Positions 1-64,000 of a stretch of DNA of 64,000 bases are shown piece by piece; the first letter of the stretch is position 1, and each line of letters starts with the position of its first letter. The notes below the pieces were generated by a model that saw nothing but the letters and a program-made list of their open reading frames with translations, was not told the DNA's origin and ran no database searches. A program made the position numbers and the translations under genes. The stretch covers positions 248,001 through 312,000 of the forward strand of contig NW_025954979.1 of NCBI RefSeq assembly GCF_022376445.1. Reading direction: 5' to 3'. The DNA comes from Fomitopsis serialis (taxonomy: Eukaryota; Basidiomycota; Agaricomycetes; Polyporales; Fomitopsidaceae).

Positions 1-55
1 CCCTCCTGCCCTCCCTGCATGCTTCACTCACTCCACTCCTCCGGCCCCCACGTAG

Positions 56-315
56 CTTCGTCCTCCAGCTGATCTCCCTCGCCGGCCTGCACCTCAACGC
101 CGCGGCCACCGCCGAGCTCGCGCAGCGCTACCACGCCGACGGCATGCTCGCGTACGTCGAGCTCGTCCAGCGCAAGGAGAAGGCGCTCGGCTGCGACGTG
201 CTCACGCACCAGAAGTGGAGCGGCGCCAACTACGTCGACCGCATCCTCACCACGCTCTCCGCCGGCTCTCCAGCACGTCGCCATCGGCAAGGATTCGACG
301 GAGCACACCTTCTGA
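56..315 (+). CDS. Isocitrate lyase, C-terminal exon (partial)
   Basis: This is the last exon of a gene running in from the left edge. Isocitrate lyase splits isocitrate into glyoxylate and succinate in the glyoxylate cycle, in peroxisomes or cytosol of fungi. The exon opens after an acceptor AG at 54-55 and encodes FVLQLISLAGLHLN, then GMLAYVELVQRKEKALGCD, then the family signature LTHQKWSGANYVDRIL. The normal family ending (a Ser/Thr stretch, AIGKDSTEHTF, stop at 313-315) is read only after a frame change near 266-282, where about two bases seem to be missing. The lesion looks like a sequencing error because the tail is otherwise conserved. The catalytic N-terminal part lies outside the window. 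Identification rests on the QKWSGANY block, as known for the family. Confidence 0.85.
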
Positions 316-828
316 GCGCACTCACGCAGCCGGACTGGAAGGTCCGACGCGTCAGTGACGGCGGGTCGGGGGGGAGCATCTACTATGGTGCACACGCACA
401 TGACGTTGGTTTGGTCGGAGCCGCCCCGCGCCCGGCGGGTATGTATTACACACTACTTACTTACTGGGAGTGGAGACGAGCGAGCGGGGATCTATGTAAT
501 ATAACAATACGACTGCGTGCAACGTCGACGTCGAAGGCGGGCAGGCGTCCAGCGGGACATGCAAGTCCCTCGAGGAGCGGGGATTAGAGAATAGATAAGT
601 ACGGGTGCGGTGCGAAGTGCGAATGCGACGAGCGAAGAGCAGATGCGGGGGGTCAGACTCAGACAAGATCGGGATAGGTGGCGCGTGGGCTATGGCTATG
701 GAAGTGAGCGAAGATGCAGAACAGTCGAACGTCAGACAGACCGGCGCAGCCGACAATCGTCACATAATAAGTACGAACTGAAAGCAACAGGCGACATCGA
801 AGCGTAGCAAAGATACACGGTCCCGCCC
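316..828. other. Intergenic, convergent 3' ends
   Basis: Space between the end of isocitrate lyase (+) and the end of the Ser/Pro-rich gene (-). It should hold both 3' untranslated regions. Open frames here have no recognisable protein features, and I see no RNA gene or repeat. Confidence 0.6.
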
Positions 829-3800
829 TCACTCGCCATGGTCCAGCCCGTGGTACGGGTACGAGAGCGTGTTCTCCAGCTTGTACGAGTTCATCTTCGG
901 CGAGACGATCTCGAACTGGGACACGTCGAAGCTCGGCCTGCTCTCCATCGACTCGCCCGAGTGCCGCGACAGCGCCCCGCCCTTTGGCGGGGAGTCGCCC
1001 GGCGTGAGCCTGCCGTTCTGCCGCGGCGGCGACGAGGACACCGTCGACACCGACGACATGCTCGGGCTCAGCCGCTGGCGTGTCGACGCACGTCGGCCAT
1101 TGAGCAGGTTCGACTGGCTGGACCGCTTCTTCATCTGCGCCTGTGCGAACTCTTCCGGCAGCGCAGGGCTCGGCGGGATGTCCACGAGCGTGGCTGAGCC
1201 AGAGGACAACACCGAGCCACGCCTAGTTGCGAGGGTCGACCCGTCGATGATGCTGGGCCGACGACGCTTCGGTCCAATATCGTTGAGCAATTCTTGGCTG
1301 GAGCGCGGCGTGCTCTGGGATGACGATGAAGGCTGCGCATTCAGGCTCCCGTTGGCTGACTTCCACGACTTGAGGATGGACTTGCGTACGGTGCCGTTCC
1401 TGTCCGAAGGGGAAATGGCCGGCACAGCTGACGACAACATGGGCGAAGAGTTTGGAGAGGGAGATGCCGATATTGGAGGGAGGTAGGGAGAGGGAGAGGG
1501 AGAGGGAGAGGCGGACTGCGTGGCGCTGACAGGGATTGCCGGCGAGGGCTGGCGCGAGGCGTCCCCAAGAACTGCATGCTCCTGACCGACGACTTCCGCT
1601 TCCTAAGCCTCGGCGGCGAGTCGCCCATCTGGTCGGACAACTGGGGGGACTTAGTCGAGGTCCGTGACATGCGCTTGCCTGCAGGGTCCCGTGGATCATT
1701 AGGCGACGATCGTCCGGACTCGAGTACGTTCACGGAGGCGCTGGAGAGCTTGCTGTTGGTCTTGCGCCACAGCTTCTTGATGCTCTTCATGCTTACCAGC
1801 GGCGCACCCTTCGAGCCCTTCTCACTCTCCTCTTCCGACACGATCGAATCGAGTGAAAACCGGCTCGACGGCGTCTGCGATTTCGCCCTGATCTCCGGAT
1901 CGTAAGAGGGCTTCCTAGAAGACGTGGGCCGCGAGGTGCCGTTGGGCCGTCGATCATTGTACATGTCGCTGCTCCTCTCCTCATGGATGCGCGTAGCCTC
2001 AGCCTCCGAAGGGAACCTGCCAAACGGGTCTGGGGAGAGGGGAATAACAGGTGAGTCACTGCCACTAAGACCTGGCGTGAGCATCGCAGGAGGCATCAGG
2101 GGCGGGTATAGCTCGTCTTCTCGCGCTGACGAGCGAGACTCTCGTTAGATATCGTGCCGGAGCGGGAGCGGGACATGACCATCCCATTTGGTGGTTCAGA
2201 AGAGAGACCATTGAAGGCTATACGTGGCGGCGACGAGGAAGCGCCTCTGTTTTCCGCAGGCGATGCAGACCTCATTGCGCTCGAGGCGTCTGTCGTGCTC
2301 ACAGCCGAGTATGGGACAGCAGGCCATTGAGCGCCCCCTTGGGCCGTTGTCGGCTCGCTAGAGCACGATTGAGCGCTCCATGGAAATTGTCCTATGGGTA
2401 TAAGCTGCTCACCTTGCGTTTGTCTTGAGTTTTAGTCTGGATGGTGAGGGTGAGCCCCATTTCGGAGGCGAGAGGGTAGCTGAATGCAATCCTCGCGTAG
2501 GAGAATCTTCGAAGGCCTCAGTTTGTAGTCGTCTCGGCGACAGTTGGACAAGGTTCTGTACAGCAGCTGTTCAGTGAAGACACCAGACAGAAAGATATCA
2601 ACCCACCTTTTCGAGCTCGTCGAGCTGCTGTTTCATAAGGAACTGACTCCGTCTTCGGTCATTAGGGTCATTTTCGTCAAACTGGCACGCAGCACGCTCA
2701 GAATCAATCGCGCATCAACGAGACATTTGCCCTCACCTCATCATCCTCAACACGCAAACCGAGGTCGAGGTCCTCAAAGATCGCGCCATCGCGTTTCTCC
2801 TCCTCCGGACTCCTCATCTTCTTCAGGCTCTGCGGAGGTACCAAGTCCTCCTCTGTATCTGGGGTATCGCCATCGAGGTACGCAAGACGCACGCTCCAGG
2901 ACTGCTCCCTGCGTTCGGGCTATCCTGCACAGCGAGGCCGTCAGTCCTAGCGGGCACAAGGTTGAGCGGCGGGGGCGGGGCGCGCTTGCCTGCGCCCGCG
3001 GTTGTAGGCGACGAACGCCGCTTGCCCGTAGATGGCGGCGAGGGGATTGACACGATGAGCGCCGGGCGGGAGCGCGAATTCCATAGCTCCTCGACCTCAT
3101 CCTCGTCATTCAGCCCAGTGCGGTCGCCCTCGGGTCCTCCTGGAACGAGGAGAGCGCAGAGCCGTCTAGAGCGAGATCGACGACGTTAGGGTTGGCTGCG
3201 CGCCGCGCGCGTCTCGCTTGCATGTCGGCCCAGGTGTCTTCGTCTGTGCCGAAGACGTCCACAAGTGGGTCACCTACCGGTGCGTTGAGATCCTCGAGGT
3301 CCGATGTGTCGTCTTGAAGCTGGGCATAGCCCTCAGCAGCCAGAGCGTCTCGCTCGCGCAAGAACGCCGGGCGACCATCCTGCATTCGCTCGACGAGGGT
3401 GAGGTCAAATGGTGCTCTCCTATTCTCCGCATCTCCATTCTCTTCCTCTCCATCCACTCTCAACCCTGACCCCTTCCGTGTGCCCGCCCGAGACTCTGAG
3501 CGTTTTGCATGACTTGCCCTGCGACTCCTTGCCCAAGGCTCATACCACCCTGCTTTTCGCCTGTCAATGTCGAACTCTACCTTCGCAAGAATGGGGATCA
3601 GAGCAGGCGAACGGAGACCAGGCAGAGGCAGCTCATCAGGGGAACTATCAGGGCCTGCAGAGAGAGATGACATAGACTCCGGCGTTTCCAGTTCAGACTG
3701 CGAGGAGAATACGGAATGCGACGCAGTAGAAGGAGATGGTGTCATGGGCAATTGTGATTGGGACACGTCTATCCTCCCAGGTGACATGAGCGGTCGCAAA

Positions 3801-4528
3801 GACGTCGCCGCGACTTCCTGTATGAGGGAAGGCGACGCGGGAGAAGTGCCACTTATTCCCAGACCTAATTGTCTTGGGCCGGGCGAGAGAGCATCCTCTC
3901 TGTCCGCCTTGACGACGCGGTGCCAGATGTGTCTCCAAATGTCTTCGGATATGCGAGGACCGGGCTCCTCTTGCTCGGGTTCAACATCGGGTTTCGAAGA
4001 CGTGGAGGTGAGGACGAGGTAGAGGATGAGACCTGCGGTGCTAGGCAGTGCGTACTCCTTCGCTATGGCGGAAAGTTGGCTTGACAGCGTGGAGTAAACA
4101 GGCACGAGCACGCCGCGGCCGAACTGTGTGTGGTAGCCCGACGCACCGGCGGGAGGGGGTAAAAGATCGGAGTCGTCCACAGCGTCAATATCATGGGGCA
4201 AATGAGGGGGTGGGATGACATGAAGGAGGTACTTCGTGGACGAGGCTGAAGATGTATAGGTTTGGACAGATGCTGCGGACGGAGTTGGTGACCGTCTAAA
4301 GTGATCAGAGGCTGCGGGGGACGTCGACGAGGAACTCGGCCAAGGCGGAGACGAGAGCGAGAGAGTGTATGCATGCCCTGCGGGCAAGGGTGTAGGTACG
4401 CCCAGAGCATTTGCGAGCTTCGCTAGGCGGTGGGGAGGGAGCGGGGAGCGTGGGGGAGCCCATGCGGGCGCGGACGCCACGGAGGCCGGCGAGTGCGTCG
4501 AAGAGCGGTCTGAGGTCGTTCCTGGCAT
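829..4528 (-). CDS. Large Ser/Pro-rich basidiomycete protein, function unknown
   Basis: One multi-exon gene with ATG at 4528 and stop at 829. The N-terminal exon (to about 3110) has a low-complexity start, then an ordered block with FGRGVLVPVYSTLSSQLSAI and YALPSTAGLILYLVL, then a disordered region ending in an acidic stretch. A downstream exon (about 2600-2700) encodes DENDPNDRRRSQFLMKQQL. The C-terminal third is disordered, with basic patches such as KSIKKLWRKTNSK and RKSILKSWKSANG and a Ser-Pro repeat. Frame breaks occur near 1580, 2110 and 3110; reading across them gives continuous Ser/Pro-rich protein, so I join them. Disorder, many SP/TP sites and basic patches suggest a phosphorylated scaffold or polarity factor, but that is inference. 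I recognise no named domain. Confidence 0.6.
1482..1513. repeat. GGGAGA hexanucleotide microsatellite in coding sequence
   Basis: Tandem copies of a six-base unit (GGGAGA on +, TCTCCC on -). In the frame that joins the flanking exons it encodes a Ser-Pro dipeptide repeat, so unit gain or loss changes repeat length without shifting frame. Confidence 0.8.
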
Positions 4529-6373
4529 GGCTCTCGCGCGGAGTGAGTGAGATTACCTTCTCTTGGCGGTGCTAGAACGACGCCCTCCGTCTATGCTAAA
4601 TACAGGGGCTGATGGGGCGAAAATGAAGGCGTGAATACATACATAGGGGCCCTGGGAGAAGCACTTATGGACGTACCTCGTATCCGAGTAGCACCCTAGC
4701 GGAGAAAGCACGACCGCGAGCTGCGAAACGCGGGTAGGCATATACCAGCGACTGTAGGGCCTACGGGCGTGGCGAGGGGCGGGAGGGCGGCTTGGACGGC
4801 GGGATACAAACCGTTGTAGGGATCTGGCAGTCGCGCCTTCAAACAAGCAACCGTACTGGTCTCCCCACAGGGCCATCACGTGGCTCAGACAGCGGCAGAT
4901 CCCCATCTCAGATTCCTGCCATCCATCATCTCGTCCGCAAGGCTACCAAGTTAACTCCAAATACCACCCCCGGATTCAGTGCTGTGTACCTTCACATGTA
5001 GAACAGCGGCCCACGACGATTTACAATTATTCCGCCGCGAAAACTTGTACAGCCAGTGTAACGACTAATGGCGAGTCCGTACCGGACCTGACTCGACTCG
5101 GCCCTGGGATGATGATCATTCACTTGATGCTTGTATGGGTTGTCGAACACGTTAGAAGCATGATATACGCCCCACATCTTCTCATTCGCCACGAAGATGG
5201 CTCACGTCGGGAACGACATTGACTGAACTGCTGACTGGTGGCCCTGTGAAACGAACCGAAGGTAACACCGGAACCGGTTTGACGTGTCTGCACACGAAAG
5301 AGGAGCCCCGTTTGTTGCAGTCAAACATATACATTCACACGTCATGCATACAATCCATTCATACAGGTACTGCCAGGTAGCGACTCATCACGACATATAC
5401 GGTATACGTGGGAATACGCGCCTGATCCAAGATGCCTGCTGAGACGACGACCGAGCAGAGAACGCGACGCAGCGCCAGTGTAGCAAGCGGCGAAACATAC
5501 CGCACCGTCGCACACCGACCCACTCGCACCCACAGACGGACCTCCCTCTGCCCAACAACCATCTGACCAGACGCGGCGCCCTCTCCCGCCCCGCGCGCCC
5601 CTGCCAGACTGCGGCCGGAAAGGTCGTAGTCAGCAAGGTGGAGGGAGGGAGGACGATAACAAGATGGGAGCAATAGTAGGAAGGGAATAGAAAGGAAAGA
5701 GAGAGCCGGAAATGACAGGGGTAGGGAAGGGAGGAATGATATGTACAGAATTGATGCGATTATCATGACGGATGGATGGATGGGGAGTGATGGGATAGCA
5801 CTACACAGAGACTATCATCACGGCGTACGGCGCGAGGGAGTGTCATATATGGCGAGAGGGAACGAGGCAGTCCTCCGCAATCGCTATGTCCAATGCGTGG
5901 AAGAAGCGATGGAGAACGTGAATAGAAATAGCGTCCGTGCGGGAAAGAAGACGAGGCAATACGCGGTGGCGGCCAGGGAGCGGTATATTCGTATGGGCTT
6001 GCTCCTGTTAGGGCTTCTATGGGATGGAGGGCGCGGCAACTTCGACCGCGGACCAGGAATTACGGAGTGTTGTGAGGGAGCAAACGATGACCGGATCCCA
6101 GACGTAAAGGAGGGGATGTCGAACGCGCGCTGCGAGCAGTTCGACGCACCGGACCTGCTCTCACTGCGAATTCCATCGGCGTGCTCCACGACCTGTGCTT
6201 CTCCTCAAGAGCGCCTTGGACCAATAGTTTACCGACAACCTTGGCGCCATCCACCTTAGGCGACCAAACCCGAACCGAGCCAAACTCCTCTTCACCTACC
6301 CTCCGCCCCCTGTGCTCGGTCGTACTCCGGACGCGCCCTGAAGACTCGGACCCCCTGCTTCGATGCAGGTAGC
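4529..6373. other. Intergenic: promoter side of Ser/Pro-rich gene, 3' side of casein kinase
   Basis: About 1.8 kb between the start of the upstream gene and the stop of casein kinase 1. The part near 5600-5760 is pyrimidine-rich on the minus strand and fits a long 3' untranslated region. A GT donor-like site overlaps the kinase stop (6374-6377), so an alternative last exon is possible. No open frame here shows recognisable protein features. Confidence 0.5.
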
Positions 6374-7630
6374 TTACCAGTCTCCGCGGTTGATGCGCTG
6401 CTGGCCAACTGCACCAGCACCAGCAGCCTGCTGCTGCTGCCGAGTGTGAGAGCGGAGCCTATGCACACGTATGAGCACACACGATCGACGCGACTATATC
6501 AGAAACAATCACTTACATGCGGTCCGGCATGCGAGGCTCTTCTTCCTCCTGGACGACCTTGCGCCTGCCACCAGCCTTAGCGCTCGAACTACCGCTCGCC
6601 TCCTCCTGGCTCCTGTGCACAGACCAGTCGAAGACGTAGTCGTACTGGTAGCCCTCACGGACGAACAGGTCGCGGAAGAGCTTGCGCAGGTAAGAGTAGT
6701 CGGGCTTGTCGTCGAAGCGAAGCGCGCGAGTGTAGTTCAGGAAAATCCCAAACTCGTTGGGGAAGCCGCGGCAGAGCAAGTCTGTGGGGGTGGTCATCTT
6801 CTTCTCCATGATGCGGTCGTACTTCTGCTTCTTGGTAGCAGCCTTCAGACCCTGCCACGGAAGCGAGCCGCGAAGGAAGTACATGAGGACGTAGGCGAGG
6901 GACTCGAGATCGTCACGGCGGGCCTGCTCCACACCCAAATGGGTGTTGATGGAGGTGTAACGCGCCGTACCCGTCAGGTTCTTGTTCTCCCTGTACGGGA
7001 TGTGTAGGTGCGTCTTCGGGTCTCTGTACTTCTTCGCCAACCGAAGTCGATGACGTTGACTTGGTTACCACGCTTGCCGATGCCCATGAGGAAGTTGTCC
7101 GGCTTGATGTCGCGGTGGATGAAGTTGCGCGAGTGGATATACTCGATGCGGGAGATCTGACGTGGCGTTTCGTAGTAAATTAGAATAGATGTAAACAAAG
7201 CACCGGTCATGACTCACCAATTGATCAGCCAACAGAAGAACGGTCTTCAGGCTGAACTTCCGGTTGCAGAAGTTGAAGAGGTCCTCGAGGGAGGGACCGA
7301 GGAGGTCAATAACCATGGCATTGTAGTCGCACTCCGTCCCGAACCATCGGACGAAAGGGACACCAACGCCACCGGCCAAGGTCTTGTAAACCTTGGACTC
7401 ATATTCGAGTTGCGGGTGCTTGGCCTTGACCGACTCAAGCTTGATGGCAACTTCCTCCCCGGAGATGATGTTGATCCCGAGGTAGATATCACCTGCAAAG
7501 GCATCGTCAGACCCGAGCAAAAACAAAACATTACTTGCCACGCACCGAAAGAGCCCGAACCAATCTTCTTGCCCAGCCTGTACTTCCCACCAACCCTGAG
7601 GTCTAGTCTGTGCGATGAAGAGTCGGCCAT
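6374..7630 (-). CDS. Casein kinase 1 (Hhp1/Hrr25, CK1 delta/epsilon type)
   Basis: Serine/threonine kinase acting in DNA repair, vesicle traffic, ribosome biogenesis and clock control in fungi. ATG at 7630 begins [20 protein letters not shown]. Visible motifs: glycine loop [27 protein letters not shown] with the ATP-binding lysine, catalytic [17 protein letters not shown], then [15 protein letters not shown] and [24 protein letters not shown]. The C-terminal tail is short and Gln-rich, ending QQRINRGDW after a last intron (6459-6516). The frame breaks exactly after the DFG motif, where GGTTTGG appears as GGTTGG (7039-7042). One lost T restores [14 protein letters not shown]. That motif is invariant, so an assembly error is far likelier than a dead gene. 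Other introns lie near 7160-7222 and 7490-7545. Confidence 0.95.
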
Positions 7631-9284
7631 GGTATGGATGGTGAAAGACTGGAAACCTGAGTGGGATGAAGCGGTCAGATATTAGTGGCGGGACAGAGAG
7701 GGAGAGGACAGAGGGGAAACGTGGATGACGCGGTGTGTAGTTAACGGTGTGGAACGCTGGCAACGACTCCCGACAGCCGCCCAGCGCACGTCGCCTTATT
7801 TAATGCATAATGCTGTCACCTCTTACAGTCAGGATGGCGGATGTGGCATTACGTTCATATTTGAGGCAGCAGTAGGTGTATGCTGGTGTCGTGTTGGTAG
7901 CCCGCCACAGGCGAGGAGACCTCGAGGCGACCCCCACACGTTATCCGATCCCTGGTCGAGCTACGGCCAAAGCGACGGAGCATTGAGAACTCACCGTTGA
8001 CGTGAAAGTGAGAACGATGAAACGGAGATGTAGTCGAGGATGAAGAACAAGGATGAGGGTGCGAGAGAGATGGGGAGAGAGAAAGAACGACGGGCGCGGT
8101 CGACGGTGGCAATGAGGCTGGCTGGGGATCGTGGGAAAAGTGGCTCGGTCAAGCTGCGTGCAAATGGTGCGGCGCTGAGACTCAGAGCGCTCAATCGATG
8201 GCTGTCTTGTTCTCGTCCTCCACAGCGCTCCCTCTTGTCTTCCTCCTTCCCTCGTGAGACGCCTTCGCAATGCCTGCTTTTTGTGCCGTGCTGTCTCTGT
8301 TGTATAGCCGCTCTTCACCTTCACTTGACGACCTTAGCACAAGCATCACGCGTGGCGACCACCAGGGCTGGCACCGTAAAACACCAGTAATGTGTATCAC
8401 TTGACGTCCTGGCGGCTGTGCATCTGGTCCTGGGTCCGGACGGCTTGCGGAAGTGCTGACGCGTCTGTCAGTGTGGTAAGAATGGCATCTCGCCCGGCCG
8501 CCCTCGTTCATCCCCCGCTTTGTGGCAATGATTGTCACGGCCGAGCTTCTACCGATTCATTGAAGATCCATTCATGTCTACATTCTCCGCCCGTCGTCTT
8601 TCCGGTCGCGCTTTCGGATCTACGCCTGGAATGCGTCGTCGCGCATGGCGAGCTCATGCCTGGGTGGCGAGGGAAAGGAAGCATAACAGCACCGTGCGGC
8701 GACCCTCGGCCGCCTCAGGATGCCGTTCTAGGTCCGCTTGACGTTATCAGCATGAAGGTGAGCTTCAGTTTCCGAAGGCCTACGTTCTCTACGCTGCCAT
8801 CCAGTGGTCTCTTGAGGACTATCACTGCGACAATCCACTGTAACATGTATCAATAAACTACGTTCGTTTTTGTTATTTGCCCGTACATTGAGTAAGCGAC
8901 AAGGAAGCGCAACGCAAATTTCCGGAATCCATGCAGTCCATCGCCGCCAAGTCTGCCACGACGTGTTCGTCTGCTCGGGCAAGTGTAACGACGCTCGTTC
9001 CGGAGATGGCCAAGAGGCGGCATCACACAGTTGGCAGTTGCGGCCGACGGCGGAGTTCAGTTGAGGGGATATTGCCATATCAGGAAGTGATAGGATGGGA
9101 AGGCTGAGCTCTGCAGCGAACTCAAACACCGACCGCAGTGTCGCTGGCAACACTGATACCTCCCCTCCGCTGGACCCCCCTCTTCCTCCAGCTCAGTCAG
9201 GCATCGGCGTCGACCTTGTCATTCTTTTCACACCTTCGTTCTTTTCCTCAGACATCTCGTTCTGCGCCGTGAAACTCGGTCACC
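7631..9284. other. Divergent promoter region, casein kinase 1 / chitin synthase
   Basis: About 1.65 kb separating two divergent starts. It contains an AT-rich patch near 7795-7815 and two ACGCGT hexamers (8348-8353 and 8459-8464). Pyrimidine-rich sequence precedes the chitin synthase ATG, as is common in basidiomycete promoters. Short open frames on both strands lack recognisable protein features. Confidence 0.55.
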
Positions 9285-12200
9285 ATGGCGTATCGCACAC
9301 AACCGCAACACGATCCCTACAGCCCCTACCCCGCCCAGGCCTACCCTGACTATCCCTCTACCAACACCGCTGCATTTGCCCCGGACTACCCGCCTGTCGC
9401 GCCCCAGCAGCAATATGCCTCCCCGAACCATGGCTACTACCAAGACTACGACGCGCACTCGAACTGGGAGACCAAGTCCACCAAGTCCTACCAGAGCAGC
9501 TACGGAGCCTCGCAGGCCCATCTAGTGCAAGGCTATCCTGCAGATGCTATCCCCCCTCTGCCGCCGCTGCCCTACCAGACCGCGCAGCTCAACTATCCGC
9601 CCATGCAGCAGATGCACCCGGGCGCGGGCTGGTCTGACGTCCGGGAGAAGCTCCTCAAGCAGCGTGTGGTCAAGCAGGTGAGCTCCACGAGGGTAACCTC
9701 GTCATGGACATGCAGGCCCCTTCGTTCATTGTCCCGAAGGGCATGGACGATATCGAGGAAATGACCAAGTTGCGATACACGGCCGCGACCTGCGACCCCG
9801 ACGACTTCATGCGCAAGAAGTACACCCTGCGGCCGTACCTCCAGAACCGTCACACCGAACTCTTTATCGTTATGACTATGTACAACGAGGACGAGGTCCT
9901 GTTCACGCGTACCATGAATGCGTGAGTGCACACCCCTTGGTATGCACGCGTCGACTGAGTCTGTGTTGATGCGTGCAGTGTCATCAAGAACATCGCTCAT
10001 TTGTGCAGCCGGAACCGCTCAAGATGTGGGGCCCGAATGGGTGGCAGAAAGTGGTGGTGTGCGTCGTTTCCGACGGCCGCAGCAAGATCAACAAGCGCAC
10101 TCTCCAAGTCTCGCCCTCGTACGCACCGTGATATGCGCTGTTCCAGGCTCATCATACTTATCATACCGCAGATGGGCTGCTACCAGGAAGGTGTCGCCAA
10201 AGATACCGTCGGCGGTAAGGACGTGACAGCCCATATCTTCGAGTGAGTATCGCATCTCGGTCCCACAATTCGAGTACTCAAGATTTGCAGGTTCACCTCG
10301 AACGTCGTCGTTTCGGAGAAGGGGAGATCTCGAAGAGCGCTTGCCCCGTCCAGGTCATCTTCTGCTTGAAGGAGCAGAACAAGAAGAAGCTGAACAGCCA
10401 CCGTTGGTTCTTCAACGCTTTCGGACCCCTCATCAGGCCCAACGGTGAGCAAACCTAACGCATGGAGGCTCGATGATATCACCTCACTTCACTTGACAGT
10501 CTGTGTGCTTCTGGATGTTGGAACTAAGCCCACTGGTACATCTATCTATGACTTATGGAAATGTTCGTGGAAGTGTTGTTATGCGTTGTCAGTCGGTTCT
10601 CATCATCTACACAGGTTTCGACAAGCACTCGAACGTCGGTGGTGCATGTGGAGAGTGAGCACTTTGACTCTCCCCCGAGGCCAGCCGCTCATCTATGATT
10701 TGCTAGAATCTGCGTCGATACCGGAAGGTTCTGCTGGTCTATTCTGAGGAGTCCTCTGGCGGCCTCCCAGAACTTTGAGTATAAGATGTCGAACATCCTC
10801 GATAAACCCCTGGAGGCACGTGCCAGTTCCCAACTCAGGTCATGTATGAAGTTGACGGCATTTTGTAACAGAGTGTGTTCGGATACATCAGTGTGCTGCC
10901 CGGTGCCTTCAGCGCCTACAGGTACAGGGCTCTCCAGAACGGCCCTGACGGCAAGGGGCCATTGGCGTCATACTTCAAGGGTGAGACGATGCACGGAGGT
11001 AACAGTAATGCGGGTCTATTCGGTAAGTTCCTGACTGTTGAGTGGGATTCATACGACGTTAACTGTTTTTCCCTTGCAGAACGTAACATGTACCTTGCTG
11101 AGGACGTATCTCTGTTTCGAGATTGTGACCAAGAAGCGCGAGGGCTGGATGTACGTCGACCGGATCTAGTCGTTAGGCTGATCTCATTCCTTCCATAGCC
11201 TCAAATATGTGAAGAGGCAAAGGCCGCAACCGATGTCCCGAAAGTGTACGTATTCTCCGGCCGATGAGAGCGTCCCATGCTGAGAGGTTCTGCAGGTCCC
11301 TGAGTTCATCTCTCAACGTCGTCGCTGGCTGAACGGCTCCCTTTTCGCCACTGTGCATTCGACCGTCTTCTTTTGGAGGATCTGGACGTCCGGACAGAAC
11401 CCTATTCGGATGTTGCTGCTCCAAGTGCGTTCGCAGAACGTAGTACCGTGGCAAACTGATGGCTCCGTTCAGATCGAATTCATCTACAACGCCGTCCAGC
11501 TATTGTTCACGTGGACATCGCTGGCGAATTTCTACCTGGCTTTCTACTTCGTAAGTTCCAAGACCTCGACCTTGAAGTCCAAACGTATTCACAGTTGCAA
11601 TTTAGTTGGTCTCTTCGGCAACTTCTGGCAATGGTTCTGAGGACGCTTTCTTCTTCCTCAACAAAGGTGCCGGTGTTCAGGTCTTTGAGGCATTCCTGAA
11701 GGTAGCATACTCTGCTTGCCTCGCATCCGTCTCGTGTACTCACGTCGCAACATAGCTCTACATTGCGCTCATCTTCGTCATCGTGGTATGTTCACTTGGC
11801 AACCGTCCTCAAGGGTCCAAGTGGATCTACGCGTTCTGCATGGTGCTCTTCGGATTCTGTAACATCATCACACTCTGGTGTGCTGGTTACACAGTCTGGC
11901 TCGCGGTGCCTCACACCGTTTCTGGATGGGAAGACTTCCCCAAGTGAGTGTTCATGACTCGTTGTGTGCACGACCTATTGACGTGATGTTCGTGCAGACT
12001 CATCGAGAACAACGCTGCATTCCGTGACATTGTCGTTTCCCTGGCCGCCACTTACGGTCTCTACTTCGTCGGCTCCTTCATGCATTTGAGCCGTGGCACA
12101 TGTTCACGTCCTTCATTCAGTACTGTTCCTCCTCCCGAGCTGTAAGTCTTTTTTCCGTCGAAATGGCAAACTCTGACTGAACACTGATTGTTAGATGTGA

Positions 12201-12837
12201 ACATCTTGAGTACGTCGTTGCTGCCTGGCAGCCGTTCATTTTCTCACAAATTACAGTGATGTACGCATGTGCAACCTTCACGATGTCACCTGGGGTACCA
12301 AGGGTGACAACGGTTCGCAAGGATCTCGGTGGTGCCAAGAAGGTTAAGAACTCGAGCGGCCAGGACGTCCTGAGTCGAGGTGCCTACGGCCCGTGAAGAC
12401 GTCGATCAACTCTGGAATGCATCGCGCTATGCCCTGTCTGTGAAGCCCCCAGAGCAGAAGGAGCACCGAGACGCCGCTACCAAGCAAGCCGATCATGACC
12501 GCAACAGTCGTACCAACGTTGTGCTCACCTGGATCGGCACCAACATGTGGGTGTGCCGTGTGCCATTGACTGTGTTGACTAAACGGTGTCCACTCAGGGT
12601 TATGATCCTGGTCTTTACTTCGTCTGCCTTCTCCGACTGGGTCGATGAGCACGTCAGCCAAGGTGGCGACGACTCTACATTCAACCCATATCTGACTTTC
12701 TTGTTCTATGCCCTGTGCGTACATTGTCGTGCTTTCTCGCTGACCTCCGTACTGACATCTCGTACAGTGCTGGTCTCTCCGCCATTCGTTTTGTCTGCTC
12801 GGCGATCTACCTTATTATGCGCCTGTTTGGGTTCTAA
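9285..12837 (+). CDS. Chitin synthase (division 1, class I-III)
   Basis: Polymerises UDP-GlcNAc into wall chitin at the plasma membrane. ATG at 9285 opens a Tyr/Pro/Gln-rich cytosolic tail ([16 protein letters not shown]). The catalytic region follows: [120 protein letters not shown], and the processivity motif [10 protein letters not shown] (QRRRW at 11314-11328). Membrane helices follow, ending [13 protein letters not shown] at the stop (12835-12837). The AEDRIL motif near 11100-11120 is broken by two missing C bases, and other single-base breaks occur throughout. Many short introns are present, including a pair flanking a 15-base exon at 12195-12209. Class within division 1 cannot be fixed by eye. 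Confidence 0.93.
12195..12209 (+). other. 15-base microexon in chitin synthase
   Basis: The exon is flanked by GTAAGT (12142) ... TTAG (12194) and GTACGT (12210) ... ACAG (12256). Including it gives the expected run PSYVNIL between two transmembrane stretches. Confidence 0.75.
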
Positions 12838-13320
12838 TTGCAGCTCGGTGGTGGAGAAAACTCTGTGAATGTGTACTTGTCTGTGATTGGCTCCTTGCTA
12901 GGTTATTGCGTCTTCGATCTTCGGTTGAGCTTTGTCGATGGCGGATGTGTTAGTAGATAGTTCCCTGTACATCATTGGTGTTATACCCTTGTCCGGATCC
13001 GTAGTGTGCTGCTCAATGTCTCAGTGTCTGTCTGTCTTCGCCCAGCCCGGCACAGGGCAGTAATTTATCGCTATTTCTCGCAATTCTTCGGGTGAAGTGC
13101 AGTGGCTCGGCAAGAGGGAACGTTCTGCGCGCGCACGTGTTTCGACGCGAATGCTCTAACGCGGTCGGGCGCTAACCGATCGTGTACCGTAAGTTACGCT
13201 CTGCTGCTTGGCCACTTTGCTGCTTGCACTTTTGCCCGTCGACATGAACACGTAGCCTCGCCTTACACTCAAACCACTGAGCTGTCCCACCCACCCAAAA
13301 CGCTCGTTACCCCTGCCATC
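12838..13320. other. Intergenic, chitin synthase to NTE1
   Basis: 3' flank of chitin synthase and promoter of NTE1, both on the plus strand. A pyrimidine- and C-rich stretch lies just before the NTE1 ATG. Nothing else is recognisable. Confidence 0.5.
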
Positions 13321-16300
13321 ATGGAGACCACCGCGACGGCCCTAGCCATGATGGGCACCCAGTGCTTATGCTGTTATCGGCGCTTTCTGGGTAATTCGTG
13401 AGTGTTACGTCGATGGTCGCTGTGTCGGCACTCTTGAAACGTAAATCCAGTGTGGATGCTGTCATGGGTCAAGGCACTTGTCGCTTTCGTGACTATCACT
13501 GTGCCGACATGGATTTATGCCATACTTCTTACTCCATGACATTGACGGTACGACTCTCCCCGAGTCTGAAGAGCCATCCATAACCTGTGAATCATTCAGC
13601 TCAACTTCTGGTCTTTCGCTATCATGTTTGTGCTCTTTGCTATCGCTCTGAATTATTGGATTCGCTTTCGTTACCTCAACACCTACACAAGCTGAAGGAA
13701 GCTCCACTGCTCAAAGCGGATGCCCAGGAACTCAATCCAGATGTGAACACACCCGAACAGATGCCTACATTTCACAATTATCTGGATGAATTTCTCCAGG
13801 CAGTCCGTGTCTTTGGTTTCCTCGAGAAGCCAGTAAGTCAATCTTCTGAAGCAGCGTTGAGTGTCACGCTGATACATGCAGGTTTTCCATGAACTCGCGA
13901 GACATCTGCAGACGCGGAGGCTCATCGCTGGTGACACTCTTTCTCTGGATGAGGACAAGAGCTTTTATTGCGTGATCGACGGCAGTGTACAGGTCTATGC
14001 TCGCACGGGACTGCCAAACCAAGCTACAGGAAGCGGTGCCTGGGACGAAGAGGACATGAATGGCTACCAACTACTCAATCAAGTCGGATCCGGAGGCATG
14101 TTGTCCAGTCTCTTCACGATCCTCAGTCTCTTCACGGAGAACGTCAAGCTCAGCTGGCAGGACGGCGACAATCGCGACGATGATCTCGACTCAGTCAGCA
14201 TACCATCAACCAACCAGACACCACCGCGGACGCGTCCCAGGAGGTCAGATTCGGACGTCTCCAACTTTAATCTAGGAATTTGAGGTCACCGACCCGCAGA
14301 CCATCCGTGTCGTCGTCGGTTCTACAGTGCAACAGGAGGATGTACGTCTCCTCGTCCACCATCTCCCTTCAGGCGCTCACAATCTCCCTTTCCTCAATCT
14401 GCCCGTATCCCATCTGGTGGTCGCCCGAAGTCTCATGTTTCTGCAGAACCTGAGAGTCATTATAGTGCGGTTGCCCGCGCCGCAGAAGATAGCACCTTGG
14501 CCGTCATTCCAGCAGAGGCATTCCGGAGGTTGACCAAAAAGTTTCCCAAGGCAACGGCGCATATCGTGCAGGGTGAGAACTCTTGAGTTTGTGCTCTTGC
14601 GAACACGTCGTTGACGTCGATATAGTGATTTTGACGCGGTTCTCTCGAGTACATTCAACGCGGCACACAACTACCTGGGGCTGACTACAGAAGTTCTACG
14701 CACGGAGAAGGCTATCAACGAGATTGCTTGCCACCCGCTGCCACCGATGTTCTACGAGTCCGGGCTCAGGCAACTAAGACAACGCTTCGACGGCGTGGCG
14801 CGGACGAACGAGACCGACTCAGCGACGACTATTCAGTATGAACTCGCCATCCCTGAACCCTTCCAAGACGTCGACCCAGGCCGGGCGAGAAGAACCCGCT
14901 GACGGAGAGTCCCGCCCGACGAAATATCTCCGGTCACGCCCTTCAAGGGTGTACGCCACGTCAAACTGTGCAAGCCGGTGACCTCCACACGACTGTCGGG
15001 AACCGGCGGAGTCGTCGAGGCCTATGGTACGCTCAATGAGCACCGTTTTTGGCCCCAGATGGCAGGTCAACGACGAGAGCCGTCTCCTTCGCGCAGCCAG
15101 GCAGGCGTTCCCCAAGTGAGGCGTATGACAACGGAGGACTTCGATCTACGGGACGAGGTCATGTCTTGCATCGCCAAGTCGATAGGCTTGATTCAGCCTC
15201 CTCTCAGTGGCGCAGACTCTGTCGAGGCATCGCCTGCATTCACTCCTAGCGAAGCACGGAGTCCGGGCCGTTCAAGTCCTCCTTTGGCTCCTTATCCCTC
15301 TTGGAGATAGGTGACGACACTGCGTCGAATGTGACCGGCGCATCGTCGATTCTGACTGATGGGTACATGAGTGGTCTCGACAATGAGGTGGAAATTCTTT
15401 TCTTCCCTGCTGGGTCTGTCCTCGCGAAAGCGGGCGAACGAAATACAGGTAGACGGTCTCTTCGCTGTCTTGTGATCATATGCTCAGACGAACATGCAGG
15501 TCTGTTCTATGTCATTGACGGCTTCCTGGACATCTTGCTCCCGACACATAAGCCGCCGACCGCAGAAGGGAAAGGAAAGGGAGAACCTCTCGACGAAGAA
15601 CGCAGCCCACGCGTCCTGGTTTGGGCAGTTGGGGAACGTCGACCCAGAGTAGGACCACAAGCTTCAACGTCCCAGGATCCCGGGAAAACAGCGAGAACAC
15701 GCGCAAGCCCCTCTTCACTGTCAGGCCTGGCGGCATTGCCGGTTATCTCTGTAAGTCTGGTAGTCGGTTCAGAAGGACAAGGGGACTAACGCTCGAGAAG
15801 CCTCGCTTTGCCAGATAGCATCGTACGTCGACATCGTGGCGAAGACCGATACATATGTGGGATCCCTGCCATCGCCTGCGTTGGACCGGTTATTGGAGAA
15901 GCGGCCTATAGTCTTGCTGACGCTCGCCAAACGCCTCATCTCCTTGCTGTCGCCGATCGGTACGTCTGCGTGTAAGAGACAAGTGTTCTCATGGCGCTCA
16001 CAACACTACAGTGCTTCACATTGACAGTTCCTTGGACTGGATGCAAGTCAATGCGGACAAGTACTCTGGCGGCCGGAGGATGCCAGTGACAGCTTCTACA
16101 TAGTGATCAACGGCCGTCTAAGAGCTATCGCGATAAGGAGAGCGGTGGGATCAGCATCCAGGCTGAGTATGGTCAAGGGGATACAGTTGGCGAACTCGAT
16201 GTGATCACTGGCTCACCACGGACAAACACTGTACATGCCATACGTGACACAGAGCTGATCAGGATGCCACGGACGTTGTTCAATGCATTTCTTCTCGGTA

Positions 16301-18749
16301 CGTCATATTCGGCATCGTTCGTAGGACCTCATTACAACGATTGTCTACAGCAATCCACGGACAACAGCACAGTGCGTACATCTATCTTCAACTATGACCG
16401 CTATTGACCTGGACTCAGGATCCTGAAAATGATCGCCTCTCGAGTGCGGTCCGAGATCGACTCTTCCAAGAAAGGAGCGGTCGAGCTCTCCCGCAGCAAC
16501 AGCAACCTGAAGACCGTCGCTGTGATGCCCGTCTCGCGCAACGTCCCCGTGGACGCGTTCGCCCGCAAACTGCACGCAGCTCTAGAAAGCATTGGCGCAC
16601 CTACCTCGTATCTCAATCAAGCCTCGGTCTCAGACCACCTTGGGCGTCATGCATTCACTCGGATGGGCAAGCTGAAGGCAGCGGGATGGCTTGCGGAACA
16701 GGAGCAGAAGTACAGGATCGTGCTCTACGTTGCGGACTCCCCTGTGAATAGTTCTTGGACGCAGACTTGCATCCGGCAGGCGGACTGTGTTATGGTCGTC
16801 GGTATGGGAGATGATCCTAGCGTCGGAGAGTATGAGAGACTGCTGCTCTCGTTGAAGACCACTGCAAGGAAGGAGCTGGTGCTGTTGCACCCTGACCGCT
16901 CCATTGCTCCAGGGTCTACGCGGAATGGTTGAAGGTCCGTGATTCTCAGCGTATTCAATTGGAGCGCGCTCACTTCTTTCACCTAGAGTCGACCTTGGAT
17001 ACATCAACACATCCATGTAGAGCTTCCAGTGCGTTCTCTGTAGATATGGTGCTATGTCTTCATTCACTTATGACCGCTACGCAGGGATCGTAGGGTCGAT
17101 GCCTCGGACGACCTTACCGCAACAAGATCCTGCCGCAATAGCAGCATTCAGGAACCTCAAGGACCGTGTGCAGAGCGAGATTAGGAAATACCGTGGAGGG
17201 TCGGGTGACCCCGTCCTCAACGACCATCATATTCGAGTGACTTCGCAAGGCTTGCGAGACGAATATGCGGTAAATCCATCGGGATCGTACTTGGAGGTGG
17301 CGGAGCGCGAGGAATATCGCATCTGGTAAGTCTGCACTCGTGGTCAACTGTAACAAGCTCATGCGTCTCAGGGTGTTCTTCGTGCGCTGGAGGAGTATGG
17401 TATCCCGATTGACATGGTGGGCGGTGAGTTGTCAGTTTCTTTATCCTGGGTTTTTCTGACGTCAGTCCTCAGGTACTAGCATGGGTGCTTTCGTCGGTGG
17501 TCTGTACGCTCGTGAGGGCGATATTATTTCGAGCGCTGGACGGACGAAGCAGTTCAGTGGGCGGATGGGCAATTTCTGGAGAATGTTGTCTGATGTCACG
17601 TACCCATTGTTGCGTATACAACGGTATGTGTTTGCGCTTCATAAACTTTGTTGAGCCGTGAAACTAATTCTTACTTAGGGTCATGAGTTTAATCGGTCGA
17701 TATACAAGGTGAGGACCCTTAAATGCAGCGATGGAACATATGCTCATGTCGACTTACAGGCCTTCTACGATCTGCATATCGAGGATATGTGGCTGCCATA
17801 TTTCTGCAACTCGACGAATATCAACACGTCTCGGATGGAGATCCATGAGACCGGCTTTGCATGGAGGTTCATACGTAAGCTCCCGTGGATATGTTTCTTG
17901 GGGACATACAGCTCACCGTACGCTCTAGGTGCTTCGATGACACTCGTCGGACTGTTGCCACCGCTATGCGATAACGGCAACATGTTGGTCGACGGAGGTT
18001 ACAGTGAGTGCGCCGGTCGCGTATATGTTCCTTCACTAACGGCGTACCTCTTGCAGTCGATAATCTGCCGGTAGGGTTGACGTCTCCTTTGCCATGATTA
18101 AGAACCTGATGACGGTTCCCAGGTGGCTACGATGATGTCCATGGGAGCAAGTGCGGTGATTGCGTCCGATGTCGGTTCGGTGAGTGGGCTTGTACGTGGT
18201 TCCTGGCAAGACGCTCAACATAACTTGTAGCTCGACGACAACTCGCCACGAAACTTTGGAGACTCGGTCTCTGGATGGTGGCTTCTGATCAACCGCTGGA
18301 ATCCCTTCTCGAATGCGAGAAGTATCCCAGCTATCACCGAATTGCAAGGACGACTAGCATAGTGAGTCCCAACATTAGGCCATCGCGTCGCATTTAATGA
18401 CATCCGTCCGTCGGTCGTCCAGCGTGTCAAGCGTGAAGACGCTGGAGGAAGCTAAAGTGACGCCTGGGTGCCTGTACATGGGCATGCCCGTCCAGGAGGT
18501 ATGGTATTCAGCGTCACCAGAGCTGCTACCTATTTGATGTCTTTGCAGTTTGGAACTCTGCAATTCGGGAAGTTTGAGGAGATACAGGAGTCGGGCTATA
18601 AGGCGGCCATGGACTTTTTGGAGAAATGGAATGAAGAGGGTAGCCTGCCATCTGCATATATAGGTGAGGCAAGCTCATCGATGGGTGGCAAGAGGGGCAA
18701 GAGTGCGCGCCGAATTCAATCTGAGGACAGAATGGACAACACATTGTAG
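13321..18749 (+). CDS. NTE1: NTE1: lysophospholipase, neuropathy target esterase homologue
   Basis: ER membrane serine hydrolase that deacylates phosphatidylcholine to glycerophosphocholine. N-terminal membrane segments include [13 protein letters not shown] and [15 protein letters not shown]. Cyclic-nucleotide-binding-like domains follow ([62 protein letters not shown]). The patatin domain has the oxyanion loop GGGGARG at 17293-17313, the nucleophile motif GTSMG at 17472-17486 and the catalytic DGG at about 17991-17999. The C-terminal region contains [22 protein letters not shown] and [11 protein letters not shown]. Many single-base frame breaks occur between 13360 and 16930. The stop in the given frame is 18747-18749, but restoring one A near 18713 would end the protein SARRNSI at 18724, which I think is the true end. 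A 14-base exon lies at 18057-18070. Confidence 0.93.
18057..18070 (+). other. 14-base microexon in NTE1
   Basis: Bounded by GTGAGT at 18004 with a CACTAAC branch site and CAG at 18054-18056, and by GTAGGG at 18071 with CCAG ending at 18122. It supplies IDNLP of the conserved GGYIDNLPV patatin motif directly after the catalytic Asp. Confidence 0.8.
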
Positions 18750-19182
18750 TATACATCGCATTCATTTCCATCCGATACAGTTAACTTATGGCCTCGGATA
18801 ACTAGTGCTCTTCGCGGTGCCATTACAGGCAGACTTGTCGGACGATCCGTTGGGAGCAAGAACATTGGACTCGCAGAGCGCATTGACTCCTTCACTTCAG
18901 TCCGCCGAGCCGATATTGGTGTAAGTATGTGTGCCGTGGTGCTTCGTAGTGAGTATAGTTATCGAGTCCAGGCAGCTCACGAACAATACTGCTGGCATTG
19001 ATTAAGCATCGAGCCGCTATGGAAGGCGGAAGACAGTGCACTCAGGCTGGCAATCTAGATTTATCGTCGAATTTAGAGATCTCAGATTTCCGATCTCCCT
19101 GCGAGTAATTCGCTAGCGCCATCCACTCACTCTTACCGAAGGCCGCTGCGCGGAGACATTGCACTGCCATTACGCTCCGGCT
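18750..19182. other. Intergenic, NTE1 to C1D
   Basis: NTE1 3' flank and C1D promoter. I see no gene, RNA or repeat. A TTG codon at 19159 lies in frame upstream of the C1D ATG, but the ATG at 19183 is the natural start. Confidence 0.5.
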
Positions 19183-20261
19183 ATGGACGCAGACTCGCAA
19201 AGACTGCGCGCAAAAGTCGCGACGCTCAATAACTCACTGCATGATCTCGAGAGTGAACTAGAACCACTACTAGCTCAAACGCTTCCCGAGTCTTTGTCGG
19301 CTTGGACACCATCCAACAGGCAAAGCTTCAGGTCGCATTACCGTATCTCGTGTATGATCTCGTCTTCAGTGGGTACTCGACAGCACGTATAATTTAACGT
19401 TGACCTAAATATGTAGTCTATCTCAAGACAAGAGGCATTGACCCAAAGACCACCCTGTAATTTCTGAACTGGTGTGTTCAATCCACTTCCTAGCACTTCA
19501 TTCCATCTGACCACATGCCCAGGACCGCATAAGGCAGTATTTTGACAAGATCAAGAATGCAGAAGACCCGAGAAGAGTACGCTCACGCTGCTCGTACCTG
19601 ACAATGGCTCTGACCTTGACCCTGATTGCAGGAACGACCACTGTCGACAAGGCGGCCGCGAACCGCTTCATCAAGCACGCGATTCACAAGTGAAGGCGCA
19701 GCGGCCTCCAGGAGATGAACAGGGACCTTCCCATATTCGTTTCGGCGAGGGCGGGCAGCCGACCAAGGTGCCCGTCAAGATGACGAGCAAGATGGTGGCA
19801 CGGGCGCAGTACGAGAAGGAACTTGCGGAGGCTGAGAGCGAAGAAGAGGAAGGCTTGGAAGTCATCGACGTCGAGGAAGTGCCAAACAACATGGACATCG
19901 ACGTCAGCACAACTGCGAAAGACAAGGGCAAGGGCAAGGCGGTCGACAACGACGATGCTGAGCCGTCTTCTGCTGGTCGGAAACGAAGACGACCAGCCAT
20001 GGACCCTTTCGCTGGCATGTACCTTCACCTACCGAACGCTCTATCATCTTACCTTCGAGGCAGGCTACGGAGATGACAACCCACCCTCTACTGCACAGGA
20101 GGAAAGAAGGCGAAGCCGGTCTGGAAGGGTGCAGATGAGTGAGGCTCTCCGCCGACAGCGGTCGCAGTACACCACTCTCAAGTTCCGACGCGGCGAAGAA
20201 AGCCAAGAAAGCTGAAAAGAAGGCCCGAAAGAAGGCGAAGCGGAAAGAGTCCATAGGCTGA
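19183..20261 (+). CDS. C1D / Lrp1 (Rrp47): nuclear exosome cofactor
   Basis: Sas10/C1D family protein that binds the exosome nuclease Rrp6 and helps mature 3' ends of rRNA, snRNA and snoRNA in the nucleus. ATG at 19183 gives MDADSQRLRAKVATLNNSLH, then the C1D core LDTIQQAKLQVALPYLVYDL, YLKTRGIDPKT(H)PVISEL, DRIRQYFDKIKNAEDPE and VDKAAANRFIKHAI. The tail is acidic then very basic (KKAKKAEKKARKKAKRKES), ending at the stop 20259-20261. Introns lie near 19371-19424, 19475-19522 and 19577-19631, plus one in the tail. One C is missing in the KTHP codons (about 19449-19453), which creates a false stop, and another break occurs near 20185. The core is a clear family match. Confidence 0.88.
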
Positions 20262-20523
20262 TCGAGTACAGCTTAGTCCACGTTGGGGTCTCATTATATA
20301 ATTCACCGTCGCACTACCGTCCTGCAATGCCAGTGCAACAGTTGTAGGCATCATGTACAAACATCGTTCAATTCCGATACATACAGCTTATAGTTTAGTT
20401 CTACGGAACAGCAGCCAAAATACTCATGATACAGTAAAAATGTACAAGTGTCAACTATGTATACGACAACAACAGCATGCCACCGAGCGCAAAGTCTACA
20501 ACAACTATGGTACAACAATTTAC

Positions 20524-23500
20524 TTACCTCACATAATCGTACATCCATCCCTCTCCTGACCGAAGTCCGCAAGATTGGGCGACGTCCCGCCCGAGCGCCG
20601 CCCGCCGGCGACCACCACCGTGCACGCCCACTCGATGACCGCCCTCCTCGGTGCTGCTCGAGGAAGCGTTCAACCCTCGCCTCGTGGACTTGCGCTTCTT
20701 CTCGCGCGCCGCCCTGACAGCGTCCACCGTCTGCCACGAGAAGAACGTCTTCAGCGCCACCCGATGCTGATCCAGCTCGTCCTGGCCCACTCCCAAACCT
20801 TCCTCGTCCCGCCCGTCTAAGAAACCCAATTTCCGCGCGTCGTACGACCGCCAGCCCACACGCGGCCGTGTCTGCGGCGCGAGCTCGCGCACGCACCGCT
20901 CGCTGATGCCCCGGCAGTCCACAGCGACGATCTGCGCGTCGGCGGCCTTGCGCTCGCGGACAGCCGCACGAAGTCCCGCACGACGGGCTCCGATATGTGG
21001 TGTTGTCCACCTCGAGGCCCTCAGGCGGGTGCAGTTCTCGATGAGGTCTCGCACGGCCACATTCGTGACCTCGGTCGCGTAAGAGATGATGAGGTGTTCC
21101 AACGCGTGCCCAGGCTGGGGGGCCGAGGAACGCCGGTGCCGGAGTATCTGTGACGGGCTCTGGTGTGAGGTCATGAGCACGTCGTCCGTGATCTGACAAG
21201 CCCCTCCAGATCCAGCTTCCGTATGAAAGGCGTCGTCTCCAACAGACGAACCAGTCCGCTATCGCGCAGCTCCGTACCGATCCCCGCCAATTCCAACAGT
21301 TCCAGCTCCGGCACGGCATACGCAAGGTGCGAGCACGCGTGGTCCGTGAGCATGATGCACGCTGTCAGGTTCAATGTCGCAGGCGCGTGACGCGCCGCCA
21401 GTAACGCATCGAGTCCGTCGGGTCGCGCCCGCCTCGCGCGACGTCAGCTGCACCATCTCGAATCCCCTGTCTTCCTCAAAACACGAGACGAAAGCCTCCA
21501 CAGACGAGTTGTGCAACGTGCGGCAGAAGCTGAGATCGAGCACCTCGAGAGCCGGGGCGGCCTTGCCGAGTGCCTCCATCGTATCATCGGAGATGTGCTT
21601 CAGGCCGGAGAGGCGTAGCTCCTCACGGGAGGGGTTCGTCGCGAATGAGAGCAGTGGCTGCGAAGGAATAAACGCCGCTGCCGCTTACATTCGGGCAGCG
21701 GGACATGTCGAGCGAGGTGATGTTGCGGCATACGAGGCTAGTATGCTGCATGTCGTATCCGTCACCGCAGTGAGCCCCGGAGGCACAGCTCGCGCACCGC
21801 GGCGAGCGGACGAGAGATGGTGGAGCGTGCGGTCTGTATCATCGAGCAGCCTTGCAAGTTGATCGACGTCAGGTGCGTGAACGCGACCCATCCTCTGGCT
21901 GGACGTCCGTGCAGAGATGGTCTACGATCTCTTGTAGCGCCGAGGAGTCCAATTCCGAGTGTCCTCGGAGGTCAAGTTGTCTGATAAACGCGCCTGCGAC
22001 TTTCGCAAGGCGCTCGAGAGCCGGAGGCGGGATGTTCGGGAACGAGTGAAGATCCAGCTTCACCCAGAGCTGCCCGTCGAACACGAGGCGTTGCCATGCC
22101 TTCGAAACCTACAACGATAGGATATCATTGACACCGCATATACGCGTGTGGTGGTATACCTACCCTGCTCAGCTTGAACAATTCCCGGATGCCACGGTCC
22201 CGACCGACCCATTTGTTCTTCGACGAAGTTGCATTGCGAAGCGTCCAGAGACCGGCCTCGATCAACTTCTGGTGTTCAGCCTCGCGGAGCTCGACCAGAG
22301 AGACGAACACACGGAGCTTCAGCTCCATCGGGAGAAACTCATCAAAATAATTGGGCGTGGGCTGTAGGATAGGCTCGAAGATGTCGGCGGCGACAGGCAC
22401 AAGATCAAGGGGAGTGACAGGGAGCGGCAGAGGCGACGAGTACGAACGACCCTTCGTGCGTAAGACAGTCCGGTTTGACGAGCTATTCGCGTAGTATATC
22501 GGGAAGGACTTGTCGAACTCTCCGATGCCCACCTCCATCTCAAGGGCAGGGGTGGCCAGCGGGCTAATACGAGGCGTGGCAGTGTGAGTCCATGGAGCGA
22601 GACAACTCATACGGTCGGCCGAGGCGGGCTCCTCAGGCTCGAGGACGACATCTCTCGACGGCGATGTGGGGCTCGCCGACGGGCTATCCCGCTGCTTCCC
22701 CAGGAGCTTCCGTGCCAGGTTGCCCGGAAGCTTCGCCCCACTGGATGATTTCACATTGGCCTTCGTGACGGACAACGCGGAAATCGAGCGCTTCGACGAG
22801 TGCGCGGAGAGGCTCGAGAACGAGCGGCGACGAGACGGGATGCGAGAGAGGGCGGTGCTCGTTTCAAGTATATCGGCGGGCGCGCTGGAGGGGCCGGCAA
22901 CGGAGGCGGAGGTGCTCGGACTCGGCTCCCGATCGCCGACTGATCCATAGCTCGAGCTGAACGAGGAGGGCTCCGGGATCGACGAGGAAAACGTGGGCCA
23001 GTCCGAGCTCTCGTAGTTGAGCTCGGTCGTGCCAAAAGAGAGAGGGGGTAGAGTAGGCGGGACGTCTCGGGCCTTCCCTTTGCCCGTTGAGGGTATGTCT
23101 GTCTCCTTGAGGGGCTCCTGTGGACTCAGTGGAGAACCAGACGAGGAGCTGCTGCCTGTCGCAGCACTAGTGGATGAAGATGCAGGGGATCCCACAAGCT
23201 CGCGCATACCGGACGAAGCCTCTACACCGATAGACATGGAGAACATGTCTTCATTCTGGTCGTCAACCCGGCGATCCTCGACTGCATTTTGCGCGTGGAT
23301 TAGCAAAGGTTGAGATACGCCCTTACCCTTGGAATCGGCAGGATAGACATCCTCCATTGTGTCGTCGGGGGGAGGGGTTCAAGATCGGCGATGTTGTGGG
23401 CTGTCTTTAAAGCTGACAACATGTCCGTAAGGTCTGAGATGCGTGAGGAGGAGGACTGGGGGACCCTCGCAGGGGCCTCGAGGTGATAGAGGCCCTTAAG

Positions 23501-23569
23501 CGATTCATTAGAGTCAAAATCGAAGAGAGGTTCAGGCTCGCCGTTATCGATGTCGTGCGCACGGCTCAT
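20524..23569 (-). CDS. F-box / leucine-rich repeat protein
   Basis: Predicted SCF ubiquitin-ligase adaptor: the F-box binds Skp1 and the repeats bind substrate. ATG at 23569 gives MSRAHDIDNGEPEPLFDF. A long Ser-rich disordered region follows, then an F-box-like segment FLPMELKLRVFVSLVELREA with KWVGRDRGIRELFKLSRV and AWQRLVFDGQLWVKLDLHSF. Leucine-rich repeats of the cysteine-containing type follow (IRQLDLRGH, EELRLSGLKHISDDTMEALG, LEVLDLSFCRTL, ATLNLTACIMLTDHACSHLA, LELLELAGIGTELRDSGLVRLL). The end carries basic and Ser/Gly-rich sequence before the stop at 20524-20526; a donor-like GTAAGT overlaps it. A run of six C near 23369 is probably one base short, and several other breaks interrupt the repeats. 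The substrate is unknown. Confidence 0.82.
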
Positions 23570-24323
23570 GGCGAGAGCCTGCGAATCTAAGTGCGTGGTG
23601 CGTGTGCGGGAGTGGGCGGTGCAGATAGTGATACAGATCGGCGTGGAAGATAGAAAGCGAGAAGACGGATGAAAGCTAGAAAGGAGGGCTGGGTGGGAGT
23701 GCTGCACCAGGACGGACAGGCAGCTGGTGCATGGTCGTCCGGAACGGTGGAAAGAGGAGACAGCCTCGGAACGGCGTAGCGATCAATGCGGTCACCTCTT
23801 ATCTAATCACGCCTTAGCCCTCTCCCGCCACCCGTCTCCCTGCTACACATCCATCGCCCGCAGACGTCGGTCGCTCGAAGGCCTCAACCGACGCACGCGA
23901 CACAAGCCAACACTGGCTTGGCTCGCAGTCAACGGATCACGGAAGATCAAGACAGACCTCCGCCTACCTCCTTGCACCCGCAAAATTTGGCCTCGCATCC
24001 ATACGCAAGTCGACCAAACTGGCACAATCGCATATTCATACACATTGGAATAACCACTGTACAATATTACCTAGCGTGCGCAATGGTATCGTGGGCCATA
24101 CTGGCGCATAGTCAGGTCCCATAGCGCAACGAGCTGTCGAGAGCGAGCACGGGTCGAGAAAGCAGAGCGAGCAAGAAACGAGCGGGGAAAGGCAGCATGG
24201 AAGCAACATGGAGGTCCTAACCTGCGGGGAATACAGACGGAACAACCGACCCGTCGAGAAGCGCAAGTGTGGTGCAACGGACGAGTGCTTTGCAGCACAC
24301 CGCGATAAGAGCCTGGCGAGTAC
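23570..24323. other. Intergenic
   Basis: Promoter of the F-box/LRR gene (-) and the 3' flank of the small gene at 24324 (-). Open frames on both strands look random. No RNA gene or repeat seen. Confidence 0.5.
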
Positions 24324-24640
24324 CTATTTGCCCTTGCTCTTGTTCCAGTTCTCGATTACCAGCTTGAACCTTCAGCGTCGTGTTAGCGCACACGCTCCGC
24401 GGGTGAGCATGTGGCCACGCACCTCTCTTTGTGGGGCATGTTGGGATCTTGCTCCTTCAGACGAGCAACCTCGGTCTGCATGAACTTGTTGAATTCCGTG
24501 AGCTTCTTCCTACCACCTGCAGCACCTTTTCCTATGCAACGTCTTAATTCCATGTCTTATGCGAAAGACTACGCTGCACGTACGCTTCTTGACCACCGTG
24601 GTCTTTTTGGTTGTGTCGGGCGGCGCAGTCTTGCAACCAT
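24324..24640 (-). CDS. Small YABBY/HMG-like nuclear protein
   Basis: A short gene spread over three exons. The stop is at 24324-24326. Exons read, in order, CKTAPPDTTKKTTVVKKR, then KGAAGGRKKLTEFNKFMQTE and VARLKEQDPNMPHKER, then FKLVIENWNKSKGK. The core KLTEFNKFMQTEVARLK...MPHKERFK is the compact HMG/YABBY-like block of small basidiomycete proteins, with a basic Lys-rich N-terminus that suggests DNA binding in the nucleus. Introns lie at about 24363-24421 and 24534-24586. The first ATG (24640) is out of phase with the coding frame by one base, so either one base is wrong or the start is on another exon. Role not known. Confidence 0.65.
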
Positions 24641-25404
24641 GGTCGCTATCAGGCTGCAATGACGTTTGGATCAGTTCCAGGCTCGACAACCTCACGGGAC
24701 CGGCTACTGACAACCTCGAAAATCAGGGGAGGATAGGAAGAGGCCTTGGAGTGGGCCGAGGGGGTGGTTGCAGGACGAGAGAGGGTGACACATCGCGTCG
24801 AAGCGCAGGGGCCTTATACGAGCCCAGAAATTGCGATGACGGGTTTAGTCCTGTTCAACACGCTTCCTCGCGGTTCCCCGCTGTCCTGCCCCCAGCCACT
24901 CCGGCCACGTAATGGCGGACACCTCTTCTGCTGATCGAATGGGCCCCCATGCTTGCAGACACTGCTGTATCTCGACACTCATATCCACAATCCTTCGGCC
25001 CATGCACGTCGAGATTGGAGGATCAACGGTCGTCTCTGCGAGCTAGTTGGGCAGTACGCTGCGCACGTGCTACCCGGTCTCATTCTGCTGGGTGCGCCGG
25101 TTCCGGAGGACAGTCGCACGGTGCGTCCGGGGCCAAGATCAGTTCGCCGGGGTCCCGGTCGCCAGACCGCTATTCAACGACGCGTCGCGTCACGGGAGGT
25201 CAGCAGCCCCAGCCCAGACGAATCTCCGCAACATCCTACGAAGGCTAGCCCAAATAAATGTGAGAGAGCAAACCGATCCGCGACAGTTCCATATGGGCCC
25301 TAGCACGCCCTGGCACATAGATAATGGCCTAATACTAGCAACCAGTTCCACACAATGCCTATCGGCCTCCCCCTGCGCGTGGCAGAGCTCCCCTCCCGGC
25401 TTCA
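24641..25404. other. Intergenic
   Basis: Promoter of the small YABBY-like gene and 3' flank of VPS33. Open frames on the plus strand (about 25047-25481) overlap the VPS33 end antisense and show no family features. Confidence 0.5.
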
Positions 25405-28027
25405 CTAGAGCGCAGCATCTTTCGAATGCGCAGCAGCACGGTCGACACCCGCGATTCCCTCTATCAGGCTCGCACCGCTGATAATTCCTGTCGTAGCAAC
25501 CAAGAACTTGCGCCCTGAATACCTCTCAGTAAGCCACTCCAACCGCACCAAAGGAATGACTTACCCTTGTTCTGCCGGCCAACCCACCTCAGCGCAGCGA
25601 TCTCCGTGTATGTGCACCCTCCCAGGAAAAACACGAGCGTGGTCGTAGGTGTGTCCCTTGGCAGGACTGTATACCGTTAGCCTGAAACTCGCACAAAACG
25701 CTGGAATTTCGCTCACTCAGTGACGAGGCCGTCGCACTCGCGCCGTCCAGGCTTCCAGCTCCTTCTGGACGATGTCGACCGTCCCACCCGGTATGCTCGC
25801 TGCTACGTCCTCGAAGCCCTTCCACCACAATGGGGTGCGCTTGGACTTCTGTGACGGCAACCCTTCAGCTTGCTCCCGTCTGACCCGTCTTTCGCCCTCT
25901 TCTCCCTGTCCGCAGCAGGGTTGCTGAGGACGCCGCCCTTCTGCGCGACCACTGGACCAGCCGCACGCTGATGGGTGCGTATCCAGAGTAGACGTAGCTG
26001 ATGTCGTTCTCGAGGTCGTCGACGTTGTCGGGATCCTCGATGAGCAGGCGGAGGGACTTGCGCAGCGCGGCGTAAGGGTACTTGGTCGCTGCGGAAGTGG
26101 CTTGGGCGGAGGGTGGCAGAGGGGTCGGGAGGAGGATGCATAATGGGGGCGCGGATAATGATAGGAGCAGTGGCAGGAGGTTGTACCCGTAGGCCTGCGC
26201 ATCATTTAATGTCAGTGGCTCACTGGGAGGAGCAGCACGTACCTGTAGAATTTCACGCTTCATGTTTTCTAGCGTTTTAGCCTTGATACCGCCGCTGATT
26301 ATGCTGGCGAGGCACAGTAGCCGGACGACGACCTGCATCTCTGCCCCTGTGCTATCAACTCCTCGATAGCGGTCAGTTGCGCAGGGATGTCATACGAGGC
26401 CAGGAGATCTACGCAAGCGGACCAGTCAGCCATGCAGCCTACGCTGTGGATATTGTATAGAACGACTGACTTTGTTGAATCTCGAGCGACTTGTTGAACT
26501 GGTCGTTTCTCGTCAGAGGACCAGCATCTCAGATAGCCCAGTATCTGACAACACTGTCAGAATGACTGAGACATAGGCCCACGATACTCACGAAGTCTCA
26601 GGGACTGATGTTCAGACTGCAGCCACCGAGCTTGTTTACGAAGTCCCGCAATTGCGCAGGCGTCTTGGCTTGGTGCCTAAGCTAGTCCAGGCATAAGCAA
26701 CTATTGTGCACCCCAGGCCATAGTCCTACCTTGTAGTCCTCGTCCAACCGTCGTGCGACCTGATTCAGCTTCCGGCCTACATGGCGAAATTCAAGTCACG
26801 CAGTTCAACGAAGAGCGGGTCGGTCGCTGTGGTGAGATGATGCTTCTTTTGTTTCTCCTTCGCTAGTGTGGACGTTGGATTTGGCGGTGTACTTGATGAA
26901 GCGGCGTTGGGCTGTCCCGGGGTCGCGGTGGGGCCAGGAGGGAGGCTGGGACCTCGACATGCGCTGTATCTACAGTCAGAAGCAGAGCTTGATGACACTG
27001 GAGAGACCACGCACATTCTTGATGCCAAACGACTCGTCGATGAGACCTTCGTACGTCAGCTGTGTGAGCAGGGGCGTGATCATGTCCGCCCCTCTGTCGA
27101 TGATGATCAGGGAGTCGATGGGGCTTTGGGCGGCCTGACTCGTGCTCGGGCTGGACGTCGGTGGATTTCGGTGGAGGAGATTCGCTAATCGCTATGTACT
27201 CGTAAGAGACGTGGTCATGCGGGAGGGCGTTGACGTACCGAGGCATAGTCGCCTTTACCGACTATTCGAGGGAACGGGCCGTACACACGCTGCAGACCAT
27301 CCAGAGCCTGCATGGAGTTGTATATCACCGTCTCGTCGCCGTCCTGTGATACGGACTGAGTGGATTTCGATGGTAAGGGTAGAACGCCAACGTACGACCC
27401 ATAGCTCCTTGAACGCATTGTCGTTCTCCAGCGAGATGACGTCCTCTGCGATGGGTATGAACTGCAGGTTATAGAAAGAAATTGTGATATCTCCCAGGAC
27501 GCCCTCTTCCTCCAGTATCCGGGTGACAAGTGTCGAGGTACGGGGGACCAGGAGCAGCGTATATGTTGCTTCTGGGCTTCCCGGGCATGTCGCTTGAGTT
27601 GCTCTGGGTCCCGAGACATTTCAGCATCCTCGAGGCTTCATACATCAGATCAGCTACCAGCTATGAGCTTGACCCACTTCACGAGCGGACGACACAGGTA
27701 CACGATGTTCGTAGTCGTTGCAGAAAGAGGCCCGGTTCAAGCCAGAACATCTTGTCGACTCCATGGTGCTGGCAACGCAAGGATGAGCACCTCGCATCCC
27801 GTACAAGGTACAGACCGCATACCTTAAGCAAAGATACCTCAGTCACCAAGCTGAGAGGCCCGGCCAAGGTGGGGTCCAGCACGAGAGTCTTCGCGCCATT
27901 CACAGAGTTCAGTGCATCTACCAACCCTTCCGCGCTTGCTCCTTCAGGGAGAAACGTCCAGGAGATTCTCCGCCTCGCTAATCTGCTGTGAGGAGTCGCC
28001 GGACGTCGATGCGGTGAGTGTAGCCAT
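25405..28027 (-). CDS. VPS33: VPS33: Sec1/Munc18 subunit of HOPS/CORVET
   Basis: SM-family protein that templates SNARE assembly for fusion at the vacuole and endosome. ATG at 28027 gives [20 protein letters not shown]. Conserved parts follow: [165 protein letters not shown] and [19 protein letters not shown]. The end is [20 protein letters not shown], stop at 25405-25407. At least eight short introns and several frame breaks are present, including one right after the start region (about 27945). It diverges from SF3B5 across 129 bases. Confidence 0.9.
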
Positions 28028-28156
28028 GGGGTGCGGGGGATGCGCGCGTGGACGGTCACCGCGCTGCCGCAGGGTCGCGCCACCGACCCGACGCGTCCGT
28101 GGACGCGATCGCATGGGCGCTCGCCGACGGCGCCAAAGCATCGTTCTGCTCTTGCC
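28028..28156. promoter_or_regulatory. 129-base shared promoter, VPS33 / SF3B5
   Basis: The whole space between two divergent ATG codons. It is GC-rich with one ACGCGT hexamer at 28091-28096, almost at its midpoint. A bidirectional promoter is inferred from spacing alone. Confidence 0.6.
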
Positions 28157-28694
28157 ATGGTATGTCATCTCAGTCTTACTGAGGCTGGGAATTTAGCTCG
28201 CTCACCCATAGTTGACAGTCGTCTGAGCTTAGGTACACCGCAAACACTCAACTTGAGCACTGTGAGTACTTCACAAGCCCTCTTCTGCTGGACAGGCACC
28301 CTGACAAGGCCGTTACATACAGTGCACGCTCGCTACACCGGCACAGGTACGAACCTACTCAGATATTCGGTCATTCTTTCTTACGCAGCACTCTATCTCA
28401 GGCCATGCCGATCTGACGAAATAGTACGTCTTTGTCCACTGAGTGTCCGTGCGTGCGTTCTCACCTATCCGCAGCGAATGGCTCACGCACCAGCACCGGG
28501 ACACCCTCTCCTCCATTGTGGGGCACCCGCCGCTTGCCTCGTACCTTGCCATCGCTGATGGAGAGCGGTGGACGGGTGAAGTTCGAGATGACGAGGTGCG
28601 TTCTGGGTGCGTTGGATAGCTGGGAAACACGTTGACCAGCTTTGTGTAGCGCATGCTGCAGCCTTGCGGCCCGCCTCCAGCAAAGGATGACTGA
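28157..28694 (+). CDS. SF3B5: SF3B5 (SF3b10/Ysf3): U2 snRNP SF3b subunit
   Basis: Small subunit of the SF3b complex, which holds the branch-site helix in the spliceosome. Exons: 28157-28159 (ATG only), 28219-28261, 28323-28346, 28402-28423, 28475-28595 and 28650-28694. All five introns are GT-AG. The product is 85 residues, close to the 86 of human SF3B5. It reads MSSELRYTANTQLEHL, HARYTGTGHADLTKYEWLTH, QHRDTLSSIVGHPPLASYLA and MLQPCGPPPAKDD. All of these match the family (QLEHL, YTGTGHAD, TKYEWL, HRD, MLQPCGPP). The segment RWTGEVRDD before the last intron looks like a local, compensated frameshift of a family-like SGGRVKFEM, so a few bases there are suspect. No single long open frame reveals this gene. 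Confidence 0.9.
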
Positions 28695-29557
28695 AAGCGA
28701 TGCTGCGCACTGTTCAGCGCGTGACATGACCTTCACGCTCGAACTGCGCACGGTTGCTGAAGCTAGCGGGGACCCTGGTACAGGTGGCTATAGTATGTGA
28801 GAGCGACTCCGTTGACGTACAATTCTAGTTCTGGCACATATCCATTCTAGAGCACGAAGTGACGCCTCAATGCTATCCAACGCACTTGCTATAATTCTCC
28901 CATTGGCTGTGCCAGCCAGTCGTGGACCCCTTTACCAACTTCCAAATCAGGAAAAGCCTTCGTGCTACCATCGGGCGCCAAATCGAAGCACTGGGTATTA
29001 TCCTTGCTTTGACAATGATGCGGCGTGGCCTTGCCCATTTGACTCTTGACAGCTGGCACTGCGGCCCGTCTTGGCGGTGTGCTCTTGGAGACCAGAGGTC
29101 CCCCACTTGCGGTGCCACAACGACTGCTGCCACATATGGATGGCGCCGCAGCGGCAAGCCCGTTAGTCGGGACGCTTTGTCTGGCTTATGAAGGCTAAGT
29201 ACTCAACGCGCTTTGACCCTGACGTCCTGGTGGCGCAGTCTCTCTATATTAAGCTGATCTCGTGGCCACACAGTATCCTTTTGCCCCGCGCTCTTTGTTC
29301 CTAACACAAAGCACACCCGAAGTGAATATTCCTCGGTTCGCATTCGTGGCCTTGCTTTGGCTAAGATTAAAGCGCCTATCGACATCATCCAAGCGAAGAG
29401 TCCTCTGTTCCTATATCTACGGCCACTGCTAGGAGACGGCTCTCTTTCGATCCCACCCCGTCAGATTGCGCTGGTGACCTCAAACGCAGACGTCCGCCGC
29501 GCAGTGCCTACTGGCTATTGTCTCACTGTGGCGACCCTCTACGGTCTTTTCCCTGCT
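28695..29557. other. Intergenic, SF3B5 to methyltransferase
   Basis: SF3B5 3' flank and methyltransferase promoter. Minus-strand open frames (28873-29157) lack family features. The frame continues open upstream of the methyltransferase ATG but without protein-like composition. Confidence 0.5.
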
Positions 29558-31521
29558 ATGCATTTCAACATGGAGTTCGCACGTACGATGTCGACTCCCG
29601 ACATCTTCAATCGACCTCTGCCCCCGCTGCCTCCCTCGATATCGCCGCGTCCTGCAAGCGGGCGCTCGCATACAGACAGTCTCTTGACGCGCACAAACAG
29701 CGTCAACTCCGAAGACACCCTGTGGACGGCACCTTCGAACGGCAGCGGCAGCCCTACACAATTCAAGAAGAATCGGCTATGGGGCCGCCACAACTCCTTC
29801 ACCTTCGGACGGAAGAGCAATCGCCCCAGCCGGCGTTCCTCGCTGACGGATGATACGGCCACGTTGGTCTCATTTGGTGAGGTCGAGAGTCTGTGCGACG
29901 ACTCGTCTGCGGAGAACGCTGCTAGTGAGACGTCCTCGGTGATATCGGAACAAGATCACAGGCGTTTCCGGATCTCAACAGGACGGTCGAGCGGTATGGC
30001 ATGCCTCATCATCCGTTCAGCATCGAAGAGGTGCCCTATATGCAGTCGTACTCCCCAACTGCACTCGATAGGTAAGTGCTCGTCTTGCCGACAGTGATCC
30101 TTGTCTGACACGAGCGACTTACAGCGACTACCATACGTTTGAACTTCTGCGGCGACTCAATCCGAACATCAATTCACCGACCTTCCACGACTACGGCAGG
30201 AGACCGCCTAAGAATGTGCTTGACCTTGGATGTGGCGAGGGCCACTGGGTCCTGCACGCCGCACGGACATGGAGGTCGGCAGGCACGCATGTGACAGGGC
30301 TCGACCTCATCGACTTGTACAACAACGACCATGGGCGCGTCTCAAGCACGCGTGAAGGAGAGGCGCCACCAAGAAACGTCACCTTCGTGCGCGGGAATAT
30401 GTGCGTCGTTCACTTCCGTATTTCTGCTGGTTGCTGACAGTGGCCGCTATAGCCTCAAACACCGTCTGCCCTTCTCAGATGGTAGTTTCGATCTCGTCCG
30501 GATGGCGAATCTCACGCTCGTCATCCCCTACTTGGATTGGGACTTCGTGTTCTTCGAGATCAAACGCGTCCTCTGTCTGGCGGGCGACTCGAACTTGTTG
30601 ACGACCAGCTGTTCTTCCCGCGGATCCCCTCGATCTTAGAAATGCGCGGCTATCAGGTCCCTAGTCCTATCAACCCTGACTTCTCCCCAAACCTCTGGCA
30701 AGAGCTCTTGAGCGCTCGCCACGACGCCCAATCCATCCAAAGGCTCTTGGGTTCCTCCCCGCCCAAGCGACCTCAGTCGCCAGGCAAAGGCACAAGCGGT
30801 CCCAGTCTGATGTCGAGTACGACTCCAGTGCGCAGGCAGCGCAGGAGCTGGAGAAGATCTTCAAGAGCATGCTCGTAGACAAGTATGAATACGCGCCGGA
30901 GACACACCAGTACTTGACACACGCGCTGGAGCACTTCTTTGGTCGCGGCCAGGCGCGGATGGCCCATGAGTTCCGCCTCGGAGTACCCTCGCGCGAATTC
31001 GTGGATGGCGGCGACGTTCGGGAGAGCACCAAGCGGCCCGTCAGGCGACCGAGGCACAGCGACGGCGATGTGCAGATACCGACGAGCCCGCGAGACTGCG
31101 GTCTTTCGACTCGACATCGACATCAAAAGCGCTGAGAGTGCTTGTTGGAGATGGAGAATCCTCGAAGCCGCCGAAGGCTCCCCAACCGTACCAACCGCCT
31201 GGGCTCATCTTACTCCCGACTTCTTTGAACAAGCTCCTTCCGTTCTCTCCTACGGAGCTAGAGATGCATGCGTGCAAGAACATGCATACCTTGCTCTCCT
31301 GCAAGAATGCCTTGACGACCTACTGATGGAGCAGACGGCGAAGATGGCGTGCCCTTGTTTTCGGAGGATGAGGTCAATGACTACTTCTTCGAATATGACC
31401 AGTGAGTACTCCGTGCCCTCGTCAGTATCGACCAATCTCTGATGATCATGCAGATTCAGACGGAAGCGGTTCAACTGGCCCATGGACTACCCTGGCTTGC
31501 GAATGGAGAAGAGAAGTTGAA
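29558..31521 (+). CDS. SAM-dependent methyltransferase, basidiomycete type
   Basis: Two in-frame ATGs (29558, 29570) precede a disordered Ser/Pro-rich N-terminus (FNRPLPPLPPSISPRP), then EVPYMQSYSPTALD. The class I methyltransferase fold follows: HTFELLRRLNPNINSPTFHD, motif I VLDLGCGEGHWVLHAA, GLDLIDLY, NLKHRLPFSDGSFDLVRMAN and FEIKRVLCLAGRLELVDDQL. The C-terminal part includes ETHQYLTHALEHFFG and TADGEDG-like acidic sequence, and ends FRRKRFNWPMDYPGLRMEKR before TGA at 31519-31521. Introns lie near 30072-30123, 30402-30453 and 31402-31454. Frame breaks occur near 29990, 30590, 30870 and 31130. The substrate is not deducible; such proteins are common in Agaricomycetes and mostly unassigned. 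Confidence 0.8.
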
Positions 31522-32140
31522 ACGTCGCCCCTCACTCCGCTACTGCGACTCGGCTCAAGCTCGCCCTCATTTCAAGGGCGGGATCGCTCGTCATCCAACC
31601 CCATCAGCCCTCGCAAACTGAAGACCAAGACAGAGAGGGCAATAGAAGTGCGCGTGATCAGAGTCTACAATGTGGTCAACCTATAGAAGTTCGTCTGCGA
31701 TGTTTTTTGCACGATTCCCCCTTTCCTGCTCGTTATTAGTCTAATTATCGCCGATATTGTGCGATTCTACGCTCCTTCAAGTTCCTATCGTTGGTCTTGC
31801 ACGACCTCCATGCACACTCGCTAGATCTCTCGCAGTTATCACATAGACGCACTCTGTACCATAGCATACACTTGTTGTAGTTCTACGCATTATTTGACGA
31901 ATATCCTTACTGCTTGCCCTCGCTGGAGGACGTCTTGACGGGAAGCTGCTGGTAAGTTCGAGTCCGAAGAAGTCGGGGTAGAGACGCGTCAGCGATTGGT
32001 CAGCGAAGAACTGACGCGTCGTGCTCGTGACCGCGCTTCATATAAACGCGTCGCGAGGCTGTCACGGTCGTGTGTTAGCTCGCTCAGGCTGCCAGTGCGG
32101 TCCTACATCACCTCTGCTCAATCCTACTGCGTCTCTGGTC
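31522..32140. other. Intergenic with WSS1 promoter
   Basis: 3' flank of the methyltransferase and promoter of WSS1. The 31984-32051 part has three ACGCGT hexamers and a TATAAA. A protein-like minus-strand stretch at 31909-32035 is discussed under findings. Confidence 0.5.
31984..32051 (+). promoter_or_regulatory. Triple MluI-box (ACGCGT) and TATA element upstream of WSS1
   Basis: ACGCGT at 31984-31989, 32014-32019 and 32046-32051, and TATAAA at 32041-32046, all 90 to 157 bases before the ATG. ACGCGT is the core of the MBF binding site that drives G1/S repair and replication genes in fungi. The role here is inferred. Confidence 0.5.
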
Positions 32141-33624
32141 ATGTCTAATACGATGAATACCTTTGTCCAATCATTCACACATCTCAAGGATAGGCAAAGG
32201 CAGATCAGGCTTTGCCGATGCTCCAGCGCATCGCGTCCCTCGTGAAGCCGATTATGCGCAAGCACGGCTGGGTGCTGCCCGTGCTCTCCGAGTTCTTTCC
32301 AGAAAGCCCCAATCTAGTAGGTACGCCGAATCTACCTTGCTGCTGGTCCTGAGATGGCTGACACGATGCATGTATCAAGGTCTCAGTACGTCCCAACTGT
32401 GCTCAGCGTCATCAGGACCCTGACTTCTGAACCAGATATCAACGGAGGACAAAAGATTCTCTTGAGATTGCGTCCGGCACATGCACCCGATACCTTCTAT
32501 GACGAGGAGGACATCGTCCACACTATGCTGCACGAGGTAACCTGCGTATCTACCACCCGTGACATCACTATGCTCATCCAGTCCTCACGAAAAGCTCACG
32601 CATAACGTACACGGACCTCATGACGAGAAATTCTACAAGTTTCTTGCGGGCCTAGAAGAAGAGTATGCCGTGCTCAAACGGTCGGGGTACGCGGGTGAAG
32701 GGTTCTTCACAAAGGGCCAACGACTTGGTACCAATGTCTCGCACAATCTGCCGCCTCATCTCGCGCGCCAGCGAGCCCTCGACGCGGCGGAGAAGCGGCG
32801 ACAAATCAACGCCGTTCTAGGCGGAGGGGGAAAGTTGGGCGGCGCAAGAGGTACCGTGAACAAGTCTCCCCGCGAGTTGGCTGCAGAGGTATGTTCACAT
32901 CTGACGGTTTGTCATGATGTGTGTATTGACAGCGGTGTAGGCAGCAGAGAGACGCATGCGTGACGAGAAAGCCTGCGCCTCTGGTGCCGTCGCACAAATG
33001 GAAGCGGAGAAGGCCGCGAAAGAGAGCGTGGTCAATAGGGTGATTGACCTCACAGTAGAATCAGACTCGGACACAGACTCGGACGTCGAGGTTGTGGATG
33101 GACCTCAACCTGTTGCGGGACCATCTAAGGCATCCAATCCGATCAACGAAGCAAGGAATGCGACGAAGCGGCCGTTGGACAAGACGTCATCTGCGAACTT
33201 GAAGCGCAGCAGAACCACGCAAGTCGCGTCTTCAGCGGCCTCCACGTCCGCTCTTGCCGCCAAGATCGTACCTACGGAATGGTCTTGCCCACAATGCACG
33301 CTGGTGAACGAGGCACATTTGCCCCATTGCGCGGCATGCGACTTTGCCAGTCCGGCCGATGCAGATCGTCCTCGCCAAACTGACGGCGTCCCTGGTGCCC
33401 TGCACTCTGTCGGTGAATGGGCCTGTCCACAATGCACGCTCATGAACAAAGCAGAACTCCCCCGCTGCCTGGCTTGTGACGGCCCTCGTCCCACTAACAA
33501 CCGTTCGGTGAAGCGGGTTCAGCCTGAGACCGAGGGATGGACGTGCACTTTGTGTGGCGAGGCGGGCATGCGGAATGATTTCTGGAGTTGTAGCTTCTGT
33601 GGGAGTATCAAAACTCAAAGTTAG
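32141..33624 (+). CDS. WSS1/SPRTN-type DNA-protein crosslink protease (WLM domain)
   Basis: Metalloprotease that digests proteins crosslinked to DNA, guided by SUMO. ATG at 32141 gives MSNTMNTFVQSFTHLKD. The WLM domain runs HGWVLPVLSEFFPESPNLVG, INGGQKILLRLRPAHAPDTF, EDIVHTMLHELTHNVHGPHD and FYKFLAGLEEEYAVLKRSGY. The zinc motif HELTHNVHGPH fits HExxHxxxxxH and is split by an intron (32537-32594) between HE and LTH. A SUMO-interacting motif VIDLT with an acidic tail follows (about 33041-33100). Two RanBP2-type zinc fingers (WSCPQCTLVNEAHLPHCAAC and WACPQCTLMNKAELPRCLAC) and a divergent third (WTCTLCGEAGMRNDFWSCSF) finish the protein, stop at 33622-33624. A 6-base exon lies at 32380-32385. Confidence 0.92.
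32380..32385 (+). other. 6-base microexon in WSS1
   Basis: GTCTCA between CAAG (32376-32379) and GTACGT (32386). Flanking introns 32321-32379 and 32386-32435 both contain CTGAC branch-like sites. It completes NLVGLNINGGQKI, the conserved start of the WLM core. Confidence 0.8.
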
Positions 33625-33676
33625 ACTCTGCATTTCTCTCAGATATATTACATCTGTGCTGTGCTGTTTTGCCGGG

Positions 33677-35098
33677 CTATGGTACATTCGGTGTCTCACT
33701 AGTACTATACTGTAGTTGATATAATCTGACCTCTTGGTCTTCATTTGAATGCACCCCTAGTAACCTTTGCTCGTCCATTTCAGTTGAGATGTCTAGCAAC
33801 TGGAGCGAGCGTTCTAGATGTACAGAGTAAATAACAGACACAGATGGAGCACGAGAGGTCAAGTACGTACCAGCCGCACCCACAAATTGCGAGTGTGTCT
33901 TCTCGTTTCTGACGGTGAGCGCAATGTATGCTATGATATCTCTGCCCATCGACTTGCCGATACTCATGACCAGCGACAGGGTGTCGACTAGAGCAGGGAT
34001 GATCCCAGGATCAAACACCTAATTGTGGGAAGTTCACTATATGCGTCGTCATATTCCTTGGACTCACTATGTCTGCCCCGATGATGACGTCCGCATCGAT
34101 CCTGCGAATTAGTGCCTCGAGCGACGGTCGCGCGACAGGGTCAGCTGCATCCGTCCAGTCCATCCGTATGTAGTGTACATTCGGATGAACGGACGATATG
34201 TCTATAATCACTATGTAAGGCAGGTCACGTTGATGAAGTGAAAGACATACTGCATGGTAGCTGTATGTTGTTTGGCAGCGCTTCAGAACGGCCGAGTCAC
34301 GTCTGTCAACCGAAGCGCGGAGCGGTCGTGAACATCTTTTGTAGTAGCACTTGACTGCTGCTGGAGCGTTGCTACGACGATCCCAAGAAAGCCTGCGCCG
34401 CACCCGAGTTCGAGTACGTGTTGGCCTTGAACCAGCTCTGCAAAGAGGTTGGCCGTTACGTGGGATTGTAAATGCGACAGCAGGCTTGCCTGGATGTAGG
34501 ATCAAGAACTCTGCCAATGTGATGCTAGCCGTCCAAGTTGTCAGTCCTGTGGTCCCCCTCTCGATGAGAGTACGAGACTCTAGGAGAGTTGCACTGGCAA
34601 CTCCGGGAAATATGGAAGCGCGCGGCGCGCGGGACTCTTCCACAAATACGTGACATAGCTCTCCGAAGGTGGCTGAGTCCCTGACATCCGCTGCTGATTT
34701 CAAGACAGCAGTTCAATCAGCTAGGGAAGACGCACGATGAAGAGCTTTGAATCAAGTCGACTAGGTGGTTGTATAGGCGGTCGTCGATCTCAGCGTCCTG
34801 CAGGAACAAACGTTAGCTCACAGTGCTAGATGACTGGGTCAAGCTCACCTGCCCATCCAACAGTGCGTCCAATTTCCGATGGCCCATTTCCAGAAAAGGG
34901 CTTGATATCGTTTGAGGGTGGGTAAGCTTGGAAGTGCGGGCTGAGCAGCAAGCGATTGAGGAAGAAGTCATGGGCTTCTTCGAAGTGGATTCCGGGGAGA
35001 GTTGACAATAGTCGCAGAGGCGAGAGGGATGCATATCCCCGCACACAGAAAAGAGGGGATCCGTGAGGTCCAAGTGCTCCCCGGGCATTGAGTATCAT
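33677..35098 (-). CDS. EEF2KMT/FAM86-type protein-lysine methyltransferase
   Basis: Methyltransferase family that trimethylates a lysine of elongation factor 2 (yeast Efm3). The N-terminal FAM86-like region reads SPLFCVRGYASLSPLRLLST and FEEAHDFFLNRLLLSPHFQA with YPPS. The catalytic part has TGLTTWTASITLAEFLILHP, motif I HVLELGCGAGFLGIVVATLQ, LTDV, VHYIRMDWTDAADP, the post-motif DADVIIGADI and, after an intron (34020-34066), VFDPGIIPALVDTLSLV. The stop is at 33677-33679. The ATG at 35098 (MILNARGALGPHG) is my choice; the same frame stays open further upstream, so the start is uncertain. Frame breaks occur in several exons. Confidence 0.85.
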
Positions 35099-35232
35099 AA
35101 GCGATCGCTCAACGTTTGTTGCATTGAGCTTGGACGCGACGGTGGCGGCAGGTGCGCGCGTGCGTGCTTGCCCTGAAGCTGCACGTGCCCAGTAGCAGAC
35201 CCACCTCTGGATTTTTCTGCCAGCGCTGGCCA
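35099..35232. promoter_or_regulatory. Short shared promoter, EEF2KMT / BOT1
   Basis: 134 bases between the proposed divergent starts, rich in GCGC and GTGC dinucleotide runs. Bidirectional use is inferred from spacing and depends on the EEF2KMT start being right. Confidence 0.45.
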
Positions 35233-36706
35233 ATGCTCGCTCATCTGCGCACCGTCGCTCCTCGCCGGACACGGCACCATGGTCCGTACTCGGCCGTAGT
35301 CGCGGTCTTGCGACCTCTCGTGCATCTGAAGAGGAAGAATCGGAGTCCTCCATTCCTCTTCCTGCCGCTCAGCGAAAGAAGAAGTCATCCGACGAGAAGG
35401 ACCCTGACTTCTCAAGATGGTTGAACACGACGGGTAAGCTGTACAAGGACCCAGTCAGGCCCGCAACTGGCTTGGTGGAAAAGTAGTTGAGTTCGTCTTC
35501 ATCGCTCAGATGTTGAGCCGCGGTTGACGTGGTGCCATGGGACAGCCGTTTCCGTTGAACCCGTCCTTCAAGCCGCCTACGCCTGTGTCTGGGATACTCC
35601 GTGAACGGATCTACAACGAGTACCTACTCGATCCCGAGCTGTAAATGTGCGGACGCTTTCGGAACGACATGGCATAGCATACAACGCGTCGATGCCATTT
35701 TGAGGTTGCGGGTCTGGAGGAAAGCTGGAGACAGGTTAGTCGCCATTCTCATTGCTGTTGTGCACTGCACACGGTGCTATGATGAGTCAAAATCGATTAG
35801 TCTTTAAGACAAACACATGGTTAAACAAACTTTACCTTTCTGATCTTTCTCCTGTTCTGCAGCGTATTAGAAGATGTACTGATGCGCCGCCAGGTATTTG
35901 AGACTTTACCCTCAGCCAGGACAACACTGACCCATTCTCCTGCTTGGTCCGAATGGCGGAATTAGGAGGTGAGTGCTGCTAGCCCATGTTATGCAGTTAT
36001 GCCGGGTGGATGAGTTCGCGAGTTTGGAAGACCACTGTGGTGCCTTACATCGCCCGGTGTGTTGTTATAACGTTCTCAATCCCACCTGAACTGTTCGCAT
36101 TCAGTTCGATTCGAGACAAAGACATTGATGAATTATTTGCAGAACAAGCCCTGCAAACCGGTTTCCAAGCGGGCATGGAGAGATACTCGGAGTCTCAGAT
36201 GTCATTACGAACCGAGGTCTCACAAAGCTTACAGTGGAGCTGAGTGAGGATGCCATTGAGGCAGATGCTGCGAGCTCTGCCACAAGGACCGTGCACGAGA
36301 CCGGTATCAACGGCTTTTTGGGAACCAATTGTCGAAGGCCAAGTATGTTGCACTATCGGCCCCATCTCTTGATAGTTGGTCGCTGAAGATCTGCAGGATC
36401 CCATTGTCCTACGTGAACTGGAGCGTGCACGTATGCAAGATCGGAGCCGAGCGAAGCCGTTGCCGACGGCAAGGATGCACAAGCTCGTATCCCTCATCCC
36501 AAGGAGGAGGTACATGCTCTCGTACATCGACTGGTCGGTCCAGCATCAAGTTCGTCGATGTCGGCGGCGCGTACGTCGATGTTGATGACCGTTTGGCGAG
36601 GTTGAAGGCGGCCAAGCACCGAGCTCAGGTGAAAGCGAAGAGGAGGGCAAGCGTTCATTCGACGAAGGGTGGTGCGAAGTCGAAGGCTGCTGTCGTGACG
36701 CACTGA
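35233..36706 (+). CDS. Bot1 / mS35 mitochondrial small ribosomal subunit protein
   Basis: Fungal Bot1p family (eukaryotic mitochondrial regulator), the mS35 protein of the mitochondrial ribosome. The start ATG at 35233 opens an Arg/Ser-rich, acid-poor presequence suited to mitochondrial import. Then come QRKKKSSDEKDPDFSRWLNT, TGKLYKDPVRPA, NWLGGKVVEFVFIAQM, GQPFPLNPSFKPPTPVS, LRERIYNEYLLDPEL, RVDAILRLRVW, LQTGFQAGMERYSES and, at the end, KFVDVGGAYVDVDDRLARLK plus a basic tail, stop at 36704-36706. Introns are short. Frame breaks occur near 35320, 35460, 35640 and 36190. The family call rests on PLNPxFKPxxPVS...IYNEYLxDPE...RVDAILRL...LQTGFQAGME. Confidence 0.85.
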
Positions 36707-37096
36707 GTAGTGTTTACTGTCTCTAGTTGCTGTTCTGGATATGATACTTGTGATTCACCGCTTTATTAAATTCATTGCTCTCGGGTGTGTATGGCTGTGG
36801 TCGGATTTCAGACTGAGACCTGAAGTCATCTCGCCTTTCACGGCACCGTGTCGGACTGTCTGCACAGAACATTGCAAGCCTTTCTATAATAGCATGAGGC
36901 GTGAGGCCTTGACGCCTAGCTTGTGGACCCCAACTGACGACGATTGTTGAGTGTCGCTTCACGCGGATCTCAGCCACTGACGCGTCTGGTCACGACAAAC
37001 AAGCGACAACACGGAGGCCACTTTGGGATCCAAAATTACGCGTTTGCGTAGAGCTTGAAGCTTCGGTCTGGCCAGTGATTTGTACAGTCCGACACC
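36707..37096. other. Intergenic with CCT7 promoter
   Basis: BOT1 3' flank and CCT7 promoter. ACGCGT occurs at 36980-36985 and 37038-37043, the second only 54 bases before the CCT7 ATG. No gene seen. Confidence 0.5.
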
Positions 37097-39053
37097 ATGC
37101 AACGAGCTATGGTGAGTACATATACCACGAGTCTTCCGACCACGTAAACTGATGTCCGTAGCAACCGACCGTAGTCCTCCTCAAGGAGGGCACGGATACC
37201 TCACAGGGCAAGCCCCAGCTCCTCTCGAATATCTCCGCATGCCTCGCCATCGCCGAGACACTGTCGAGCACCCTCGGACCTCGCGGGATGGACAACTGAT
37301 TGTTCCGAACGTGGCGAGGCGCAAATCACGAACGATGGCGCGACGATCCTCAAGCTGCTGGATATTGTGCACCCCGCTGCGAGGACGCTCGTAGACATCG
37401 CGCGTGCGCAAGACGCTGAGGTTGGCGATGGGACGACCAGCGTGGTACTGCTGGCAGCGCAGATGTTGAAGGAAGTACGGGGGTACATCGAGGAGGGTGT
37501 AAGCCCCCAGATCATCATGAAGGGATTCCGTCAGGCGAGTCAATTGGTGAGTATTGATTCAATCACATTATGCGCGTCGCCTCATACCATGTGTGTTTTC
37601 AAGGCGCTGGATCGCATAAAAGCCATTCAGGTCACGATTGATAAGGGGGAGCCAGAGTGCGTACATGATTCTTCTAGAGTATGCGCCAGAGGCTGATATA
37701 ACGACTGTAGAAGTTTCCGTTCCCTTCTCCTAAAATGCGCATCGACCGCAATGTCTTCAAAACTTATCCACTCAGAAAAGCCCTTCTTCTCCAAAATGGT
37801 CGTTGACGCTGTACAATGTCTCGATCAGGAGGACCTCAACGAGTCTCTCATCGGCGTGAAGAAGATTCCCGGTGGCGGCATGCAGGACTCGCTTCTCATC
37901 AGTGGTGTCGCATTCAAGAAGACGTTCACGTATGCGGGTGCTGAGCAGCAGCCAAAATCTTTCCATAATCCTCTGATCGTCTGCCTGAATGTCGAGCTCG
38001 AGCTCAAGGCGGAAAAGGACAATGCGGAGGTCCGTGTTGAGGCTGTCTCCGATTACCAGGCGATCGTGGACGCGGAGTGGGAGATCATCTACAGGAAACT
38101 GGAGGCTATCGAGAAGACTGGCGCTAAGGTCGTGCTGAGCAAGCTTCCCATCGGCGACTTGGCGACTCAATGGTTTGCGGACCGCGAAATCTTTTGCGCT
38201 GGTCGTGTTCCCGCTGGCGACCTGCAGAGAGTTGTGCAAGCCGTCGGCGGCTCTGTCCAATCCACCTGCACGGATATTAGGCGTGAGCATCTCGGCACAT
38301 GCGGACGCTTCGAGGAGCGTCAGATCGGAGGCGAGAGGTACAATGTCTTCGAAGAATGTCCGAAGGCGAAGACTTGTACCTTGATTTTGCGCGGCGGTGC
38401 GGAGCAGTTCATCGAAGAGGTCGAGCGCAGTCTGCACGATGCCATCATGGTGGTCAAACGCGCCGTCAAGAATGGCGACGTCGTCGCTGGCGGAGGCGCC
38501 ATCGAGGTACGGATGGATCGGCCGCTGCTGTTACCGGATCCGGGTGTACTAACGCAGGGGTGTACCTTTCGACAGATGGATCTCTCCGCCCACATCCGCA
38601 AACACGCTCTATCGATCCCTGGCAAGCTTCAGCTCGTAATGATCGCCTTTGCCAAGGCGCTTGAAATTATTCCTCGGCAAATTTGCGATAATGCTGGTCT
38701 CGACTCCACGGACGTCCTGAACAAGCTGCGCATGAAGCATGCGAATGGCGAGAAGTGGCATGGTGTTGACGTCGACGGCCCTGAAGGCGTGCGGGACAAC
38801 ATGGAGGCTTTCGTCTGGGAGCCCAGTTTGGTCAAGGTCAACGCAATCAGCAGCGCCACGGAGGCAGCGTGCCTGATTCTTAGCATTGACGAGACGGTTC
38901 GCGGGCCACAAAGCGAAGCTGTGAGTGGATCGTGTAGTTCGAAGCTGGATCGCTGACGAGCTTTTCCGGCAGCCGGGCACGGGTCCGAGAGCACCTCCTG
39001 GGACGGCTCAGCGCGCGTTGCGGGGCCGGGGTCGGGGGATGCCTCGGCGGTGA
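37097..39053 (+). CDS. CCT7: CCT7: T-complex protein 1 subunit eta
   Basis: Subunit of the cytosolic TRiC/CCT chaperonin that folds actin, tubulin and WD proteins. Exon 1 encodes only MQRAM (ATG 37097), followed by [20 protein letters not shown] and [13 protein letters not shown]. Conserved motifs include [36 protein letters not shown] (nucleotide binding), [51 protein letters not shown] sequence, [52 protein letters not shown] and [20 protein letters not shown]. The last exon adds a Gly/Arg tail ([11 protein letters not shown]), stop at 39051-39053. Frame breaks lie near 37295-37310. Length matches the family. Confidence 0.95.
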
Positions 39054-39400
39054 AAGACTAGAGTTGCACGAATAGTATTGTATCAATAGTGCTTCCGAGA
39101 GCATTAGTTCTGACCTATTGCAGTGTTCATGAGTGATCATGTGACCGCGACTGAGGCGCGTCTTGAAGGGCATAACGCCATCAACACGAGAAGTACGCAA
39201 TCCACGCAAGAGCTTACGACCATCTCTTCCCTTTATCGCTGGTGTGCTTCCAACGCATGACCGCGTAATGCGGAGCACCATGCTCAACAACGGACCCTTG
39301 ACGGATATGCGGGGCCCGCGCGCGAGTATAAGTACAACCTGTCGCCCAGAAGGTGTCTGTCGGACGATCCTCGCTCAACGGCTGCTCTGCTTCTGCCGAT
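39054..39400. other. Intergenic, CCT7 to MFS permease
   Basis: 3' flank of CCT7 and promoter of the permease. A TATAAG element lies at 39327-39332, 69 bases before the ATG. No gene seen. Confidence 0.5.
39327..39332 (+). promoter_or_regulatory. TATA-like element of MFS permease gene
   Basis: TATAAG in a GC-rich context, 69 bases before the ATG at 39401. Assignment from position and sequence only. Confidence 0.35.
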
Positions 39401-41733
39401 ATGTCTACCGTACTCCGCACGTTCAACGCGGGCTCCGACAAGGACAGCGACGGCAAGCTTGGCAGCTCCGTCAGTCTCGAGCAAGTCCCTTCGCTCGGAG
39501 TGCCGATCGAAGAGAAGGGTGGCTTATGGCGTCGGTCGAAGCGCGATCTGGACAGCGTCGCGACTCAGCCGTCTGTGTTCGACGATCCCGCTACAGTCGA
39601 CATGTACAGACCGTCCCCGGTTTACGAGAGCGCGCACCGCTTCGACCCCCTTGCGCGGTGGACATGGCGGGAGGAGATTGTAGGTGTGCTTACCGCGTAT
39701 AGATCGGCTCGTCTGACCATCTGAATCGCAGCCTCTCGTTCGCAAGATTGACTGGCTTATAATGGTCTGGGCATGGTTAATGTTCTTCGCCTTGGATTTG
39801 GACCGCGCGAACATCTCGCAGGCCAACACGGACAACTTTTTGCCAGACTTGGGCATGACGACTAACGACTTCAACACGGGGAATATGTTATTCAAGGTAC
39901 GTTGCCTACGAGCGGTGGTATTCTATATATACTCACTGTGTATGTCTTTCCATAGGTTTGCTTCTTGATCGCCGAGCTTCCTTCGCAGCTCGTCTCGAAG
40001 AGGATCGGTCCCGACGTTTGGATTCCCAGTCAGGTGAGCGACCTTATTCAGCGAACTACGTTGTTGCTCATTGCCTATAGATGGTTCTGTGGAGCATCGT
40101 GTCCCTCGCCCAGTATTGGCTGACGGGGCGTGGCTCCTTCCTCGCGACACGGTAAGTGCTTCGTTGCCTATAGATATGCCGATCTCTGATTCGTGAAATA
40201 GCTGCCTTCTCGGTTTCATGCAGGGAGGCTTTATCCCGGATGTCATCCTCTACCTGTCCTATTTTTACACTAGAAGAGAACGTGAGTCACCGCTCGGCGG
40301 TTCTGTCTCCTGCTCACATGCTCACATTATGTGCCTGTAGTCACGATGCGGCTCGCGTGGTTCTGGGTCTCTAACTACGTGGCCGCCCTTGCTAGTGCTT
40401 TCCTTGCTACAGGTATTTTGAAGTTGGACGGCGTCCGAGGGCAGGCTGGGTGGCGATACATGTTTCTGATTGAAGGCGGTTTGACGCTTCTCATTGGACT
40501 GGCCTCCTTCTACATGATGCCTCCCAGCCCTACGCAAACGAGGGCTTGGTATAGACCAAAGGGATGGTTTACTGAGCGGTACGTGTTGTATTTTATTGAG
40601 GTTTATGCTGCGTACCGATTACATGCAGCGAGGAGACCATTATCGTCAATCGAGTCCTACGAGACGATCCTGCGAAGTCGGATATGCACAATCGACAAGG
40701 TCTCTCGGTTATGCAAATTCTCAAGATCTTGACGGACTGGAGAATGTGGCCGCTCTATATTCTGGGTCTCGTGCACTTGAGTGAGCGTTCTTCTACACTT
40801 GCTTATGGCGACATGCTCATGTCACCGTCTAGTCCCCGTGAACCCCCCACAGACCTATCTGACGCTGACGCTACGCCAGCTTGGTTTCGACACAACCCAA
40901 GCGAATCTTCTCACCATCCCTTCTACCGTGTTGGGCATCATTTTACTCCTTCTCATCTCTTACCTCAGTGAGGTTTTCGACAGTCGGGTCGGCACTTCGG
41001 TGGTCCTCCAGTTCTGGGCGCTCCCGCTGCTCATTGCGCTGTACAAGTTCAACGAGAATACGTCGCAGTGGGTCTACTATGCGGTCGTCACGTTGATCAC
41101 TGGATATCCCTATGTGCACCCAATTCAAGTCGCGTGGGCGTCCGCGAACTCTTACGGAGTTGGGACGAGGACAGTGTCAGCCTCCGTGTATAATATGTTC
41201 GTGCAGGCGGGCGGCGTGGTATCGGTGAGTGCTCTTTGGGCTCTTCGATGTTGTTGCCGATGCTCATATGGGATTACAGTCGTATATCTATCGCGCCGAT
41301 GATGCGGTAAGTAGTCTTCGTTTGTGTCTTGCTACACCGATACTAACACTTCTCGTACTTCTTAGCCACTTTGTGAGTCGATTTGTCCGGTTCTCTGCGT
41401 AGGTCATGCTGACACGTAATAGATCGACGCGGTAACATAGACTTGATCGCCATCACCTGCATGAACATAGCTCTCTACGTCTTGACATGGTTGTTCTATC
41501 GCACCATCAACAAGAGAAGGGAGAGGAAATGGGAGTCGATGACGCCTGAGGTAAGTACCCGTTCAGAGTTCCTCGACAGTACTATCTGAGAGAGACCCGC
41601 CTTAGGAGCAACAAGAATACCTAGATAAGACGACTGACAAGGTATGTTATTCGGGCCCGTTGTACTTCCCGTGGATATGTCTAACTGCTTCTTACAGGGC
41701 AACCAAAGACTCAACTTCCGCTTCGTGTACTAA
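39401..41733 (+). CDS. MFS permease, allantoate/Dal5-like (anion:cation symporter) family
   Basis: Plasma membrane proton symporter of the fungal Dal5/Tna1/Fen2 type, which carries organic anions such as allantoate, nicotinate or pantothenate. ATG at 39401 gives MSTVLRTFNAGSDKDSDGKL, a cytosolic tail, then KIDWLIMVWAWLMFFALDLD, RANISQANTDNFLPDLGMTT, FLIAELPSQLVSKRIGPDVW, SIVSLAQYWLTGRGSFLATR, CLLGFMQGGFIPDVILYLSY and FYTRRELTMRLAWFWVSNYV. These are the helix 1-4 signatures of the family. The second half has TIPSTVLGIILLLLISYLSE, VAWASANSYGVGTRTVSASV and YNMFVQAGGVVS, ending QRLNFRFVY at 41731-41733. Introns are many and short, with a 7-base exon at 41366-41372. The frame is largely intact. 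Substrate not deducible. Confidence 0.9.
41366..41372 (+). other. 7-base microexon in MFS permease
   Basis: CCACTTT between TTAG (41362-41365) and GTGAGT (41373). The preceding intron has a perfect ACTAAC branch site, the following one CTGAC and AATAG. Joined frame reads ADDAPLYRRGNIDL; skipping shifts the frame. Confidence 0.85.
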
Positions 41734-42212
41734 ACACCGCGCAAGAGGCCGCCTTTCGTCGCCTCGATCAAACGCTCTGGGTAGTATTCTCAGCCGTGGA
41801 CTTGTAGACTCTATGGTTGTACTTATAAAATAGACGGACCGGGCGTCCCCGGTGTATGGCTTAGATTGTTCCCATGCGATTGTGCGTGTCCTTCACGCTC
41901 GTCGGATCGTCTCGAAGAAGGTCGGACCAGACATACGGGTGCCTTGTCAAGCTGAGGTTTAAGAGAGTACGTATCCGCCGGAGGATGCAAGTGTTAGTGG
42001 ACAGAGCTTGAGAACCGAGTCGCTGTCGTCGTAGTGCAGGAACGTACTAAGTACACCTTCATGTGGCGGTCAACGCGACGGATTGAACGTGACCGTGTCG
42101 CGATCGCGATCGTGGGGCGGAGTCTGAACGCGTCAGTGGCGGAGGTGGTCCACAGGCGCGCGTGTTGACCGCGTCGCTTAACTTACTTCGCATACTGAGG
42201 ACTCTGGAGAAC
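41734..42212. other. Intergenic with RAD5 promoter
   Basis: 3' flank of the permease and RAD5 promoter. ACGCGTCA lies at 42128-42135, about 80 bases before the RAD5 ATG, with related CG-rich words (TCGCGATCGCGATCG near 42098). No gene seen. Confidence 0.5.
42128..42133 (+). promoter_or_regulatory. MluI cell-cycle box upstream of RAD5
   Basis: AACGCGTCAG context, sharing CGCGTCAG with the first WSS1 copy. Known MBF core in yeasts; use here is inferred. Confidence 0.4.
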
Positions 42213-45200
42213 ATGTCTCAATCGCTAACTGGCGCTCCTCCACCATTCTTTGCAGACTCTGACGACGAAGATGGCACGAAAAATCACGCAAACGATGCGG
42301 ATACCCTTGAGGCACCGTCGAGCTCAGATACTAATGTACCACGGGAACCCGCACTCTTCTTCGCTGACAGTGACGACGAGGAAGAGAATGGAAACGCGCC
42401 TCTTCAGCTTCCTGGGATTGCACTTGACCATGCGATGGCAGACCTCTCCGATGACATAGATATTCCAGAACTGGACGAGCCTCCCAGAGCTTCGAGCGTT
42501 TCCAGCGCATCTTCTGGCGTCCACGAAGCCCAGACATATTCGCGCTCTCCCTCAGTGACAATCGAAGAGCAACCGGAGGAAAGACCAAAGAAGAAGCGAA
42601 AGCTGTCGCTGTCTAGCAATCAGGCACCTACGTCGTTCAATTCGTCTTACCTAGGCTCCTTTCTCGTGCCCAATGCTTGGAGCACTGTACGAGGGTCGGG
42701 ATATGTGAAGTCGGGCGACGAGGTTCGCATTGAACGAGACTCGCCTGAGGACGACACCCCTGCGAGCTCCAGGCAGACGAAGGGGAAGAGTGGCTCAAAC
42801 AAGGATGGCAAGAACAAGGCTGGCAAAAAGCAAATATCCATAGCCACGATGTTCAAGCCGCAGCCGGCAAATGCGACGAAGAAGAAAAAGGATTCGGTGG
42901 TCAGACTGACCAACATGAGGGGATTCGGTGAGGAGACAACGATTGTATCCTGCACTCAGCTAATAGGTGCTTAGAGTTCGGACGGTTGCCCCAGGACGTC
43001 GCATCTTGGGTATCAAAACTGCTGGATCTTGGTACGTCCGTTAACATGACCCATGTACTGAACTGCTCACGAACGTATATGCGAAGATATCGTTGACTTC
43101 CGCGGAAGCACGGTCGTCGATTGCCCTACTACACTCCACTCTGGTGCCGATCTCATCCTCTCCCTTTCTATCTACATCAAGGCTTCCGCCTTCCGCGCAC
43201 CGAGCACATCCGCAGAGGATCAACAGAAGGAGCGCGTAATGTTTGACGAAGGAAAAGAAACCGGGGAGGAGCAGATGCTTCGGGAGCGGAAGCAGGCATT
43301 ACTCAAAATGTTCAAGGTGCTTGACCTCAAGCCTCGGAAAGGAAGTGACTTCACACGGAAACCCCATGGTAAGCTAGACCAGATGGACCTGGAAATGCTC
43401 TCGCAGAGACATGTGGCGAACGAAAAGTCCAAGCCCAAAAAGGAGACCGAACTTGTCGGTGACGGCGAGGAGGTGGAAGTCGAAGAGGAGGGCGAGGAGC
43501 TGTCTGACAATGAGCTTGACCTCATTTACAAGAGGTACTGTACGAATTGTAGATCCATTGAAGTACAAAATGCTGATCAATGCTACTCAGGGCACAGCAG
43601 AACGATCGACAGCTGGGACAGATGGAGCCAGCCGACACCTTCACTTTGACCCTACGAGGTTACCAGAAGCAGGCACTTAAGTAAGCGGTCAGTTGCAACA
43701 TTTGTGTACGTTCGCTGATATTGTTGCCGCCTCAGCTGGATGCATTCCATCGAGACAGGCGTCACGTCCGCACGTGAAGAGACTTCAATGCATCCTCTAT
43801 GGAAGGAGTAAGTTGTATGCATCTGACTAGATCAATATGCCTAGCTGACGGTGCTTAGATATCTATTCCCACTTGAACCTAATAACGGAGTCATCGACTT
43901 GACTGCGGATGACAGAGCGTTCTACTTCAACGAGTATTCTGGCGAATTGAGCTTACAGTTCCCGAAGGCGGAAAGGAAGTGTAGAGGAGGTATCCTTGCG
44001 TACGTCTGCTTACTCACGCGACCAGTGTTCACGCTAACAAGACCTGCAGTGATGGTAATGTACTCTTGCTGCTTATGTCCGTGTCACTGCTAACCGACGC
44101 CACGACGTCTCGATTATCGCAGAGAGTATGTGCCATGTCAGGACTAAACATTACTGTGCTGACTATACATCAGTGGGCATGGGCAAGACTATCATGCTTT
44201 CTGCCCTGATGCAAACCTCTCGAGGACCCGAAGACCCCGCCCCGGATAGCAACGCCAACGCCAGCAAAAAGCGACAGCTCAAGCTCAACAACGCCTTCCG
44301 CTCCGTCAAGCACGATCCAAACACACAACCCGAGCGTGGGCCAGCGGCAACGTTAATCGTCGCACCAACCTCTCTGCTACTGCAGTGGTCCTCCGAACTG
44401 GAAAGATCGAGTAAGCCAGGGACACTGAAGGTCTTGGTGTGGCATAGCCAGAACAGGACAGACTTGGATGCCGCGTTGAGCGGACACAATCCGGTCGACG
44501 TAGTGATCACCTCTTACGGGACGCTAGTGTCGGAACATTCTAAGTCGGAACGATCAAACGGTAGCGGTACTTCGCCGGTCTTCGAAAGTAAGTATCGTCA
44601 TTGATCTGAATGCTACCATCTCTCATTAAGTTGTTGCAAGTTGAATGGCTTCGTAGGTCATGATATCATGTGCTCGTTCTTGCAGGCTGAGATCTGCGTA
44701 CAGGTGTTGTTCTCGACGAAGCTCACCACTGTAAGTCACGGCAGAGCAAGACCGCCAAAGCAGTATATGCTCTTCGTGCGCGACGGCGATGGGCTGCCAC
44801 AGGAACGCCTATCGTCAACAGATTAGAGGACCTCTACTCGTTACTGTTTGTGATCTTTGTTTGCCACTTTTCTACAGCGCTTACGCGCCCCCAGCAAATT
44901 CTTGGACTTTACGCCGTGGTCAAACTACACTTTCTTCCGCTCGTACGTAACGCCGTATCATGGTCCGGGGGAATAGTGATAACAGCTCGTCAGGTTTATC
45001 ACCTTGCCCTTCCTTGCTCGGGATCCCAAGGCAGTCGAGGTAGTACAAGTAATCCTCGAGAGTGTTTTGTTGCGCAGAGAGAAGAACATGCTCGACACAG
45101 ATGGAAAGAAGATTGTCGAACTTCCTCCGAAAGAGGTAAGTTGACCCGCGCATGGACGTGACTTCGAACTTAACTGCAGACGGCTTAGATTGTCGTGGAG

Positions 45201-46725
45201 AACTTGGAATTCTCGCCGCTGGAACGGAAGATCTACGACTCATTGTATACGGATGCTAAGAAGAACTTCGATAACCTGATTGAGAAGGGGCTTGTCAGCA
45301 GAAACTACACACACATCTTGGCCATGCTTATGCGGTAAGTGATCCGAGAGTATTGAGGACGAGGTGTGACTCAGATCTGTTACGGCAGGCTACGCCGTGC
45401 GGTTCTGCACCCCAATCTCGTGCTTTCTAGTGACAACGAGGGGATAAAGGCATCGAGTGCGGGAGCAGTGGACGTGGATGCTCTCATCAAGCAGTTCGAC
45501 GAGGGCAACAACTCGCCGAGCGACAACAAGGTCTTCGCCGAGGGCGTACTCGCGAACCTAGAGGGAGAAGAAGAGAGGGAGTGTCCAATATGTTTCGATG
45601 TCATGGACACGCCTACTATCATACCAAACTGCCTGCACCAGAGGTGCGTTGAACATTAAGTGTAGGTGTAAATTCCTGACGCCGTTTGCAGCTGCAAGGA
45701 TTGCATCATCGCATTCATCGAGACTTGTCGAGAGAAGGGTGAGGAGGGGCGATGTCCGACGTGCTCCCGCGGCCCTGTCAAGGTTTGCGATGCCGACCAC
45801 CCGTATCGACCCATTCCTGACCATACACTCCAGGAGAGCGATCTCATCGAGGTTGTTCGATCGAAAACGCAAGCTGAAGGCAAAGAGCCGCAAGCATCGC
45901 GTCCAGCGGTCACGTTGCGACGCAACGACTTCCGATCCTCGACTAAGCTCGAAGCCCTGCTGCAGAATCTCAGTGAGTGCGACTCTGTTATTCACTGCGC
46001 AGTCTAACAATCGCCACCAGAACGCCTGCAAAGCGAAGACTCGTCTTTCCGTGCGGTCGTCTTTTCTCAATTCACGAGCTTCCTCGACTTGATACAAACC
46101 ATCTTGGAACGAGAGGGTCTGGCATGGTACCGGTTCGATGGTACCATGGATGTCAAGAAGCGAAACGATTCCATCGCGGGCTTCAAGGCTGCTTCTCAGG
46201 CTCCGAAAGTTCTGATTGTGAGCTTGAAAGCAGGAGGCGTCGGTCTCAACGTGAGTGATCAATTCCAAGCTGTCTATCCGGGTCTCATCGAATGCATCGC
46301 CAGTTGACGAACGCCAACCATGTCTTCATGGTATGTGTTTGAAAGACATCAGTGCCTTGTGGTTTCTGACACAGTGATTCATTCCTAGATGGACTGTTGG
46401 TGGAATGCAGCCACTGAGAACCAGGGTGAATAGATTTGTGTTGTGTCTTGGTTTGTTGTCATTAACATCGCGTTCAGCCATCGATCGCGTCCACCGCATC
46501 GGACAGGAGAAACCAGTCTACGTCAAGCACTTCATCGTGAGTGGTTGTTTGATGTCATGTGTCTCGCCGCGGTTGCTCAACGTGCTCCAGATCTCGGATA
46601 CCATCGAAGGCCGTATCTTGCAGATACAAAAGCGCAAGACTGCCATCGTGAAGGAAGCATTCCGCGGCAAAAGAGAGGGGGATCCGGAAAGTGTTGAGAA
46701 TCTCAAGATCATGTTTGATATCTAG
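42213..46725 (+). CDS. RAD5: RAD5: SNF2 ATPase and RING E3 ligase of the post-replication repair pathway
   Basis: Polyubiquitinates PCNA and reverses stalled forks. ATG at 42213 gives [28 protein letters not shown] recurs about 37 residues on. The HIRAN domain starts [20 protein letters not shown], with a PIP-like QISIATMF inside it. The SNF2 core reads [44 protein letters not shown], Walker [65 protein letters not shown] and [18 protein letters not shown]. The RING is [20 protein letters not shown]...SCKDC...GRCPTC. The helicase C domain has [57 protein letters not shown]. Stop at 46723-46725. Exons of 5, 3 and 12 bases (44050-44054, 44123-44125, 44641-44652) are required for the motifs. Confidence 0.95.
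44050..44054 (+). other. 5-base microexon in RAD5
   Basis: TGATG between GCAG (44046-44049) and GTAATG (44055). The preceding intron (44000-44049, GTACGT...CAG) has a GCTAAC branch site. Supplies the last base of Ala plus Asp and the first base of Glu of ADEMGMGKT. Confidence 0.85.
44123..44125 (+). other. 3-base microexon in RAD5
   Basis: AGA between CGCAG (44118-44122) and GTATGT (44126). The preceding intron has GCTAAC, the following one (44126-44173) ACTAAAC and GCTGAC. Supplies AG of Glu and A of Met in DEMGMGKT. Confidence 0.8.
44641..44652 (+). other. 12-base microexon in RAD5
   Basis: Between intron 44588-44640 (GTAAGT...CAAG) and intron 44653-44703 (GTAGGT...ACAG). Gives [14 protein letters not shown] in frame. 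Confidence 0.75.
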
Positions 46726-47031
46726 ATCAACATTGTTGAATTACTGCTCAGTATATGGAGTTGCTACCGCCGTCGGATGGCCACCGTGCGCATACTTCGG
46801 CGTGCAGCTGCGTTAGTCATAACGAGGTACATGTTAGCTTTCAGTCTATTGCTCTGCATTCTTGTGGCAACTCCTCTTACGTCCATGTCAACTGCGTGTT
46901 CCGGTGTTGCTTGTAGGCAGGATTGAATGAATACTACGTTGTGCCGTGTTTCCGTGGGTTATGCGGGTCAAACCGGATTGCATTCTTCGTGTCCCGAGAG
47001 GGTGTTCGACCTCTTTCATAGAGAAAGAGGC
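46726..47031. other. Intergenic, RAD5 3' flank
   Basis: RAD5 3' flank up to the tRNA terminator. The minus-strand open frame here is the read-through of the tRNA and is not a gene. Confidence 0.5.
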
Positions 47032-47038
47032 AAAAAAA
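47032..47038 (-). terminator. RNA polymerase III terminator of tRNA-Leu
   Basis: A run of seven T on the minus strand, six bases past the tRNA 3' end. Confidence 0.75.
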
Positions 47039-47044
47039 GACATA

Positions 47045-47136
47045 TGACAAGAGCGAGATTCGAACCGCGCCCTTTCGGACTGGATTGCTTTCATGTGACC
47101 TGATTCCAGCGCCTTAGACCGCTCGGCCATCTTGCC
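47045..47136 (-). tRNA. tRNA-Leu (anticodon CAG), with intron
   Basis: Read on the minus strand from 47136. The acceptor GGCAAGA pairs with TCTTGTC, the D-arm is GCC-loop-GGC with AGCGGTC, and the anticodon stem CTGGA pairs with TCCAG. The loop reads ATCAGG with anticodon CAG. A 13-base intron TCACATGAAAGCA sits after the purine 3' of the anticodon, the canonical site. A variable arm and the T-loop TTCGAAT follow, with discriminator A at 47045. The 5' T-stem is GCGG where GCGGG is needed to pair with CTCGC; one missing G in a run explains it and matches the single-base losses in nearby genes. CCA is not encoded, as usual in eukaryotes. Confidence 0.92.
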
Positions 47137-47429
47137 TTACACGAGAGTTCTGGTAGAGCTGTATGACCACACGACTGTCGCTTCCATACAACACGTCTCC
47201 GCAGAGCGAGCACATACCATAGTCATTATCACAACACCCTCAGTCACTTTTACCGAACAGTCTCTCCTGTATCGCGACCAGCTCGAGCACGCGTCCAGGT
47301 ACACGTCCGCTGTCCGCACTACAGCGGATGTGTCGGGACACGGAAACAAAGTGTCTATGGTAGTATGCACGGGACCCTAGACCCCCACATCAGTCAGAAT
47401 TCTCCCGCATATAATGAGCCGGACACTCA

Positions 47430-48092
47430 CCCGACTTGAGCACAGTATGCTGCTGGATCTTCCATGTACTTCGCTGCATCGTACGCGAACTTGGCGCAGC
47501 GAAGGCCCGTGCCCCGAGTGTCGTGTCGCTCCTCTTCGGATAGATCATAGTTGTAGGTGTGCATCTGGCTCAGTCTCTCCACTTCAGCTGCAAGCGCATC
47601 GGGGTCGTCGGACTGGTCGGAGAACTGGCCCGGGAAATATGTCTGCATCTTCAACCAGAACGTTTCCGAAGAACCGTGCCAGAGTGACCAGTGGATGTCC
47701 TACGAGGGCATGGCCCGTATGGTATTAGAAGCGCGAGCGTCGCTGAGACGAGACACGCACCACTTCGAAACACGTATTGATGATGGACCTGTACATCTCC
47801 TGCTGTTCGTCCGCACGCAACGTCACTCTCCGCAGGCGTTCTTCCTGGGCACGAGAAAGCGTCGAGACGTCTGGGTCGGGGTGATTGCGATAATGATCGT
47901 TCCACTTGAGCTCAGTTGTCGCTTTAGCCAGAGCAATTTGCGGACGATGTTAACGTGTCCTACGAGGGTGAGCAACTCGAGTGTGTGGCCTAGCAGGAAG
48001 GTCGGCTTCATGATATTGCGGATAGCATATACGAGGGCAGGAAGCGGGGGGCAGCTGTTCGCGGTACGTGCGGCACGATCTTAGGTTACAAT
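47430..48092 (-). CDS. Unrecognised small protein gene
   Basis: Protein-like sequence on the minus strand across at least three pieces in different frames. They are ALVYAIRNIMKPTFLLGHTL with ELLTLVGHVNIVRKL, then AKATTELKWNDHYRNHPDPD with VSTLSRAQEERLRRVTLRAD and EQQEMYRSIINTCFE, then IHWSLWHGSSETFWLKMQTY with FPGQFSDQSDDPDALAAEVE and RLSQMHTYNYDLSEEERHDT. Charged, helix-rich and Tyr/Trp-containing composition and intron-like joins support a real gene. I recognise no family. Neither end is certain: the stop may be at 47427-47429 and the start lies near or upstream of 48092. It could be a decayed copy of a longer gene. Confidence 0.45.
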
Positions 48093-49499
48093 GGTCTTCA
48101 ATGCAAAATCTGGGTTAGAAATCTCGGCGGTGGTATGTGTGTCCTCACTAAAGACATCTTTGTGAAAGTTTTCGTCCGTGTAATCGACCATTTTCTCTGT
48201 GATGCTTCTGTTTAAAAGGGAGATCATGCCTTTCAATGTTTGATCAGACATGGGAGTTTCTGAGTAACACAGTGGTCACACGAATCGATGAGTGCGCAGT
48301 GTACATGTAACAGAGTTATGGCAAGAGACTCGGAGAGACTGCCGGTGCGACGCGTCGATGGCGTGGCCTCGAGCGGAGAATGATCGGAGATACGCGTCTG
48401 TGGCGGGGGTGCTCCGACGCGAGTTACTGCAACATTGACTCTGAACACACGTACATTTGCTCCTAGAGAGATCTTGGAGAGGAGTGATACCCTCTTGGTC
48501 GTAATTTTGTTGAAGGAGACCCAAAGGAGACCCCTAGAGCTGGCGTCAGTCCAACGTTTTCACTCTTTCGCGTGAGGAGCATGACGCCTACGTTTCTGTC
48601 AGTGAAATCGCGATCATTGCTCTGGCTTGTTCCAGCTTGTGTCCACTTGGCATCGTGCATTCACAATACCATTGCGCTCGCGCATATTGCGAGCAGCGCA
48701 AAGGAACGAAGCAGTGGGCGATGGACATGGACGTTGAATTGGACCCAATCCGCCTCAGCCACCGATAGCCATCGCACCATTCAAACCCCGATCATCCCTC
48801 AAAAAAATCAAAATCCACCGCAAGACCTCTCTCCTCACCCCCACACGACAGTGCAAAAGCCGCGATGCTCGCCCCGCACAGGCCGCATCCTTGCCCCCGG
48901 AGCGCGCCCCCCTCGCGAGCGGGCTAAGGTCTGAGCATTCCAGTCCCCCTCGAGACAGGCCCTAGCAGGGCCCCGGCCATAACGCCGGCGCGACGTATCA
49001 GAAACCCGCTGCCCGTGGACCACATACACACCCGGAGAACCACCAGTTTGCCTGGCGGGGAGGGCGTACGCGGGCAGCTTGGGAGATGTCGCGGGGACCG
49101 GGCGGGCATGCAAATGAGCGCGGCCGGTACAGGTGGCGCGGTTCTGCAGAACTTCACGCGCACGCCTCGGTCGCGCGGTGCCCGTCCTTCAGCTCACTTC
49201 GCGGCTCGCAGATGTGGGGGCCCTTCGGGGCCCCTTGCGAAACTCGATTCAGACTACTCTTGTGCTGTCGGGGTGTACAATTTTTTGCTTTGTCGCTCTT
49301 CGCGAGCTGGTCTTTGGCGGATGGAAAGATGTGGTATGCCTGCATCGTTTGGGCCAGTATGCTACATGGGTATAGCACCGATGATGTTCTGTCCTTTTCG
49401 ATCTTGGTCCGTATATCATCCTGCGCAAATAAGTGAACTATCGTGTCTCGTTTATCAGGCCGTCGAATCATGGCGCGACTACAATTTTGACGAAGGCGT
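48093..49499. other. Unassigned region with GC-rich block
   Basis: About 1.4 kb without a gene I can support. The part 48840-49240 is strongly GC-rich and has no coherent reading frame. It contains a perfect 7-bp hairpin with a TTCG loop (49217-49234) and a run of six T at 49282-49287. Confidence 0.5.
49217..49234. other. GGGGCCC-TTCG-GGGCCCC hairpin
   Basis: Seven perfect G-C pairs closed by C(TTCG)G, the exceptionally stable cUUCGg tetraloop as RNA on either strand (the minus strand gives CGAA). No host gene is known. Confidence 0.7.
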
Positions 49500-51050
49500 C
49501 AAAGATGCGTCTCCCCAGCTCACTCCGAAGAGGGCGTCTTCTCGCGCAGGGTCATGAATCCCTGCCTGACGAGCTCCGCGTCGCGCAACTGAAGAGCACG
49601 GTCAGTTGGATGCAGATGGGCGAATGCCATGACGTACCCGGAACTCGTCAATACGACGTCCGCGCGGTTCATGTATAAATCAACGGTGCTCATCGGGAAG
49701 TTGATAAAGCGGAAGAAGTCGAACGGAAACTGTCCGACGACGTGAACATTTGTCTGCGGAATAACACTGAGAACGTCGCAGGAGAGCGAAAACAAGCAGA
49801 CGTACGTCCACCACGGCGTCCATTCTCTCTGATATGGCCATGCACACGGATCCAGCGGCCCTCCTCCGCGACGAGCACCAAGCTGCCCCGATCCGTTCCC
49901 AGTCTCGCCGAAGCTGTGCATCAATGGCGCGGAAGAATATATGCGCCCGTCTGGTTGTGTAAGTGTAGCTGACACACCGAGACCGTCGCGCGCATCTCGT
50001 CGGTCTCGCGGTTCAGGAAGGCGGCGGCGGGTCGACGTGGTCTGCAGGACTGCTCCCATCCGCCTCGCAGTCTCGTATTCGTCGCTTGAATCCCGTGGCT
50101 AGAGTCGCTATCATCCCCTCCTCCTCGGTTCGGAATGGTCTCGCTTCGATTCTCCTGGCCACTAGAAGCCTTTGACGGGGAGCATAGCAGACAGGGGCCG
50201 CTCCCTCGCGCGAAACCAAGAACGTCCCTGCCGCATGTTGGGTACCACGGTTCAGACAGCCCCGCGAATCGCACAGTCGTTTGACGTCGTCCAGGCGTAT
50301 ATGTCGCCGTTAGCAGCGCCCCGGCGATGTTTGCCTCAGGCGTTGACCCAGTACGGCGTCGTGTTACTGTGGTGTACGCGGATCCTGAGGCCGTCCACGT
50401 CGGCGCTGACCCACGGCCCGCGGTGCGCTTGAAGAGGTAGGGAGAGCCAGAAGGTTGCGTCCACCGGTGACGGAGGCGTCGCAGGTGGTGGACTTGTAGA
50501 AGACCTCGTGCGTGGTGAAGACGAGCCAGCTTGGGTAGGAGGGAGTTGGTATGCGAAAGCGGATGGACATACATGGCGCGGCGAACGTATAGTGTACTTC
50601 TCGTCATAGAGTGCGCCGGTGTAGTGGAGATCGTATAGGGAGAGTCGCTTATTGAGACGCGGCCGATCTTCAGGCGGTGACCTCCTAGCGGACGGCCGAC
50701 GACCCAGGACGCAAGAATGAAGAAGATGGTAGGATGATCTCTCCAGAGAACTGCAGGAACTCTCTGAAGCGCAGGGCAGCATTCTTGTGCATCGCTCGCG
50801 CAATACAGCCTCGGAGGTGCGGTCTCTGCTAGCCCCAGGGATTTGGTTGCCAGTGCTGGGGTGTGCGATAGGTATGCCGGAGGCTAACAGTACTTGGGAT
50901 GGCACCATGCCACGCGCTATAAAGGCCAGGGGTATAGGAGGCGTGAAATTCGAGTGGCATTTGGGGTGGCAGTCGTCTTCCTTCGTCCTTGCTGCCTCGC
51001 GGGTCTGTTTCCAATCGGCTAACGTCATAGTCACGCCTGTCACAATTCAT
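49500..51050 (-). CDS. Unrecognised protein, possibly membrane-anchored
   Basis: Several linked minus-strand segments look like one gene broken by frameshifts. They include AMHKNAALRFREFLQFSGEI, LYDLHYTGALYDEKYT, MSIRFRIPTPSYPSWLVFTT with HEVFYKSTTCDASV, PLQAHRGPWVSADVDGLRIR with VHHSNTTPYWVNA, VSREGAAPVCYAPRQRLLVA with RRIEARPFRTEEEGMIA, REWTPWWTYVCLFSLSCDVL, and FPFDFFRFINFPMSTVDLYM with NRADVVLTS, then after an intron LRDAELVRQGFMTLREK. The alternation of short hydrophobic strands, plus a motif of the type 'DGLRIRVHHS', recalls N-terminal regions of large bridge-like lipid transfer proteins, but I cannot place it and it seems too short. ATG at 51050 and the true stop are both uncertain. 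Confidence 0.45.
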
Positions 51051-51108
51051 TAACCGCGTCACACCCATCTCGCGGACTCGGACTCGGGCTGCTTCACTTA
51101 CAACGGCC

Positions 51109-51466
51109 ATGGCAGCACCAGAGACGAGCGGCGCACAGACGAATGGCACACAGTCTACCCAGCCTCGCAGCGCTCTCGACGCGGACATAGCCCTCCTTCA
51201 ATCTCTTCTTTCTCAAGAACACAATGACGAGCCCGAGTCTGATCTTGACGTCGCGGAGATCCTCAAGCGGCTCGAAACAGCAGACGGCATCGCTGCGGGC
51301 CTGGAGAGCCGCCTGGACGGCATCATGGGCAGTATCGATTCGATGCTCGGAGCTTTGGAACCGGCATGTCGAGCACGAGTCGGCCGTGGTGGGCCAGGGC
51401 GATGTTGCTGTGGAGGCAGCGCGCGTAGTGACAACGGATCGGCCGGAGGAGGGCGAGCAGAAGTGA
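51109..51466 (+). CDS. Small acidic coiled-coil protein, unknown
   Basis: ATG at 51109. The product begins MAAPETSGAQTNGTQSTQPR and continues SALDADIALLQSLLSQEHND, DVAEILKRLETADGIAAGLE and SRLDGIMGSIDSMLGALE. After one missing base near 51358 it runs NRHVEHESAVVGQGDVAVEA to a stop at 51464-51466. Heptad-like Leu/Ile spacing from ALDADIALLQSLL to MLGALE suggests one coiled coil of about 65 residues. Around 118 residues, no intron. The size and coil fit a subunit of a small complex such as a kinetochore or BLOC-like assembly, but I have no motif to choose one. Confidence 0.6.
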
Positions 51467-52352
51467 GAACGCTGCATGGTTTGAGTCCGCTGGGACTACC
51501 GATCAACAAGAGTGCTTCCCCGTGTTGTGAGTTTGCGTCGCTCTGTGATAAAGATCCAACCTGACTTGGTGTTTCGTAGGGGCTTCAGGGAACGACTCGT
51601 CTGGGGTGACCCTGAGTCCATCAGCACGGACATCGCGTCCACGGAGGCGAGCCCGCCTGACGGTTCACCGGATGATCAGAGACATCGCGGTTGTATGCTG
51701 GCCATCGAAAGGAACGCCGCTACTTCGAGCAACTGCAAGGTGCGGTAGTGGGTTGGGTATGCCTTGGCGTTGTATCTTGTGTCAAGGTACTATACATTCC
51801 ATAGCGGCGATGCAACGTGCTGTCGGCCATGTGCCTAGTCTCCATGTTGTGAGCGAATCGTGCTCTTCGCGCTCACCGTGCGTCTACATTCCCGACTTTG
51901 CCGTGTTGTTTGCCTCCAAACTTGACCCCCGAAGTTCTCCTGTATCCTTGTACCCTTCCGATTCATCCTGAATCGATCTAAGAAACAAAATCATGCCAAC
52001 CGCAGGGCTCAATCTTGCAACCATCGCGCCTGGAAGCCATGGACATGAGGACGCTTGACGGTTCACCAGGTCATAACCACCAATATCCCTTGTACTCAAC
52101 TAGCTATTACAGAATTACAGCCTTACTGATAAGGTATTCAACGTTCAACCAAGATGTCACCAGCGGAGAGAAGGTTAAATAGAGGTAGTTAGCAACGAGT
52201 GGGTGGGGCAACGAGTGCAAGCCGAGGAAAGAGCGTGTCCGTGTTTCGGGTGTGCAGTTGGCCGCTGGTGAGGTACACTGTTCAACGCGCGGTGTAGTAT
52301 CTTCCCAAGCAAACGATTCATGTTACATGGCTTCGACGCTCTGTACGCATCA
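51467..52352. other. Intergenic, convergent 3' flanks
   Basis: Between the small coiled-coil gene (+) and the membrane protein gene (-). Short open frames look random. No RNA or repeat seen. Confidence 0.45.
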
Positions 52353-54071
52353 TCAATGCATGAGTAAGCTCTCCCAAGTGCGACGGACCAGGCGACTGAC
52401 CTCAACATCACCAGAGCGCTCCGACAGCACGCTGACCCTAACGTCTGCTGCGGATGAATCGCCAGAGAGTTGCGCGCGCTATGCAGCGGCGAGTCCCACG
52501 CAGCGACCTGGCCCTCGCGGGGGAACAGCGCAAGGTCCCGGTACGGGTTCGGCAATGGCACATGGATCGTCGGCGACTCCGCCGTCACAACGCTCGCGGT
52601 TTGCTCGCGCGCGTGCACAGCCGGGTCCGCGAACGGGTCTGGGTCGTCTGCGCGGATCTGCGCGCTGGGCAGCGGCGGCGACACGACGAGGCGGGTGGAG
52701 GTCGCCAGTGCCTGTGGGGTCGCGCCGTACCGGTATGTCGGCGCGGCTTGGTTGTTCTCGCCCATGATATCGTCCTCGGCGGTGTAGAAGAAGGACGAGC
52801 TGCTGCTTGTGGAGCGGTTCAGAAGCCCGGAGGTCGCAGCGGTGGCCCCCATGGGGTCGAACCAAATTGATTCGCGGGCAGCCCGGCGGCGACGCGTGCG
52901 TTTGCGATGCCACAGTAGAGCCAAGAGGAGCAAGAGGAGGATGGCCAACGCCCCAAAGATTCCACCCAATATCTTGCCTGTGCTTGGTTTGCTGCATCGT
53001 CATGGTAAGAGACAAAGATCAGAAGGGTGAACGATCTGCCCCGAAGAATGAGCATGCCAATAATTATAGCTCACCTCTTTGATGCCGGTGAAGCATCATT
53101 TGCAGTCGAGCCTGAAGGGAAAGAACCCGAGGCTCCACTCGACGTGGACGTGTAAACCGTCGTTATCGTCGTACTGAGGCTTATCACTCGAGTACCTTCC
53201 GTCTCGCCAGCAGAGCCACTCGTCGAGAAGGTTGAGGTGGAGAGTACTACTGTGGTGTAAGCAGATGTTACAGTTGTCCCGTCCCGCGAGGAACGTGAAG
53301 GCGACTGTGATGCGGCATAGCTGCCACAAATATCACTGTGTTTGAATCTGGGAAAGGCATTGTAGCAAAGGCGACGTACGTAGACTGAGTGTCTGATGCG
53401 TGATTGACTGTCGGAGTTTCACCACCCGGAGAGGTGAGCCCTGAGGAGCTTGCTTGAGTTAGAGCAGTGCTGCTTGCATCTGGCGGAGGGCTTGAAGTGG
53501 ATTCGTCGCTAGTAGCGGGGCCAGTGCCAGGCGTTGTGCTAGCGAAAGTATCACTTCCCGCGTTCGAACTGTGACTGGGCGGCGATTCTGAGGCTGGGTG
53601 AGCCGTAGGCGATTGAGAATGGGGAACGGAGGTTGTATCCGTAGTGATTGGTGGAGCTGTAGTCGCAGGGCTTGAAGTGGGCGTAGGCGTATACTTCGAC
53701 TGAAGCCTCCAGTGGGAAGGGAGTGTGGAGGGAGTGATACACGAACCGATCCGCAGGTACGCTGCAGGCTCGCATGGCGAAGCATTGCTGTCTCCTCCGC
53801 TGAACATGGTGGACAGCGTAAGCCCGCCACGGAAGTCTTGCGCCAGATGGCAAAGGGTGTGTCGAAGAGAATTACCAGGAAGATAAAGGTACTGCACCAG
53901 CGGGAGAGTGAGGGGAGCACTCTGCCGGGAAGGAAGGGACACAATCAGAGGCCAACTTGTGCGTCGGGACGGAACTGAGAAGTGGATGTCGTAGGACTGT
54001 GGCATGACGGGAATGAATGGGATGACAGTTAAGATGAACAGAATCACTGACCGACGATGCCACCAGTCCAA
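52353..54071 (-). CDS. Single-pass Ser/Thr-rich membrane protein
   Basis: Type I membrane protein layout. A hydrophobic signal sequence VILFILTVIPFIPVMPQS opens a lumenal domain of about 100 residues with four Cys (LRHTLCHLAQDF, SPCEPAAYLRIGSCITPS). A long Ser/Thr/Pro stalk follows, likely O-glycosylated, then a transmembrane helix GGIFGALAILLLLLLALLWH with a basic stop-transfer RKRTRRRRAA. The cytosolic tail (GATAATSGLLNRSTSSSSSF, DDIMGENNQAAPTYRYG, DPDPFADP) is rich in Ser and Pro. This is the shape of wall stress sensors and of many basidiomycete stalk proteins; no WSC motif is visible. The start is uncertain because no ATG is in frame upstream of the signal (an indel or small first exon is likely). 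The tail probably ends at 52353 after a frame change. Confidence 0.65.
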
Positions 54072-55447
54072 CCGATTGGATCAGCTTGAAAGGGCAATTC
54101 CTAGACCGAGGGTGTCCTACAAAAAACCACACTCGGAGAAGAGAATAATAAGTTATCAAAGTGGGCAGAGTACGATCCACCTTGGCAATGTGAACTTAAG
54201 GTCCTCGAGAGGGCAGCCGCATGCCGAGCAGCCGCACAGGAAGATGGATGCAGTCGTTCGATGGGTGGGACTTGAGAAAAGGCCGCCGCTGTCTGAATCT
54301 GATGATGCTGTGCAATATCATGATCATCGTTCGACCAAACCTCCAGGCACAAAACGGAAGCAAGCAGAAGCCGCACCAGTCTGTGTTACACAGGGCTCTG
54401 AAGCCGAGTTCGTCGGCGTTACATACCGTTGGGAACCTCCAGCATGGATAGCGCAACGAAGCTGGACGTACGCTGCGCGCCGCCCATCGGAAAGCATTGA
54501 CGCCTATTTAGACCCTGACCATCGAATGTGGCCCTGCTGTAATGTATCATCATGGTGGTAGTCAAGGATGCTCATAGATAGATAGTTGGTTTGATGGTGA
54601 TCACGTCTGGGATTGGGAACGGCGAACGTACCGGGCCGAGGCAAGTACGATCCGAGAGCTATTCGCTCCCCGGTGCCAAGCCACTGAACTTGACAAGACT
54701 CGCCGCTTTCATGCGAACGAAGATGCGCTGAGGAAGTCCAAGGGTGAGGTCACGATACAAGCGACAGTCGAACTAAACGTACGGTGTGATATGCCGGGGC
54801 ATCTACTTCCAAGATCGTGCAGCAGTCGATGATTTCATCAATATTGACCATCCAACATCTAACAGCGGCACCGGGTACAGAACACGCCGCACGATTAAAG
54901 CCCGCGATGCATTGGCATAAGCCGCCGGATGGACATATCCGCTCTTCGCCTGCGCACTGTGACGTTGCTGCAAATTGGTCATGAATCCTATGGCGACGGG
55001 TGCATAAGTATGCCTCGAAACTTGGTGGCAAAGGCCAGGATCTGTTGGGGACGCAGTCTGAAGCGGTGAGAAGGTACGAGCTACATAGGGAGTTGAGGCT
55101 AGATGCTCACGCGATGCATACAAACGGCCAACGTCGACGTCGAGTACGATCTTGATCTCGCTCTACGATTCCCACGTACCCATCATCGAAGCGAGCTCCA
55201 CCTTCTTGTCCATCCAATAGATCTTGACCACTATTACTCATCGTCCCGGTTTGCAGAGCTCAACGTACAGTTTGCACACCAGCATGGCTTTATAGTCACA
55301 GGTTGCCCAGGATTATCATTAGTAGTAGCTAAACCTTGTAGGCTGTCCGTTTCAACCGTCGGGTGCCAGATAGATACAGATTACAAACCCGGGTCTTACT
55401 TCTCGTCGCCCATTCTAGCAATATAAGGCGTGAGGGTCGACTGCGGC
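54072..55447. other. Intergenic
   Basis: About 1.4 kb between the membrane protein start and the GAL10 end. Plus-strand open frames (54004-54561, 55103-55426) have no introns, motifs or composition suggesting genes. Confidence 0.5.
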
Positions 55448-56916
55448 CTACTGGCCCTCGACGTCGTAGCCCGTGGGGTTCTTCGTCTGCCAGTTCCACA
55501 GGTCGCGGCACATGGTCTCGAGGGTCTGCGGCGCCGTGAACCCGAGCTCCTTCTCAGCGAGGGCCGGGTCCGCCGTAAGGTCCGGCACATCGCCCTTCCT
55601 GCACAATAACAGCCGAGTGAGCAATCCGGCTTGAGCCCAGGCTAGGACACGTACCTGCGGCCAACGATATCGTACTCGTAGGCGTGCCCAGTCGCCTTGT
55701 GCATGGCCTCTACGATCTGCAGCACGCTCATGCCTTGCCCTTGCCAAGGTTGTACGCCTTGTAGCGCGCCTCCGACGGGCAGTTGTCGAACACCGTCGAG
55801 CCTGGTGCGAGAGCATCGAGCGCGAGCAAGTGGCCCTTGGCGAGGTCGAGGACGTGCAGGTAGTCGCGCACGCAGGTGCCGTCGGGTGTGGGGTAGTCGT
55901 TGCCGAACACCTGGAGCTTGTCCTTGACGCGGCCGACGGCCATCTGGGCGAGCAGGGGCAGGAGATTGCCCGGGCGACCTCTGGGGTCCTCACCAATCAG
56001 GCCCGATGGGTGTGCACCGGCAGGGCTGAGGCCCGGTCAGTCTGGAAAGCGTGAGCACGTAGGAAGGTGGACTCACTTGAAGTAACGAAGGGAGAGGGCC
56101 TGCCACTTCAAGTCGGAACTGCACAGGTCCTCGATGACGGTCTCGCTCATGACCTTCGTCTTGCCGTACGGACTCTGGGCCTGCAGGCGAGTCGTCTCCG
56201 GGATGGGGATGACTGGAGGGATGCCGTACACGGTCGCGCTGGAGGAGTATACGAAGCGATTGCAGTCGAAGTCTGAGGCGGTCTGGAGCAGGGAGATGGT
56301 TGCACCAACGTTGTTGGCATAGTAGGTCAGGGGATCTGCGTCGACTCGCCGACAGCCTTGTAGGCCTGTCAAGTTGCATCAGCGTGCTGTTGAGGATCCA
56401 AGATGTGCACACGACGTACCGCGATGTGAACGACACCCCAGATCCCGCCCTTGCCGTACTTCTCGAACACCGCGCGCACCTCCTCGGGCTTGGTGAGGTC
56501 CGCAGAGTATGCGTCGATCTCCGCACTGTCCTTGTCCTTCTCAGAGGCATCTGCGGGGAGGTTGCTGCGCGCAAGCTCGGCGACGCGGACGAGGGCTTTA
56601 GGGGTAGAGTTGTGGTGGTTGTCGATCGAGATGACCTTGTAGCGGCGAGTCGCCTGGAGGGTATAGACCACATGCGAGCCTAGAAGAGTGTTGGCGATGC
56701 GATGTTCCCGGCAGCATGGCAAAGGCGTGGTGGGCAAGAGCGGAAATAGCAATCAGCAAGCGAGCGGAGGTAGAGGACATTGATCCGTGTCTGTATGTAC
56801 GTACCGATGTAGCCCGCACCGCCGGTGACCAGGACCCGCTGTCCGAGGCAGGGATTAGCAAGTCAGACCCACCGAGAGAAGGGAGCGAGGCGCACTCGGA
56901 GAGGCTCGTCAGTCAT
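55448..56916 (-). CDS. UDP-glucose 4-epimerase (GAL10 epimerase domain)
   Basis: Interconverts UDP-galactose and UDP-glucose in the Leloir pathway. ATG at 56916 encodes MTDEPLR; a short intron leads to [20 protein letters not shown] with the NAD-binding GxxGxxG. Then [38 protein letters not shown] sequence, [31 protein letters not shown] (catalytic Ser), [11 protein letters not shown] (YxxxK), [60 protein letters not shown] and a C-terminus [17 protein letters not shown], stop 55448-55450. The length is that of a stand-alone epimerase; the mutarotase domain fused in budding yeast Gal10 is absent. Frame breaks at 55735 and 56340 are small. Confidence 0.95.
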
Positions 56917-57416
56917 GATAGGCTGGTTTGTGTGTGGGGAGGATTAGGGTGGATGAGTGTGTGGGTTGGCGGCTCGCTCGCCGTTGAGGCGGCCTTTTAT
57001 CCGATCCATTGCTGGTCGAGCGTATGCACAGCGGCGAGATCGATTCGTAGACCGACGATGACCACATGGCCCGGACCACACTCGGCCCGTTGCCAATCGG
57101 CGGGACGAACATGATTCGCTCTCGGGGGCTCTGGGCAGCGGAAGCACAGCGAAGTAGCATAGCAGTGACGATGCGCGCAACGAAATACAGATCTAGAGGG
57201 CTGACGAATCTACTGCTATGGTCCGACGGTCCGTAATTGCAAACTGACGATGCTTGTACATCCCACACAGCGACCAGACTCACACCAAGAGAACACGGAA
57301 GAGGCGGCCTGGAGGTCACGGGACCTAGAACGTTTTTCCATGGCCCGTAGATCGGACTCGGTCGACCGGGGAGCGCAGACCGCAAATCCCAGGCCTCAGG
57401 GCGCGTCGGACCGATA
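56917..57416. other. Intergenic, GAL10 promoter and THOC1 3' flank
   Basis: 500 bases with no gene I can support. Contains GAL10 upstream sequence. No clear Gal4-type CGG-N11-CCG site was noticed by eye. Confidence 0.45.
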
Positions 57417-59977
57417 TTACAGGGGTATGGACTGTCGGGCACGATCACCGCTCCTCCATCCTCGTATCGCCCTCTTGATCGCGGGCGGCGGGGTCGGCAC
57501 GCTACCATTCGGTTTATCCCCCTTGGCCTCTGGCCCACCCATCAGGCTCGCCTCGCTCTCCTCCAGCTCGGCCATGCCCACGACGGCGTTCACATTCGTT
57601 GATGCCATGCTGAACTTGCGTGTGACATGGTCCCCGGGCGACTCGACCACTTTGACGTAGTCCTCGAACTTGTTCATGACGTCAATGTCGAAGAACGATG
57701 TGTACAAGTCTCGTCCAGAGCGCAGGGCGAGCCATGCCCAGCGTTGTTTGTTCTGTAAGTTAGGAGGTGAGTGGACGGTAAACGACTCTAAGTGTCAATT
57801 TACGAACCTCTTCGTACTGTGAGATGACTGGTCGCGGATCAGTGCAGGTTCAGGCGGTGCGGGCGTCGGGTCGGAACAGGCGCAGGCGCCGCGGCAGGTT
57901 GTACGGGTGTTGAGATACGCGCGGGGAAGAGCTTTGCGCGACGTTATCCGCAGACACGGATGCCGGCATTGTCCCTGGTTTAGCCGGCAGCGATGGATGC
58001 AAGGGAGCAGAGGTGGACGATGATATGCGCGCAGAAACTGGTGTGGGTGTGGCTACCGCAGGAGGGGCGGGTTCCTTTGGTGTTTCCTTCGCAGCAGCGG
58101 CTGCTGCTGCTGCCTTCGCCCGTGCCTGTGCGACCCGCTCCGCTTGCTTCTGCAACTGCTTTCTCCTCATGTCTATCCTCGCGTCTTCCTGTTTGATCTT
58201 CTTCAAGAAGTCGCGCGGCTCTCCGGGCCTGAACAGCGTATGAGCATCATCAAAATACGGAGCCGAGCGCAACGCACAAGAACGGCCGCTCTAAGTCCAT
58301 CAGATCCCGGTAGCCCATCTCCCAAATCTCCGTTAGCGGCGCTGAACCAGCTTGTGTGGCCATGGCTCGGTGTCTACATGCATCTTCTTGCGTACCTCCC
58401 GCGTTGCCTCCTCCAGCCCGACCTTCTTCGTCTGCCCGTCGACCTCAATCTCCTCCGACCACGGCTCCTTGTCGAATGGTGCACACAGCTCGTTCTTCCA
58501 GCGCACCCAGTTCTTCTCGCGCTCGAGGATGACATGAACAGTCTCAGCGAACATGCGTCCGTTGGGAGTTGTCTGCCGGAGCTCTTCTGTCGCTTTGGCG
58601 ACTGTTTCTTGGACCCATTGTGCATCAGTCGTGTCCAAGGTGAAATCGATCTGGAGGGATCGGTTTCGTGTACTTGACCAGGTCGCCTTAGCAGCCTTCG
58701 TGAAGATGAGTAGGTGGTTGAGTAGAATAAGCAGCTGGAAGAGGAATTGTCTCCGGAAGTGGGTGTCTGCGATCTAGAGAACAGTGTCAGTACGCCATGG
58801 GTCCTCAAAAGCTGTGAACGAACCTCTAGCTCTAGCAGGTCTGGGCTGGTCAGGTACTTGGCGAAGAAGTACTCTCCATTCGCACTGTCCTCCACGCCTT
58901 CGGATTCACGCTTGCGCTTCAGCGACGAAGGATGCCCCGCGCTCGTCTTGCTACCCATGAGCGCACGCTCCTTGGCAGTGGCCTCCTTGATGACAGGCAA
59001 GACCCTGTTCACAGCCTCCTTGAACTGGGTGAAGGTGCCCTGTTCTGCAAAGAGCGGAGGGCGAGAGAATGGGAGCTGGAGGGACCAGAATGTGTTGTAC
59101 CACTCTGCGCGATACTGAGTGTGTGCGGGGATGACATTAATGCATGTAAACGCACCTTCTTCTTGTTCGACTCCGGAGAACCTTCTACCTTGGGCTCATC
59201 GACCTGCATCTTCGTTTCGTCCTCTGCCTCCTTCTTCGCCGGACCCGGCTCCTCCGCGCCCTCCTCCTTCTTCGCACCGGGCCCATCCCATGTGGGGCCG
59301 TATTCTCCCCGAAGATTTACACCGCTCCGCTCACCCAGCGGGAAACTTGGCTCATGAACGTCAAAATCCGTCCGCAGAACATAGTCGTGTTGCCGATTTT
59401 GGAGAGTCGTCGGAGTAGGTCGTTAAGTGTACGCAGGAGGACCAGTGCCTTGCCTTTCTGGGGGACCATGCCCTCGGTGAGTCGGTCTGCACGGTGTTCG
59501 ATCCAGCTGAATATGTGTGAACACGAGTCGATTGTTTGTGTCTCGAGGAGATCGAAGAGGACGGTGAAGGGGAAGGTTTTGTCGCATACATCTACGACCG
59601 AAGGCTTTAGCAGCCATTGGTTAAACAACAATCAACGCACCATGTTCGGAGAATACAAGACAGAGATCGAGTCTGTCGCATAGATTGTCGTAATATCGTG
59701 TATTGGGCTCCTTCAACGCCTGACCTTCCGTCATCTGCGACAGAACGCCAATGATCGGCTCTGGGGCTCGCTTCTATGAGACAAAACATGCACGTACGGC
59801 AAGCGCAAAGATCTCTTTCTTCAGCGCGTATTCCCATTGGTTTCTCCGGATCTCAGGAGATGAGCTTGTCTTCGCGCGCGACAAGGCCTCCGTGACAAGA
59901 GGGTCAAGAACCGACTTGTCTGCTGGGTGTGGTAATTTGGCAATTAAGGCCTTCAGGCTGGCCTCTGTCGACTGCAT
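57417..59977 (-). CDS. THOC1 / Hpr1: THO complex subunit 1
   Basis: THO/TREX component that couples transcription to mRNA export and limits R-loops in the nucleus. The proposed ATG at 59977 gives MQSTEASLKALIAKLPHPAD. Further exons read LLFNQWLLKPSVVDVCDKTF, VLFDLLETQTIDSCSHIFSW, IEHRADRLTEGMVPQKGKAL and VLLRTLNDLLRRLSKIGNTT with MFCGRILTFMSQ. Next come NRVLPVIKEATAKERALMGS, EYFFAKYLTSPDLLELE, FRRQFLFQLLILLNHLLIFT, QWVQETVAKATEELRQTTPN and ILEREKNWVRWKNELCAPFD with KEPW. The C-terminal part has PGEPRDFLKKIKQEDARIDM, a Lys/Arg/Ala coil with an eight-Ala run, a Pro/Ser linker, and a last exon NKQRWAWLALRSGRDLYTSF. Stop 57417-57419. Several frame breaks. Confidence 0.9.
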
Positions 59978-60866
59978 CTCAAGCGTTCGCAAGTCAGCAG
60001 GTAGCAGGGTTAGTGCACCAAGAATCTCTCGAGGTAGTGGATCCAGGTGTTCTCAACAAGTACTGGGATGGTGGACAAGGACAGCCAACGGTGGCGGAGC
60101 CGAGGAGGTGAGCGCGTGTGGCGCTCGAGACGCGACGGCGCTTCTGGGGAATGGGCGCTAAACTGTGGCTTCACACGCTCTTTTGCAGTGTGCACCCTGC
60201 AGCTGCTGCTGCATACCAGATCTATCATTTCACTGTCGCCCACCCCTTCGCAGCTTTATAATCCTTGCGTCCAGTGGTATTTATCCCGCGCTTAACTCCT
60301 CATCCTCATGCACCCCGATTCGGAGGCATGGTTTTCGACTCGCCGCGAGTATGAGTCCTAGGAAGAGAACGTCTACAACTGGCTGAAGTAGCCAGCCATT
60401 GACGGAGACTTATTGTTCAACGTCAACACTCAATTGTCTATCTCGAGCACAAGATATGCCTATCAACGTCTGTCCAGTCCTAAGGTTCTCGAGGAATGAA
60501 TATGATTCGAGGGAGCACGAATGCCTTCCCTGACACCAGCAACGTCGGTCCTCCGACCCGCATTCCGGCTGCGGTGCACCTTGAGATCACATAATCGATC
60601 AGGAGAGAAGCAGTAACTACATATGATGACGGTACTCACGGCACTCCAAGCAACAATTACTGCGACGATGCGGGATCTCGAGGACGTCAATCCGCAGTGT
60701 CTTGAGGACCCTCGTCATCTCGACTCTCGGGCTGCACCTCTCCTCCAGTGTTTGTCTGTTCAACTCGCGCTGTACGATTCCCCAGCTGAAGCGTTCTTCA
60801 ATATTATGTGCGGTGCTAAAGGGTATTCAGCGGGTCACTGGAGTTCGATTCAGTCCATAGTACTAC
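59978..60866. other. Intergenic or 3' end of the F-box gene
   Basis: THOC1 promoter and the F-box gene 3' flank. A donor-like GTAAGT overlaps the F-box stop at 60867, so a further exon could extend into this stretch; sequence near 60640-60740 (minus) is weakly protein-like but unassigned. Confidence 0.4.
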
Positions 60867-62227
60867 TTACGCCAGTATACCTCGTCCATTTGAGTGTGGC
60901 ATCTTCTGCCTGACAAGCTTGTCCCACCGATGCCCGTCCAACCGATCAAACTGCTCCTGGAGTGTTGAACCCGTCCCAAAACACTGTTTGCCAGCGACCC
61001 AAGTGCAATCACGACATGGAAAGAAGCCTAGGCAAACATTGAGTGATGTACTGGAGCAGTACTTCTCCTGCAGTATGTCGTCCAGCTGTCCCAAGACACC
61101 ATCTTGCTCCATTGTCACCAGGAAGTCGTCCAGGTGATTGTGCGTGTGATTCATATCAAGAACCACAACGGAGATGATTGAAAGTGTTTTGAAGTGATGC
61201 GTGACAGGATATGTGGGATCCAGGGCCATGCTGCGAAGGGGCGTTTCAGGTAGATATCCAACCTCCATAGATGGTCGTGGCGTGAAAGGTTGTAGTGTTG
61301 CTCTGTAGGCACAAAGCAATCAGCGAAGTGGCGAGGAAGAGAACTAATAAAACTTTCCGACCGTGGCATCAATTGTACCATCAATAATAGGAGAACTGAC
61401 AATTTCGAGCCCAACCTTTTCCGCAGATGTGGAACTCGCATCCAGCAAAGTCTGGCTTCTGCTAACTGCCGAGGATGGATCCGACTGGTCGTCCACCCCA
61501 ATATTGAATTCACGCACTCGAGAAGCCCGGCTGATCTGCGCGAAGAGGTCTTCGACTGCTGGTGCAACCCATCGCACATCCATTTCCTCCATATTTGCAG
61601 AGTTCAGTGGGAGAGAGGCTGGGGAGACTTGCTGTTCTTGCAAACAACTGACACTGTTGCACCACAACTTCCTAAGCCACGGGAGTGCTGAGACGAGGCG
61701 GGATAGCTGGGCAGCGCTCGACAAGATGACATTGCGGACGACCAGAGTGTTGATGGAGCTAAACGTAGCTAGGTAGCCGATGTCCTCCATTCGGACCGAG
61801 CCGGTGGGCCATTCAGCGTCTTCAATGGTGATCCTCCACAACATCGGAAGTTTGCCCGCGAGCATGGTGGCAAACGTCCCCAGGTGCCGGATAGGGTGAC
61901 ATTCCCCGGGAAAGGCACCCGATATAACGATCTGTCGAATGACCTCACGGAGGCGCGGTTTCGCGCGGAGTGTCTTCGAGAGCGACAGAACATCCTTCCG
62001 GTCTCGTAGATGGATGATTTGACGCAGATGGTACCATGTCAGGTAGTACCAGTCTTGGCATACGAGCGCGCAGGATGTGAGAGTGGACAGATGTGGCTCG
62101 CCCTTTCTGACGGTATAGCCCATATCCCATCCCGCAGCTATGTAGTCGATGATCTGTTCACAGACCTCCACAGGAAGCCGCGAATTCGAAGGGCCCCCGG
62201 ACGCTGCGGTTGAACTGTGCTCTTCAT
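60867..62227 (-). CDS. F-box protein of the Agaricomycete expanded type
   Basis: ATG at 62227 (MKSTVQPQRPGALRIRG), then the F-box: LPVEVCEQIIDYIAAGWDMG, LSTLTSCALVCQDWYYLTWY and HLRQIIHLRDRKDVLSLSKT, the usual start of these polypore-type F-box proteins. The middle has Leu-rich strands (RITIEDAEWP, FSSINTLVVRNVILSS, LVSALPWLRKLWCNSVSCLQ). An intron near 61295-61347 leads to TTLQPFTPRPSMEVGYLPET, THHFKTLSIISVVVLDMNHT, LDDILQEKYCSSTSLNVCLG and FDRLDGHRWDKLVRQKM. The stop is at 60867-60869. One base is missing near 62180 where the first exon meets LPVEVCEQ. The role is an SCF adaptor; the target is unknown. Confidence 0.75.
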
Positions 62228-64000
62228 GTGTGAACCACGTTACTCAGTTCCGACAGTGACACTTACGTCGACTCGTCTCTGTCCATTCCGTCTAGAATAT
62301 GCGCTACAGCGACGTGGCTGAGCTGTCGCCAAAGTCGCAGACTTCCGACAGGGAAGTCACGCTCCTAGTGGTATCCGAATCGTTTCAGACCGCGGCTCGT
62401 GAGGAACAAAAAATGCGATGATAAGCTACCTATTGCTTGGGGTTCAGACTGACTACCGGACGGGTCAAGGGGTGCGTCGTCCGGGTCGTTGGTTCGCGAG
62501 GTACTGGCAACCGTTCGTAGTCGCGACGCTAGAAGGAAAGCACGACATCAGTAAGGATATCCGTTGGCGAAAGCGAGGTCGTACCTAGCAAGGACTTTCA
62601 ATGACTCTTGGTGTGCGCTGCAAAGACTCGAAGCAGGACAAGGGGAGAGCACAGGGACAGCGAAGGCAATGATAGGTGGTGTATATATGCATCGATCCAA
62701 CGTAGCGCTAGCTCGCCGGGTAGAAGCGTCAAACACAGATACACGATATCGCAAGCGGTCCTTTGCTTTCAGTGGATAGCCCGCTATGATCGGAATACTG
62801 TACAAGGCGGTACTCGCATTATTCACCTGCAGTCCGCGTGCACGGAAATCGCATAGAGAGGACCGCTGTCCCGGGATGCAGTGCGCCTGATTCTGGCTAG
62901 CTCGCGCGAGGCAGGCATGTGCATGTGAACCCAATGTGGACCTTGATGAACTTGTTACATATATGAACCCTTACCGATGATCAAGCTCACGGTCGACCAC
63001 ACTGACGCGGGATCGTGCGCTGAGTTCTGAAACAGAGGAAGGGAACACGCGGGCCAGGACCGCATTCAATACAGTACCAGCACCAACAATGGATATGGTG
63101 CATCACATTTCTACATAGCTGCGTCGCCTCCGAGTCATTGAGACACCTACACAACACCGATGAGCTACACCTCGCACTGTGCGGTCACGAGTTCAACACG
63201 ACACTCCCTGCATGACGAGGAACATGTGGACGCACATATCTGGCCGACACCCATCCTCGTCATGCCCTATTTTATCTCCTCGAGCGCCGACATTGCGTAG
63301 AACCTCACTTGACATCGCCATCGTCGTGTCTTCGCCATGATCGCTCCACATGCTCTGCGGAGGGCCAACAGCTGCGAATGAGAGAGGCAGGCTCGGACAC
63401 GGAACCCTGTCGTCCTTGTTGTCTGAAGCCGTCTCCGCGCGCGCGAGGCTACACATATGACCAGGTCGAGCGTGATGCGTACATTACTTGGGGATCCCGA
63501 CTGCGGGAAGCAGTGTGAAGGTTGGTGTTGGATGGGCGTACGTTCCAGGAGTGGACGAGATGTAGCGAATGCGAACGACGGGCACGTAGCGTAGCATTTA
63601 CATCCAGCGAAGACGACCTGAGCGAAACCGATATATAAATCGAGCGGCAGAACGACATATCGGTAATGCACTCACCCGGTACATCAACTCAGGCCTCAAA
63701 AATCAGGTAGACGAGGCAGACGAAGGACTGTATCTGTCATGTACATGTTGATATGTCATAGCGTCCGCCAGGCATGCGCGGACGTGACATACCTTGATCT
63801 AGCGGGTTACGCGTTGAAAACAAGCGCAGCGGCACTAAGTCTCCGGTCATCATCCCGACGAACGCGTGAAGGTGTTGCGCGGACAGGTCGGGAGTACGGC
63901 ATGAGCAGCGGGCGTAAGCTGAATTGCAGCGTTTGCGCAACGTCGTGGCTTTCCTGCAATAAAACACAGCTGATTCACGCGAATAGCGAGACAGGAGTGC
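62228..64000. other. Right-end region without a supported gene
   Basis: About 1.8 kb. Minus-strand open frames (62548-62934, 63267-63671, 63737-63967) start from non-ATG codons or lack any family motif. Part may be the promoter of the F-box gene. No RNA gene or repeat seen. Confidence 0.45.

Follow-up and report, generated by a model that had tools for sequence, protein, structure and literature searches.

How would a gene encode part of a conserved ATP-binding loop through two adjacent exons, one of five bases and one of three, and by what route would exons this short be kept in the message? The question is raised by a RAD5 gene in a 64,000-nucleotide stretch of Fomitopsis serialis DNA (the window; C101:248001-312000), for which a sequence-only reading had proposed two consecutive microexons inside the Walker A motif. 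We followed this proposal through the splice sites of the gene, through the protein models of its relatives and through other SNF2 genes of the same genome.

The RAD5 gene and its splice path

In the finished splice model the introns of RAD5 are 47-68 nt long, with a median of 52. The gene and the parts of it that are needed here are the following.

42213..46725, + strand: RAD5 gene, coding part (splice model with 22 exons, 21 introns and 1135 aa)
43859..43999, + strand: upstream exon of the splice path, ending ...GGT ATC CTT GC in phase 2; its end is TATCCTTGC, then GTACGT
44000..44049, + strand: intron 6, 50 nt, GTACGT...CTGCAG, with a branch-like CTAAC at -16
44050..44054, + strand: 5-nt microexon TGATG, between CTGCAG and GTAATG (only splice path found, shuffle control, leave-out prediction)
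44055..44122, + strand: intron 7, 68 nt, GTAATG...TCGCAG, with a branch-like CTAAC at -33
44123..44125, + strand: 3-nt microexon AGA, between TCGCAG and GTATGT (only splice path found, shuffles, leave-out prediction)
44126..44173, + strand: intron 8, 48 nt, GTATGT...CATCAG, with a branch-like CTGAC at -15
44174..44587, + strand: downstream exon, starting TG GGC ATG GGC AAG ACT, with CATCAG before TGGGC (splice path, gene model)
44641..44652, + strand: 12-nt exon (VFE-IEWL-R; splice model), overlooked by the deposited model of F. serialis
44846..44894, + strand: intron, 49 nt (splice model)
45783..45833, + strand: intron, 51 nt, absent from a 1152-aa version of the protein and present in the 1135-aa model

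The codon pattern for a Walker A stretch without interruption is GATGAGATGGGC. Here 174 nt separate GGTATCCTTGC from TGGGCATGGGC, over three times the length of the median intron. Once spliced, the product has motif I as GGILADEMGMGKT and motif II as VVLDEAHH, both intact, and AGA completes the Glu codon with two bases and opens the Met codon with one.

When all paths from GT or GC to AG were enumerated between 43960 and 44200, allowing at most four introns and none shorter than 20 nt, exactly one path encoded GGILADEMGMGKT, and it uses the introns 44000-44049, 44055-44122 and 44126-44173. In dinucleotide shuffles of 44000-44173, for which only GT donors were allowed, any motif-encoding path appeared in 7 of 20,000, in 2 of 20,000 when introns had to be at least 40 nt long, and in 0 of 20,000 when a plausible donor pattern was required as well. 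The microexon path is not a product of chance. A toy gene finder that is blind to the motif, and whose splice matrices were made from the other 18 RAD5 introns with the three microexon introns left out, picked all three introns at each of the four penalties tried. Overall it recovered 18 of the 21 introns and added 3-4 false ones, and we regard it as support and not as an independent test because its codon table was derived from the same gene.

Two adjacent microexons of 5 and 3 nt, as proposed, are borne out by this single motif-encoding path, and the junctions and the GT-AG introns with donors GTACGT, GTAATG and GTATGT are all as the sequence-only reading had given them. Its CTAAC-like branch sites hold for introns 6 and 7, but in intron 8 the likelier site is the CTGAC at -15 and not the ACTAAAC near -30. 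It had also held that any skipping breaks the frame. This is true of TGATG, whether left out alone or together with AGA, as the frame is then shifted and a stop follows 24 codons on, but it is not true of AGA alone, without which the frame is kept and the product reads ILADVGMGKT.

That the two exons lie in the Walker A region of a RAD5 protein is supported by the domains as well as by the spliced motif. In the 1152-aa version, Pfam places HIRAN at 154-284, SNF2 at 431-822, RING at 876-921 and Helicase_C at 982-1097. The protein combines HIRAN, SNF2 and Helicase_C with a RING between the helicase halves, as proteins of the RAD5/HLTF family do. The solved structure most similar to the product in a PDB search is Rad5 6l8n (E 3e-133), and K. 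lactis Rad5, a match of the PDB search, retains the motif as GGILADEMGLGKT. Pfam, the PDB search and the first search for relatives were all run with the 1152-aa query, which includes 17 residues read through the intron at 45783-45833. Budding yeast can live without RAD5, and we do not keep the earlier description of this gene as an essential repair ATPase.

RAD5 is a single match in the assembly (66 Mb, 806 contigs), and a search across the assembly for a second RAD5 allele found none beyond the gene itself. Several SNF2 matches are paired with identical scores, for example on contigs C165/C568 and C179/C43, while RAD5 matches once; the duplicate SNF2 matches suggest that parts of two haplotypes are present in the assembly. 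Downstream of the gene, a stretch at ~47045-47136 on the - strand resembles by eye an intron-containing tRNA gene, although ARAGORN, with the settings used, called no tRNA gene in the window.

The Walker A motif in relatives and in other SNF2 genes

Among the matches listed, the closest protein is P0001, the deposited model of Fomitopsis serialis (Polyporales), which is identical to the spliced product in 917 of 934 alignment columns. All 17 differing columns fall at the microexon site and the 12-nt exon. Where the Walker A motif should be, P0001 has part of intron 8 in translation, and its first residue lies 212 residues downstream of the start of the window model.

Relatives were taken as the best 120 of 6816 matches together with the best 120 of 189, giving 158 distinct RAD5-like proteins. 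We split those listed into 149 genome-derived models and 9 transcript-like proteins, the latter being those with the source labels lgn or jgi only. Eight of the nine lie on contigs of 3.4-4.2 kb, which are too short for the introns of the gene, and the status of the ninth, P0052, is less certain on its 15-kb contig. Motif patterns and pairwise alignment were used for the comparison, a 120-protein multiple alignment having misplaced the Glu column.

The Walker A motif is intact in 22 of the 149 listed genome-derived models and broken, altered or missing in 127 (~85%), where P0079 (ADEMGMGK followed by an insertion) and shortened models such as P0068 are counted as not intact. The same listed models keep motif II in 148/149 cases, motif III in 146/149 and motif V in 140/149. 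With looser anchors, GILA and GxGKT within 60 residues, 122 listed genome models could be compared, and the stretch between the anchors is intact in 22 of them. Among the transcript-like listed relatives, ADEMGMGKT is found in 9/9 and ADV in 0/9. Exactly ADVGMGKT, an in-frame loss of three bases, stands in 28 of the 149 listed genome-derived models, and models with ADVGMGKT include those of Trametes gibbosa, Sanghuangporus baumii and Ramaria rubella. A pipeline that loses the three bases flanked by two introns would be expected to give this reading. When the patterns for motifs Ia and VI are made stricter, they miss 131 and 102 of the 149 listed genome models and 6 and 3 of the 9 transcript-like proteins, respectively, and because they miss many of both kinds, only comparisons at conserved places count.

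Pairwise alignment to the first 112 listed genome models gives a similar picture at the level of exon junctions. Survival is 30-32 of 111 at the microexon junctions and 88-100% at the other 18 RAD5 junctions, among them those of the 12-nt exon with 99/112 and 101/112. This criterion is laxer than the exact motif, which is present in 18/112 of these first listed models. The junction test also fails at variable exon midpoints, where survival ranges from 1/83 to 112/112, so it is meaningful at conserved places only, Walker A among them.

A direct comparison is offered by the transcript-like P0097 and by P0107, an Armillaria fumosa model, which share 95% identity across 1158 columns, only one of them a gap, and which read ILADEMGMGKT and ILAYVGMGKT, respectively, at the same Walker A place. 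Among Suillus species some models have the motif intact and others have ADV or a garbled form, a pattern that points to annotation failure rather than biology. The genera with a failed motif belong to what we take to be Polyporales, Agaricales, Boletales, Russulales, Gloeophyllales, Hymenochaetales, Thelephorales and Phallomycetidae. These protein models probably reflect an old 3-nt exon that is widely shared in the Agaricomycetes. The Asp is missing too in 40 of the first 112 listed models, which suggests, less strongly than for the shared 3-nt exon, that the upstream intron, the one that creates the 5-nt exon, is present in many species. The 22 intact models among the 149 would owe their motif either to RNA support or to intron loss. 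A RAD5 Walker A motif broken in ~85% of the listed genome-derived models would lead astray domain calls, structure prediction and any conclusion that catalysis has been lost.

Within the same genome, 20 of the 21 SNF2 loci L009-L029 were scanned with a relaxed Walker A motif; the one set aside, L028, appears to be L017 a second time. At least one intron lies inside Walker A at 15 of the 20 loci, RAD5 included and with L016/L026 and L019/L020 looking like duplicate copies among them; three loci are uninterrupted and two gave no solution. A stricter motif pattern gave a solution at 8 of the 20. All of these are mechanical solutions and not curated gene models. Spurious solutions with 1- or 3-nt exons arise at loci that also have a simpler one (L014, L019, L022, L024 and L025), so a tiny exon from a mechanical search alone proves nothing. 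In the mechanical solutions, L019 and L020 share with RAD5 the phase-2 intron position between GC and T, and Walker A exons of 11 nt and 23 nt are found at L024 and L015, respectively.

For one further gene, RAD26-like (ERCC6L2-like), the single mechanical solution that spells the Walker A motif GDDMGLGKT (L030 2679-2785) requires a one-base exon.

L030 position 2734 (G000:C113, locus start 428500): candidate one-base exon G, in the order GGTTTG, 55-nt intron, G, 51-nt intron, GTAAGACC

Shuffles of this locus gave some path in 282 of 20,000 and a path with a plausible donor in 77 of 20,000, so chance is not negligible here. GD(D/E)M is present in 104 of the 112 listed genome-derived relatives, and just after it 47 of these 104 are broken and 57 are intact. 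With a looser pattern, motif II is found in 110/112 of the listed genome models and in 8/8 of the transcript-like ones (a stricter motif II pattern, which was too strict, found 85/120), and the Walker A motif is intact in 8/8 transcript-like listed relatives. A second SNF2 gene seems to need a one-base exon in Walker A, as a candidate, which suggests that such exons may be commoner in these fungi than the listed papers show.

How the two exons may be spliced

Both RAD5 exons are internal, no longer than 15 nt and bounded by their own AG and GT, which is the structure of ultra-short coding microexons. They are not the zero-length exons of recursive splice sites, as 3 and 5 nt separate AG from GT, but their sites may still act like a recursive splice site. 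The claim that they are too short for exon definition is supported.

The explanation that we favor, at a probability of roughly 0.86 for the whole of it, combines several steps with the old and shared 3-nt exon. TGATG and AGA would be true coding exons of RAD5 that are mainly included. They would not themselves be recognized as exons but would be left over once three very short introns, of 50, 68 and 48 nt, are out, the splice sites pairing across introns (intron definition). The introns would then be removed in turn, much as in recursive splicing, in an order that we infer. All three are short and equipped with a separate donor, branch-like site and acceptor, which suits pairing across introns. 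Sites 3-5 nt apart are unlikely to be occupied jointly, so sequential removal is probable.

Intron 7 speaks against this explanation, as its acceptor is poor and its branch-like site, at -33, is distant. It is also the longest of the 21 RAD5 introns, and its acceptor has the lowest score of the 21 (0.16, with matrices that were trained on the other 18 introns and favor those 18). Folding of the three introns, and of the stretch of intron 7 that runs from immediately behind the branch-like site to the acceptor, gave no case for a hairpin that draws the branch site close to the acceptor. The folding z was -0.05 for that stretch and 0.96, 0.22 and -1.49 for introns 6, 7 and 8, respectively; for intron 8, 19 of 200 shuffles fold equally well, which is a weak tendency at most.

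In a stwintron, an inner intron interrupts a splice signal of an outer intron. Nested splicing of this type, in which the two short stretches would survive through strictly ordered removal, is improbable here, even if it heads the alternatives. Sites 3 and 5 nt apart make simultaneous assembly unlikely, as nested splicing would have it, and one-after-another removal has been published for a one-base exon (PMC4674806). However, all three introns are of roughly ordinary length and each is complete in GT, branch-like site and AG, which leaves no signal interrupted, and there is a single splice path.

Next in order, and likewise improbable, is a regulated in-frame cassette, in which skipping of the 3-nt exon would alter the ATP-binding loop to ILADVGMGKT and leave HIRAN and RING unchanged. 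Such a cassette would draw on the preserved frame, on the low acceptor score of the preceding intron and on the 28 of 149 listed genome-derived models with exactly ADVGMGKT. Pipelines with no means of placing a 3-nt exon would, however, arrive at ADV in any case, and both the transcript-like listed relatives, with ADEMGMGKT in all nine and ADV in none, and the Suillus species, with their intact, ADV and garbled versions, argue against it. More doubtful again is the further idea of an in-frame switch, in which inclusion would give an ATPase-competent RAD5 (ADEMGMGKT) and skipping would give ADVGMGKT; if it were true, mushrooms could shift the balance of fork remodeling and ubiquitin ligation by splicing three bases.

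It is very unlikely that the region leaves as one or two longer introns, with a true protein that lacks DE or has other residues in its place. P0001 does read other residues at the microexon site, but longer introns would change a motif that is kept in K. lactis Rad5 and in all nine transcript-like listed relatives, and skipping of both exons leads to the frameshift and early stop described above. Least probable of all is an assembly error or a pseudogene: as a single match in the assembly the gene has no allele to be compared with, but its 1135-aa frame is open through 22 exons and the models of listed relatives fail at the same point.

On the favored explanation, with both exons included and the introns removed in sequence, adjacent exons totaling eight bases would be carried by a gene that is found once in the assembly, and the 3-nt member is seemingly common to mushroom-forming fungi. 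If so shared, it offers a natural comparative set for how the spliceosome handles sites three bases apart.

Comparison with known ultra-short exons

Ultra-short exons are already published, including one-base exons and adjacent microexons (PMC4674806, PMC12940212, PMC8831610). Contrary to what had been claimed, a 3-nt exon is not near the lower limit, one-base exons having been described in Arabidopsis APC11 (PMC4674806) and Fusarium CYP621A (PMC12940212). Among the open-licence PMC matches listed, there is no report of the RAD5 microexon pair, of a widespread 3-nt RAD5 exon or of the resulting Walker A misannotation, and no survey of exons this short in Agaricomycetes. Where the word 'microexon' appears in PMC4014442 and PMC3990503, it is an aligner setting only, and fungal microexons have been termed little characterized (PMC11121469).

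For the one-base exon of Arabidopsis APC11, intron definition with recursive, one-after-another removal has been proposed, so the recognition of such exons, which the sequence-only reading had called an open question, has a published proposal (PMC4674806). According to the same paper, a 3-nt exon had been characterized before the APC11 case (PMC4674806). RAD5 resembles APC11 in having an ultra-short coding exon that was earlier misannotated; unlike APC11, with its single 1-nt plant exon that was tested in vivo (PMC4674806), it is a fungal ATPase gene whose two neighboring exons, 5 and 3 nt long, are known from sequence.

The one-base exon of Fusarium CYP621A, which is supported by 18 SRA reads, is closer in that it is fungal, was found because a conserved motif could not otherwise be spelled, and was hidden in an over-long apparent intron (139 nt in CYP621A), although it is a single microexon in an ascomycete P450 (PMC12940212). 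Adjacent microexons of 5 and 12 nt occur in one rice transcript, and plant microexons are, as in RAD5, conserved and missing from annotations (PMC8831610). Unlike the RAD5 pair, with 8 nt in total, these are from plants, and 'fungi' and 'basidiomycet-' are absent from the main text of that paper (PMC8831610). The Trichoderma virens Xlr2 gene has a microexon in a filamentous fungus, as does RAD5, but there it is a regulated isoform switch in an ascomycete (PMC11121469). The P450 genes of Phanerochaete chrysosporium, a white-rot basidiomycete, have frequent introns of 45-55 bp and many tiny exons, noted in 2005; unlike the single-copy repair gene RAD5, they form a multigene family, and their shortest exon is 6 bp (PMC1184071).

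The PRP-40-dependent microexons of worm and mouse are likewise too small for exon definition and handled by intron definition, but they are mostly neuronal and alternative and have conventional introns, unlike those of RAD5 (PMC8378409). FF-domain genes, which are candidate Prp40 homologues, gave three matches at two places in the F. serialis genome. In the worm, a microexon was freed from PRP-40 once its long upstream flanking intron was replaced by one of 58 nt, and the three RAD5 introns at the microexons, with 48-68 nt, come close to the 49-58 nt given for PRP-40-independent microexons (PMC8378409).
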